Positions 1-44,509 of a stretch of DNA of 44,509 bases are shown piece by piece. Both the position numbers and the translations under genes were made by a program. Position 1 is the stretch's first letter. The number at the start of each line of letters is the position of its first letter. The notes under the pieces were generated by a model that saw nothing but the letters and a program-made list of their open reading frames with translations, searched no databases and was not told the origin of the DNA. Source of the DNA: Bacteroidales bacterium (GTDB taxonomy: Bacteria > Bacteroidota > Bacteroidia > Bacteroidales > Bacteroidaceae); assembly GCA_030528715.1 (NCBI GenBank), contig JAUMYJ010000011.1, positions 1-44,509 on the forward strand. The letters are read 5' to 3'.

Positions 1-578
1 CTGCTGATGGGTTGGTGCCATGGGTTGGTGTCCATATAAGTGTAGGTGAAGAGCGAGTCGGTATGATTGACAAGGCCGTCCCAGCTGCCATCGGGGGTGA
101 TGGTCAGGTTGTGTGCAGTGAAGAAGTGTTGGTGTGTTTGAATGGCTTCGAGGTTGCCACCGAAGCTGCCGTTGAGTGTATCACCATCGGCTGAGAGATA
201 GGTAATCCATAAACCATAGGGTGCGGTGGCGTGTTCGGTTGCCATGACACGAAACACAGAGTCGCTTCCTTGTGCGACCTGCCATTGTCCGTTTACCTTG
301 TCGAGTGTAATCTGCTGTACTGACTTAAAGAAGCGAGGTTCTTCCGGTGTGGGGAGCTCTCGTGATGTGAGTGAAAAGATGCCATCACCATGAAACTTCA
401 CACCATGAAAGTGCCCAGCCGATAGTGTGAGTACCACACGTGCTGGGGTGTGATCGTCGGCTTCGGTATGGAGCTGCCTATTGGGTAGCTGTGGCTGGTA
501 GTCGTCGAGGTCGCAGGCTGTGAGTGTGGGTAGGCACAGCAGTAAGGCTGTGCAGAGGGTCATAAAATAGGTTTTCAT
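1..578 (-). CDS. Lipoprotein of the TonB-receptor-linked HQHFF family (3' end outside window)
   Basis: Reading leftwards from an ATG at 578 gives an open frame that runs off the window edge (192 codons seen). The N-terminus is a lipoprotein signal ending LTLTAC, with the lipidated Cys at residue 22, so the mature protein should sit on the envelope. It is rich in His, including HFHGVKFHG near residue 57, THQHFF near 148 and YTYMDTNPWH near 180. The HQHFF and YTYxDTxP motifs are shared with the next gene upstream (622-1389), so the two are tandem paralogs 44 bp apart. Position after a ZnuD-like receptor suggests a substrate-capture or accessory role in metal uptake. The lipoprotein call and the paralogy are seen in the sequence; the metal role is inference. 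Confidence 0.75.
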   Translation of the reverse strand, partial: MKTYFMTLCTALLLCLPTLTACDLDDYQPQLPNRQLHTEADDHTPARVVLTLSAGHFHGVKFHGDGIFSLTSRELPTPEEPRFFKSVQQITLDKVNGQWQVAQGSDSVFRVMATEHATAPYGLWITYLSADGDTLNGSFGGNLEAIQTHQHFFTAHNLTITPDGSWDGLVNHTDSLFTYTYMDTNPWHQPIS

Positions 579-621
579 GCGTTTTGTTAGGGTTATTATA
601 ATGGGGTTAATGTTGTGTGAG

Positions 622-1389
622 CTAGTGTATGATGAGGTCTATGGGCATCTTGATATCCCACACGCCACCTGCCGCCTGTGAGGGTGTAAAGCGGTAGTAG
701 GGTGCTGTTATGGTGTGTGTGTCGTCAAGGTATTTGCCACGTTGTGTATTGAGTGCGTGTAGTAGCCAAATGTTGAGCGATAGGGTAGCTTTGGGTTGTG
801 TGAATTGTAGTAGGCCACGAAAGCCGATAGGATTGGTATTGCCCGTAATCATGGTGTGAGCACTGCCAGGCTCGTGAGCAAAGGGAGTGGTGTCTAGGTA
901 AGTGTAGCGATAGAGCTTGTTTGTGCGACGAAGGTCGGGACGTGCTAAGCCTGCTATGGCTACAGCTTCGGCCATGAAGAAGTGCTGGTGGATCATGTCT
1001 TGACCATTCTCGATAAACTGGTAGTTCATGCTTTGGCCGTGTGCATCAAAGTAGTCTATATGGAGCAGGTAGCTTACGGGTAGTTCGTCACGATAGGCGA
1101 GCATGCTGAGTGGCTGTACATTGTCGGGTTTCCACTCGCCCTCGCGTATGGCAAAGTTTACCACTTGTTTCGCTGGGGATACACCAAATACCTGGCGTGT
1201 GTAGGTATGTGTAGTGCTGTCGTAGGCTACGCTCTCAAAGGTAAGCCGCGCGGTAACGGGGTCGCCATGGAGCTTGTTTTTTGTTTCGTCCGTAGGAGTT
1301 ACGGGGTCATTGCCACAGGCGGTCATTGCTAGTAGCCCTAAGGCTAGCAAGGTTTTGCGCAAGTAAGCAAAAGTAAGGATAGATGGCAT
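622..1389 (-). CDS. Lipoprotein of the TonB-receptor-linked HQHFF family
   Basis: A 255-residue protein with a lipoprotein signal (LLAMTAC, Cys 25) and a soluble, beta-rich-looking body. Near residues 130-136 it has MIHQHFFM, followed by YTYLDTTP and a segment NTNPIGFRG. This order resembles Bacteroidota lipoproteins that sit beside TonB receptors and carry an H(Q/E)xFF block followed by a NPIG block; that assignment is from memory of the family. It starts 48 bp after the stop of the TonB receptor (1438-3759) and precedes its own paralog (1-578), so the three genes look co-transcribed. Ligand unknown; the conserved His residues and the receptor type favour a transition metal. Confidence 0.75.
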   Translation of the reverse strand: MPSILTFAYLRKTLLALGLLAMTACGNDPVTPTDETKNKLHGDPVTARLTFESVAYDSTTHTYTRQVFGVSPAKQVVNFAIREGEWKPDNVQPLSMLAYRDELPVSYLLHIDYFDAHGQSMNYQFIENGQDMIHQHFFMAEAVAIAGLARPDLRRTNKLYRYTYLDTTPFAHEPGSAHTMITGNTNPIGFRGLLQFTQPKATLSLNIWLLHALNTQRGKYLDDTHTITAPYYRFTPSQAAGGVWDIKMPIDLIIH

Positions 1390-1437
1390 TGTGTGTTGAT
1401 TTTGTTTTGATTATAAAATACGAGTCATATCGCTGAG

Positions 1438-3759
1438 CTAAAATGCCCAAGAAAGCATGAGGCGTAGGTCTCGACCTTGGTCGTGGGCAAAGTAGCGAAA
1501 GCGGTTGGTATATTCGCGGTATAGGGTGTTAAGTAGATTGTCTGCCGAGAGTGTGGCATGGAGTGTCGTGTGACCTATCGCAAAATGTGCGCTAAGCTGT
1601 GCGTGAAGCAAGTGGTAGGCCGCAGGTGAGGTGTTTACTAAGTCGGTCGCAGCATCGAAGCGTGTTTGTTTGGCTACAAATTGATGTGTTAGGCTAAGGG
1701 TCACATCGTGTGCTACTGCCCAATCGCCTGCTTTCCACACGAGGCTGTGCTTTAAGCGATGGCTAGGGATATAGGGCAGATAGCGTCCACTGCTGCGCTC
1801 GTTAGCCCATAGAGCTGCTGCACTCACATCATAGCGCAGCCGTGTTAGTGCTTGCCAACCTATATGAAGGTCTATACCACGAAAGAGGGCGTCGGCTGAG
1901 CGGTACTGGAAGATGGGGTATACACCCGAGAAAAAACGCCAATACTTGCCATTAGGCTCGTCGTAAATGTAATTGTTAATCCATTGTACATAGGCATCGA
2001 GCGAAGCCGTAAGGCGTGGTGTAGCATAGCGTAGTGTGGTAATCCACTTGGTGCTCACCTCTGGCTGTAAGCTGGCATCGCCACGGGCAAAAAAACCTGC
2101 ACCATGTTCTATACCATTGCTGTATAGCTCGTAAACGTGGGGGGTACGAAAGGCTATCCCTAAGTTACTTACTAGTGCTAATGAGTCGGTAGGGTGTATG
2201 TGTGCCCCGAGATTGGCCGTGAGGTTGGTGTAGCTGTGTATGCCACCATAAGGCCGACTAGCCCAGTCGATACCTGCTGCTTTGAGGCGTTGGTGGTCGG
2301 CACGTGCACCTAGCTCTGCACCCCAATGGTTACCAGCATATTTTTGTATGGCATAGGCACCAATATTGCGCTGTGTATAGTTGGGGATTAGAGGTACTAC
2401 ACCTGTACCTGCGACATTGAAGTTGTTCGTTAACGCTAGGAAAGTGCCAAGTTCTGTACGCCAATGGGTTGCATAGGCATGTTGCCATTTGCCATCTAAC
2501 TGATGGGTGCGTAGGCGTAGGCTGAGTGTGGGCGTGCTTGAAGCGTTGTTGCGACGCAGGTGATACTCATCGCGTACGTCGCTTTGGTAGGCGTATTGCC
2601 ACGAGAGTAGGCTCGTGGCTGCAAGTTGGTAGTGGCCACGCAGGCGAGCGATGTGGTGGCTTATTTGATGGTATGGGTAAGCAATGCTACGCGCCCATGG
2701 TGTTTTTTCTACAGGTTCTCCCAGTTTCAAGCGTTCTGCAAAGAGTGTGGTATCACCCATTTGTGCGGTAGGTAGCACACCTAGCTTGGTGCTAAAATAG
2801 CTATAAAAACCATCTATGGTAAGTCTGCCTTGTCGCCAGCCCACAGCGGCCGAAGCGTTGGCCTCGCGCAAGGCTGTGTTTTGCAGGTTGTAGCGTGGAG
2901 TGCTGCGATCGCCAGCGTTGATGTACGTGGCTTGTAAACGCCATGCAACTTCTCCGTGTCCTAATGCTAAGCCAGCGTCTACCATGCTTGTTGTGGCCGA
3001 ACGGCGACCATTGCTGCCATACATCGTGGCTAGTGAGCCTGCTGAGCGATGGCGGCCGTAGGGTAGGGGCTTGCTTTCGAGTTCTATCACACCACCGAGT
3101 GCTTCGCTGCCAAAGCGTACGGCATCGGCACCTTTTAGTACACGTATACTACCTGCATTATTAGCATCAATTTCGGGGGCATGGTCGTCGCCCCATTGTT
3201 GGCCTTGCTGTCGCACACCATTGTTTACAATCAGTAGACGATTGCCCATCATGCCGTGTAACATAGGCTTGGCCACGGTGGCACCACTTTGCACCATGCT
3301 TATGCCCTCTACTTGTTGTAGTGCTGTAGCTAGATTACTGCCGAGGTAGCGTTGTACGTCGGTGGCGTCAAGTGTCTTGGTTACAGCATTTTGTAGGTGT
3401 TGTGTGCGTAGGCCTACAACCTCGGCTTCGCCAAGTGCGTTGATGTTAGGACGTAGGTGCACGTGTAGTGACTGATGTGTGTGCACCTCACGCGACGATA
3501 TGTTAAGAGGCTTGTAACCTAGTGCTGTAATGACGAGGCCAGCATCGGTTAAGGCACTTTTGGGTACTAGGGCACGCCCACGTGTGTCTGTACTTACGCT
3601 TTGTGTGCCACTACGTATGGTGGCAGAAACGATAGGCTCGGTAGTTTCGGCATCGGCTATGATTAGGGTGTAGTATGCCTCTGTCTGCGCCCATAGGCTA
3701 GCCGACAGTCCACACCACATGAACACCATAAAAAAGGTGCGACACAGGAGTAACTGCAT
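1438..3759 (-). CDS. TonB-dependent outer-membrane receptor, ZnuD-like
   Basis: A 773-residue outer-membrane receptor. It has a signal peptide ending SLWAQ near residue 25, then a carboxypeptidase-regulatory-like beta-sandwich (residues about 28-110), a plug with PMLHGMMGNRLLIVNNGVR and VLKGADAVRFGSEALGG, then the beta-barrel ending in aromatic Phe (LSWAF). Around residues 545-560 it has ELYSNGIEHGAGFFARGD, a His-containing barrel segment typical of ZnuD-type receptors that take up zinc and sometimes haem. The C-terminal Phe fits BAM recognition. It lies between a His/Cys-rich small protein upstream and two His-rich lipoproteins downstream. A receptor is certain; zinc or another metal as substrate is inference. 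Confidence 0.85.
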   Translation of the reverse strand: MQLLLCRTFFMVFMWCGLSASLWAQTEAYYTLIIADAETTEPIVSATIRSGTQSVSTDTRGRALVPKSALTDAGLVITALGYKPLNISSREVHTHQSLHVHLRPNINALGEAEVVGLRTQHLQNAVTKTLDATDVQRYLGSNLATALQQVEGISMVQSGATVAKPMLHGMMGNRLLIVNNGVRQQGQQWGDDHAPEIDANNAGSIRVLKGADAVRFGSEALGGVIELESKPLPYGRHRSAGSLATMYGSNGRRSATTSMVDAGLALGHGEVAWRLQATYINAGDRSTPRYNLQNTALREANASAAVGWRQGRLTIDGFYSYFSTKLGVLPTAQMGDTTLFAERLKLGEPVEKTPWARSIAYPYHQISHHIARLRGHYQLAATSLLSWQYAYQSDVRDEYHLRRNNASSTPTLSLRLRTHQLDGKWQHAYATHWRTELGTFLALTNNFNVAGTGVVPLIPNYTQRNIGAYAIQKYAGNHWGAELGARADHQRLKAAGIDWASRPYGGIHSYTNLTANLGAHIHPTDSLALVSNLGIAFRTPHVYELYSNGIEHGAGFFARGDASLQPEVSTKWITTLRYATPRLTASLDAYVQWINNYIYDEPNGKYWRFFSGVYPIFQYRSADALFRGIDLHIGWQALTRLRYDVSAAALWANERSSGRYLPYIPSHRLKHSLVWKAGDWAVAHDVTLSLTHQFVAKQTRFDAATDLVNTSPAAYHLLHAQLSAHFAIGHTTLHATLSADNLLNTLYREYTNRFRYFAHDQGRDLRLMLSWAF

Positions 3760-3956
3760 GGTTGCTATAAAAAAAACTAGAAAAAAGAAGGAAAGGAACT
3801 ACGGCCTAGAAGCTAGTGTTGCTACCATGCCATACGTTTGATAGAAAAAACAAATGAATTGTCAATACTCGCATAATACAACCCTATGCAGTAGATCTGT
3901 GCCTACATCAAGGGCTAACAATGGCTAGCTGAATATTAAGACAATAATTAATGGTC

Positions 3957-4388
3957 TTAGGTGGTAGGAGGACCACGTAAGGCATTGGTGCGTAGCACAC
4001 CTTGTGTTAAAGCGAGAGTGTGTGGTAAGGTTTGTGCGCGTGCTGCCACAGAGGCATCATAGGCCGTGAAAAATGTCGGAACGATGACACTCCACAAAGG
4101 TGTGTAGTGACACAAATCGCAATACTCGGCACACTCTTGTGTCGTATCGGTAGGTGTTTGGGCTAGCCACTGCGTGCCAATAGTAGCTGTGGCAGTATGG
4201 CAATCTGCTTTGTTGGTGCTTGGCTGATTATGTGTGTGTTGCTTGGCATCTACTATCACTAGGCTATGCGTATGAGCGTGATGAAAGTGTGTTGCTTTCA
4301 TCACGAGCTGTGGCACGAAGGCTAGGAGTAAGAGCCAAGCCCAAACCATCGTTTGCTGCCACCTCATGCGGTGTGCGCGGTGCGACAT
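3957..4388 (-). CDS. Small His/Cys-rich membrane or exported protein (DUF2946-like layout)
   Basis: From the ATG at 4388 the protein has 143 residues (a later ATG at 4367 is also possible; the frame extends to a TTG at 4448). It opens with a basic stretch and a hydrophobic helix (VWAWLLLLAFVP), followed by HFHHAHTHS near residues 33-40, two more His-rich patches, a Cys cluster CAEYCDLCHY near 84-93 and the C-terminus LRGPP. One helix, His/Cys cluster and an RGPP tail is the layout of small metal-linked envelope proteins such as DUF2946. It lies 197 bp upstream of the ZnuD-like receptor on the same strand. A TAAATTTG element at 4472-4479 on this strand suggests its promoter. Metal binding is plausible but unproven. 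Confidence 0.6.
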   Translation of the reverse strand: MSHRAHRMRWQQTMVWAWLLLLAFVPQLVMKATHFHHAHTHSLVIVDAKQHTHNQPSTNKADCHTATATIGTQWLAQTPTDTTQECAEYCDLCHYTPLWSVIVPTFFTAYDASVAARAQTLPHTLALTQGVLRTNALRGPPTT

Positions 4389-4471
4389 AAACTGTGCTGT
4401 TGGTAGAAGTCTAGTAAAAAAATAGAAGCAGCATAACCTGCCAATCAAGCTTGTATATGCTTGTAGTTAGG

Positions 4472-4479
4472 CAAATTTA
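4472..4479 (-). promoter_or_regulatory. Putative -7 promoter element for the metal cluster
   Basis: Read on the minus strand the sequence is TAAATTTG, a perfect TAnnTTTG. No convincing TTG lies 19-21 bp upstream, so the site is half-supported. It would give a leader of about 75 nt before the ATG at 4388. Confidence 0.4.
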
Positions 4480-4566
4480 CGGATAAGTTTTGAGAAATCT
4501 GCCGTCGAAGCACTATTTTTTGTGATAAGAGTATAGATAGGGAGGCTTTGTTGTCCTATAAATACG

Positions 4567-4574
4567 TAATTTTG
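4567..4574 (+). promoter_or_regulatory. Putative -7 promoter element (TAATTTTG)
   Basis: TAATTTTG matches TAnnTTTG. TTTG at 4547-4550 lies 16 bp upstream, a little short of the usual 19-21. Transcription would begin near 4582, immediately before the hairpin at 4586-4600. Confidence 0.45.
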
Positions 4575-4585
4575 CATGGCAGCCA

Positions 4586-4600
4586 CCCTCCTTAGGAGGG
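4586..4600 (+). promoter_or_regulatory. Leader hairpin that buries an AGGAGG motif
   Basis: CCCTCC-TTA-GGAGGG is a perfect 6 bp stem with a 3 nt loop. It holds a full Shine-Dalgarno-like GGAGGG just ahead of a GTG at 4604. The following gene more likely starts at the ATG at 4649, so the hairpin would be a 5'-end structure rather than a functional ribosome site. Confidence 0.4.
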
Positions 4601-4648
4601 TCTGTGATCAGCTTCGTATCTAATTCTCTTAGCTATTATAGTGTTGTG

Positions 4649-5242
4649 ATGAATGTTCTATATACTTTCGTATTATTGCTTGTCTTCGTCTTTGTGCCGT
4701 CTGTGGCTCCTGCACAATCTTCTTATGCGCAGACCGATAGTGTTTCGCTGCGTATAGAGGCTAAAGCCACCATTACACGTGCCTTAGATAGTGCCTATGA
4801 AAATGATTACTTAGGTGCTACCAATGCGCTTGAAGAACTACGTAGTTGGCCACGCATGCGTGCTTACGTACCTGCCATAGATGAGGCTCTGACTTTTGTG
4901 CAACTGCGTCACCAACATCACAGCTATGCCATGCAGTGCCACGAAGGTGCCTCTTGGGCTGCGAAACACAAACATCGTAAGGCTATTCGAGCCTTTAAGG
5001 CAGCTCAGCGTTATGCGCATACGGCTGATGAGCATGAGGCGGTAGCTCGGGCACTTCGTCAAGTACGTCGGTGTCGCAATCGCTGTACTGCTATACGTGG
5101 TACGCTTGTGGCTGTGCTGCTTCCAATTGACCTTTTACTGCTCAATGTTGAAGAAACCAACACTAGATATAATACAGCATGGAGTGATGAGCGTGCAACG
5201 TATTTCCCAATGCTCACAGCTTTGCTGAGCCCTAAACATTAG
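4649..5242 (+). CDS. Exported protein of unknown function, TPR-like helical body
   Basis: From the ATG at 4649 the protein has 197 residues. It starts with a clean signal peptide (MNVLYTFVLLLVFVFVPSVAPAQ) which decides this start over the GTG at 4604. The body is helical, rich in Ala, Arg and His, with repeat-like stretches (TRALDSAYENDYLGATNALEEL and RKAIRAFKAAQRYAHTADEHE) that resemble TPR or similar alpha-solenoid units. A second hydrophobic segment (GTLVAVLLPIDLLLL) near residue 155 follows a basic Cys-containing patch RRCRNRC and may be a membrane anchor. Gene neighbours do not reveal a role, and I do not recognise the family. Confidence 0.6.
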   Translation: MNVLYTFVLLLVFVFVPSVAPAQSSYAQTDSVSLRIEAKATITRALDSAYENDYLGATNALEELRSWPRMRAYVPAIDEALTFVQLRHQHHSYAMQCHEGASWAAKHKHRKAIRAFKAAQRYAHTADEHEAVARALRQVRRCRNRCTAIRGTLVAVLLPIDLLLLNVEETNTRYNTAWSDERATYFPMLTALLSPKH

Positions 5243-5405
5243 CTCCCTTTGTCGGAGGTAATGCAGCGTAATATGTCGGTTTGAACACGGCAGGCAAAAC
5301 AGCTGTACGCTTCGAGCCTAAACAATAAGTGTATGGTGTACATTCTGTTCCATATGGTATATCATTTTAATAGACAGCCTAGCCTATCGTTTCACATTTT
5401 CTTCG

Positions 5406-5413
5406 TATATTTG
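5406..5413 (+). promoter_or_regulatory. Putative -7 promoter element for pepP (TATATTTG)
   Basis: TATATTTG fits TAnnTTTG and lies 60 bp before the ATG at 5473. The upstream -33 TTG is not convincing. Confidence 0.45.
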
Positions 5414-5472
5414 CATGGTGCATTTTTGCACCATGTTTTTTGTTAGCTAACTCATCACGCTCAGACCACACC

Positions 5473-6891
5473 ATGTTATTTTCACAGCATACTTATGTTA
5501 CGCGCCGCCAGCAACTGGCTAAGATCGTAGGCAAAGGCCTGATACTGCTATTGGGCAACAATGATGCGCCTTGTAACTGCCCTGCCAATACATATAAACA
5601 TCGTCAAGATAGTTCGTTTCTTTACTATTATGGTCAGCATCGCACAGGACTTGTGGGGGTAATAGATGTGGAGGCTGGTCGTGAATTGCTCGTGGGTGAT
5701 GAGATAGACCTTGACGATATCGTGTGGTTTGGTAATGTGGACAGCGTGACCGATATGGCTGAGCAGAGTGGTGTGTCGGGTGGCACTTTGCCGCTGAGAG
5801 CTTTGGCTGACTTGGTTGCTGAGGCTAAACAACAAGGCCGTGTGGTACATTACTTACCGCCTTACCGCCATGATGCACTCATACTACTAAGCGAATTACT
5901 TGACTGCTCAATTGCCGAAGCTAGAGCAGGGGCATCATTGTCACTCGTGCATGCTGTCGTGGCACAACGCAGCATTAAAACCTCTGAAGAGGTGGCAGAG
6001 CTAGAACAAGCCTGTGCTATCGGTCATAAGATGCACACCACAGCTATGCGCTTAGCACGCCCCGATGTTACCGAACGCTATATTGCTGGCGTACTCGAAG
6101 GGATTGCGGCAGCTTATGGGGCGCAGACTTCTTTTCAAAGTATCGTGAGCATGCATGGCGAGATATTGCATGGCTACCCTTCGTTTGCACCACTTGAAGC
6201 AGGTCGTTTACTCCTAGTAGACGCTGGTGCAGAAACGGCCAATCACTATTGCTCTGACCATACACGCACGACACCTGTCAGTGGTACGTTTACTACCAAG
6301 CAGCGCGATATTTATACGATAGTGGCCGATTGTCACGACCTTGCGACATCGCTTGCTAAACCTGGTGTGCGCTATATAGATGTACATCTTGCTGTATGCC
6401 GCTTAATGACAGAACGTCTTAAAGCACTTGGCTTGATGAAGGGAGATACCGATGCTGCCGTTGCAGCTGGTGCACACGCCCTCTTCTTGCCCCATGGGCT
6501 AGGTCATATGATGGGTATGGACGTGCATGATATGGAAGCCCTTGGCCAACAATATGTGGGCTACGACGCACAAACGCGACCCTCTATGCAGTTTGGCTTA
6601 GGTGCACTGCGCCTTGGGCGCGAGTTACAAGAGGGTTTTGTGGTGACCAACGAGCCGGGTATTTACTTTATTCCCGCACTGATAGACCAGTGGTGTGCTG
6701 ATGGTACCAATGCAGACTTCTTATGCTTTGATACCATTGAGCAATACAAAGACTTTGGTGGCATTCGTATTGAAAACGACCTTTTGATTACGGCCGAAGG
6801 TGCTCGCTATCTTGGTCCTATGACGCCCTATCGCCCTGATGAGGTCGAGTCTTATATCGCACAGCATCGTGACGAGCCATTGCCCTTTTAG
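5473..6891 (+). CDS. pepP: Xaa-Pro aminopeptidase (aminopeptidase P, M24B)
   Basis: A 472-residue cytosolic metallopeptidase that removes an N-terminal residue preceding proline. An N-terminal AMP_N domain (residues about 1-140) is followed by the pita-bread catalytic domain with all five metal ligands: Asp in LVDAGAE (about 250), Asp in SDHTRT (about 261), His in GLGHMMGMDVHD (about 343), Glu in TNEPGIYF (about 392) and Glu in GGIRIEND (about 434). The frame extends upstream to a TTG at 5440, but the first ATG at 5473 (MLFSQHTYVTRR) matches where the AMP_N domain begins. No signal peptide. The next plus-strand gene encodes another peptidase, consistent with a peptide-consuming lifestyle. Confidence 0.93.
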   Translation: MLFSQHTYVTRRQQLAKIVGKGLILLLGNNDAPCNCPANTYKHRQDSSFLYYYGQHRTGLVGVIDVEAGRELLVGDEIDLDDIVWFGNVDSVTDMAEQSGVSGGTLPLRALADLVAEAKQQGRVVHYLPPYRHDALILLSELLDCSIAEARAGASLSLVHAVVAQRSIKTSEEVAELEQACAIGHKMHTTAMRLARPDVTERYIAGVLEGIAAAYGAQTSFQSIVSMHGEILHGYPSFAPLEAGRLLLVDAGAETANHYCSDHTRTTPVSGTFTTKQRDIYTIVADCHDLATSLAKPGVRYIDVHLAVCRLMTERLKALGLMKGDTDAAVAAGAHALFLPHGLGHMMGMDVHDMEALGQQYVGYDAQTRPSMQFGLGALRLGRELQEGFVVTNEPGIYFIPALIDQWCADGTNADFLCFDTIEQYKDFGGIRIENDLLITAEGARYLGPMTPYRPDEVESYIAQHRDEPLPF

Positions 6892-6936
6892 TTGTATTGA
6901 ATATACATTTTTTATTTATAATAACGCAAGAACATT

Positions 6937-8106
6937 ATGAAGAAAACCGTTCTCTCTTTGGCACTTGCTGCTGTGGCACTCGTGGCCTCTGCGCAAAGCC
7001 AGTCGGCCGAAGACCTCGTGTTTACACCCGTGAAAGAAAACCCGATTACCTCGGTGAAAAATCAAAGCCGTAGTGGTACATGTTGGGGGTTCTCGGCGCT
7101 TGGCTTTTTCGAGAGCGAGCTTATCCGTATAGGTAAAGGCGAGCACGACTTGGCTGAGTCTTTCGTAGTGCACCACACAATGCTTGATCGTGCGCGTCAG
7201 TCGGTACGTACACATGGCGATGTATCATTTTCGCAAGGTGGAAGTTTTTATGACGTAATTTACGCTTGGCAGCAATATGGCATAGTGCCACAAAGTGCTA
7301 TGGCTGCGCCAGGTAGTCTTTATGGCGACACGCTTTATAATCATAACGAGCTAGCAGCTACGGCCGAGGCCTACGTGGCTAGTATCGCTAAGGGTAAGCA
7401 AAAGAAACTTTCACCCATTTGGAATAAAACGCTCGTAAACCTCTACGATAACTATCTTGGTGAGGTGCCAGCAGAGTTTACCTATCAAGGCAAGAAGTAC
7501 ACGCCTAAATCGTTTGCAGCCTCACTAGGTCTAAATATGGACGACTATGTCTCTATTACCTCGTTTACACACCACCCTTTCTATAAGCAGTTTGTTATAG
7601 AGGTACCCGATAACTGGCGCTGGGCATTGAGCTACAATATACCATTAGATGAGTTGATGCGCACAATGAAGCATGCCGTAGAAACAGGCTATACCATTGC
7701 TTGGGGGTCTGACGTGAGTGAGAGTTACTTTGGTCGTGATGGCGTAGCCAAAGACCCTACAACAACGGCTGCCGATGCCAAAGGTTCTGATGCTGCTCGT
7801 TGGACCGGTACTGATGTGACGAGTGGTGTAGGTGGTGGCAAGCTCTTGGGCAACATCACCCAAGAAATGCGCCAAGAAGCCTACGATAATTGGGAAACGA
7901 CCGATGACCATGGTATGCAAATCTATGGCATTGCCAAGGATCAACATGGTAAGGAGTATTTCATGGTGAAAAACTCTTGGGGTAATGCTGGTAAATACAA
8001 TGGTATCTTCTATGCTACCTATCCTTTCGTAGCTTATAAGACTATGAATATCGTGGTGCACAAGAATGCTATCCCTAAGGATATTCGCAAGAAGTTAGGT
8101 ATTTAA
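6937..8106 (+). CDS. Exported C1B cysteine peptidase (aminopeptidase C / bleomycin hydrolase-like)
   Basis: A 389-residue papain-fold peptidase with a signal peptide (MKKTVLSLALAAVALVASAQ), so it is exported, unlike cytosolic PepC. The catalytic set is present: Gln and Cys in NQSRSGTCWGFSALGF (Cys 49), His in DDHGMQIYG (about 323) and Asn in KNSWG (about 345). It is shorter than cytosolic bleomycin hydrolases (about 450 residues), and the domain between Cys and His is reduced. The start ATG lies 45 bp after pepP, so the two could be co-transcribed, although pepP has its own promoter. A strong terminator follows at 8120-8157. Likely role: periplasmic or surface trimming of peptides. Confidence 0.9.
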   Translation: MKKTVLSLALAAVALVASAQSQSAEDLVFTPVKENPITSVKNQSRSGTCWGFSALGFFESELIRIGKGEHDLAESFVVHHTMLDRARQSVRTHGDVSFSQGGSFYDVIYAWQQYGIVPQSAMAAPGSLYGDTLYNHNELAATAEAYVASIAKGKQKKLSPIWNKTLVNLYDNYLGEVPAEFTYQGKKYTPKSFAASLGLNMDDYVSITSFTHHPFYKQFVIEVPDNWRWALSYNIPLDELMRTMKHAVETGYTIAWGSDVSESYFGRDGVAKDPTTTAADAKGSDAARWTGTDVTSGVGGGKLLGNITQEMRQEAYDNWETTDDHGMQIYGIAKDQHGKEYFMVKNSWGNAGKYNGIFYATYPFVAYKTMNIVVHKNAIPKDIRKKLGI

Positions 8107-8119
8107 GTAACTAAACGAT

Positions 8120-8157
8120 AAAACACGCCCAAGGCCGTTGAGCCTCGGGCGTGTTTT
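8120..8157 (+). terminator. Intrinsic terminator after the C1 peptidase
   Basis: Perfect 11 bp arms (AAAACACGCCC at 8120-8130 and GGGCGTGTTTT at 8147-8157) enclose a second AGGC/GCCT stem. The arms themselves end in A/T runs, so it could work in both directions. Confidence 0.85.
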
Positions 8158-8251
8158 GCGTTGCTCAGCTTTACAGAAGTGTAGCATGAGTACTAGGCTT
8201 GCGTTAGAGGGTCTGTTTGGTTAATGTATGTTACTTTTTAGCCCTTAGGGC

Positions 8252-8281
8252 TTGTGCTATCTGTGAAAAGTGTTATATTTG
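8252..8281 (+). promoter_or_regulatory. Promoter for the DUF805 gene
   Basis: TTG at 8252-8254, 19 bp spacer, TATATTTG at 8274-8281: a complete Bacteroidota promoter. It lies 36 bp ahead of the ATG at 8318 and supports that start. Confidence 0.7.
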
Positions 8282-8317
8282 TATCGGTTTAGACGTTTAA
8301 CGATAAAATAATTGTTT

Positions 8318-8707
8318 ATGAATCAAGAGTTGAGCCTTTGGGGCTATTTTGTGCAAGCTTTCAAGCAGAAGTATTGTGACTTTTCGGGGCGAGCCCGCCG
8401 CAAAGAGTATTGGGGCTATGTGCTTTTTGCAGCACTTATACAGTGGGCTATGCTCGCTGTGGCTGCCTTGTCGTTTGGTGCTGAGAGTGTAGGCTTTTAT
8501 GTAGTATATGCTTTGATTGCCTTAGCATTCATATTGCCAGCCTTAAGTGTTACAGTACGTCGTTTGCACGACCTTGGCAAGAGCGGTTGGTGGATATTTA
8601 TTGCTTTTATCCCCTTCGTGGGTAGCATTGCCCTTTTAGTATTCATGTGCTTGGATAGCGAAGTGGGCGAAAACGCTTATGGTCCTAACCCTAAGGGCGT
8701 TTACTAA
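8318..8707 (+). CDS. DUF805 family inner-membrane protein
   Basis: A 129-residue membrane protein starting at the ATG at 8318; an in-frame TTG two codons earlier is ignored. Three or four hydrophobic segments follow an N-terminal soluble part carrying the DUF805 signature: FKQKYCDFSGRARRKEYWGY, then VTVRRLHDLGKSGWWIF, and a C-terminal GENAYGPNPKG. The family (E. coli YhaG/YhaH-like) has no settled function. It has its own promoter (8252-8281) and sits alone between the C1 peptidase and the convergent prmA gene, so context gives no further clue. Confidence 0.88.
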   Translation: MNQELSLWGYFVQAFKQKYCDFSGRARRKEYWGYVLFAALIQWAMLAVAALSFGAESVGFYVVYALIALAFILPALSVTVRRLHDLGKSGWWIFIAFIPFVGSIALLVFMCLDSEVGENAYGPNPKGVY

Positions 8708-8798
8708 ACACCCTTAGGCGTTAATACAACACACATCATCGCGCTTGTACCCCTTAGGTTGCAAGTGCTATGATGTCGTTTTTGGCCTTTGGTGAGCT

Positions 8799-9722
8799 TT
8801 ACGCTTTGGTGAGCTCTATACAAGCCCACATACCACTTGCCTCCCAGCCCTCACGACAATAGGTGGTTCGGTGGGTAAGACCTAGGGTTTCGGCTTGTGC
8901 GATGAGGCTAGTAGCATCTTCGGCATAAAAACCGCTCAAAAATAGCGTACCTTCCGCAGCTAAACATTCGGCATAGCGTGGCAGATGTTCGGCCAAGATG
9001 TTGCGATGGATGTTGGCAAAGAGTAGGTCGATGCTTGCAGGGCTAAGGGTGTCTGTTTGCTCAATGCTGCCTAGGCGAATGTCTAGTGGGGCTGTGGTGG
9101 CGTTGAGTGTAGCGTTGATGGCTGTGGCCTCGGTGCTCCAAGGGTCGATGTCGATGGCTATGGCCGAGGCTGCACCGCGTTGTAGGGCATAGAGGGCGAG
9201 TATGCCCGTGCCACAGCCCATGTCAAGCACACGCAGCCCGCGCAGACGTTCGCCCCACGTGAGTATCTGCTGCAATAGCATGGCTGTGGTAGGGTGATCG
9301 CCTAAGCCAAAGCTACAATGGGGCGAGAGTGTGAGGTGCTGACTCCCCTTAGGTAAATGATGAAGTGGGTAGCCATCGGGTACGATGTAGAGTGTTTCTT
9401 GATCGGTAGCGATGGTGTAGGGGACTGTCCATTGCGCTTCCCACGTGGCATTCCAGTTTTGTTGCTCAAAGGGCTGCTCTTCGTAGCTGATGGTAGCGGT
9501 TGGCACGATGTCTGTAGCGTAGCCTATGGCGGCCACGATGCGTTGGTGTAGTGTGCCCTCGTCAAGGTCAGTAGTTGGCAGGTAGGCGTGTAACCCCTTG
9601 GCGGTAGGCTCAAAACTATCAAAGCCCACATCGCCCAAGAGGTTAGGCAAAAGGTCTTGTAAGAGGGGAAACGCATCGGGCATTGCGCTGGCAAAGGTGA
9701 AAACAAAGAGGCGGTAGCTCAT
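8799..9722 (-). CDS. prmA: Ribosomal protein L11 methyltransferase
   Basis: A 307-residue class I SAM-dependent methyltransferase that trimethylates ribosomal protein L11. The SAM-binding motif I is VLDMGCGTGILALYA (about residues 167-181), then IAIDIDPWS, and a catalytic-loop segment LLFANIHRNILAEHL that corresponds to the N-I-L motif of PrmA. The N-terminal substrate-recognition domain includes the PrmA-type EQPFEQQNWNATWEAQW. The reading frame extends to 9773, but the ATG at 9722 (MSYRLFVFTF) is preferred because a TAACTTTG promoter element lies at 9771-9778. Single gene, convergent with the DUF805 gene. Confidence 0.93.
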   Translation of the reverse strand: MSYRLFVFTFASAMPDAFPLLQDLLPNLLGDVGFDSFEPTAKGLHAYLPTTDLDEGTLHQRIVAAIGYATDIVPTATISYEEQPFEQQNWNATWEAQWTVPYTIATDQETLYIVPDGYPLHHLPKGSQHLTLSPHCSFGLGDHPTTAMLLQQILTWGERLRGLRVLDMGCGTGILALYALQRGAASAIAIDIDPWSTEATAINATLNATTAPLDIRLGSIEQTDTLSPASIDLLFANIHRNILAEHLPRYAECLAAEGTLFLSGFYAEDATSLIAQAETLGLTHRTTYCREGWEASGMWACIELTKA

Positions 9723-9770
9723 GATAAATCTACAATTGGCTGGCTGAGTGGCACACGCAATGCACCACTG

Positions 9771-9778
9771 CAAAGTTA
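9771..9778 (-). promoter_or_regulatory. Putative -7 promoter element for prmA
   Basis: TAACTTTG on the minus strand, 48 bp ahead of the chosen prmA start. It overlaps the longer possible ORF start, which argues against that start. The -33 element is not clear. Confidence 0.45.
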
Positions 9779-10133
9779 CGCAAAAGATAGGAACTTAGCA
9801 CGCAGCGCAGCACATGTTTTACGCTAGGCCAACGAAACTATCGCAGCGCGTGTGACGTGCGCTTGCAAACAACGAGGTGTGAAAGCCTAGCCCTACATGG
9901 CATGAACAAGGCCGAAATAGCGAATGATGTGCGACGATTATGTGCGTCATCGTGATGACGTAGATAGACCATGCCGATGGCGCACGTGCGCCACCACAAT
10001 GGCGTGGATACACCATCGCGATGACGCATATAATATAGCCTTGTTTCGTGTTTTATGACCTATCTATTAGCGCACGCTTTTTCATATAGCCTTTTTGTAA
10101 TCATATAAGGTGTCAACATACTAAGGTTGAAAA
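9779..10133. other. Intergenic region with palindrome cluster, no gene seen
   Basis: No credible coding frame on either strand; short minus-strand frames here only translate a repeated palindromic element. The stretch at 9943-10028 is dense in inverted and direct repeats (separate entry). The rest is without recognisable signals. Confidence 0.6.
9943..10028. repeat. Palindrome cluster with two 29 bp imperfect direct repeats
   Basis: CGTCATC-GT-GATGACG at 9945-9960 is a 7 bp inverted repeat. TGGCGCACGTGCGCCA at 9978-9993 is a perfect 16 bp palindrome. Outer arms at 9943-9957 and 10014-10028 are inverted copies matching at 14 of 15 positions. Read on the minus strand, 9999-10027 and 9955-9983 are direct repeats (about 23 of 29 identical) at 44 bp spacing. 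Could be a folded RNA, a REP-like element or a protein-binding array. Confidence 0.65.
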
Positions 10134-10163
10134 TTGGTTGTATTATTTTTTTGTTTAAATTTG
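10134..10163 (+). promoter_or_regulatory. Promoter for the broken lipoprotein gene
   Basis: TTG at 10134-10136, 19 bp spacer, TAAATTTG at 10156-10163: a complete Bacteroidota promoter, about 63 bp before the ATG at 10227. Confidence 0.75.
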
Positions 10164-10226
10164 CACTGACAAACTTCAATAGGCCTAATGTGGAGTAGTA
10201 GCGTTAACTTTTAAAATTTATCAACA

Positions 10227-10886
10227 ATGAATCTTTCGAACAGATTGATGCATGTGACTATGATTACAGCTGCACTTTTCTTCTTTGCAGGTTGCTCTAG
10301 CGATGTTCAAAGCGAGAAGGAAGCTCCAGAAGTCAATGAAGGTGTACTCAATAAAAAAATCAAGTTCTTCGTAACACGCTAAAGAAAGAAAGCTTAGCAA
10401 TACATGATCTACTTTATCAAACAGAAGCCATACGTGGTGGAGTCTTGGCGGAGGAGATTATAGCCGATGAGGAGCAAAGTAAACTACAAACCGCTCTTTC
10501 AAAAAATAATTCAGCGACAAAAGAGTTGCTGTACGAGTGTGGTTTGACAGAGCCTGAACTTATTGACATTTTAGGCAATGCTAATGATGAGAGACTCGCA
10601 CTTGTGGGGGGGTGTGCTTTCTGAAGTTATTGCCGAAGAGCAGGGTGTACTCACGCGTGACTTAGATTTTAAAGACTACGTGAAATGCGCAGGAGCTGTC
10701 TTAGGTGTTGATGCTTATCTCGAATTACGATCGGCATTATCTGAACCTGGTAAGAAAATCGCTAAGGCCGTACTTAAAGGAGTTGCGACTAATCTTGTAA
10801 AACAAGTGGCCACAAGGCTTTCTGGTTCATTGGGTGTTGCTATAACACTTGCGGAATATGGTACTTGTTTAACTTTTGCTGACTAA
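10227..10886 (+). pseudogene. Lipoprotein gene broken by two frameshifts at homopolymers
   Basis: Translation from the ATG at 10227 gives a lipoprotein signal (ITAALFFFAGCSSD) and stops after 51 codons at 10382. One extra A in the A7 tract at 10353-10359 would continue into a long frame (QVLRNTLKKESLAIHDLLYQ and on), which stops just after the G7 tract at 10606-10612; removing one G there opens the last frame, ending at 10886. The repaired product would be 219 residues: a lipid anchor, a charged helical region, and an amphipathic Gly/Ala/Val-rich C-terminal third (KKIAKAVLKGVATNLVKQVA) that resembles membrane-active peptides. A strong promoter lies upstream and a small membrane protein gene follows by 12 bp. 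It may be phase-variable, decayed, or mis-assembled. Family not recognised. Confidence 0.7.
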
Positions 10887-10898
10887 TAACTAGGCTGT

Positions 10899-11105
10899 AT
10901 GGAATGGTTTCGTGACCTCGTGATGCTGATGTTCTTATCTAAGCCCTTGTGGATTTTTGCTGATAGCATCATGCTTATTTCAAAGCATTTGCGAAATAAT
11001 AGACTGCGCTGTGTTACGCCTTGGCACTTCTATGTGATGCACACCCTCTTCTCTCTTGGGGGCTTAGCCTTTGCGTTTTGGCTCTATCGGCTTTTTACGG
11101 ATTGA
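10899..11105 (+). CDS. Small two-helix membrane protein, unknown function
   Basis: A 68-residue protein with two predicted membrane helices: one near residues 4-28 (LVMLMFLSKPLWIFADSIML) and one near 44-66 (FYVMHTLFSLGGLAFAFWLY), joined by a basic linker KHLRNNRLR. It starts 12 bp after the end of the broken lipoprotein and is likely in the same transcript. Size, topology and position would suit an immunity or accessory protein for the lipoprotein's amphipathic domain, but this is speculation. No known family recognised. Confidence 0.55.
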   Translation: MEWFRDLVMLMFLSKPLWIFADSIMLISKHLRNNRLRCVTPWHFYVMHTLFSLGGLAFAFWLYRLFTD

Positions 11106-11187
11106 GGTTAGAAGCGTTTGCTGCTCCTTTGGTTTTATTGGTTCGATAGAGACTGCGCGTAAGCTATAAGGGTATAATTACGTAAAA

Positions 11188-11234
11188 ACACGCTTCTTTT
11201 GTGGCATTGCACAAATGCTACAAAAGAAGCGTGT
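11188..11234. terminator. Very long hairpin, probable terminator
   Basis: Perfect 15 bp arms at 11188-11202 and 11220-11234 (ACACGCTTCTTTTGT and its complement), extended by a G-T pair and a 5 bp GCATT/AATGC stem to about 21 bp. There is no T-run to its right but an A-run (11184-11188) to its left, so by sequence it would best end minus-strand transcripts. It separates the accessory genes from the sdh operon. Confidence 0.6.
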
Positions 11235-11381
11235 GGTGTTATGGTCTAGGCATCAAAGCCTTGCACACTTTTTGCAGTGGCTGTGCAGGGTGTTATTTGT
11301 AGTTGTTATAAATAAGCGCGAAAAAGTAGTTTTTGTTATTTTTTCGAGCTTTTGCCCATGGAGCTTATCTCTTTTATTTCG

Positions 11382-11389
11382 TATATTTG
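11382..11389 (+). promoter_or_regulatory. Putative -7 promoter element of the sdh/frd operon
   Basis: TATATTTG fits TAnnTTTG; no clear TTG at 19-21 bp upstream. It would give a 5' leader of about 130 nt. Confidence 0.45.
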
Positions 11390-11522
11390 CAGTGACGTTC
11401 CTTGGTGTGGTGTGTACGTGTGTTGCCCCTACACCGCCACTTCTTGCCTTAGGACAGAGGCCACGAGTGAGGGAGACTAGGTTTGTAAACAATGTAATAT
11501 ATCAATTTAATTAACTCATTTT

Positions 11523-12233
11523 ATGTGGTTACGTAATTCTTCTGTCGGCAGAAAGGTCGTGATGTCGCTTTCGGGCTTTGCCTTGGTGCTGTTTTTGACC
11601 TTCCACGCCTGTATGAACGTGGTGGCTTTGTTTTCGCCTGAGGCCTACAATGCTATCTGTGCTTTCTTGGGTGCCAATTGGTATGCTGTCGTGGCAACGA
11701 TGGGCTTGGGTGCACTCATGGCTGTACATTTTATCTACGCTATCATTCTCACGATGCAAAACATGCGTGCGCGTGGCTCGAGCAAGTATGCTGTGGTAGA
11801 CACGCCTAAGAGTGTAGAGTGGGCATCGCAAAACATGATGGTGCTGGGTATTATCATCGTATTGGGTATTATGTTGCACATGTATAACTTTTGGTACAAC
11901 ATGATGTTTGTAGAGCTGGCGCACAAGTTTGGCTTTCACCTCGACCCTCTTTTGGTAGACAAGGCTGCAGATGGCTATTATTGGATTACGCAGACGTTTG
12001 CTAATCCTATTTTCTCTATCCTTTACTTAGTGTGGTTTGTAGCTTTGTGGTATCACCTCTCGCATGGCATTTGGAGCTCTATGCAATCGTTAGGACTGAG
12101 TGGCAAGATTTGGTTTCCTCGTGTGAAAAAGATAAGCTATTGGTATAGCACGATAATCATGCTCATGTATGCTGCTGTGGTTGTGCGCTTTTGGCTCTTT
12201 TCGGCCTGCTGCGTTACGAGCTGTGGTGCATAG
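11523..12233 (+). CDS. sdhC: Fumarate reductase/succinate dehydrogenase cytochrome b subunit
   Basis: A 236-residue membrane anchor of the b558-type found in Bacteroidota respiratory complex II. It begins WLRNSSVGRKVVMSLSGFALVLFLTFHACMN, the usual start of this family, and has about five hydrophobic helices with His residues in FHACMN, VHFIYA, LHMYNFW and YHLSHGIW that can ligate two haems b. It exchanges electrons between the Fe-S subunit and menaquinone. It is the first gene of a three-gene operon (gaps of 43 and 41 bp to the next starts) with the flavoprotein and Fe-S subunits. In anaerobic relatives the complex works mainly as fumarate reductase. Confidence 0.93.
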   Translation: MWLRNSSVGRKVVMSLSGFALVLFLTFHACMNVVALFSPEAYNAICAFLGANWYAVVATMGLGALMAVHFIYAIILTMQNMRARGSSKYAVVDTPKSVEWASQNMMVLGIIIVLGIMLHMYNFWYNMMFVELAHKFGFHLDPLLVDKAADGYYWITQTFANPIFSILYLVWFVALWYHLSHGIWSSMQSLGLSGKIWFPRVKKISYWYSTIIMLMYAAVVVRFWLFSACCVTSCGA

Positions 12234-12276
12234 TGATATTCCATTTCCTCTTTAATTGCAAAAAAAGAATAGATAT

Positions 12277-14223
12277 ATGGTAACGATAGACTCTAAAATC
12301 CCTGCTGGACCTCTTGCAGAGAAATGGACTAACTATAAAGCACACCAAAAAATAGTAAACGCAGCCAACAAACGTAAGCTTGACATCATCGTTGTTGGTA
12401 CGGGCTTGGCAGGTGCTTCGGCTGCTGCTTCACTTGGTGAGATGGGCTTTAAGGTGTACAATTTTTGTATCCAAGACTCACCGCGTCGCGCGCACTCTAT
12501 TGCGGCACAAGGTGGTATCAATGCTGCTAAGAACTATCAAAATGATGGTGACTCGGTATATCGCCTTTTTTACGACACCGTAAAGGGGGGAGACTACCGT
12601 GCTCGCGAAGCCAATGTATATCGCTTGGCTGAGGTAAGTGCTGCCATTATTGACCAATGTGTAGCGCAGGGTGTGCCCTTCGCACGCGAATATGGAGGCC
12701 TCTTGGCCAACCGTTCATTTGGGGGCGTACAGGTAAGCCGTACGTTTTATGCCAAGGGACAAACGGGGCAGCAGCTTTTGCTAGGTGCCTACTCGGCATT
12801 GATGGCACAGGTGAATGCAGGTACGGTAGAACTCTTCTGTCGCTACGAAATGCTCGATGTGGTGCTTATTGATGGGCGTGCACGTGGTATCATAGCTAAA
12901 AATTTGGTTACGGGTAAACTCGAACGCTTTGCAGCACACGCTGTAGTTATCGGTACAGGTGGCTATGGCAATGCCTACTTCCTCTCTACCAATGCTATGG
13001 GCTGCAATGCCACGGCAGCTATAGCCTGTTATCGTAAGGGAGCTTATTTTGCCAACCCAGCTTTCGTGCAAATACACCCCACGTGTATTCCTGTGCATGG
13101 CGATAAGCAAAGTAAGCTGACGCTCATGTCAGAATCACTGCGTAACGATGGTCGCATTTGGGTGCCTAAGAGCCTTGAACATGCCAAATTGCTACAAGAA
13201 GGCAAACTACAAGGTCGAGATATTGCCGAAGAAGACCGCGACTACTACCTCGAACGTCGCTATCCAGCTTTTGGTAACTTGGTGCCACGTGATGTAGCAT
13301 CGCGTGCAGCCAAGGAGCGCTGCGACAAAGGCTTTGGCGTTAATAATACGGGTATGGCTGTGTTCTTGGACTTTTCTGAGGCTATCAGTCGTCTTGGCCG
13401 TGATGTCGTAGAGGCACGCTATGGCAACCTCTTTGATATGTACGAAGAAATTACAGACGTGTCACCCTACGATAATCCGATGATGATTTACCCTGCCATT
13501 CACTACACCATGGGGGGAATTTGGGTAGACTATGAGCTGCAAACGTCTATTCCAGGCTTGTTTGCCATAGGTGAGTGTAACTTCTCAGACCATGGTGCCA
13601 ATCGTTTAGGTGCTTCGGCATTGATGCAAGGTTTGGCCGATGGCTACTTTGTATTGCCTTACACTATTCAAAACTACCTGAGCGACCAAATTTCTGTGCC
13701 ACGTTTCAAAACTACTGCCCCAGAGTTTGACGAAGCCGAAAAGGCTCTCAATGACCGCATTGATCAGTTTATGGCCATTCAAGGTAAGCGCTCGGTAGAC
13801 AGCATTCACAAAGAGCTTGGCCACATTATGTGGGACTATGTAGGTATGGCGCGCAATAAGGAGGGGCTCGAAAAAGCCATTCAGCTCCTTAAAGGCATAC
13901 GCCAAGAATTCCTTACCAATCTATTTATCCCAGGTAAAAAAGAGGGGCTCAACATCGAGCTTGATAAGGCCATGCACCTATGGGACTTCATTATTATGGG
14001 TGAACTTGAAGCTCTTGACGCTTTGGCACGCAATGAAAGCTGTGGTGGACACTTCCGTGAAGAGTCGCAAACCGAAGATGGTGAAGCCAAACGCGATGAC
14101 GAAAACGGCCTCTATGTATCGTGCTGGGAATATCAAGGCACAGATGAGGCTACACCCGTGATGCACAAGGAACCACTCGTGTACGAAACCATCAAGGTAC
14201 AAACGCGCAATTATAAGAGCTAA
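12277..14223 (+). CDS. sdhA: Fumarate reductase/succinate dehydrogenase flavoprotein subunit
   Basis: A 648-residue catalytic subunit. It has an N-terminal FAD dinucleotide fold ([21 protein letters not shown]), the covalent-FAD His in [17 protein letters not shown] (about residue 73), the substrate region [23 protein letters not shown], and the C-terminal [11 protein letters not shown]. It interconverts fumarate and succinate on the cytoplasmic face. The start is the ATG at 12277 ([13 protein letters not shown]) rather than the TTG at 12256. The length agrees with the long Bacteroidota/epsilon-type form. It is flanked by the cytochrome b and Fe-S genes in the same operon. Confidence 0.95.
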
Positions 14224-14264
14224 ACCCCTTAAAAGACCACTAACAACAAAGAAGAACCCCATTT

Positions 14265-15023
14265 ATGGAAAAGAATATTAGTTTCAAGGTGCGCTTCTGG
14301 CGTCAGAATGGTCCACAAGATAAGGGACATTTTGAAGAGCGCGAGATGCACGACATCTCTACCGACACTTCATTCCTCGAAATGCTTGATATACTCAACG
14401 AGGAATTGATAAACGAGGGTAAAGAACCTTTCGTTTTTGATCACGATTGCCGCGAAGGTATCTGTGGCATGTGTTCACTCTATATCAATGGTGTGCCACA
14501 TGGCAAGACCGAAACCGGAGCTACCACGTGTCAGCTCTATATGCGTCGCTTCAAAGATGGCGAGACTATTACCGTAGAGCCTTGGCGTTCAGCTGCCTTC
14601 CCCGTGATTCGAGATGGTATGGTAGACCGATCTGCTTTCGATAAAATTCAAGCGGCTGGTGGCTACGTCTCTGTGCGTACGGGTGCGCCACAAGATGCGA
14701 ATGCTATCCTCATTCCTAAGCAAGACGCTGACGAGGCTATGGATTGTGCTTCGTGCATTGGCTGTGGTGCCTGCGTGGCAGCTTGTAAGAATGGTTCGGC
14801 CATGCTCTTTGTTTCGTCTAAGGTAAGCCAGCTTGCCCTACTGCCCCAAGGCCGTCCCGAGGCACGTCGTCGTGTAAAGGCGATGGTGGCTAAGATGGAC
14901 GAACTTGGCTTCGGTAATTGTACCAATACGCGTGCTTGTGAGGCTGTATGCCCGAAGAATGAGAGCATCGCGAATATTGCACGCATGAACCGAGAATACA
15001 TCGTAGCTAAACTCAACGACTAG
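14265..15023 (+). CDS. sdhB: Fumarate reductase/succinate dehydrogenase iron-sulfur subunit
   Basis: A 252-residue electron-transfer subunit. The N-terminal ferredoxin domain carries the [2Fe-2S] ligands CREGICGMC (about residues 62-70) plus TTCQ (about 88). The C-terminal domain carries [16 protein letters not shown] (about 161-176) and [14 protein letters not shown] (about 219-232), which supply the [4Fe-4S] and [3Fe-4S] clusters. It passes electrons between the flavoprotein and the haem-containing anchor. It is the last gene of the operon; a strong hairpin follows. Confidence 0.95.
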
Positions 15024-15045
15024 TAAAGTACGATGGCTTGCACGC

Positions 15046-15091
15046 CACGCGCCTACACCATTTGCTTTTATCGCAGCGGTGTAGGCGCGTG
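15046..15091 (+). terminator. Hairpin terminator of the sdh operon
   Basis: Arms of 14 bp (CACGCGCCTACACC at 15046-15059 and its complement at 15078-15091) with an 18 nt loop. No clear T-run follows, so efficiency is uncertain, but position fits. Confidence 0.7.
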
Positions 15092-15181
15092 TGGCATGTG
15101 CTAAGCTGCCTAATGTAGATGTAATAGGCCGAGAAGTAAGCTGTAAGAACGTTTTTTTAACGCTAATTGCAGTTTGATGTA

Positions 15182-15212
15182 TTGTTTGTTATCTCAAAAA
15201 GCTGTAACTTTG
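15182..15212 (+). promoter_or_regulatory. Promoter of the candidate small RNA
   Basis: TTG at 15182-15184, exactly 20 bp spacer, TAACTTTG at 15205-15212. This matches the promoter of the initiator tRNA gene (18230-18260) in both boxes and spacing. Confidence 0.75.
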
Positions 15213-15218
15213 CATGTG

Positions 15219-15400
15219 AAAATAGGAGGTTGCTTCATTTAAAGTATTCTCTCTAAAACAAGATTTATAACATGCTTTGTGCATGCTTAATATAAAGAGG
15301 CTGCTGCTCATGCAGTATTCTCGCTACTTAGGTAGCACTGCCAAGCAGCAGTGGTGTTTGGTTGTTTGCGACTACGCCCTTTTGGCGTAGTCGCTTTTTA
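15219..15400 (+). ncRNA. Candidate stand-alone structured small RNA (about 180 nt)
   Basis: A strong promoter (15182-15212) and a textbook terminator (15368-15399) define a transcript of about 180 nt with no good ORF; the best is seven codons (MLCACLI) near 15271. The core folds into stacked stems: CTGCTGCT/AGCAGCAG (15301-15308 with 15344-15351), GCAGT/ACTGC (15312-15316 with 15337-15341) and GCTAC/GTAGC (15323-15327 with 15332-15336). A small CATGC/GCATG hairpin lies near 15270-15286. Neighbouring genes point away or are terminated, so it is not an attenuator. Size, promoter and terminator suit 6S RNA or the Bacteroidales-1 class, but no family signature was verified. Confidence 0.65.
15368..15399 (+). 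terminator. Intrinsic terminator of the small RNA
   Basis: Perfect 11 bp stem GCGACTACGCC/GGCGTAGTCGC (15368-15378 with 15384-15394), 5 nt loop, then TTTTT. Confidence 0.9.
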
Positions 15401-15488
15401 TTTGGGCCAAATGCATTGACTCTCATGGGGGAATGCCGATGAAGTGGCTATATTTTTAGAGTTTCACTGAGTATATCGCACACCAAGT

Positions 15489-15518
15489 ATTGTCCAAAGC
15501 CTATGAACTTCGGACAAT
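15489..15518. repeat. ATTGTCC hairpin related to the 21-22 bp repeats
   Basis: ATTGTCC at 15489-15495 pairs with GGACAAT at 15512-15518, with an inner AAG/CTT. The same ATTGTCC...GGACAAT arms occur at 39607-39629, inside a tandem array, which suggests a dispersed element. Confidence 0.45.
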
Positions 15519-15553
15519 AGCGTTCTTGAGTCTATCTGTAAAGTGACTAGGCC

Positions 15554-15697
15554 TTATGATGTAGCCATCTTTATGATAAACATAGTTATAACACCTACAA
15601 GTGTGGTCAGTAGTACCACGGCAAAGATGCCTACGCTGATGTAGAGGCGACGTTGCTTGCGTGATGGAGGAGTGTTAGAGATGGTAGATTTTTTCAT
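15554..15697 (-). CDS. 47-residue single-helix membrane microprotein
   Basis: An ATG at 15697 opens a 47-codon frame ending TAA at 15554. The product has a basic N-terminus (MKKSTISNTPPSRKQRRLY), one clear transmembrane helix (ISVGIFAVVLLTTLVGVITMFII) and a short KMATS tail. The basic-then-hydrophobic order predicts N-in topology. It lies on the same strand as and downstream of the agmatine cluster, beyond a strong hairpin (15720-15771). No promoter of its own is clear. No family recognised; the composition makes a real gene more likely than chance. Confidence 0.55.
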   Translation of the reverse strand: MKKSTISNTPPSRKQRRLYISVGIFAVVLLTTLVGVITMFIIKMATS

Positions 15698-15719
15698 AAT
15701 GGTGTGCAAGAGTTAAAAG

Positions 15720-15771
15720 CCTTACACTCCGCCAGTACACTGCCGATGCAGCCTACTGACGGAGTGTAAGG
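15720..15771 (-). terminator. Large hairpin terminator after the DUF2795 gene
   Basis: Perfect 12 bp arms at 15720-15731 and 15760-15771 (CCTTACACTCCG and complement), with inner CAGTA/TACTG and CTGC/GCAG stems. It ends the agmatine-deiminase operon on the minus strand. Confidence 0.75.
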
Positions 15772-15803
15772 TTGTATGTGTGTACGCTATGGCGTGCACC
15801 AAA

Positions 15804-16025
15804 TTAGTATTCGTCTTCGTTGAAGAGGAAGTCTTCTTTTGAGGGGTAGTCTGGCCAAATGTCTTCGATCATTTCGTAGACCTCTCCATCATCTTCGAGT
15901 TCTTGGAGATTTTCTACCACTTCGAGTGGCGCGCCTGAGCGCTGGGCATAGTCGATAAGTTCGTCTTTTGTAGCTGGCCAAGGGGCGTCTTCAAGGCGCG
16001 AGGCCAATTCGAGTGTCCAATACAT
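15804..16025 (-). CDS. DUF2795 domain protein
   Basis: A 73-residue acidic, soluble protein (MYWTLELASRLEDAPWPATK, then LIDYAQRSGAPLEVVENLQE, a DDGEVYE stretch and an acidic C-terminus FNEDEY). This is the very conserved short DUF2795 protein of Bacteroidota; the A-P-x-E-V-x-E-N-L-Q-E core is characteristic. Function is unknown. It follows aguB by 35 bp and is terminated by the hairpin at 15720-15771, so it is probably co-transcribed with the putrescine genes. Confidence 0.88.
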   Translation of the reverse strand: MYWTLELASRLEDAPWPATKDELIDYAQRSGAPLEVVENLQELEDDGEVYEMIEDIWPDYPSKEDFLFNEDEY

Positions 16026-16060
16026 AGTGTTGTTATCTTTAATGTTATGTGTATGCTATG

Positions 16061-16948
16061 TTAGTCTATAAAACGACGTGTGAGTGGCTCGAAGTGCTCA
16101 ATGCGTCGGTCGCGTAGGAAAGGCCACCAACGACGTACGTTCTCGCTACGTTGTAGGTCTACTGGTACGATAATCGCTGCTTCGTCGGTTGTGCTAGCTT
16201 GGGCTAAAAATTCGCCTTGTGGCCCTGCTACAAAGCTATTGCCCCAAAATTGTATGCCGTTAGTTTGCTGTGAGGGGTCTGGCTCGTGGCCTACGCGATT
16301 GACTGCTACGATGGGTAGTCCATTGGCTACGGCATGCCCACGCTGTACGGTAATCCAAGCTTCTCGCTGCCGCGTTTGTTCCTCGGGCGTGTCGCTACTC
16401 TCATAGCCTATGGCCGTAGGGTAGATGAGTATCTCAGCACCGCGCAAGGCCATGAGTCGTGCGCCCTCGGGATACCACTGATCCCAGCACACTTGTACGC
16501 CTAAGCGGCCGACACTTGTGTCAATAGGCTTAAAGCCGAGGTCGCCAGGCGTGAAATAGAATTTTTCGTAATAGGCAGGGTCGTCAGGTATGTGCATCTT
16601 GCGGTATTTTCCAGCGATAGTACCATCTTTTTCGAATACCACGGCAGTATTGTGGTAAAGACCAGCTGCACGACGCTCGAAAAGTGAGGTTACTAACACC
16701 ACACCCAAACGTGCTGCTAGCGCACCAAAGTAGTCTGTGCTAGGGCCTGGTATGGGCTCGGCTAGGTCGCAGAGTTCGGTGTTCTCAGTTTGACAAAAGT
16801 ATAGCGAATTGTGTAGTTCTTGTAGCACGATGAGCTGTGCACCTTGGGCTGCAAGCTGCTCGGCCTTAGCTGCTAGGCGCGCTTTGTTGTCGGCAAGATC
16901 GGCTGTATTGGACTGCTGTATGAGTCCGATGTTAAGTATACGTGTCAT
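16061..16948 (-). CDS. aguB: N-carbamoylputrescine amidase
   Basis: A 295-residue nitrilase-superfamily enzyme that hydrolyses N-carbamoylputrescine to putrescine, ammonia and CO2. The catalytic triad is present: Glu 44 in VLQELHNSLYF, Lys in KYRKMHIPDDPAYYEKFYF (about 118) and Cys in VQVCWDQWYPEGAR (about 155). The motif DPAYYEKFYFTPGD is typical of the AguB branch. Its ATG directly abuts the stop of aguA, so the two are translationally coupled and encode successive steps of the agmatine route to putrescine. Confidence 0.93.
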   Translation of the reverse strand: MTRILNIGLIQQSNTADLADNKARLAAKAEQLAAQGAQLIVLQELHNSLYFCQTENTELCDLAEPIPGPSTDYFGALAARLGVVLVTSLFERRAAGLYHNTAVVFEKDGTIAGKYRKMHIPDDPAYYEKFYFTPGDLGFKPIDTSVGRLGVQVCWDQWYPEGARLMALRGAEILIYPTAIGYESSDTPEEQTRQREAWITVQRGHAVANGLPIVAVNRVGHEPDPSQQTNGIQFWGNSFVAGPQGEFLAQASTTDEAAIIVPVDLQRSENVRRWWPFLRDRRIEHFEPLTRRFID

Positions 16949-18100
16949 TTAATCGTATTTGCGAGGAGTGAATACACCTTGTGGGAACTGCATAGTAGCG
17001 CAGTGTAGTGAGCCATGCTGGCGGATGAGCACTTGGCAGTCTATGCCTACGATATCGTACTGGGGAAATGCTGTGGCAAGTACTTTGGCTGCTTCCTCGT
17101 CAAGTACTGGCGTGCCATAGGTAGGGTAAAGCACAGCACTATTGATGATTAAGAAGTTGGCATATGTTGCTGGCAAACGCTCATTGTCGTAGTAGGCTGG
17201 TGCGGCCATGGGCAAGGGTAAAAGGCGGTACTGCTCGCCGTTGGCTGTACGAAAAGTGCGTAGCTGTTTTTCCATAGCATGTAAGGCTTCGTAGTGCTGG
17301 TCGGCCTTATCTGTGCATTGTACGTAGACGATGGTGTCGTTGGGACAAAGGCGTGCTAAGGTGTCTATATGCGAGTCTGTATCATCACCTGCGAGGTAGC
17401 CATGGTCAAGCCATAATACACGATCTATACCGAGCCATGTTTTGAGTTTTTGCTCAATTTCAAGTTGTGTAAATTGAGCATTACGATTTGGGTTGAGCAG
17501 GCACTCACTTGTGACAAGTAGGGTGCCACAGCCATCGCTTTCAATGGCTCCCCCTTCGAGCTCGAAGTCAAGGTGCGATATGTATTCTCCCTTAAAATAC
17601 CCTTTTGCAAAGAGTGAAGCATTGATAGCATTGTCTTGATCTGCTACAAACTTTCCGCCCCAGCCATTGAAGCGGTAGTCATGTAGCTCTGCACCATTGG
17701 GTGATAAGACTGTGATAAAACCATGGTCGCGAGCCCAAGTGTCATTGGTGGGGATCGTTTCGATAGTAATATTGGCTAGAACATGCTCGGGGAGTTGCTG
17801 TCTAAGCCAAATGTGTAGTGTGGTAGCATCTGTCGTTACGATAAGTAGTGGCTGTCGAAGAGCTATCTCGTAAGCTATACGCACATAGCAGCGGTAGGCT
17901 TCGTCAAGGTAATCTGCCCAATCGGTGTTGAGATGGGGCCAAGTGAGCTGCACGGCAGACTGTGAGTGCCACTCAGCAGGTAGCGTGCGGCGTGCGTGTG
18001 GCTGGTATTCGTTGGCGTGTGGTAATCTGCTATCAAATGATAGTGGCAGTGTCTTACCATCGGCTGTGTCTTGGGTTGGTTTGGTAAAGAGTAGCCCCAT
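16949..18100 (-). CDS. aguA: Agmatine deiminase (PAD family)
   Basis: A 383-residue pentein-fold enzyme that converts agmatine to N-carbamoylputrescine and ammonia. Recognisable blocks: WPHLNTDWADYLDEAYRCY, NDTWARDHGFITV, LEGGAIESDGCGTLLVTSECLLNPNRN, DDTDSHIDTLARL, and the catalytic Cys in RQHGSLHCATMQFPQ (about residue 367). No signal peptide, so it is cytosolic and more like AguA than the secreted peptidylarginine deiminase of P. gingivalis. It is first in an operon with aguB and the DUF2795 gene. A TATTTTTG element with a TTTG 20 bp upstream lies at 18183-18214 on this strand. Confidence 0.92.
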   Translation of the reverse strand: MGLLFTKPTQDTADGKTLPLSFDSRLPHANEYQPHARRTLPAEWHSQSAVQLTWPHLNTDWADYLDEAYRCYVRIAYEIALRQPLLIVTTDATTLHIWLRQQLPEHVLANITIETIPTNDTWARDHGFITVLSPNGAELHDYRFNGWGGKFVADQDNAINASLFAKGYFKGEYISHLDFELEGGAIESDGCGTLLVTSECLLNPNRNAQFTQLEIEQKLKTWLGIDRVLWLDHGYLAGDDTDSHIDTLARLCPNDTIVYVQCTDKADQHYEALHAMEKQLRTFRTANGEQYRLLPLPMAAPAYYDNERLPATYANFLIINSAVLYPTYGTPVLDEEAAKVLATAFPQYDIVGIDCQVLIRQHGSLHCATMQFPQGVFTPRKYD

Positions 18101-18182
18101 AAGTGTTTTAATGTCTAATTACAGTGCTATTGAGTAGTGTATACTATCCTAGAGTACGCTATTCGTGCCATAACCTGGTATG

Positions 18183-18214
18183 CAAAAATACACATTTCTG
18201 CAATACCAAACAAA
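18183..18214 (-). promoter_or_regulatory. Putative promoter of the agmatine operon
   Basis: On the minus strand TTTG (18211-18214), 20 bp, TATTTTTG (18183-18190). It lies back to back with the initiator tRNA promoter, in an A/T-rich stretch, so moderate trust. Confidence 0.5.
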
Positions 18215-18229
18215 AAAAGCCACAAACAT

Positions 18230-18260
18230 TTGGCCAATTCAAAAATAATTCGTAACTTTG
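18230..18260 (+). promoter_or_regulatory. Promoter of the initiator tRNA
   Basis: TTG at 18230-18232 (TTTG from 18229), 20 bp, TAACTTTG at 18253-18260. Confidence 0.8.
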
Positions 18261-18298
18261 CAATCGCAAACGAGCGATAAAGCTTATATTGCTAATAT

Positions 18299-18374
18299 CG
18301 CGGAGTGGAGCAGTTGGCAGCTCGCCAGGCTCATAACCTGGAGGTCATCCGTTCGAGTCGGGTCTCCGCAACCA
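18299..18374 (+). tRNA. Initiator tRNA-fMet (CAT anticodon)
   Basis: A full cloverleaf with encoded CCA (18372-18374). The first base C18299 faces A18370, the C1xA72 mismatch of bacterial initiator tRNAs, and the D-stem has the A11-U24 pair of initiators. Anticodon loop CTCATAA, anticodon stem CCAGG/CCTGG, T-arm ATCCG-TTCGAGT-CGGGT. The bottom of the anticodon stem reads A29-U41, G30-C40, G31-C39 instead of the usual three G-C pairs. It has its own promoter and an intrinsic terminator, so it is a single-gene transcript. Confidence 0.95.
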
Positions 18375-18379
18375 TTTGT

Positions 18380-18420
18380 AGTTTCTCTTGAAAGTTTAGG
18401 CTTTTAAGAGAAACTCTTTT
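18380..18420 (+). terminator. Intrinsic terminator of the initiator tRNA
   Basis: AGTTTCTCTT (18380-18389) pairs with AAGAGAAACT (18406-18415) and is followed by CTTTTTATTT. Confidence 0.85.
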
Positions 18421-18490
18421 TATTTACATCTACTACCTTTTTGTGTGTTTCTTTCGTTATTATTCTACAAAGATTAGTAGTGGTAGTGTT

Positions 18491-18519
18491 TTGATTTTGA
18501 GAAAAAAGAATTAACTTTG
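18491..18519 (+). promoter_or_regulatory. Promoter of the 941-residue secreted protein
   Basis: TTG at 18491-18493, 18 bp, TAACTTTG at 18512-18519; the ATG follows 27 bp later. Confidence 0.6.
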
Positions 18520-18546
18520 CGGTTAATGATATAATATTGCTTTTGT

Positions 18547-21372
18547 ATGATACAGACACTTTGTTTACGTAGCCTTAGGCATGTGGGTTGTATGCTAGCC
18601 CTTTTGTTTTGCCTAGTACACATGCAGGCTTGGGCACAGGCCATCACGCCGTCGTCTACGACAGCAGGTATTGTTACCCAATCTGCTACATGGCCCGAAG
18701 GTATGGTGTGGCAAACTCTTGCCATTGATGACAATGGTACATTACGCTATTGGTATTATGAGGGTAATAATAAGCCAATAGGACTTTTGCCTAGCAGAGG
18801 AACTTCTGATGCAGCCCTCTGGGCATTTGTGCCAGTAAGAGCAGGTTCACAACAATATCGTATTTATAATCGTGCCGCAGGTACACAGACTGCTTTTGTT
18901 GCTCCGAGCATTTCTAATGTCTCGTCTGTATCAGTAGTTTCAGGAGGCGAGAAACCTAAGATAATAACTCTTGATGAATTTCGTCGCTCTGTACCACTTC
19001 CTCGCATATTGTGGAATATCGTGACACATGGTGGGAATTATGTTGAAAGTGCCCAGATAGGAGATAATAGTCACTCGTTACGTTTAGCTAGTGTTTATCG
19101 TAGCGAGACAAACCAATATCAGCTACATTATTATATCGCAGGGACTGACACGCAACATAGCAATATTATTGCTAATATAGATCTTAATGATGGGCATGCC
19201 TATTATGACAGCATTATGAAGGTTCTTGTGCCTTACCTTTCTGCTATTAAAAACGCTGTTGAACAGCCTACGGATACGCTTCGTACGCAATGGCCACCAA
19301 CAGCTATCACACAACTCACTGCATTATATCGAGCACACCAAGTGCAAATTGGCGATATTAGAGCTGCTGAGGCTTTGCTAGATTTCTATCTCGAAACACA
19401 TGCGATGAGTAAGGCGATATTTACTGAACTTAAGCCTTTATTGCCTAGATTTCAACATGCGATTGACAATAACAATGTTGATGGTAAGGTCGGTATAGTT
19501 GGTTCATGGTCGCCCGATGTGCTTCCAGAGCTTACCGCTCTTTATAACGGCTATACCAATACGCCAAATTTTGATGAAGCTAAGAAGCTCTTAGACTTCT
19601 ATGCCCAAGCTATTACAAATGGTCATTATGTTGCATTGGTATCACACAAGGTTTACCGCTTTGTTAATGTTTATGACCAATTTGGTAGTTATTCTCTTGC
19701 TCTCAACCCAGAAAACCATATGCTCCGTATAGCCCCTACGGATAGCAACGACCCTTTGCAGCACTTTGTACTTATCAAGAAAAGCGATGGTTACTATATA
19801 GGCTCACCTTATACAGGTCAATTCTTGGCTATACCATCTCGTGGGGGCGAGGTTCTCTTAAAAATGCGTAGTCTTAATCAGTTCTTAATCTATGACGATC
19901 GTTCATGGGACGAATACGCGAACATCGGCACCCTTTTACCAGATAGTACAGATATGCGTATCCATCAAATCAAGATACGCAATAACTTCTTTAATGATAA
20001 GATTAACTACTTAAGGGTGAGTCTAGACAAGAACCTGGGTGGCCATCCCATCGCTTTTGGTACTCAATTTTATGGGGGCTCTTACGAGACGACTTATCCT
20101 GATTATCGTACGGCTGGTTGGCATATTTATCCTGTAGGTGACTTGCCACTATCTCATGAGGCTTTTTCCGATCTTGTGCGTGCTGCCAATGTCGTAGCCA
20201 CAGCGGGGCAGATTTATGCACCTACCATTGCAGCTGCTAAACCACTTATTGATGCCTATCAAGCTGCTATTGCTACTATCCCTCCTACGCCAGCTAGCTT
20301 GGCTGCATTGCATATTGAGGCTAGCCCTAGTAAGATTGCAGCAATGCCGTGGCGAAAACCGCGTGCCAATATAGCCTTTCACCTCATGCATCACTATCGA
20401 GAGAAATCATTTGGAGCGCCTGAAATCCTTCAAATTAATGGTAATACTAATGTAGAAGACTTAGAGGCATTTACTAAACTACTCGAATTTACACCCTATA
20501 ATAGCTTTGTGTTTGAACTCTCGGCTGATGGTGAGAGTACCTACATTTGGCAACCAGGTTATGATGCTTATGCATGTGTCAAGCCCGATGGTACATTCAC
20601 CTTTACCCAAAATAAGGCTGAGCGTACACCTTTCACCATGAGACCTTATTACGGAGACTCTACGCGTGTAGCTTATACCATTCAAGCACCTAATAACCAA
20701 TATGTGACACTGCGCTATAATGGAGCTGCACGGCCTTTTTGGAATTATAAATTAACTCCTACTATTGAAACTGCGTTTGATAGCACCTCGGTATGGGGCT
20801 ATGACACGTCTACTATCAGTGTGGCGCATATTGATGCCCTCGGTTATACCACTTTTTCTTCGGCTGATACCGTAGCAGTCCCCTCAGCACTTACACCAAT
20901 GAAAATTACACGCTACAATGATGCAAATAAAACGCTCACAGCTGTTGAGGTAAGTAACCCAACGATACCTGCTAATACTGGTGTACTGTTGCGTGGAACT
21001 CCTGGCTTGTATTTGTTAGAAAAGTCAGAAAATCCTAGTCCAACTGCTGACTATGCAGACAATCTTTTGCGTCCTGTCGTAAAGCCTACACATCTATCGC
21101 ATGTTTATGCGCTTTCTGGTGTTCATACTGCTACTTTTGCACGCACAGCAGCCAATGTATTGTTTCCAGCTAGACGTGCCTACCTCCCTAGTAGTGTCGT
21201 TGGTACGAACGCTTCCGCTATTAAGTTTATTACCGATGTGGCTACTACTATAGAAGGGGCTACTACGAGCGAGCATCAAGCTAAGGGTGTTTACTACGAC
21301 CTTCAAGGTCGCCGCGTATTGAAGCCTTCTAAGGGTGTCTACATTTTGAATGGAAAGACCATTGTATTATAA
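18547..21372 (+). CDS. Large secreted multi-domain protein, adhesin-like, unknown function
   Basis: A 941-residue protein with a signal peptide ending MQAWAQA (about residue 32). Beta-rich blocks (about 45-130 and 365-560, the latter with YYIGSPYTGQFLAIPSRGG, beta-trefoil-like) alternate with at least three helical FIVAR-like segments (about 225-290, 320-355 and 540-585), two of which share an LLDFYxxxHAM/LLDFYAQAI motif. The last 200 residues carry a common Bacteroidota secreted-protein module (ALGYTTFSSADTVAVPSA, IPANTGVLLRG, RRAYLPSS) and end in GVYYDLQGRRVLKPSKGVYI plus LNGKTIVL, the usual C-terminal motif of such proteins in Prevotella/Porphyromonas. Likely surface or released; ligand unknown. 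It is more A/T-rich than its neighbours. Confidence 0.75.
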   Translation: MIQTLCLRSLRHVGCMLALLFCLVHMQAWAQAITPSSTTAGIVTQSATWPEGMVWQTLAIDDNGTLRYWYYEGNNKPIGLLPSRGTSDAALWAFVPVRAGSQQYRIYNRAAGTQTAFVAPSISNVSSVSVVSGGEKPKIITLDEFRRSVPLPRILWNIVTHGGNYVESAQIGDNSHSLRLASVYRSETNQYQLHYYIAGTDTQHSNIIANIDLNDGHAYYDSIMKVLVPYLSAIKNAVEQPTDTLRTQWPPTAITQLTALYRAHQVQIGDIRAAEALLDFYLETHAMSKAIFTELKPLLPRFQHAIDNNNVDGKVGIVGSWSPDVLPELTALYNGYTNTPNFDEAKKLLDFYAQAITNGHYVALVSHKVYRFVNVYDQFGSYSLALNPENHMLRIAPTDSNDPLQHFVLIKKSDGYYIGSPYTGQFLAIPSRGGEVLLKMRSLNQFLIYDDRSWDEYANIGTLLPDSTDMRIHQIKIRNNFFNDKINYLRVSLDKNLGGHPIAFGTQFYGGSYETTYPDYRTAGWHIYPVGDLPLSHEAFSDLVRAANVVATAGQIYAPTIAAAKPLIDAYQAAIATIPPTPASLAALHIEASPSKIAAMPWRKPRANIAFHLMHHYREKSFGAPEILQINGNTNVEDLEAFTKLLEFTPYNSFVFELSADGESTYIWQPGYDAYACVKPDGTFTFTQNKAERTPFTMRPYYGDSTRVAYTIQAPNNQYVTLRYNGAARPFWNYKLTPTIETAFDSTSVWGYDTSTISVAHIDALGYTTFSSADTVAVPSALTPMKITRYNDANKTLTAVEVSNPTIPANTGVLLRGTPGLYLLEKSENPSPTADYADNLLRPVVKPTHLSHVYALSGVHTATFARTAANVLFPARRAYLPSSVVGTNASAIKFITDVATTIEGATTSEHQAKGVYYDLQGRRVLKPSKGVYILNGKTIVL

Positions 21373-21388
21373 TACAAATACAACAGTT

Positions 21389-21586
21389 ATGAACCTACGC
21401 ACAACAAAACGCTATCAGTGTCCTACGGCCACTCCACTACATTATGCTGCTATTATGGAAGGTTTTGGCGTGAAACCTAGTACAGAAATTGGCGAAGATG
21501 ATATCCGTAGTCGCCAGCTAGACGACTACGACAAAAGAGAGCTTTGGGAACAAAGCAATGCAGAGCCCTCTTCTTACGAATTGTAA
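21389..21586 (+). CDS. Small hypothetical protein
   Basis: From the ATG at 21389 a 65-residue acidic soluble protein (MNLRTTKRYQCPTATPLHYA, then MEGFGVKPSTEIGEDDIRSR). No signal peptide or membrane helix. It begins 16 bp after the 941-residue gene and ends just before a bidirectional terminator, so the two are probably co-transcribed. Family not recognised; the composition and tight spacing favour a real gene. Confidence 0.55.
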   Translation: MNLRTTKRYQCPTATPLHYAAIMEGFGVKPSTEIGEDDIRSRQLDDYDKRELWEQSNAEPSSYEL

Positions 21587-21601
21587 ATACCATATATAGC
21601 C

Positions 21602-21646
21602 AACTTAGCCTCCTACTTCGTATATGCGAGAGTAGGAGGCTAAGTT
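21602..21646. terminator. Bidirectional hairpin terminator
   Basis: Perfect 15 bp arms AACTTAGCCTCCTAC/GTAGGAGGCTAAGTT (21602-21616 with 21632-21646) lie between convergent genes and can end both transcripts. Confidence 0.8.
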
Positions 21647-21675
21647 AGCTTATGTGTGAGATGATATGGTGTGTT

Positions 21676-22287
21676 TTAGTCAAATACCTTAAAGGTATAG
21701 CCTTGAGATTGTAGCCACGCAATGGCACGCGGTAGAGCATATAATAGTTTATCGTAGCTTTTGAGTGAGTCGTGAAAGGTAATAATGCTACCTGGCCGTG
21801 TGTAGCGGCGAATATTTAGAAGTACGTCACGGCCATTGAGCTGTGTAGAGTAGTCGCGCGTCACAACGTCCCACATCACGATGCGATAGCGCTTGCACAT
21901 GGCGTAATATTGACTCCATCGCATCCAACCATGAGGTGGGCGGAATAGGTCTGTTTGTAGTAGCTCGTTAGCTCGTTCCGCATTAGCTACGTAGCTTTTG
22001 ATGCTATGGCGTAACCCTCCGATGTGGTTGTAAGTATGGTTGCCTATGCGGTGGCCTTCGGCTACGACTTGTGCATAGATCTCGGGATATTTGCGCACAT
22101 TATCTCCTACCATAAAAAATGTTGCCTTGACGCTATATGTTCGCAATACATCTAGCACCCAAGGTGTTATCTCGGGGATAGGGCCATCGTCAAACGTGAG
22201 GTACACAGCTCGTTCACGCTCGTCCATTCGCCAAAGTGCGCGTGGATAGAGCCATCGTAAAAACTTAGATGGTTGCTCAATAAACAT
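21676..22287 (-). CDS. Polysaccharide deacetylase (NodB/CE4 family)
   Basis: A 203-residue carbohydrate esterase-type protein. It shows the CE4 motifs: MT1 YLTFDDGPIPEITPWVLD, MT2 HRIGNHTYNHIGG (H-x3-H metal ligands), MT3 FRPPHGWMRW, then MWDVVTRDYS and ITFHDSLKS. Such enzymes deacetylate N-acetylglucosamine in peptidoglycan or exopolysaccharide; exact substrate unknown. The start is taken at the ATG at 22287 (MFIEQPSKF) because a TACCTTTG promoter element (22312-22319) overlaps the longer TTG start at 22314. No signal peptide, so it may act in the cytoplasm or be anchored otherwise. Confidence 0.88.
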   Translation of the reverse strand: MFIEQPSKFLRWLYPRALWRMDERERAVYLTFDDGPIPEITPWVLDVLRTYSVKATFFMVGDNVRKYPEIYAQVVAEGHRIGNHTYNHIGGLRHSIKSYVANAERANELLQTDLFRPPHGWMRWSQYYAMCKRYRIVMWDVVTRDYSTQLNGRDVLLNIRRYTRPGSIITFHDSLKSYDKLLYALPRAIAWLQSQGYTFKVFD

Positions 22288-22311
22288 AAGAAAGTAGCTT
22301 ATTCTCTTTTG

Positions 22312-22319
22312 CAAAGGTA
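22312..22319 (-). promoter_or_regulatory. Putative -7 element for the deacetylase gene
   Basis: TACCTTTG on the minus strand, 24 bp ahead of the chosen ATG. No clear -33. Confidence 0.45.
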
Positions 22320-22682
22320 AGCATTTTCTAGCATATTGTAGCTGTCCTAAGACAGCAAATGCCGTGGCTCATACTTCGTAACTCTACGCGCTACCTCTTG
22401 CTTGACTCTGAAAGGCTAAACACTAGTCCTCGGTTTCCGCTGTGTGGTAGTTGTCTTTTCGATAAAATTTATCTACTTCTGTATAGCTTATTTACTGCAT
22501 AGGTGTTTGTTATACTAAGTTGTAAAGCTACGATATTGCTCCTCTATGTGTGTGTGAGGAGGGGAGCTGTGATCATATTTTGTTGAGGTTATAAATAGGC
22601 TATTACTAATCTTGTAAGTCAGTCAACTCTATTTATAGCTATATCTCTTAGCTAAGACTTCGCAAGGTAGTGATAGCTTTAT
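22320..22682. other. Intergenic region, no gene seen
   Basis: About 360 bp with no credible frame of useful length and no recognised repeat or RNA. It precedes the terminator hairpin of the DUF2723 gene. Confidence 0.6.
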
Positions 22683-22731
22683 TATACGCCTACGCCGTAC
22701 TACCATCATGGTGGCACGGCGTAGGCGTATA
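22683..22731 (-). terminator. Long hairpin terminator of the DUF2723 gene
   Basis: Perfect 16 bp arms TATACGCCTACGCCGT/ACGGCGTAGGCGTATA (22683-22698 with 22716-22731) with a small CCAT/ATGG inner stem. Symmetric, so it may also work on the plus strand. Confidence 0.8.
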
Positions 22732-22754
22732 TAGTAGCATTTAGGCTTTATACC

Positions 22755-25700
22755 TTAAAAGTTTTGATTGGTGTGCTGTAAGATACTATTAAATGTTTGA
22801 CTATAATTTAGGAGTATATTTTCAGCTCGTTTGGCCACTTCGGGTGTGTGTGCCTGTGCGCCACGCATGATATGGTCGAGCATGGCTAGCTGCTGCATGA
22901 TACTTGTGCTAAAATTATTTGCACGTGCCTGCCCTAAGCTAGCATAGAAAGCTAGTAACTGCTCACTCTCGCGAATGAGTTCATTATAAATAGCTTCGGC
23001 TTTGGCCTTTTGCCCTAGTGTAGCCCAAGCTTTTGCCATATCATATGAGCCCGACATAAACGTGTGCGGCAGGTTATGTACAGGCAATACTATTTCAGAC
23101 TTTTCTAGCACTTCGGTAGCCCGCTTTGTATCTCCTTCTTCTAGGAGTGCATTAGCTAGCGTGGTCATAGCACTACGGTGTGTCCAGCACATACGCATAG
23201 CCGTCTCATCAAGATACACGGTGCCTTTATCTAGTCCACCATAGCGGAAGCGGTTCATCACATTCTCATACATACGCTTGGTGTCTACACGGCCGTTAGC
23301 GTTGGCAAATGGTGTGATGCGGTAGGCTATACCTTCGCGTACGAAATACTTTTCTAGGCCAAAGAGTACATTCCCACCTACTGTTACAGCGGTATAGAGG
23401 GGCCGCTCCCAATTTGTATTTGCTAGCATTTCGAGCATCATTACTTGTGCTAGTGTAAGGTGCTGGCGACCTGCGAGCGAGATGACCATTTGTTCTGGTA
23501 TCACACTATCTACCAATAGCATACCCGAGCGTCGTACCGCTTCGGCATCTACTTGGAGCGTAAGCGTGTCCGTAGGTATTACGTTGAGTTGTCCATCGCG
23601 TAGCATACTGAGTATGTACTTCACATCAAATGGATGTGGCTGCCCTTGTGCTTGTGCAAGTTGCACGAGCTGTGCTTTGCCATCAGGTCGAATGGGGAAT
23701 GATTGGCGCTTCAAGTCGTTGTATTGTAAGCGTTGCCAAGAGATAGGCATTGCAGGAGATGTGTAGGCTGGTCGCTTCATTTGGTCAATATACCAGTCTG
23801 TTTGCAAATACGAGAGGTTGCACACGCGTGCATCTGTGCGCTTGCCTTCTACCTCTTGACCATACCATAGTGGGAAGGTATCGTTGTCTCCATTACAGAA
23901 GATGAGCGGATTGCCCTCTTGTGCCATAGATTCTAGATAGTTGCTGCCAAAGTCTGAGGCTACGAAGCGGCCTGAGCGGTCATGATCGTCCCATGTTTGG
24001 CTCACCATCTGTATCGGCACAACAAGCCCTAGTACTACGGCTACAATGGCTGCGGGGGCTTCACGTAGTTTCCAGCGTTTCAGTAGGCTTGCTAAGGCTG
24101 GTACACCAAGACCTATCCATATTGCAAAGGCGTAGAACGAGCCGGCATAGGAGTAGTCGCGTTCACGAGGTTGTTGCGGTGTTTGGTTGATGTAAAGTAC
24201 AATGGCTAAGCCCGTCATGAAAAATAAGAAGAATACAACCCAAAACTGCTGGATACCTGTCTTATTACGAAACGCTTGCCAAAAGAACCCCAGTAAGCCT
24301 AAGAGTAGTGGCAGGGCGTAAAATACATTGTGTCCCTTATTAGCTTTGAGCGAGTCGGGCAGCAGGCTTTGGTCGCCCAAGCGCATGTTATCAAAGGCTT
24401 TGATGCCTGTTAGCCAGTTACCATGCTCTAGCTCACCCATAGATTGGATATCATTTTGGCGGCCAGCAAAGTTCCACATGAAGTAGCGCCAGTACATGAA
24501 GTTGATTTGATAGGAGAGGAAGAACTTTAAGTTTTCTCCCTGCGTAGGTATTTTTACAGCCTGCCCCATCTTACTATATTTCATAGTGCCTTTTACGCCT
24601 CCCATCCATGCTTCGTAGGCCGAGGCATGGTCTCGGCTATACATGCGTGGGAAGAGCATTGTTTGTTCCCAAACGATATCACCATTGTCACCCACTTTCA
24701 CGTATTGGTCAGGTTCATTGGCATCGGCCTTGTCTTTGCGGCTATAGATAGGTGTGCCTTCTGTACGCTTGGCTGCCATCATGCCATTGCCAGCATCTAC
24801 ATATTCGGGCATAGAGTTGTAGGCCTGCCCAGAGAAGAGTGGGCGCGTGCCATATTGCTCGCGGCCAAGGTATGGCCCTAACGTAAACACATCTTCTGGA
24901 GAGTTTTGATCCATAGGTGTGTTAGCTCCCGAACGTATCACAATCACTGCATACGAGGCATAGCCCACCATAATGGTAAAGAGGGCTACAACAGCTGTGT
25001 TAATGGTGGGGAAACTCACAAGGTATGTACCCTTGCGGCTATCTGTCTGATAGTGTAGCAGGAGGTAAAGTCCGCCTAATAATGCCCCACCAAGAACTAT
25101 GCCCAGCCAGCCAGCCATAACAAAGGGAATACCCAGTAGTGCAGTAGCCACAAGTGTAGTCCATACCACACGACTGCGACGTAGCCCCACGTAGCTTTCA
25201 TAAATGGCCCATACCACGATGGCCGTGGTAAGGAAAATATAACTTACGAAGCCTGTATTGAAGCCTAAGCCCAACTCGTTTACAAACAGCAACTCAAACC
25301 ACCCACCAACTTTTACGATGCCTGGTACAATGCCATAGAGCACTGCTATTATGAGGCCGAAACTTACGGCCAAAGCTATGAGTGATTGTCTCACACCAGC
25401 GTTGGGGTAGCGACGGTAGCAATATACAAGTACGAGGGCTGGCACACATAAGAGGTTGAGCAGGTGTACACCGATAGACACACCTACACAATAAGCTATG
25501 AGTATAATCCAGCGGTCGGCCTGTGGCTCATCAGCCTGTTCCTCCCACTTCAATATCATCCAAAATACAGCGGCTGTAAACAGCGATGAGAAGGCATACA
25601 CTTCGCCCTCCACAGCACTAAACCAAAAGGTGTCACTCCATGTATATGCCAAGGCACCTACCAAACCTGCCCCTTGCACTACAATGGCTTGTGCTGTGGT

Positions 25701-26042
25701 TATCCCTTTGCTTTTAAAGTCGGGTGCCACGAGGCGCAAGGCTAGGTGCGTTATCGTCCAAAAAAGGAATAGGATACACAGCGCACTGAGTATAGCATTC
25801 ATCATGTTGATAGAGGCTGCCACTAAGTGTGTATCGCCTACAAGCTGCGACACCACGTTGCCCATCAGCATGTAGAAAGGTGCGCCAGGAGGGTGCCCTA
25901 CTTCGAGCTTGTAAGCCGAGAGTATGAACTCTGGACAGTCCCAAAAACTAGCTGTAGGCTCAATCGTTAGCCCATAGGTGATGGCCGCAGCTAGGAAGGC
26001 CACCCAACCCATTAGGGTGTTTACGAGTTTGTAATTTTTCAT
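22755..26042 (-). CDS. DUF2723 multi-pass membrane protein (GT-C-type, TMEM260-like)
   Basis: A 1095-residue inner-membrane protein. The N-terminal 600 residues hold about a dozen membrane helices, including a GT-C-like first loop (PTASFWDCPEFILSAYKLEVGHPPGAP, with the Asp-Cys-Pro-Glu core near residue 35), as in the DUF2723 family, the relatives of human TMEM260 O-mannosyltransferase. A soluble C-terminal region follows and ends in TPR-like helices (about 960-1060). Bacterial DUF2723 proteins are proposed glycosyltransferases using lipid-linked sugars; in Bacteroidota their target is not settled. It is transcribed alone from the divergent region at 26.0-26.5 kb and ends at a strong hairpin. 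Confidence 0.85.
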   Translation of the reverse strand: MKNYKLVNTLMGWVAFLAAAITYGLTIEPTASFWDCPEFILSAYKLEVGHPPGAPFYMLMGNVVSQLVGDTHLVAASINMMNAILSALCILFLFWTITHLALRLVAPDFKSKGITTAQAIVVQGAGLVGALAYTWSDTFWFSAVEGEVYAFSSLFTAAVFWMILKWEEQADEPQADRWIILIAYCVGVSIGVHLLNLLCVPALVLVYCYRRYPNAGVRQSLIALAVSFGLIIAVLYGIVPGIVKVGGWFELLFVNELGLGFNTGFVSYIFLTTAIVVWAIYESYVGLRRSRVVWTTLVATALLGIPFVMAGWLGIVLGGALLGGLYLLLHYQTDSRKGTYLVSFPTINTAVVALFTIMVGYASYAVIVIRSGANTPMDQNSPEDVFTLGPYLGREQYGTRPLFSGQAYNSMPEYVDAGNGMMAAKRTEGTPIYSRKDKADANEPDQYVKVGDNGDIVWEQTMLFPRMYSRDHASAYEAWMGGVKGTMKYSKMGQAVKIPTQGENLKFFLSYQINFMYWRYFMWNFAGRQNDIQSMGELEHGNWLTGIKAFDNMRLGDQSLLPDSLKANKGHNVFYALPLLLGLLGFFWQAFRNKTGIQQFWVVFFLFFMTGLAIVLYINQTPQQPRERDYSYAGSFYAFAIWIGLGVPALASLLKRWKLREAPAAIVAVVLGLVVPIQMVSQTWDDHDRSGRFVASDFGSNYLESMAQEGNPLIFCNGDNDTFPLWYGQEVEGKRTDARVCNLSYLQTDWYIDQMKRPAYTSPAMPISWQRLQYNDLKRQSFPIRPDGKAQLVQLAQAQGQPHPFDVKYILSMLRDGQLNVIPTDTLTLQVDAEAVRRSGMLLVDSVIPEQMVISLAGRQHLTLAQVMMLEMLANTNWERPLYTAVTVGGNVLFGLEKYFVREGIAYRITPFANANGRVDTKRMYENVMNRFRYGGLDKGTVYLDETAMRMCWTHRSAMTTLANALLEEGDTKRATEVLEKSEIVLPVHNLPHTFMSGSYDMAKAWATLGQKAKAEAIYNELIRESEQLLAFYASLGQARANNFSTSIMQQLAMLDHIMRGAQAHTPEVAKRAENILLNYSQTFNSILQHTNQNF

Positions 26043-26118
26043 TGCTTGCGTAATTGCTTTACGTTGTATGTAATGATGTTGTTGACTTATCGTGTAAAAA
26101 TAAACGATGTGCTATCTG

Positions 26119-26126
26119 CAAAGGTA
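26119..26126 (-). promoter_or_regulatory. Putative -7 element for the DUF2723 gene
   Basis: TACCTTTG on the minus strand, about 77 bp ahead of the ATG. A -33 match is weak. Confidence 0.4.
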
Positions 26127-26176
26127 CAGATATTTTGCCAATTATTGTCTCTTGGTAAGTAGCTTTTTTCAAAACT

Positions 26177-26304
26177 ATTGTATGCAGACTGCATGATATT
26201 CTTGTGCTTTTGATTACTCTTGTTGTCTGTACGCTGCATACAATCGTCTGAAGGCTTTGAACAAATGGCAGACGGCCTTGAACATTTGTCCGTAGACCTT
26301 AGCC
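26177..26304. repeat. Degenerate 21-22 bp tandem repeat array (six units)
   Basis: Units begin at 26177, 26198, 26220, 26242, 26263 and 26284 with lengths of 21-22 bp. The last three are the most alike: each has an opening A/T run, a CTG/CAG/CCG-AG-C core and CCTT/CTTTG near the end, two of them finishing TTGAAC. The same rhythm and TTGTCCG-AG-C core recur at 39543-39629. No spacers of the CRISPR type. Confidence 0.55.
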
Positions 26305-26345
26305 AAACAAAATAGTCGGTAACAGCGAAAAAATGGCGAAAAAAT

Positions 26346-26377
26346 TTGGATTTCGCCCCTTTGGTGTTGTATCTTTG
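26346..26377 (+). promoter_or_regulatory. Promoter of the HU-related gene
   Basis: TTG at 26346-26348, 21 bp, TATCTTTG at 26370-26377. Confidence 0.65.
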
Positions 26378-26498
26378 CATTAGCTTTGTCGCTATCAAGA
26401 CAATAGCATGGTACTATGCAGCTAAGGCAGAATGCCTTGTATAGATGAGTAACTTGCTATGGCTTGCCCATGATAGGCTTAACCTTAATCTAAATACA

Positions 26499-27161
26499 AT
26501 GACACACATCACACTACGCCAAATGCCAAGTGGCATGCATGGCAGTAGCCAGCAGCTTGTGGCTGGCTTTGCACAAACACAGCGCATTTCGCTTACACAG
26601 CTAGCCGAAGAAATTTCGGCGGAATGCACATTAACACCAGCTGATATAGTGGGCTGTATTGAGGCTTTAACTAGTGCCATCGCACGGCATGTAAGCCGTG
26701 GGCACTCGGTGTCTTTGGGGCATCTAGGCACAGTGTCGGCTACGTTGAAAGTAGTGGACGAGCCTCTCCTTTCTCAGCGCACGGAGCTCTCTACTAAGAG
26801 CCATCTGCCACGTGTAAAGGCTGTGCACCTACGCCGTATCTCCTTTCGCCCGAGTAGCTTATTACGACAAAAGACCGAAGAGGCGTTGCAACGTGTCGTG
26901 GTTCGTCCACAACGCATTATAGTACAATCAAGTCCAAACACTAGCCCCAGCGAGCGTCTTGCTTTGCTACAACGTTATCTGAGGCGGTGGTCTATTATCA
27001 GTGTGCGACAATATGCAAAACTTGTTGGTATCAGTCGTTATTTAGCCTCGAAAGAATTGCACCGCTGGCACCATGAAGTGGGTAACCACATCGGTGTAGC
27101 GGGTCAAGGCACACATCGTATGACAGTATGGGAAGAGGGCGATATGCCGAGCAATGTCTAA
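26499..27161 (+). CDS. HU-related DNA-binding protein with C-terminal HTH
   Basis: A 220-residue protein starting at the ATG at 26499 (MTHITLRQMPSG). Residues about 20-110 follow the HU/IHF pattern of the Bacteroidota HU-related family: helical start (ISLTQLAEEISAECTLTPAD), IEALTSAIARHVSRGHSVSLGHLGTVSATL, and a beta-arm region with FRPSSLLRQ. Residues about 155-215 look like a helix-turn-helix or winged helix (ISVRQYAKLVGISRYLASKEL) ending in THRMTVWEE. HU-related proteins bend or coat DNA; the extra C-terminal domain may add sequence specificity. Transcribed alone from its own promoter. Confidence 0.75.
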   Translation: MTHITLRQMPSGMHGSSQQLVAGFAQTQRISLTQLAEEISAECTLTPADIVGCIEALTSAIARHVSRGHSVSLGHLGTVSATLKVVDEPLLSQRTELSTKSHLPRVKAVHLRRISFRPSSLLRQKTEEALQRVVVRPQRIIVQSSPNTSPSERLALLQRYLRRWSIISVRQYAKLVGISRYLASKELHRWHHEVGNHIGVAGQGTHRMTVWEEGDMPSNV

Positions 27162-27244
27162 GGTTACAACTTAGGGAGTAGCTGCTAAATTACTGAGCGC
27201 TTGTAGTATAGGGGGGTAACGAGGCTGCTGATATGATAAATTAG

Positions 27245-27282
27245 GAGCGATTGTCTTTGAATACAATCTTAGACAATCGCTC
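27245..27282. terminator. Hairpin after the HU-related gene
   Basis: Perfect 12 bp arms GAGCGATTGTCT/AGACAATCGCTC (27245-27256 with 27271-27282), 14 nt loop. No T-run follows. The arms contain ATTGTC, as in the repeats at 15.5 and 39.6 kb. Confidence 0.6.
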
Positions 27283-27401
27283 ATGTACTTATCTCAAAGT
27301 GAGGGAGTAGAGCTGTCTTTCTTATGAAATGCTCGATGCTCAGTGAGTTTCTTGGTAAGCGGCGACTCTTTATCTATCTGATAACACAAAGGAAAAATAA
27401 A

Positions 27402-27429
27402 AGGCTACACCGTGATTGTGGCGCAGCCT
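27402..27429 (-). terminator. Terminator of the ftsX-folK operon
   Basis: On the minus strand AGGCTGCGCC pairs with GGTGTAGCCT (two G-T pairs) and is followed by TTTTATTTTT. It lies 23 bp beyond the folK-GNAT stop. Confidence 0.8.
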
Positions 27430-27451
27430 AAAAAGAGAGGTTATTTTTGTA

Positions 27452-28372
27452 TTAGAGCTCTAAACGATAGACATTTGTCTCGCGTTGTGTAAAGCCTGTG
27501 GCTTGGTAAAGTCGGTTGGCTATCTTACGTTTTGGGCGACTTGTGAGCTGTAGTGTCGTAGCACCAAGGCAGTGTGCTTCGCGCCTTGCGAGTTGTATCA
27601 GCTTGCGCCCATAGCCTTTACCCTGATGGCGTGGTACGACAGCTACATCTTCTAGCCATGCTTTACGACCGGTGAGGGCTGGTGCTGTGACGATGGTAAA
27701 CATGCCTACGGCAATGCCATAACAGCGGTAAATGTAAAGTTGGCTTTGTTGGGAGCCTATTATAGCACGCAGCTCTTGTAAACTTACCGCAGGTGTGTCG
27801 GAGCTGAGTGTTTGGAGCAATTCGTTGACATCGGCTGTGACCTCTTCGTTTATATTAGAAGGTGTGAGCGGATGAAGGTATTCGGGGTGTTGTATCGCAG
27901 GTAGGCGATCAAGCATCATATCCAGTAGCTCCGCATAGGCTAGATCAAGTGTGGGGTGAATGGCCTCGGGAGCAATCTGAACCAATGGTGCTAATACAAA
28001 CAAGCGCTCATGCATGCGCGGATGGGGGAGGGTCAGATCGGGTGTGTTGACTACGATAGCATCATAAGTAAGAATGTCAATGTCTATCGGGCGGTCGGTG
28101 TGTTGCTGCTCTACGGACTTGCTGGTGCGTCCTAACTCGCGTTCAATATCTTGTGTTGTGGTAAGGAGCTCCTGAGGCGTGAGTGTGGTGGTCATCTGAA
28201 TGACTGCATTAAGAAATGCATGGTTGCTCTCGAAAGCCACAGGCTTTGTCTCTACACACTCGGAATAGGCCACGAGTGTACCCACACGTTCTTGCAAAAG
28301 CTGCAAGGATTGCTGTAAACGTTCAAAACGCTTGCCTTGGTTGCTGCCAAGGCCTAAAAAAATGGTGTGCAT
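27452..28372 (-). CDS. folK: HPPK (FolK) fused to a GNAT acetyltransferase
   Basis: A 306-residue two-domain protein. Residues 1-150 are 6-hydroxymethyl-7,8-dihydropterin pyrophosphokinase, folate synthesis: IFLGLGSNQGKR, NHAFLNAVIQM, the catalytic RPIDIDILTYD and LPHPRMHERLFVLAPL. Residues about 165-306 form a GNAT N-acetyltransferase with the acetyl-CoA loop VVPRHQGKGYGRKLIQLARREA and C-terminal RLYQATGFTQRETNVYRLEL. HPPK alone is normally about 150-170 residues, so this is a genuine in-frame fusion. It follows queA by 14 bp and ends the operon. Folate function is well supported; the acetyl acceptor is unknown. Confidence 0.92.
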   Translation of the reverse strand: MHTIFLGLGSNQGKRFERLQQSLQLLQERVGTLVAYSECVETKPVAFESNHAFLNAVIQMTTTLTPQELLTTTQDIERELGRTSKSVEQQHTDRPIDIDILTYDAIVVNTPDLTLPHPRMHERLFVLAPLVQIAPEAIHPTLDLAYAELLDMMLDRLPAIQHPEYLHPLTPSNINEEVTADVNELLQTLSSDTPAVSLQELRAIIGSQQSQLYIYRCYGIAVGMFTIVTAPALTGRKAWLEDVAVVPRHQGKGYGRKLIQLARREAHCLGATTLQLTSRPKRKIANRLYQATGFTQRETNVYRLEL

Positions 28373-28386
28373 AGGTGTGGAAGTTA

Positions 28387-29442
28387 TTAGTCTACAATAA
28401 GGAACGCATCACCATAGGGCCCAAACTTATAGTCACACTCTAAGGCTAAGTCGTAGGCTTTCATCACATGCTCATAGCCACCAAAGGCAGCTGTTAGCAT
28501 GAGGAGAGCACTCTTTGGAAGGTAAAAGCCTGCTAGCATGGCATTGGCAATTTGGAAGTCGTGGGGAGGGAATATAAAGCGATTAGTCATGCCTTCGAAT
28601 GGGCGAATGTGGTGCTGTGTGTCAGCTGCGGTTTCAAGTGCACGCTGTACGGTGGTACCTACGGCTACGACTTTACGGCCAGCATCTCGCGCTGCATTTA
28701 CTTTGAAGCAACATTCTTCGGTAATGCGCATTTGTTCAGAGTCTACTTTATGTTTGGTTAGGTCGTCTACATCTGAATCATTAAAGTTGCTCGTGCCACA
28801 ATGGAGTGTGAGGAAAGCAAGGTCTATGCCCTTGATTTCAAGTTTTTTCATCATCTCCCGAGAGAAATGCAGGCTGGCTGATGGAGCTGTTACTGCGCCC
28901 TCTTCGGTAGCAAAAACACTTTGGAAGCGCTCTAAATCTTCTATTTCGCTCTCACGCTTAAAAATTTTGCGTGGGAGGGGAGCTTCTCCTAGCGCAAAAA
29001 GCATTTGTCGAAACTCATCGTTGGGGCCATCAAACAAGAAGCGTAGCGTGCGACCACGGCTAGTAGTGTTGTCAATGACTTCGGCTACAACGGAGTCATC
29101 GGGGCCAAAATAAAGTTTATTGCCAATACGTATTTTGCGAGCTGGGTCTACGAGTACACCCCAGAGATTTTGGGCTGGGTTGAGCTCTTGTTGCAAGAAT
29201 ACTTCAATACGTGCACCTGTTTTTTCCTTGTTGCCATAGAGTCGAGCAGGCAATACACGAGTGTTGTTGAACACAAACACATCGTGCTCATCGAAGTAGT
29301 CGAGAATATCTTTGAAATAGCGATGTTCGATTTCGCCAGTTTTGCGATGAAGTACCATCATACGCGACTCATCGCGATATTTATAAGGGTACTGTGCAAG
29401 ACGTTCTTCGGGTAGCGAGAATTGGAACTGTGAGAGCTTCAT
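28387..29442 (-). CDS. queA: S-adenosylmethionine:tRNA ribosyltransferase-isomerase
   Basis: A 351-residue cytosolic enzyme that transfers the ribosyl group of SAM to 7-aminomethyl-7-deazaguanine in tRNA, forming epoxyqueuosine. Clear QueA blocks: LPEERLAQYPYKYRDESRMMVLHR, VFVFNNTRVLPARLYGNK, the central HLHFS-type TAPSASLHFSREM, FLTLHCGTSNF, and VAVGTTVQRALETA. Length is normal for the family. It sits between truB and folK; all three neighbours deal with tRNA or cofactors, a conserved Bacteroidota order. Confidence 0.95.
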   Translation of the reverse strand: MKLSQFQFSLPEERLAQYPYKYRDESRMMVLHRKTGEIEHRYFKDILDYFDEHDVFVFNNTRVLPARLYGNKEKTGARIEVFLQQELNPAQNLWGVLVDPARKIRIGNKLYFGPDDSVVAEVIDNTTSRGRTLRFLFDGPNDEFRQMLFALGEAPLPRKIFKRESEIEDLERFQSVFATEEGAVTAPSASLHFSREMMKKLEIKGIDLAFLTLHCGTSNFNDSDVDDLTKHKVDSEQMRITEECCFKVNAARDAGRKVVAVGTTVQRALETAADTQHHIRPFEGMTNRFIFPPHDFQIANAMLAGFYLPKSALLMLTAAFGGYEHVMKAYDLALECDYKFGPYGDAFLIVD

Positions 29443-29495
29443 ACGCTTATGCTTAATTGAGTGTGTTGTTGTGCTAAATTAAATGGGGAAGAATG

Positions 29496-30320
29496 CTATA
29501 AACGCTGTGGTGTATTGGGGCTTTGGGAGGTGAGTTTGCGCACAGCAGCCCGTTGTTTTTTGAGACTTTGGTTGTCAAGTAGGGTAGTAGCTATGTTGTG
29601 CGTGGTCAACCAATCTTCGAAAGTGTCAAGCGTAAAGCAGTCTGCTAAGCTAAACTGGCCAACACGTGTGCGGCGCAAATAAGTCAAATATGCTCCAGAG
29701 TCAAGTGCTTGTCCTATGTCACGTGCTAGGGCACGTATGTAAGTACCTTTGCTGCATACGATGCGTAGCGTGAGCTGCATGTGCTGAGTATCGAAGGCAA
29801 TAATCTCTATTTCATCAATGTTGAGTGGCTTGGCACGTAGCTCTACGTCTTGGCCTTTACGAGCTAAATCGTAGGCTCGCTGCCCTTGTATTTTAACGGC
29901 AGAGAATACTGGTGGGATTTGCATGATTTCGCCGATAAAAGAAGGGACTACCTCGGCTATGCGTTCGGGGGTGATGTGCTCGGTCGCAAACGTAGCATCT
30001 ACCGCATGCTCCATGTCGTAGCTAGGTGTCGTAGCTCCGAGTTGTAGTGTTGCTACGTATTCTTTGACACCTGTTTGTAGCTCGTCAATGAGGCGCGTAG
30101 CGCGTCCTGTTGTGAGTATAATAACGCCAGAGGCTAATGGGTCGAGTGTGCCAGCATGCCCTACTTTTATTTTTGCACCTGCCATTTTCTCAGTAAGTAA
30201 CTTACGTGTACGGCTAACGATGCCAAATGAAGACCACTCTAATGGCTTGTCGAAGGCTAGCACTATACCCTGCTGAAAATTAAAAAGCAGTTCTTCTGGG
30301 GAGGCTGTTGTTTCGGTCAT
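29496..30320 (-). CDS. truB: tRNA pseudouridine(55) synthase
   Basis: A 274-residue enzyme that makes pseudouridine 55 in the T-loop of most tRNAs. The start of the domain is FDKPLEWSSFGIVSRTRKLL; the catalytic Asp lies in GHAGTLDPLASGVIILTTGRAT. Later blocks YVATLQLGATTPSYDME, IPPVFSAVKIQGQRAYDLARKG and SKGTYIRALARDIGQALDSGAYLTYLRR match TruB. It starts 25 bp after uppP and precedes queA by 53 bp in the same operon. The C-terminal extension after the catalytic domain is basic and short. Confidence 0.95.
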   Translation of the reverse strand: MTETTASPEELLFNFQQGIVLAFDKPLEWSSFGIVSRTRKLLTEKMAGAKIKVGHAGTLDPLASGVIILTTGRATRLIDELQTGVKEYVATLQLGATTPSYDMEHAVDATFATEHITPERIAEVVPSFIGEIMQIPPVFSAVKIQGQRAYDLARKGQDVELRAKPLNIDEIEIIAFDTQHMQLTLRIVCSKGTYIRALARDIGQALDSGAYLTYLRRTRVGQFSLADCFTLDTFEDWLTTHNIATTLLDNQSLKKQRAAVRKLTSQSPNTPQRL

Positions 30321-30345
30321 GACTTTTTATGTAGTGTGCGTGTCG

Positions 30346-31215
30346 TTAATCTATCATGTGAAGGTCTACACCAGCTATGAGTAGGCCGATGATGAGTAGC
30401 CCTATCACGATGCGATACCAGCCAAACACTGCAAAACCATGGCGCATGAGAACGTCTAAGAAGCCTTTGATGGCCAATAACCCGACGATAAAACTCACTA
30501 CACAACCTAGTAGGAGAGTGCCAAGATTGTTCATCAGTAGCGTACTACTTCCTTCTTGCATAAAAAGTTGTAGTAGCTTATATCCAGTGGCTGCTGCCAT
30601 TGTTGGTACGGCTAAAAAGAACGAAAATTCGGCAGCATCTTTGCGTGTCATTTTTTGGGCTAGACCACCAACAATCGTAGCCATAGAGCGCGATACACCT
30701 GGTATCATTGCTATACATTGAAAGAGGCCTACGACAAAGGCATTGCGATAGGTTAGTGAGGAGCCTTCGGTGCGATTGCCAAAGAGACGATCGATGTAGA
30801 GCATGAATATTCCTCCGACAACCAGCATTATGGCTACAATCTCAACACGCTCTAAGGCTTGGTCAATGTAGTCATCTAGGGCAAAGCCTATAATAGCTGC
30901 GGGTAGGAAGCCTACAAGAAGTTTGGTATAAAAGCTAAATCGTGATAGTAAACGCTGTACGTAGCTGTTGCCCTCCGCTGTATGAAGAACAAAAAAACGC
31001 CGCCAATAAAGTACCACGACACTAAGGATAGCACCAAACTGGATAATTATGGTAAAGGCTTTGACAAAATCAGTACTTGCTATACCAAGTAGTTTCTGGG
31101 CAATAATCATATGCCCGGTACTTGATACAGGGAGAAACTCTGTGAGTCCTTCTACAATAGCGATGATGATGGTTTGCAGCCACGTAAGGTCGCTGCTAGA
31201 TATTATTGGCAACAT
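30346..31215 (-). CDS. uppP: Undecaprenyl-diphosphatase
   Basis: A 289-residue inner-membrane protein (BacA family) that dephosphorylates undecaprenyl pyrophosphate, recycling the lipid carrier of cell-wall synthesis. Signature motifs: EGLTEFLPVSSTGHMI (about residues 18-33) and MIPGVSRSMATIVGG (about 165-180), with eight or so membrane helices. The gene lies 9 bp after the DUF3098 gene and before truB in the conserved operon. Confidence 0.95.
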   Translation of the reverse strand: MLPIISSSDLTWLQTIIIAIVEGLTEFLPVSSTGHMIIAQKLLGIASTDFVKAFTIIIQFGAILSVVVLYWRRFFVLHTAEGNSYVQRLLSRFSFYTKLLVGFLPAAIIGFALDDYIDQALERVEIVAIMLVVGGIFMLYIDRLFGNRTEGSSLTYRNAFVVGLFQCIAMIPGVSRSMATIVGGLAQKMTRKDAAEFSFFLAVPTMAAATGYKLLQLFMQEGSSTLLMNNLGTLLLGCVVSFIVGLLAIKGFLDVLMRHGFAVFGWYRIVIGLLIIGLLIAGVDLHMID

Positions 31216-31224
31216 CGGCTCGTA

Positions 31225-31488
31225 CTATTCGGCGGTTTCGCGAGGAGTGGTTGCTGCTACGGCATTGTGTTTGCCGCGATACATGATAGCTACTCCCATC
31301 ATGATAAATCCTACGACACACACGATAGGAGCTATTTTAATGCGGCGTACACTAAAAATTTCGGGATTGAAAGCCTCTGCCGTAGAGCCTTCACCTCCCA
31401 TAAGTAGAAAGCCTACAATGATGATAACTACGGCGATGGCCATGAGGATAAAATTGGCCTTGCCAAGGGCATACTTGTGTTGTTCCAT
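31225..31488 (-). CDS. DUF3098 membrane protein
   Basis: An 87-residue protein with two membrane helices: ANFILMAIAVVIIIVGFLLMGG and IAPIVCVVGFIMMGVAIMYR, joined by an extracytoplasmic loop with FNPEIFSVRRI. This is the conserved DUF3098 protein encoded between ftsX and uppP throughout Bacteroidota. No function is established; the position suggests a role linked to FtsX or cell division. Confidence 0.9.
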   Translation of the reverse strand: MEQHKYALGKANFILMAIAVVIIIVGFLLMGGEGSTAEAFNPEIFSVRRIKIAPIVCVVGFIMMGVAIMYRGKHNAVAATTPRETAE

Positions 31489-31540
31489 TATCTTGTTGAT
31501 TTTGTTTTGCTATTGGTTTTACTTCTATGGTACGTTTCGC

Positions 31541-32401
31541 CTAGTCTAAATAAACGGCACTACCACGTTTGCGTAGGTGCTTGTTTACTGCAAAATATGC
31601 GCTTAGCTGTGTCATGAGTAGGCTTACGACAAAGATTGACAGCACAGTGACGATAGCTATATCTGGTGTTACTACACGTTGCATGCTTACGTCCCACGAG
31701 CGTAGCACATGCATGCCACTAAGCATCACGGTTGAGGCGGTAAGTGCTGAGACAAACCCTATCCAAAATGCTTGCCGTAAGAAAGGCTTACGGATAAAGC
31801 TATGGCGTGCACCTACGAGCTTCATTGTGTGGATTTGCATGCGTCGTGCATAGATGCTTAATCGTAGCATGTTGTTGATGAGCGATACCGAAACTAAGAG
31901 TAGTAGGCCAGCGATAGCTAGCAAAATGATGCTGATGTTACGAATGTTGTGATTGATGTCCTTGATGAGGGTTTCGGGGTAGACCACCTCTACTACGCAT
32001 GGGTGAGCTTGCCAGCGAGCGAGTATTTTTTGTAAGCTGTCGGTGTTGGCGTAGTCTGCAATGAGGCGTACGTCAAAGCTTGCAGGCATGGGATTGTTCT
32101 CTAAGAATTCTACGGGGTCGGCTTGTTCTTTTGCGGCTTGCTCTTTTGATGTATAGCTCAATTTGCGCACATAGCCACTTGTGCGTAGCATCTGTTGCAC
32201 TTCGTAGGCTTCGTGTTGTGTAGTAGCGTCATCTAGTAGTAGGGCTATTGAAAAGTCTTCGCGCATCATGCGCCCAAGTTTCTCACCTGCTGTCACTGAG
32301 AATACAACGACTCCTAGGAGCAGCAACACTAACGTGGTACTTATGCAGGGTATGAGTACCTTTTGTCCAAGATGACCACGGTGCGTTGTTTCCTTCGTCA
32401 T
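31541..32401 (-). CDS. ftsX: Cell division protein FtsX
   Basis: A 286-residue permease-like membrane protein. An N-terminal helix (LIPCISTTLVLLLLGVVVFSV) is followed by a periplasmic domain (about residues 45-165) and a C-terminal group of three helices (IILLAIAGLLLLVSVSLINN onward). FtsX forms the FtsEX complex that activates peptidoglycan hydrolases at the septum; FtsE is not in this window. First gene of the six-gene operon, with a strong promoter at 32486-32516. Confidence 0.92.
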   Translation of the reverse strand: MTKETTHRGHLGQKVLIPCISTTLVLLLLGVVVFSVTAGEKLGRMMREDFSIALLLDDATTQHEAYEVQQMLRTSGYVRKLSYTSKEQAAKEQADPVEFLENNPMPASFDVRLIADYANTDSLQKILARWQAHPCVVEVVYPETLIKDINHNIRNISIILLAIAGLLLLVSVSLINNMLRLSIYARRMQIHTMKLVGARHSFIRKPFLRQAFWIGFVSALTASTVMLSGMHVLRSWDVSMQRVVTPDIAIVTVLSIFVVSLLMTQLSAYFAVNKHLRKRGSAVYLD

Positions 32402-32485
32402 AGAGTTTATATTTATAAAAAGTGCATCAATATCTATGCTTATGTTTTGCCTAGGGTGTAACTAGCCATATTACATAATCGATTG

Positions 32486-32516
32486 CAAAGATACGAAATA
32501 AAAGAACCAAATGCAA
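32486..32516 (-). promoter_or_regulatory. Promoter of the ftsX operon
   Basis: On the minus strand TTG (32514-32516), 20 bp, TATCTTTG (32486-32493): complete Bacteroidota promoter, with a leader of about 80 nt. Confidence 0.75.
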
Positions 32517-32726
32517 GTCTTTGTGCGTTTTAGAGCTTAAATCTACTGTTTAGGCTCTAGATTTTAGGGTTATATATACTAAGATCTATATCCTATTAAG
32601 CTATGTTAGGCTTTTAGAATAGCCCATTTACTCTTTTGTAGTAGGTATATAGGTGTCGCAGATGTTGCTCTTTATTCAGCTTAATTTTTATTTGGATTAT
32701 GGCAGATGTTGTCATGCTTGATGGCT
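32517..32726. other. Intergenic stretch, nothing recognised
   Basis: A/T-rich DNA between the ftsX promoter and the end of the candidate minus-strand RNA. No ORF, repeat or hairpin worth naming. Confidence 0.5.
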
Positions 32727-32761
32727 AAAAAACACCTGCACTCAGTAGATGAGTGCAGGTG
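32727..32761 (-). terminator. Strong intrinsic terminator, minus strand
   Basis: Perfect 12 bp stem CACCTGCACTCA/TGAGTGCAGGTG (32733-32744 with 32750-32761), 5 nt loop, followed on the minus strand by six T (32727-32732). Confidence 0.9.
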
Positions 32762-32963
32762 CGGTTGTTTAGTTTGTGTGTTGGTTGTATTGCGACTGAG
32801 TTTCAGCGGTCGTACCAATGCAAAATAGGGTGGGGCGTTGGTACGATTAAAGGGTTTTGTGTTATCGTGTGTCACAACTTTATAATGCTTGTGGCTAGAC
32901 CACTACTATTAGAATGTTCAAAAAGATAGCTCAAAACCACATTTTTGCCATTCCTCTCAGAAA
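32727..32963 (-). ncRNA. Candidate small RNA, minus strand (about 235 nt)
   Basis: A near-consensus promoter on the minus strand (TTG at 33000-33002, 20 bp, TATCTTTA at 32972-32979) and a strong terminator (32727-32761) bound a stretch with no good gene; a 64-codon frame at 32681-32875 runs through the terminator. Inside, TCGTACCAA (32810-32818) pairs with TTGGTACGA (32838-32846), and a short CTGA/TCAG hairpin lies nearby. Alternatively it is only the 3' tail of the MBOAT transcript. No RNA family recognised. Confidence 0.35.
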
Positions 32964-32971
32964 TGCTGGGG

Positions 32972-33002
32972 TAAAGATAAGCTATTTATTTTGATTAAGC
33001 AA
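32972..33002 (-). promoter_or_regulatory. Possible promoter of the minus-strand small RNA
   Basis: TTG, exactly 20 bp, then TATCTTTA, one base off TAnnTTTG. Its spacing equals that of the ftsX promoter 480 bp away. Confidence 0.4.
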
Positions 33003-33212
33003 GAGAAAGTACGAATTTATTATGACGCGCGTTCATATTTAACATTTGAGGCTAGTCTCACCCTATTTACTTGTTGTGGCGTATAGGTGTTAAGCTGCCA
33101 ATTGTAGACTTTTACTGATGGTGCAGACAAAAGTTAAATACCCTTTCCTTGGTTAACCTGCGCTACTACATAGTCTTGCGTAAGGGAGATAAAAGCGGGA
33201 GCAAGAGAAGTG

Positions 33213-34700
33213 TCAAAATTGGAAATAGATAAATGGTTTTACTGCGCTGTTTTGAAACTGAATGACCACGTAGACTATAAATGTCATAAAGGCTGCTTGC
33301 TGCCATATCGGTAGGTATTCCCACTCACGTGCCATGAAGTGCGACCAACTCTGTGGCAAGAAATGGGCGATATAGCCTAATACGATAAGTGTAATGACTG
33401 CTGCATAACCATCAATGACTTGGAGGAAGATGTGCCCGTTAAAAGCAGTAGCTATTTGGGTCAGCATTAACCAAGCTTGGCTCACATGCTCGTGACGAAA
33501 GACAAGCCAACATAAGCATACAAAGTGGAATGTGATAACCCAGCCTAAGATGCGATTCGTACGACTTCGTTCCCAATGTGGCCATAGCGTAGCACACCAT
33601 TTCTCTACCACAAGTGCTACACCATGGAGTATCCCCCAAAGCAAGAAGTGAAGCGCAGCACCATGCCATAGACCTCCGAGGAGCATCGTGATGAATAGGT
33701 TGATGCCTTGCCGTAGCCGGCCAAGCCGATTGCCCCCTAGGCCAATATAAAGATAGTCTCGAAGCCAAGTCGAGAGCGAGATATGCCACCGACGCCAAAA
33801 GTCTGTAACGCTTATAGCCATATAAGGTGCACGAAAGTTGTCTGGAAAACGAAAACCTAGCAGTGCTGCCAAGCCGATAGCCATATCGCTATACCCCGAA
33901 AAGTCGCAATAGATTTGTAAGGCATAACCATAGACGGCCAAGAGGTTTTCAACACCTGAATAGAGGGCAGGAGCATCAAAGACACGCTCGACAAAATTGA
34001 CACTGATGTAATCTGATATAACTACTTTTTTTATCAAGCCACAAGCTATCAAGAAAAGGCCACGGCCTATCATAGCACGTGAGATGCCAAGTGGTCTTCG
34101 AATTTGAGGGATAAACTCGGCTGCACGAATGATAGGGCCTGCTACTAGTGTCGGGAAAAATGAGACAAAAAATGCATAGTCGAGTAGGCTCGTGAGTGGC
34201 ACAATGCGCTGACGGTAGACATCAATAGTATAGCTCATTGACTGAAACACAAAAAACGATATGCCGATGGGTAGGAAAATATCTAGTGGCGTAAACGTAC
34301 TATGCCAAAGGGAAGCAAGCAGTTCGAGAAAGAAGTTGGTGTATTTGAAATAAGCTAATAAGCCTAGATTTACCATGAGGCTTAGCGTGAGGTAGAGTTT
34401 ACGCTTAGTAAGTATGCTCGTGCGCCCCATAGCTTGTGCCAAAAAAAAGTCGGCGAGGGTAACAATAGCTAAAAGAAAAAAATAGGTGCCACTGCTCTTA
34501 TAGTAAAAGTAATAAGAGAATGCTACGACAAAGAGCAAGCGTGCAGTCGTACGATGTCGCAGTAAAGCATAGATAAGCATAAAGCCCGTAAAGAGCCACA
34601 AGAAGCTCCCACTACTAAATAGCAGTGGGCGTGTGGCGTCGTAGGCGATCAAATCGGCCAAACGTTGCCAAGTGAAATCTATGGGATAGGCAGACCACAT
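33213..34700 (-). CDS. MBOAT-family O-acyltransferase (AlgI/DltB-like)
   Basis: A 495-residue multi-pass membrane protein. MBOAT landmarks: PIGISFFVFQSMSYTIDVYR, FFPTLVAGPIIRAAEFIPQI, YCDFSGYSDMAIGLAALLGF, PYMAISVTDFWRRWHISLSTWLRDYLYI and the catalytic His block GGLWHGAALHFLLWG (about residue 343). Such proteins move acyl groups, usually acetyl, across the inner membrane for transfer to surface polysaccharide or peptidoglycan. It starts 9 bp after the SGNH hydrolase gene, so the pair probably forms one O-acetylation machine. Substrate unknown. Confidence 0.92.
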   Translation of the reverse strand: MWSAYPIDFTWQRLADLIAYDATRPLLFSSGSFLWLFTGFMLIYALLRHRTTARLLFVVAFSYYFYYKSSGTYFFLLAIVTLADFFLAQAMGRTSILTKRKLYLTLSLMVNLGLLAYFKYTNFFLELLASLWHSTFTPLDIFLPIGISFFVFQSMSYTIDVYRQRIVPLTSLLDYAFFVSFFPTLVAGPIIRAAEFIPQIRRPLGISRAMIGRGLFLIACGLIKKVVISDYISVNFVERVFDAPALYSGVENLLAVYGYALQIYCDFSGYSDMAIGLAALLGFRFPDNFRAPYMAISVTDFWRRWHISLSTWLRDYLYIGLGGNRLGRLRQGINLFITMLLGGLWHGAALHFLLWGILHGVALVVEKWCATLWPHWERSRTNRILGWVITFHFVCLCWLVFRHEHVSQAWLMLTQIATAFNGHIFLQVIDGYAAVITLIVLGYIAHFLPQSWSHFMAREWEYLPIWQQAAFMTFIVYVVIQFQNSAVKPFIYFQF

Positions 34701-34709
34701 AAGCAGAGG

Positions 34710-36077
34710 TTATCGAGGGGTAGGATGTGAGGCTTGGTAGTGTTGCAGGCCCGTGCGGAGTGCGTTGTAGAGGTGGTGGGCTATGCGTGCACCACCAGCA
34801 TGGTTGATGTGTGTATAGTCTAGTGCAGCCTGGCGAGGCTTAGCATCTACCATACCTACGATACCTCCGTCGTATTGCATGGCTGTGTAAACGTCCCAAA
34901 AGGCTATACCACAATCGATCGCTAGCTGTCTCTGAGTAGCCACAAAAGGCTTTACAGCAGGCATAGTAGCATAGATACCATGCTGACGCTGGGCACGATC
35001 TGATACGCTAAGTAGTAGAATAGAGGTGTGAGGGTAGGCTTGCTGTAATTTAGCAATGACTTTACGCATGGTAGCGAAGTAGGTGGTGTTATTTACCATG
35101 GTATTGCTCATCACGTTGAGTCCATATTGTAAGATGATGAGGTCGTACGGACGCACAGCATGCAGGTCACGTAAATGTGCATCAGGTAGACGCAGTAGGT
35201 TCGTACCTGTTTCGCTACGCATTGAGAAGTTGTCTAGCACAATGCCAGATGCTCCCTCTATACTCATGCCCCAATAAGTGCTATTGGTTGGTGCACTATT
35301 TACGACCCATTTCAGATGGTCTGTTTTGCCCTCACCTTTGGCGTAGCCGATGGTGCCGTGAGTATGGCTCGTTAGTGCAATAGGTGTTCCACTACCCGTA
35401 GTCAGTGTCCAGCGTGGGGCATGGCCTATGGGGGGCTGTGCATAGTAAACGTAGTGCTCGTCCCATGCAGGCAAGCGGCGCTTGTCTGCATACACTTGTA
35501 CCTCGGTATAGGCTCCTGCCTGCCCTGTAAGGTAGAGACCAGCTATACCTAGGCGTCTAGTGTCGGTGCGCTGATGCCTCATTTCGTATTCTTGCCAGCC
35601 TTGGCTTTTCACGGCTAGTGTAGAGCGGTAGCGGTCATTGCGGTCAGAGCGCATGGGAAGCCAGCCTACACCACTACCGCCAAAATCAGCTTGTAATAGG
35701 CGGCGTAAGTCGCCTGTTAGGATCTCGGCCTCGATAAACGAGTCTCCATAAAACGCGATGCGTACTTTACGCTTTGGCTCGTGTTGTAAGGCATACAATG
35801 CTTCGTAAAAATATGCCATGCTATGACCTGGTGTGCTGCTATCGCTGCGAGAGTAGTCCTCCACACATACTACACCATCGGGGCAAATGGTGAGTGTGTC
35901 TGTCACGATTTCTACGCTATCGCTTGAAGTGGTAGGTAGAGGTGCAAAGAGGCTTAGAAGGCGCACTGGCTCTAAACGCTGCCCTAGAAATGTAAAAGCA
36001 GGGAGGTATTGTAAGAGCCAAAGTCCCATGAGCATGAGCAAAAGGATAGCAACTACGCGCCAAGCTCCGTGTTTCAT
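34710..36077 (-). CDS. Membrane-anchored SGNH/GDSL hydrolase-like protein
   Basis: A 455-residue protein with an N-terminal membrane anchor (VVAILLLMLMGLWLLQYLPAF). The SGNH fold shows as block I FYGDSFIEAEILTGDLR (Ser about residue 109), a central beta-rich insertion, the block III-like IILQYGLNVMSN, and block V DYTHINHAG (Asp/His about 420). It is larger than simple GDSL esterases because of the inserted domain. Encoded directly upstream of the MBOAT protein; in alginate and similar systems an SGNH partner (AlgJ/AlgX-like) completes the acetyl transfer. Target polymer unknown. Confidence 0.85.
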   Translation of the reverse strand: MKHGAWRVVAILLLMLMGLWLLQYLPAFTFLGQRLEPVRLLSLFAPLPTTSSDSVEIVTDTLTICPDGVVCVEDYSRSDSSTPGHSMAYFYEALYALQHEPKRKVRIAFYGDSFIEAEILTGDLRRLLQADFGGSGVGWLPMRSDRNDRYRSTLAVKSQGWQEYEMRHQRTDTRRLGIAGLYLTGQAGAYTEVQVYADKRRLPAWDEHYVYYAQPPIGHAPRWTLTTGSGTPIALTSHTHGTIGYAKGEGKTDHLKWVVNSAPTNSTYWGMSIEGASGIVLDNFSMRSETGTNLLRLPDAHLRDLHAVRPYDLIILQYGLNVMSNTMVNNTTYFATMRKVIAKLQQAYPHTSILLLSVSDRAQRQHGIYATMPAVKPFVATQRQLAIDCGIAFWDVYTAMQYDGGIVGMVDAKPRQAALDYTHINHAGGARIAHHLYNALRTGLQHYQASHPTPR

Positions 36078-36106
36078 GTTAATGGAGGGTGTTGTGAAAG
36101 TATAAA

Positions 36107-36151
36107 GCCCCCACGCTAGGCCAATTATTGCGTGCGGTCGAGCGTGGGGGC
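36107..36151 (-). terminator. Terminator after the AlkD-like gene
   Basis: Perfect 11 bp stem GCCCCCACGCT/AGCGTGGGGGC (36107-36117 with 36141-36151); TTTATA follows on the minus strand. Confidence 0.75.
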
Positions 36152-36166
36152 GAAGGTATGTAGGGG

Positions 36167-36811
36167 TTAAACTCCTTGTTCTGTGGCCTGCTCTAACTTC
36201 AAGAGTAGGGCATCGGCTTTGTCGGCTTGGCTATCGCCTTGATCCATGTATTTTAGTAGGCACTTGTGTGCTGCCAGTCGTACTGGTGTATGAGTGCTAC
36301 GCAGGGCTACTTCTACTTGGTTGAGAAACTCGTCTTCGTCGCGTGCGCTTAATTGTGCACCTTGCATAAGCAAGCGTGATAGTACCATGTAGCCACATTG
36401 GTTGTAGGTGGTGTTGGGGTGAGCTATCCAGCGAAACGCATAGATAGAGGCATCGCTCATGCGCGAGAACAGATGCATGGAGGTGCACTCGGCCTCTTCG
36501 GGGAAACGTATGCTGTCTATCCAAAACTCTGCCAGCTCGGCGTCGAATGTTTCTATTGGCTGCAATAAGCCCGCGAGTAGGCGGCACTCGCGAATGTCTT
36601 CGCGCCATAAGCGCTGAGCTAGCTCGTGTGTGTGTGGTAGCACCTCGGCCCAAGTTTTAAGGCGAGGCAGCTCTACGCCAAAGTTGACTTTGTAGGTGAG
36701 CCCACGCTCACGCATGGCCGTGCTTACTGGCCCGTTCATCATTGTGCGTAGCAATGCCTTAATCTGGCGTGCTTGCTCGTCAATGCTAGCCGTAGCGTCA
36801 ATTGCTATCAT
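36167..36811 (-). CDS. AlkD-like HEAT-repeat protein (DNA alkylation repair fold)
   Basis: A 214-residue helical protein. The N-terminal TYKVNFGVELPRLKTWAEVL and LAQRLWREDIRECRLLAGLL resemble the HEAT repeats of AlkD/DNA alkylation-repair glycosylases, followed by WIDSIRFPEEAECTSMHLFSR and further helical repeats. AlkD excises alkylated bases without flipping them; whether this shorter variant is catalytic cannot be judged. It starts 6 bp after dipeptidyl peptidase III, so it is co-transcribed with it, though the functions seem unrelated. Confidence 0.7.
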   Translation of the reverse strand: MIAIDATASIDEQARQIKALLRTMMNGPVSTAMRERGLTYKVNFGVELPRLKTWAEVLPHTHELAQRLWREDIRECRLLAGLLQPIETFDAELAEFWIDSIRFPEEAECTSMHLFSRMSDASIYAFRWIAHPNTTYNQCGYMVLSRLLMQGAQLSARDEDEFLNQVEVALRSTHTPVRLAAHKCLLKYMDQGDSQADKADALLLKLEQATEQGV

Positions 36812-36817
36812 AGAGGA

Positions 36818-38869
36818 TTAGTTGATGGCAGGCAAGGTGTTGTAGTCTCGGCTGTAACGTAGCATTTGTGCATCGTAGCTTTCAGTGTAGGTAACCTTTA
36901 CATCTACGATTTTACCCTTGGTATCGTACACGAGCTCATATTGAGGGTTGATAAAGCCCTTGTATGGGGCGAGGTTTAAGCGTGCATAGCGCTTCAAGAT
37001 GTTGGCATGAATGGCAGGGTCTATTTTTACAGCATAGCGCTCTACCAAAGCACGTGCCGCAGCGAAATCGCCTTCGCTCTTGATGCGCTGTATTTCGCCA
37101 AGGAGCTTGCCAAAGAGGGTACGTAGCTTGGCATAGTCGTTTACTTGTACGTAGTAGTTGCCATCACGTTGTATGAGCTCTACCACGTTGTCTGCTTTGC
37201 CTTGCTCATATACCCACCAAGCGATGAGGGCACGATTGCGCATGTGTGCTTCCTCAATAGTAGCCCCAGGCTTGATGCGTACGAGTTGCGTGAGCATACC
37301 ATTCATCATGTAGTGATAGTATTGCGACTTGTAGGCTTCCATGTTGGGAGTAAGGCCAAGTTCTACGAGCTTAGGGTCAGCTAGGTAGTACAAGCCAAAG
37401 AGGTCGGCACGTGTTTCTTCGATGGTTGAGCCATAGGCTTTGAGTGCATCGGGGTCTACTCCAGGCAACAGTTTGCCTGAGCCGTGTCCTAGACACTCGT
37501 GTAAGTCGGTGTGTAGGTCGTCACACAGATGGCCATATTGTTTGATGCTAGCACGTACTTCATCGTTGATAACAAACTCTTCGTTAAACCCACTGCCTGC
37601 TGCGGACTGACTATAAGCGTAGGTAAAATTACCTATCGTCACGCTTTTTGAGCCATACTCGCTGCGTATCCAGTTAGAGTTTGGGAGGTTGATACCAATG
37701 GCAGTTGATGGGTAGAGGTCACCTCCGAGCATGGCCCCTACGATAACTTTGGCTGATATGCCTTTGGTCTTTTCTTTGCGGAAGCGTGGGTCAACGGGAG
37801 AGTTGTCTTCAAACCATTGTGCATTAAAACTGAGCTGCTCTGCACGTTTGGTGGCTTCAAGGTCTTTAAAGTTTACGATGCTCTCCCAGCTAGCTTTGAG
37901 CCCTAGTGGGTCGCCATAGCTTTCGGTAAAGCCATTGACAAAATCTACAGTATCGGCTGTCGCTTTTACCCAGTCTATACAGTAGGTGTCAAAGTCTTTG
38001 AGGTCGCCCGTTTTATAGAATTTGATTAAGCCATCAATCACACGCTCTTGTGCTTTGCTCTCGGCATATTGGCGTGCATCTTTTAAGTGGGCAATGATGC
38101 GTTTGATGGCGGGGCCATACATGCCTTTTTCTTTCCATACAGCCTCTGAGAGCTTGCCTTTCTTGTCTTTTACGAGGCGCGAGTTCATGCCATACATGAT
38201 AGGGCGTAGCGAGTCGCCCGCAGCCTTTTGCTTGGCATAAAAGGCCTCGGCTTCGGCTTGTGTTACGCCATCGCCATAATAGTGTGCCGCTGAGGTTAGG
38301 ATTAGGTCGTCGCCATCTTTTTGATTGACACGCATCGCTATGTAGTTGGGGTCGAAGATGGCTGGGAACACCTCGTCGCATAGGGCATCTACCGTTTGCC
38401 CCTTAGCTAGGGGTAGTTTGGTGGTAGGTACAGCATGCAGTGCACGTCTAAACCACTCTGCCGAGAAACCAGGCTCGAATTTTTCGCTGCCATAGTGGTG
38501 ATGTATGCCCGAGCTAAACCACACGCGTTTGATATAGGTGGTAAAAGCTGGCCATTCTTGGCTTGTGCGGTCGGCCTTTGGATCCGTATATACGGCTTCG
38601 AGCATTTGGCGGATACGTAGGTTGTATTTGCCATTTTGGTCAAACAAGATATCGCGACCTTCCAAGGCCGCTTGTCCTAGGTGATAAATGAGCATTTTTT
38701 GTTTTAGCGACAGTTGCTCAAAGCCAGTAACTTCGTAACGAAGCATTTGTATGTCGGCAAATTTTTCGTCGTTGTAGCGAAACTCGCTTGTCGTTTGCGC
38801 TGTGGCAGGTGTAGCGGCTACGAGTGTAGCCGAGGTGGCTATTGTCATGGCTATGCGTCGGAAGTTCAT
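36818..38869 (-). CDS. Dipeptidyl peptidase III (M49), exported
   Basis: A 683-residue zinc metallopeptidase that releases dipeptides from the N-terminus of oligopeptides. The zinc motif is HECLGH (about residues 457-462, family HExxGH) in DLHECLGHGSGKL, with the third ligand Glu in EETRADLFGLYYL (about 481). A signal peptide (MNFRRIAMTIATSATLVAATPATAQ) directs it to the periplasm, as in Bacteroidota DPP III and unlike the cytosolic eukaryotic enzyme. With pepP and the C1 peptidase it points to use of peptides as nutrients. Co-transcribed with the AlkD-like gene. Confidence 0.92.
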   Translation of the reverse strand: MNFRRIAMTIATSATLVAATPATAQTTSEFRYNDEKFADIQMLRYEVTGFEQLSLKQKMLIYHLGQAALEGRDILFDQNGKYNLRIRQMLEAVYTDPKADRTSQEWPAFTTYIKRVWFSSGIHHHYGSEKFEPGFSAEWFRRALHAVPTTKLPLAKGQTVDALCDEVFPAIFDPNYIAMRVNQKDGDDLILTSAAHYYGDGVTQAEAEAFYAKQKAAGDSLRPIMYGMNSRLVKDKKGKLSEAVWKEKGMYGPAIKRIIAHLKDARQYAESKAQERVIDGLIKFYKTGDLKDFDTYCIDWVKATADTVDFVNGFTESYGDPLGLKASWESIVNFKDLEATKRAEQLSFNAQWFEDNSPVDPRFRKEKTKGISAKVIVGAMLGGDLYPSTAIGINLPNSNWIRSEYGSKSVTIGNFTYAYSQSAAGSGFNEEFVINDEVRASIKQYGHLCDDLHTDLHECLGHGSGKLLPGVDPDALKAYGSTIEETRADLFGLYYLADPKLVELGLTPNMEAYKSQYYHYMMNGMLTQLVRIKPGATIEEAHMRNRALIAWWVYEQGKADNVVELIQRDGNYYVQVNDYAKLRTLFGKLLGEIQRIKSEGDFAAARALVERYAVKIDPAIHANILKRYARLNLAPYKGFINPQYELVYDTKGKIVDVKVTYTESYDAQMLRYSRDYNTLPAIN

Positions 38870-38922
38870 ATAAGGTGTAGTAATGAGTCTATAATAAATA
38901 AGTGTCTTACCCTAATTGTGGG

Positions 38923-39465
38923 TTATTTGGTTTGTGCTTGGCTTGCCTGGCGCTCTTCACGGCGACGTGCTTGGCGTTCGCGTTGGGTCTCGATACCTTG
39001 TATCTGGCGGCGGTATTGTGCGGGCGAGCCACCATGGTGGTCAGCAAAGGCCTTGTAAAAGGTTTGTCGTTTCAAGTAGCCTACCATTAGCCCGATTTCT
39101 TCAATACTTTTCTTAGCATACTTGGGCTTTTGTAGTAAGGTGCATGCATACGCTATACGATGCGCATTGATGAGGTGCATGTAATTGTTGCCATAGCACA
39201 GCTGTAAGGCTGCTGAGATGTAGCGTGTGTTGGTTTGTAAGTCCTTGGCCAGCTGCTTGGTGGTGTAGCCAGCATCAAGGTATTTGCGTTGGCCTACGAT
39301 GATATACTCTATGCTGCGCCACACTTCTTGTGCCTTGCGCTCCGATATGATGCTGCAATAGTGCGGTAGCTCTTTGACGCGGTCTAATGCTTCGTCTTCG
39401 TTGTTTAGGGTATAAAATGTATCTTGTGTCATAATGGGTACAAAGTTGCGATTTTTTTGCGACAT
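38923..39465 (-). CDS. AraC-type transcription regulator without sensor domain
   Basis: A 180-residue protein starting at the ATG at 39465 (an ATG at 39432 is also possible). After a short N-terminal part it has the AraC double helix-turn-helix: first HTH in YTTKQLAKDLQTNTRYISAALQLCYG, second in KKSIEEIGLMVGYLKRQTFYKAFADHHGGSPAQYR. There is no ligand-binding domain. The last 25 residues are very basic (ETQRERQARRREERQ). It is 53 bp upstream of dipeptidyl peptidase III on the same strand and divergent from the TonB receptor at 39801, either of which it may regulate. Confidence 0.82.
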   Translation of the reverse strand: MSQKNRNFVPIMTQDTFYTLNNEDEALDRVKELPHYCSIISERKAQEVWRSIEYIIVGQRKYLDAGYTTKQLAKDLQTNTRYISAALQLCYGNNYMHLINAHRIAYACTLLQKPKYAKKSIEEIGLMVGYLKRQTFYKAFADHHGGSPAQYRRQIQGIETQRERQARRREERQASQAQTK

Positions 39466-39542
39466 GTACAAGGGTTTCGATGATTTTATATTTTGTAAAT
39501 AGCCCCGATCTAATTACTAGCTTGACTGCTGCATGAGCTGAG

Positions 39543-39629
39543 TTTTGTCCGTGGTCGTCAGCCAATCGTTTGAGGTTGTCTGCCCATTGTCCGAAGTCTT
39601 ATGCCCATTGTCCGAAGTCTACGGACAAT
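39543..39629. repeat. Degenerate 21-22 bp tandem repeat array (four units) ending in a hairpin
   Basis: Units begin at 39543, 39564, 39586 and 39607. The last two share 14 consecutive bases (ATTGTCCGAAGTCT), and the first three all end in GCC or GCCC. The final unit closes as a hairpin, ATTGTCCG (39607-39614) with CGGACAAT (39622-39629). Similar rhythm and core to 26177-26304 and the hairpin at 15489-15518. Confidence 0.65.
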
Positions 39630-39755
39630 ATTTTTGTATCAAGGCTTTTCCTTTTCGTGTTCTGTCGGTGAAGTTATAGTGTGCCTGTGCTCTTGTTTTG
39701 TATAGATGAAATGGCCTTTGGTGGAGATAAATTTCGATAATTTACAACTATTCAC

Positions 39756-39763
39756 TATCTTTG
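39756..39763 (+). promoter_or_regulatory. Putative -7 promoter element of the TonB receptor gene
   Basis: TATCTTTG, 38 bp before the ATG at 39801. The -33 box is weak (TTTCG around 20 bp upstream), which would suit an activated promoter. Confidence 0.5.
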
Positions 39764-39800
39764 TAGGCATAAATTTATAATGTATTAGTAGAATTCGCTT

Positions 39801-42203
39801 ATGATGATAACTCCCTATCGGCTATGTTTAAGTTTGCTTGCAGCAGTGGCGCTAGCTTGCCCTACACCAGGACAGGCCACTGGTGTAGCTTCTAGTTTAC
39901 ATGTTGTGCCTGAGTTGCTACAACAACGTTATACGATTAGTGGCTACGTGCGCGATGCTGCATCAAGTGAAACACTCATTGGTGCTAGTATTACCGATAC
40001 ACGTACGGGTGTGACGGTTATAACGAATGCTTATGGTTTCTTCTCGCTCACTGTGCCCCAAGGGCAGCTACGCTTGCGTATAGGTCAAGTGGGCTATAAA
40101 GCCGAGTATCGCGAGGTTGTATTGCATGAAAACACTACGCTCAATATCTCTCTCTATGACGATACGCAGCTGGCCGAAGCCGTAGTGACGGCTCGTCCTA
40201 GTGAGACGGGTGTGCGTAGCACTAAACTAGGGGCAATAGAGCTAACCTCAGAACAGCTACAAGCTGCACCAGCTCTATTGGGAGAGCCTGACGTGATGAA
40301 AACGATACAGTTGCTGCCTGGTGTGCAGCCATCGGTAGATGGCACGGCAGGTGTCAATGTGCGTGGTGGTAGCCCTGACCAAAACTTAATATTGCTAGAT
40401 GGTATCCCACTCTACAACGTAGACCACGCCTTGGGACTCTTCTCTGTGTTTTCGCCCGAAGCCGTCAAGAAAATGTCGTTTTATAAGGCTTCGTATCCAG
40501 CACGCTATGGTGGACGCTTGTCTTCGGTAGTAGATGTGCGTACCAACGATGGCTCTATGCAACGCTACCGCGGACTATTGAGCGTAGGGTTGCTCTCAGC
40601 ACGTGTGCACGCCGAAGGACCTATTGTGAAAGACCGCATGTCGTTTCACGTAGCTGCGCGTCGCTCTTATCTTGACCTATTAGCGCGCCCACTATTGCCT
40701 AGCGACGACCGAATGCTCTATTATTTCTATGACGTGAATGCAAAGCTCAACTACCGCTTCTCGGATCGCAGTCGCCTTTACCTCATGCTTTATGGTGGCA
40801 ATGATGCACTAACCTATGAGTATAGCTCAAGTGGTCAGCCAGAAGATGGTAGCGACTTAATGTGGGGTAATCGTGTGGCATCACTACGTTGGAACTATGT
40901 ACTCAATCATCGCTTGTTTAGCAATACGACCGTAGCTTTCAATCGCTATCACCTGCATGCAGATAGCTATAGCATAAGTGATTATAGTGGGCGTAAGCAG
41001 CGTTTTGATAGCCACTATGGCTCGGAGATACGTGATTGGAGTGTCGCGACCGATTTTCATTACTATCCTACGCCCGATCACACCATACGCTTTGGGGCAG
41101 CTTATACCTATCACACGTTTCGCCCACAAGTGGTGACTATGCGTACACGCGAGAGTGGTGCAGGGCTAGCTAATGTAGATAGTACGCAGCAGAGCCTATA
41201 TAATAGTAATATCTATGCGCACGAGGTAAATACCTATATAGAAGATGACTGGACGCTGAGAGAGCAGCTACAACTGAATGCAGGGGCGCACATCTCGTAT
41301 TTTGGTGTGCGTGGTAAGGCTTATTTGGCTGTGCAGCCACGTGTGTCGGTGCGCTATGCCCCTGCACAACATTGGGCTATTAAGGCTGGCTATACGCAGA
41401 TGCGTCAGCATGTACATCTCTTAGCCTCACTAGCTATTGCTATGCCTACGGATTTGTGGGTACCCGTGACAGACCAAGTGCGCCCGATGCGTGCTAATCA
41501 ATATAGTACGGGGCTATACTATACTGGCTTTAAAGGCTGGGAAGTTTCGGCTGAGGCCTATTATAAATCGATGCGCCATGTCTTGGAGTATAGAGATGGT
41601 GTGAGCTACTTTGGTGCAACCAGCCATTGGGAAACTAAGGTGGGAGCTGGTCGTGGCCGCTCCTATGGCTTTGAAGTGATGGCACAGCGTACCGAAGGGC
41701 GTACTACGGGCTGGCTAAGCTATGCTTGGAGTAAAGCGGAGCGTAAGTTTGATAATGGCTTAATCAATCGTGGTCGTTGGTTTCCCTATACCTATGATCG
41801 TCGCCATAGTTTTAATGTGATGCTCAATCACAAGTTCTCTCCACGCTTTGAGTTGGGAGCCTCGTGGGTATTTTATACAGGTGGAGCTGTGACACTCGCT
41901 ACAGGGCATACGCACATTGAATATCCACGGGGAATGTTTTTCAACTCTGCCTCTCCAGGTCTTGTGACCTCACGTAACAATTTTCGGCTACCTGCGACAC
42001 ATCGTCTAAATCTCAGCTTGAGTTGGCATAAGCCACTCAAACGCGGTGGTACGCGCACGTGGAACCTTAGTGTGTTTAATGCCTATAATGCTATGAACCC
42101 TTCATTTGTGTATGGCTCAGATAATAGTGCTGGTAACTATGTCGTAAAAAAACTTACACTCCTACCTATAATTCCTTCAATAACCTACACGATACGTTTC
42201 TAA
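39801..42203 (+). CDS. TonB-dependent receptor with CarboxypepD-like N-domain
   Basis: An 800-residue outer-membrane receptor. A signal peptide (about residues 1-26) precedes a carboxypeptidase-regulatory-like domain (YTISGYVRDAASSETLIGASI, about 45-130), a plug (LGEPDVMKTIQLLPGVQPSV, NVRGGSPDQNLILLDGIPLYNVDHALGLFS) and a barrel ending in TYTIRF. This is the receptor type paired with DUF4249 lipoproteins in Bacteroidota; the partner follows 6 bp later. No substrate can be read from the sequence. Divergent from the AraC-type regulator. Confidence 0.92.
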   Translation: MMITPYRLCLSLLAAVALACPTPGQATGVASSLHVVPELLQQRYTISGYVRDAASSETLIGASITDTRTGVTVITNAYGFFSLTVPQGQLRLRIGQVGYKAEYREVVLHENTTLNISLYDDTQLAEAVVTARPSETGVRSTKLGAIELTSEQLQAAPALLGEPDVMKTIQLLPGVQPSVDGTAGVNVRGGSPDQNLILLDGIPLYNVDHALGLFSVFSPEAVKKMSFYKASYPARYGGRLSSVVDVRTNDGSMQRYRGLLSVGLLSARVHAEGPIVKDRMSFHVAARRSYLDLLARPLLPSDDRMLYYFYDVNAKLNYRFSDRSRLYLMLYGGNDALTYEYSSSGQPEDGSDLMWGNRVASLRWNYVLNHRLFSNTTVAFNRYHLHADSYSISDYSGRKQRFDSHYGSEIRDWSVATDFHYYPTPDHTIRFGAAYTYHTFRPQVVTMRTRESGAGLANVDSTQQSLYNSNIYAHEVNTYIEDDWTLREQLQLNAGAHISYFGVRGKAYLAVQPRVSVRYAPAQHWAIKAGYTQMRQHVHLLASLAIAMPTDLWVPVTDQVRPMRANQYSTGLYYTGFKGWEVSAEAYYKSMRHVLEYRDGVSYFGATSHWETKVGAGRGRSYGFEVMAQRTEGRTTGWLSYAWSKAERKFDNGLINRGRWFPYTYDRRHSFNVMLNHKFSPRFELGASWVFYTGGAVTLATGHTHIEYPRGMFFNSASPGLVTSRNNFRLPATHRLNLSLSWHKPLKRGGTRTWNLSVFNAYNAMNPSFVYGSDNSAGNYVVKKLTLLPIIPSITYTIRF

Positions 42204-42209
42204 ATCGCT

Positions 42210-43214
42210 ATGTCTAAGTTTACTAAATATATATTATTCGTGGCTTGGGTTACTTTTGTAGCTTGCACCAATGAGTTGCCCTACGACCAACTTGAACGAG
42301 AGCCACGCCTTATCATGAACGCCTTGATAAATGCTGATGCCGAGGCGCAAGAGCTCTCCTTGTTTCTCACGGGGCGTGACCGCTCCATGCCGTTACAACA
42401 AGGAGCTACACTAGCCATTAGCGTTAATGGGCAACGGCGTTATACGCTACGTTCTGACAATGATGCTATGGGGAAAAGTAAGTTTGTGTTTGATGCTGAT
42501 TTTAATAGTGGTGATAGGGTTCGCTTTGATGTGAATACAGATGATGGCAAGTATCATGCATGGGCAGAGGTCGTAGTGCCAGAAATGCCACAAGCGGCTA
42601 GTGATTTTAGAGAGCAACGTGCAGCACCACTCTCATCTTATGGATCTAATCTAGTGACGCGCTACAACTTTACAATACACGATGACCCAACTGTGCGTAA
42701 CTATTATCGTCTGTCAGCGGGATACATCAAAGAGTATTATATGGCTAATGCGGACACATCTACTATGGCCATTCGCCCATGGTCACACGTGTTTCGTAGC
42801 GCACACTATGCGTACAACAGCCGTGAAGATATGGCTCTAAGCGATGGCCTCCCTACACCACGTCAAGAAGAAAACGATGAAATCGGGCTCGTGGGAATGT
42901 CTAATATAACAGGGGTGTTTGACGATACCTATTTCATAGGTGGCCGCTATATGATGAGTATCTATCAAGAACGTCAAAGTAACCTCTATCAAGTTATGCC
43001 TGATAGTGTGGCCGAGCTAGCTGAAATAGCTATTGAGGCCATTAGTGAAGACTATTACCACTACCTACGCGCGCTTAATATCTTTGATAGTGATATGTAT
43101 ACCGAAGAACTGAGCCAGCCGATAGTATTCCCTAGTAATGTGCAGGGAGGAACGGGAATGGTCACTATCTTTAAGCGTAAGGAAGTGTGCTTTCCGCTCC
43201 AACGCTATTTGTAG
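42210..43214 (+). CDS. DUF4249 lipoprotein, partner of the TonB receptor
   Basis: A 334-residue lipoprotein with signal LFVAWVTFVAC (Cys 20). The body matches DUF4249: PRLIMNALINADAEAQELSLFLTG, VRNYYRLSAGYI, GVFDDTYFIGGRYMMSIY and SEDYYHYLRALNIF. DUF4249 proteins are surface or periplasmic lipoproteins encoded after TonB receptors; by analogy with SusD-type pairs they may capture the substrate. The 6 bp gap indicates coupled expression with the receptor. Confidence 0.9.
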   Translation: MSKFTKYILFVAWVTFVACTNELPYDQLEREPRLIMNALINADAEAQELSLFLTGRDRSMPLQQGATLAISVNGQRRYTLRSDNDAMGKSKFVFDADFNSGDRVRFDVNTDDGKYHAWAEVVVPEMPQAASDFREQRAAPLSSYGSNLVTRYNFTIHDDPTVRNYYRLSAGYIKEYYMANADTSTMAIRPWSHVFRSAHYAYNSREDMALSDGLPTPRQEENDEIGLVGMSNITGVFDDTYFIGGRYMMSIYQERQSNLYQVMPDSVAELAEIAIEAISEDYYHYLRALNIFDSDMYTEELSQPIVFPSNVQGGTGMVTIFKRKEVCFPLQRYL

Positions 43215-43332
43215 CTATATGGGCAGCTATGAGGGCGTATCGGAGCTATATGCATTGGTCGGAAGATGATAAAAAGTTGCTTTGAGATGTAACTTTACAG
43301 CCTTTCGTCCGTCATAGATAGTAGAGAGCATC

Positions 43333-43845
43333 ATGAACGAAGTCCAATTTAGGCAGCAGGTACTGCCACTTAAAAATAAGCTGTATCGCCTGGCTTTACG
43401 CATCACGCTCGATTCTGCCGAGGCAGAAGACGTGGTGCAAGATGTGTTCATACGCATCTGGCAGCGGGCACAGCAAACGGACGAAACCGATGCCTTGCAC
43501 TCGATAGAAGCCTTTGCACACACGGTATGTCGTAACTTGGCACTTGATCGTGCTGCACGTAAAAGCGCTGAAAATCTCTCACTTGATGAACAGACCTACG
43601 ATGCTGTGAGTCATGAGGCTACACCCATAGAGCAACTCGAATACAAAGAGCTGGTGCAACATGCTCAGCGCCTGCTTGACGAGTTGCCAGAGCGGCAGCG
43701 CACCATCATGCTACTGCGTGAGGTTGAAGAAAAAAGCTATCGTGAAATAGCCACTCTTCTTGATGTGAGTGAAGAAACAGTAAAAGTGACGCTGCATCGA
43801 GCGCGGCAAACCCTACGACAGCAACTCGCAGACTTACGTCACTGA
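43333..43845 (+). CDS. ECF-type RNA polymerase sigma factor
   Basis: A 170-residue sigma factor of the extracytoplasmic-function group. Region 2 (about residues 12-75) includes LYRLALRITLDSAEAEDVVQDVFIRIWQRA; region 4 (about 115-168) includes LPERQRTIMLLREVEEKSYREIATLLDVSEETVKVTLHRARQTL. It follows the DUF4249 gene by 118 bp but lacks the FecI-type receptor arrangement, since no FecR-like anti-sigma with a receptor signalling domain is seen. The next gene is a probable anti-sigma or partner membrane protein. Confidence 0.93.
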   Translation: MNEVQFRQQVLPLKNKLYRLALRITLDSAEAEDVVQDVFIRIWQRAQQTDETDALHSIEAFAHTVCRNLALDRAARKSAENLSLDEQTYDAVSHEATPIEQLEYKELVQHAQRLLDELPERQRTIMLLREVEEKSYREIATLLDVSEETVKVTLHRARQTLRQQLADLRH

Positions 43846-43892
43846 CCTACTTCTTTTTCCTTCATAACAAAAACAGCAACTACCCTAACGGT

Positions 43893-44435
43893 ATGGACTA
43901 CACATACATTGAGCAACTTTTAGAACGCTATTGGGAAGCCAATACTACACTAGCCGAAGAGGCCATCTTGAAGCGTTTCTTCACGCAGTGTGACTTGCCC
44001 GAACATCTTGCTCGCTATCAGCCACTTTTTACGGCGCAGGCCGAGCTAGCTAAGGCTGATCTCAGCCATGCATTTGACGAGCGTGTGATGGCTACTATTC
44101 ATGCCATTACTCCGAAGAAGTCAATCCCTGCTCCCTTGCATACCAAGGCGCGCCGTATTACATGGGCTAAGCAGCTATCTCCACTCTATAAAGCTGCTGC
44201 TGTGGTGGCTATTACACTGACATTGGGTAACGCTGTGCAATATGCTTGGCAAGCTACGGACACCAGTGAGGCTACACTCATAGACTATCAATACAGCGAC
44301 TATAAGGATACCTATGTTGATGATAAATCTGCTTATGAAGTAGCCTCGAAAGCTCTCAATAGCATTGCTGTCGGAGCAAGCATGCACAAGCCAGATACCA
44401 TGAAAACGAGTGATAAACGTCTTGATAGCCCCTAG
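43893..44435 (+). CDS. Single-pass membrane protein, possible anti-sigma factor
   Basis: A 180-residue protein: an N-terminal cytoplasmic helical domain (YIEQLLERYWEANTTLAEEA, then ILKRFFTQCDLPEHLARYQP), one membrane helix near residue 100 (LYKAAAVVAITLTLGNAVQYAW) and a polar C-terminal tail. The helical start followed by one helix is the layout of anti-sigma factors, and the gene directly follows an ECF sigma gene (47 bp). No zinc-binding HxxxCxxC motif, so it is not a ZAS-type anti-sigma. Role inferred from position. Confidence 0.65.
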   Translation: MDYTYIEQLLERYWEANTTLAEEAILKRFFTQCDLPEHLARYQPLFTAQAELAKADLSHAFDERVMATIHAITPKKSIPAPLHTKARRITWAKQLSPLYKAAAVVAITLTLGNAVQYAWQATDTSEATLIDYQYSDYKDTYVDDKSAYEVASKALNSIAVGASMHKPDTMKTSDKRLDSP

Positions 44436-44437
44436 TT

Positions 44438-44509
44438 ATGTTATTACGCGTTCGCCTATGGCATGCCTTTGTCCTGCTTGTTGGCTTTGTGCTACTTGGC
44501 TCACCTTCG
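44438..44509 (+). CDS. Exported protein, N-terminal fragment (3' end outside window)
   Basis: The ATG at 44438 lies 2 bp after the previous stop and opens a frame to the window end (24 codons). The fragment is a signal peptide or membrane helix (LWHAFVLLVGFVLLGSPS). In related Bacteroidota a DUF4252 protein often follows the sigma and membrane genes, but too little is seen to assign it. Confidence 0.55.
   Translation, partial: MLLRVRLWHAFVLLVGFVLLGSPS

What the first reader, a model, noticed from the sequence alone, without database searches (positions are those of the whole stretch)
10227..11105. Lipoprotein frameshifted at both an A7 and a G7 tract, followed by a two-helix membrane protein
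The first frame stops after 51 codons; one more A in the A7 tract (10353-10359) and one less G in the G7 tract (10606-10612) restore a single 219-residue lipoprotein. Having both breaks exactly on 7-base homopolymers suggests slipped-strand switching, or else sequencing error. The promoter is intact and strong, and the C-terminus looks like a membrane-active amphipathic helix, with a small membrane protein next door that could protect the cell. If the tract lengths vary between cells, this would be an on/off surface or toxin-like system, unusual for Bacteroidales, which usually switch by DNA inversion.
Basis: partly seen in the sequence, partly recalled or inferred. Interest (0 to 1): 0.72.

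Follow-up and report, generated by a model that had tools for sequence, protein, structure and literature searches.

The report
Disarmed bacteriocin-like gene with kept immunity
A bacterial gene that looks like a weapon against rival bacteria is broken here in two places, while the small membrane protein beside it, which probably protects the cell from that weapon, is still intact; the pair belongs to a family found across the Bacteroidota that matched no catalogued family in our searches.

Summary
In detail: a lipoprotein gene runs in three successive frames (10227-10886), changing frame at an A7 and a G7 tract, followed 12 nt later by an intact 68-residue two-helix membrane protein. Searched apart, the three pieces are the only 3 of 1350 window pieces matching a profile of intact relatives, in order. 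The same genome holds an intact paralogue. Across Bacteroidota I found 49 distinct loci: usually a lipoprotein ending in a ~70-residue domain bracketed by two cysteines, then a small membrane protein. The membrane gene is open in 47 of 49, the lipoprotein gene disrupted in 19 of 49 (partly judged by eye). Domain and membrane protein co-vary. The members scanned matched no curated family. Best reading: a bacteriocin-like peptide on a lipoprotein carrier with cognate inner-membrane immunity; the window copy is disarmed, probably immune. Slipped-strand switching at this locus is untested. At family level G/C runs of seven or more occur 7 times in 55.8 kb of toxin genes plus upstream DNA, 0 times in 126.6 kb of flanks; five abut a promoter-like -7 box, and two close Algoriphagus species carry different signal-peptide lesions.

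The parts
10134..10163 (+). promoter-like site: TTG (10134-10136), 19-nt spacer containing T7 (10146-10152), TAAATTTG (10156-10163)
   Evidence: pattern scan and sequence; the Bacteroidetes consensus is recalled, not from a call
10227..10382 (+). lipoprotein gene, first frame: signal peptide and lipobox (..FFAGC), stops after 51 codons
   Evidence: matches family profile positions 8-38
10353..10359 (+). A7 tract at the first frame change
10361..10624 (+). lipoprotein gene, middle frame (87 codons)
   Evidence: matches paralogue L022 and profile positions 86-132
10606..10612 (+). G7 tract at the second frame change; only G/C run of seven or more in the window
10613..10886 (+). lipoprotein gene, third frame up to the stop codon
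   Evidence: profile positions 158-223, E 6e-11
10650..10658 (+). Leu-Thr-Arg just before the C-terminal domain (possible protease site; xTR also in L022 and L004)
   Evidence: compare BcpT LTR cleavage in PMC9308784
10659..10883 (+). C-terminal domain with the two family cysteines (codons 10686-10688 and 10866-10868)
   Evidence: alignments A4 and A7
10899..11105 (+). 68-aa two-helix membrane protein, probable immunity protein, open frame
   Evidence: partner open in 47 of 49 family loci; charge topology
11188..11234 (+). strong hairpin downstream of the pair (11180-11245 folds at -37 kcal/mol, z -8.9), possible bidirectional terminator

Best explanation
The locus is a two-gene interbacterial-competition module of a family not found in the libraries searched. 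The first gene encodes an exported lipoprotein whose C-terminal ~70 residues (two cysteines about 52 residues apart, a cationic amphipathic then a hydrophobic Gly-rich helix) are the membrane-active part, probably released by proteolysis just before the domain. The second encodes a two-helix inner-membrane protein that protects the producer from that peptide. In this genome the first gene has been inactivated by two frame changes at homopolymers, most likely real mutations, and the partner is still open, so the cell is probably disarmed but immune. Shown: homology of all three pieces, the intact paralogue, recurrent pairing, co-variation, recurrent disruption of the lipoprotein gene. Inferred: killing, membrane target, immunity, proteolytic release.
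For: Family profile hits in order; intact paralogue with two small TM genes in the same genome. Same gene order in 49 distinct loci, TM gene open in 47. Both cysteines are invariant and two Gly and a Phe nearly so in the 26-row alignment. Net charge of the Cys-Cys core is positive in 37 of 42, median spacing 52. Domain and TM protein similarity correlate (Mantel 0.364, p 2e-4, n 42), also given the rest of the lipoprotein (0.335, p 5e-4, n 26); the rest of the lipoprotein correlates with the TM protein on its own (0.219, p 0.01) but not given the domain (0.095, p 0.15). No locus has an intact lipoprotein gene with a broken TM gene (0 of 29); 17 have the reverse (p 0.02 against assumed gene lengths). 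AxA-like motif before the domain in 18 of 39 against 2.2 expected elsewhere in the same proteins and 6.7 in shuffles (motif chosen after seeing the data). TM hairpin loop more basic than the tails in 24 of 37, equal in 5, less in 8. In the window's genus 7 loci in 6 of 58 genomes: lipoprotein gene intact in 2 of 7, TM gene open in 7 of 7.
Against: No activity is known for any member. Selection to keep the TM gene where the lipoprotein is reduced to a remnant is not clear: G001 against G062, dN/dS 0.50 on 15 changes, against 0.04 for the neighbouring outer-membrane gene; the Algoriphagus toxin body gives 0.74 on only 7 changes. TM proteins are so divergent that the window's one aligns with neither paralogue partner, and the locus with the nearest domain also has the nearest TM protein in only 11 of 42. 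Related sequences can inflate a Mantel test. The AxA motif is absent in 21 of 39, including the window.
Confidence: 0.58

Rival explanations
1. The two tracts (and perhaps the promoter T7) are slipped-strand switches: the assembled sequence is one OFF state of a phase-variable bacteriocin-like lipoprotein.
For: G/C runs of seven or more: 7 in 55.8 kb of toxin gene plus upstream DNA of 49 loci, 0 in 126.6 kb of their flanks (p 2.5e-4). Five of the seven (L053, L054, L081, L043, L008) abut a -7-like box TAnnTTT[GA] with TTG 19-22 nt away (for L043, L053, L054; by eye for L081, L008). In four of those five genomes the toxin promoter is the only such site. A. limi has T7 where A. kandeliae has T8, with a frame change, in the signal peptide of an otherwise open gene; A. 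kandeliae has a stop codon there. Seven of ten loci with point lesions have them in the signal peptide or start region (p 3e-5 if that is 30 of 250 codons; post hoc).
Against: No second isolate or read data for the window. The window tracts (A7, G7) are short, lie in the gene body and are not seen at the like places of the paralogue L022 (by eye); both would have to be right at once. The seven G/C runs are not independent (three in two close Algoriphagus species), the region was defined after the fact, runs of six are 9 inside and 10 outside, and A/T runs of eight or more are not enriched (26 in, 43 out, p 0.13). The G8/G9 difference in Algoriphagus is a substitution, not a length change. At least two family lesions are nonsense codons (L053, L062).
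Confidence: 0.18
2. Assembly or sequencing error in an intact gene.
For: Both breaks fall on homopolymers; the bacteroidetocin authors treated single-base homopolymer indels in their loci as likely errors (PMC6671954, passages); the genome is a 71%-complete assembly in 42 contigs.
Against: Ten homopolymers of seven or more in eight other window ORFs leave these open, about six of them well inside the gene. Disrupted relatives also occur in named isolate assemblies (L053, L054, L060, L062).
Confidence: 0.15
3. The pair is not a weapon but an envelope module (lipoprotein plus small inner-membrane partner, for example exclusion, stress sensing or adhesion).
For: No activity data; the first piece gives only sub-threshold hits to small lipoprotein families, EexN among them.
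Against: Patchy occurrence (12 of 299 genomes of one family; 6 of 58 in the genus), co-variation strongest with the C-terminal domain, cationic amphipathic core, and frequent loss of the lipoprotein while the partner stays.
Confidence: 0.2
4. Recoding: ribosomal or transcriptional slippage on A7 and G7 yields some full-length protein.
For: Homopolymers of this kind can be slippage substrates (recalled).
Against: Two opposite events would be needed in one message; conservation of the tracts and stimulatory structure were not tested beyond the paralogue, which lacks the tracts (by eye).
Confidence: 0.04

Closest known systems
Caulobacter CdzC/CdzD with immunity protein CdzI (PMC5380434, passages seen)
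   Same: Surface-associated hydrophobic bacteriocin proteins; small transmembrane immunity protein found mostly in the inner membrane; proposed membrane pore.
   Different: CdzC/D are 86- and 84-aa proteins beside type I secretion homologues and carry glycine zippers; here a lipoprotein carrier and two bracketing cysteines. No sequence comparison was made.
BcpT / BcpI of Phocaeicola (PMC9308784, abstract and passages seen)
   Same: Bacteroidota antibacterial protein, activated by cleavage after LTR motifs, small immunity gene just downstream; the window and two relatives have xTR before the domain.
   Different: BcpT is a 499-residue plasmid-borne protein with a 57-aa lipoprotein as immunity protein; the plasmid collection gave no match to the paralogue L022.
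Bacteroidetocins (PMC6671954, passages seen)
   Same: Small cysteine-containing anti-Bacteroidetes peptides.
   Different: Double-glycine leader, ABC peptidase-transporter, thiol oxidoreductase, four cysteines, no immunity protein found; here a lipobox carrier, two cysteines and a TM partner.
Pneumococcal blp 'cheater' strains (PMC4739721, passages seen)
   Same: Non-producers that keep protective immunity genes; a frame shift is the lesion in most of them.
   Different: There the transporter gene is broken; here the toxin gene itself.

Membership tests
Bacteriocin with cognate membrane immunity protein (general kind) | short cationic, amphipathic or hydrophobic active part | tested here: met
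   core charge positive in 37 of 42; amphipathic and hydrophobic stretches
Bacteriocin with cognate membrane immunity protein (general kind) | adjacent small membrane gene co-varying with the toxin | tested here: met
   TM gene open in 47 of 49 loci; Mantel tests
Bacteriocin with cognate membrane immunity protein (general kind) | killing of rivals and protection by the partner | not testable with these tools
   no assay
Bacteroidetocins | double-glycine leader, peptidase-transporter, four cysteines | tested here: not met
   lipobox carrier and two conserved cysteines; I recognise no transporter among the ORFs beside the window copy
BcpT | sequence similarity to BcpT | tested here: inconclusive
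   no plasmid record matches the paralogue L022; presence of the bcpT plasmid in that collection was not checked, and no direct alignment was made
BcpT | cleavage after LTR before the active part | tested here: inconclusive
   xTR present in 3 of 39 (window, L022, L004); cleavage not tested
Cdz glycine-zipper bacteriocins | extended GxxxGxxxG and type I secretion genes | not tested
   no profile at hand; by eye the window domain has no extended zipper
Slipped-strand contingency locus | homopolymer in gene or promoter beyond expectation | tested here: met
   family level only, G/C runs of seven or more; A/T runs not enriched
Slipped-strand contingency locus | tract length varies between isolates and changes expression | tested here: inconclusive
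   T7 against T8 between two Algoriphagus species; not testable for the window
Any curated family | match above the curated cut-off (Pfam, NCBIfam) or a convincing match in PHROGs, PADLOC or PDB sequences | tested here: not met
   window pieces and single relatives, 9 full-length members (NCBIfam, PHROGs, PADLOC: one member at E 0.0097 to ZorB, taken as chance), 26 domain rows (Pfam), PDB (best E 0.24)

The most novel reading that the evidence does not exclude
Bacteroidota carry a phylum-wide class of lipoprotein-borne, cysteine-bracketed membrane peptides with two-helix immunity proteins. Their production is set stochastically by slippage: poly-G runs in the promoter spacer next to the -7 box, and homopolymers in the signal peptide or gene. 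Populations would thus mix armed and disarmed-but-immune cells, and the window copy would be one disarmed state.
Probability: 0.27. Interest if true: 0.85.

Novelty: new variant of a known kind. Interest (0 to 1): 0.62.

Why it matters
If the reading holds, a bacteriocin type matched by no library searched is spread thinly across the Bacteroidota, where to my recall few peptide weapons are described, and the immune-but-disarmed state recurs in it. The named isolates (Algoriphagus, Psychroflexus, Kordia, Cellulophaga, Rufibacter) make both claims testable.

Tried and rejected
DNA search of the locus in 61 relatives: only itself. Search with the middle piece in 58 genomes: only itself. Two genome-contig scans: the window's C-terminal piece found nothing, the A6 subgroup 15 loci. 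Viral contigs with A6: none. Plasmids with L022: none. Empty-site test: in none of 29 sdhC loci of the genus did prmA show within the flank held, at most about 1.5 kb and less in some, so insertion into a conserved site could not be shown. dN/dS of the retained TM gene was not conclusive. Dropped before the counts: the weak hits (L011-L021, E 0.004-0.04) as unrelated, without a separate test of each; L078 (E 3e-4), which the profile did not recover; repeat fetches of the same places; and five duplicates (L024, L039, L040, L048, L049, merged with L053, L064, L051, L052, L062). The Mantel set is 42 of the 46 loci: L009 and L031 (TM broken), and also L034 and L075, whose TM genes are open but which I had listed as absent. 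Lesion classes were set by script and then by eye. The script passed L053 and L054 as lipoproteins through an internal ATG that gives a 12-residue leader; I class them as disrupted because the longer signal peptide upstream is broken. L042 and L063 were passed by eye. L027 (no standard start codon) is left undecided. In L070 and L071 the 'first cysteine' is not the family one. The p-value is not used, because the genomes were chosen partly for having the tract. Eight paper searches listed no paper that I recognised as describing this family; only open-licence PMC text was searched, and most papers were seen as listings only.

Full report
What is there. The window lies in an unnamed 1.64-Mb, 42-contig, 71%-complete genome. 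Its class includes Kordia: genome G1007, listed as same class, has contigs of the same lengths as the named Kordia periserrulae contigs. Between a prmA-like gene and an sdhC-like gene (names by my reading of the ORFs; sdhC agrees with a sub-threshold Pfam hit) lies a lipoprotein gene that starts at 10227, stops after 51 codons, continues in a second frame to 10624 and in a third to 10886, followed 12 nt later by a 68-residue two-helix membrane protein. The A7 and G7 tracts sit where the frames change.

Is it one gene? I searched the pieces apart. Against a profile built from nine intact relatives, 3 of 1350 six-frame pieces of the window score at E <= 1, and they are the three frames, in order. 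The C-terminal piece led to a same-genus relative (G081, 43% identity). A two-sequence profile then found an intact paralogue in the window's own genome: a 199-residue lipoprotein at G000:C15 followed by membrane proteins of 79 and 67 residues. Wider searches, own genome counted where drawn: 12 of 395 genomes of the phylum, 12 of 299 of one family, 6 of 58 of the genus, 8 of 393 of the order, 5 of 72 of the Algoriphagus genus, and 15 loci from genome contigs, most of them named species. After merging duplicates there are 46 distinct loci in the table and three more, 49 in all.

Anatomy of the family. The usual protein has a lipobox (L063 has a type I-like signal peptide instead), a variable middle and a C-terminal domain, roughly C-x5-G, 20-35 residues, a basic stretch, then G-x-[IV]-[GA]-x-A-x4-[ED]-F-xx-C. 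Both cysteines are invariant in the 26-row alignment. The Cys-Cys spacing is 49-64 in 40 of 42 loci (the other two, L070 and L071, are remnants without the first family cysteine) and the core is positively charged in 37 of 42. Just before the domain 18 of 39 have an AxA-like motif, against 2.2 expected elsewhere in the same proteins and 6.7 in shuffles (the motif was defined after looking); three, the window, its paralogue and L004, have xTR instead. The next gene encodes a small membrane protein (median 64.5 residues in 42 loci), usually a hairpin whose loop is more basic than its tails (24 of 37, equal in 5, less in 8, p 0.02). The members scanned reached no curated Pfam or NCBIfam cut-off and no PHROGs family; one had a marginal PADLOC hit. 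No PDB sequence matched convincingly. Library scans covered nine full-length members or 26 domain rows, not all 49 loci.

Why bacteriocin and immunity. The membrane protein co-varies with the C-terminal domain (0.364, p 2e-4, n 42). With the rest of the lipoprotein it co-varies less (0.219, p 0.01, n 26) and not significantly once the domain is accounted for (0.095, p 0.15); the domain effect survives the reverse control (0.335, p 5e-4). Still, the nearest domain and the nearest membrane protein belong to the same partner locus in only 11 of 42. Intact pairs evolve under purifying selection (Psychroflexus dN/dS 0.16 and 0.19, Sediminibacterium 0.25 and 0.22, the last with saturated dS). The lipoprotein gene is disrupted in 19 of 49 loci (seven with a lesion in the signal peptide or start region, three in the body, five without an N-terminal part, four remnants; one more undecided). 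The membrane gene is disrupted in 2 (L009, L031), both beside a disrupted lipoprotein gene; no intact lipoprotein gene lacks an open partner (0 of 29). This asymmetry (17 against 0) has p 0.02 if lesions simply followed assumed gene lengths. In two close species of the window's genus (89% DNA identity) the lipoprotein gene is reduced to its last 42 codons while the 79-residue partner stays open in both. The dN/dS of that partner (0.50, 15 changes) does not prove selection.

Broken, switching or error? Error is less likely: ten other homopolymers of seven or more lie in eight other window ORFs that stay open, about six of them well inside the gene. Simple inactivation is the plainest reading for the window. 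Family-level facts keep switching alive. First, of ten loci with point lesions, seven have them in the signal peptide or start region (L029, L051, L053, L054, L060, L062, L081), leaving about 190-300 codons open (by eye). Algoriphagus kandeliae and A. limi, 98% identical in the toxin body and identical in the partner, carry different lesions there, one a stop codon and one a T7/T8 difference; their toxin bodies differ by too few changes (7, dN/dS 0.74) to tell whether selection has ceased. Second, G/C runs of seven or more occur seven times in 55.8 kb of toxin gene plus upstream DNA and never in 126.6 kb of the same loci's flanks. In 153 kb of other DNA there are three, one of them the window's own G7. 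The seven are not all independent (three are in the Algoriphagus pair), runs of six are 9 inside and 10 outside, and A/T runs of eight or more are not enriched (p 0.13). Five of the seven stand directly before a TAnnTTT[GA] box with TTG 19-22 nt away: L043, L053 and L054 by script, L081 and L008 by eye; consensus recalled. In L043, L053, L054 and L081 the run lies about 25-80 nt before the start; in L008 the N-terminal part is lost. A pattern search of ten chosen genomes found 11 distinct such sites in 35.5 Mb and no match to the reversed pattern. In G562, G1140, G1191 and G1035 the toxin promoter is the only site; G371 has four. One of the sites away from this family, in G1125, stands before another lipoprotein whose C-terminus is a glycine-zipper stretch between two cysteines, followed by a 69-residue two-helix protein (no Pfam match at cut-off). 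That is an independent example of the same arrangement, found without using protein sequence. Against this, the G8/G9 pair in Algoriphagus is a substitution, other sites precede beta-propeller lipoproteins or no gene, the family member of G1125 itself (L083) has no such tract, and of 32 family loci scanned only three show a poly-G spacer.

Comparison with known systems. It works most like surface-borne membrane-active bacteriocins with a small inner-membrane immunity protein, such as Caulobacter Cdz (PMC5380434, passages). It shares cleavage-motif placement with BcpT (PMC9308784, abstract and passages) but not its size or immunity type, and fails the defining features of bacteroidetocins (PMC6671954, passages). 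The disarmed-immune state resembles pneumococcal cheaters (PMC4739721, passages). A catalogue of polymorphic toxins (PMC3482391, passages) lists a two-TM immunity family (Imm17) and a two-helix pore-forming toxin (Tox-WTIP); no Pfam match linked the proteins scanned to either.

Limits. No activity, structure or expression was tested. Eight literature searches covered open-licence papers only.

Noticed in passing
L022:1132-2323 (G000:C15): Intact paralogue of the broken gene in the same genome, followed by two different small membrane proteins (79 and 67 aa): possibly double immunity.
   Followed up: partly
L123, reverse-complement coordinates about 1.58-2.65 kb (G1125:C62, poly-G site 9521-9535): A different 285-aa lipoprotein with a glycine-zipper C-terminus between two cysteines and a 69-aa two-helix protein behind it, under a poly-G promoter-like site: apparently a second class of the same arrangement.
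   Followed up: partly
L115, L122 (G371:C1, 606954 and 610108): Poly-G promoter-like sites upstream of a beta-propeller lipoprotein (L122: TolB_like/DUF5128) and of a small secreted-looking peptide and a further lipoprotein (L115), within 15 kb of the family member L008.
   Followed up: partly
L114:1500-1515 (G000:C5:18392): The only poly-G plus -7-like site found in the window's own genome; it points at no evident plus-strand gene, in the gap beside a long surface-protein-like ORF on the other strand.
   Followed up: partly
L043, G10 run 648 nt before the lipoprotein stop codon: G10 tract fills the promoter-like spacer directly before TAAATTTG, whose end is 15 nt from the start codon; spacer 22 nt.
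   Followed up: partly
L053 and L054, signal-peptide region: Two close Algoriphagus species have different disabling lesions in the same toxin gene and an identical 59-aa partner.
   Followed up: yes
window 11188-11234: Near-perfect hairpin of about 21 bp (-37 kcal/mol for 11180-11245) downstream of the pair, self-matching in the genome search.
   Followed up: partly
window 9930-10035: Short palindromic-looking stretches (cgtcatcgtgatgacg, ggcgcacgtgcgcc) upstream of the promoter; seen by eye only.
   Followed up: no
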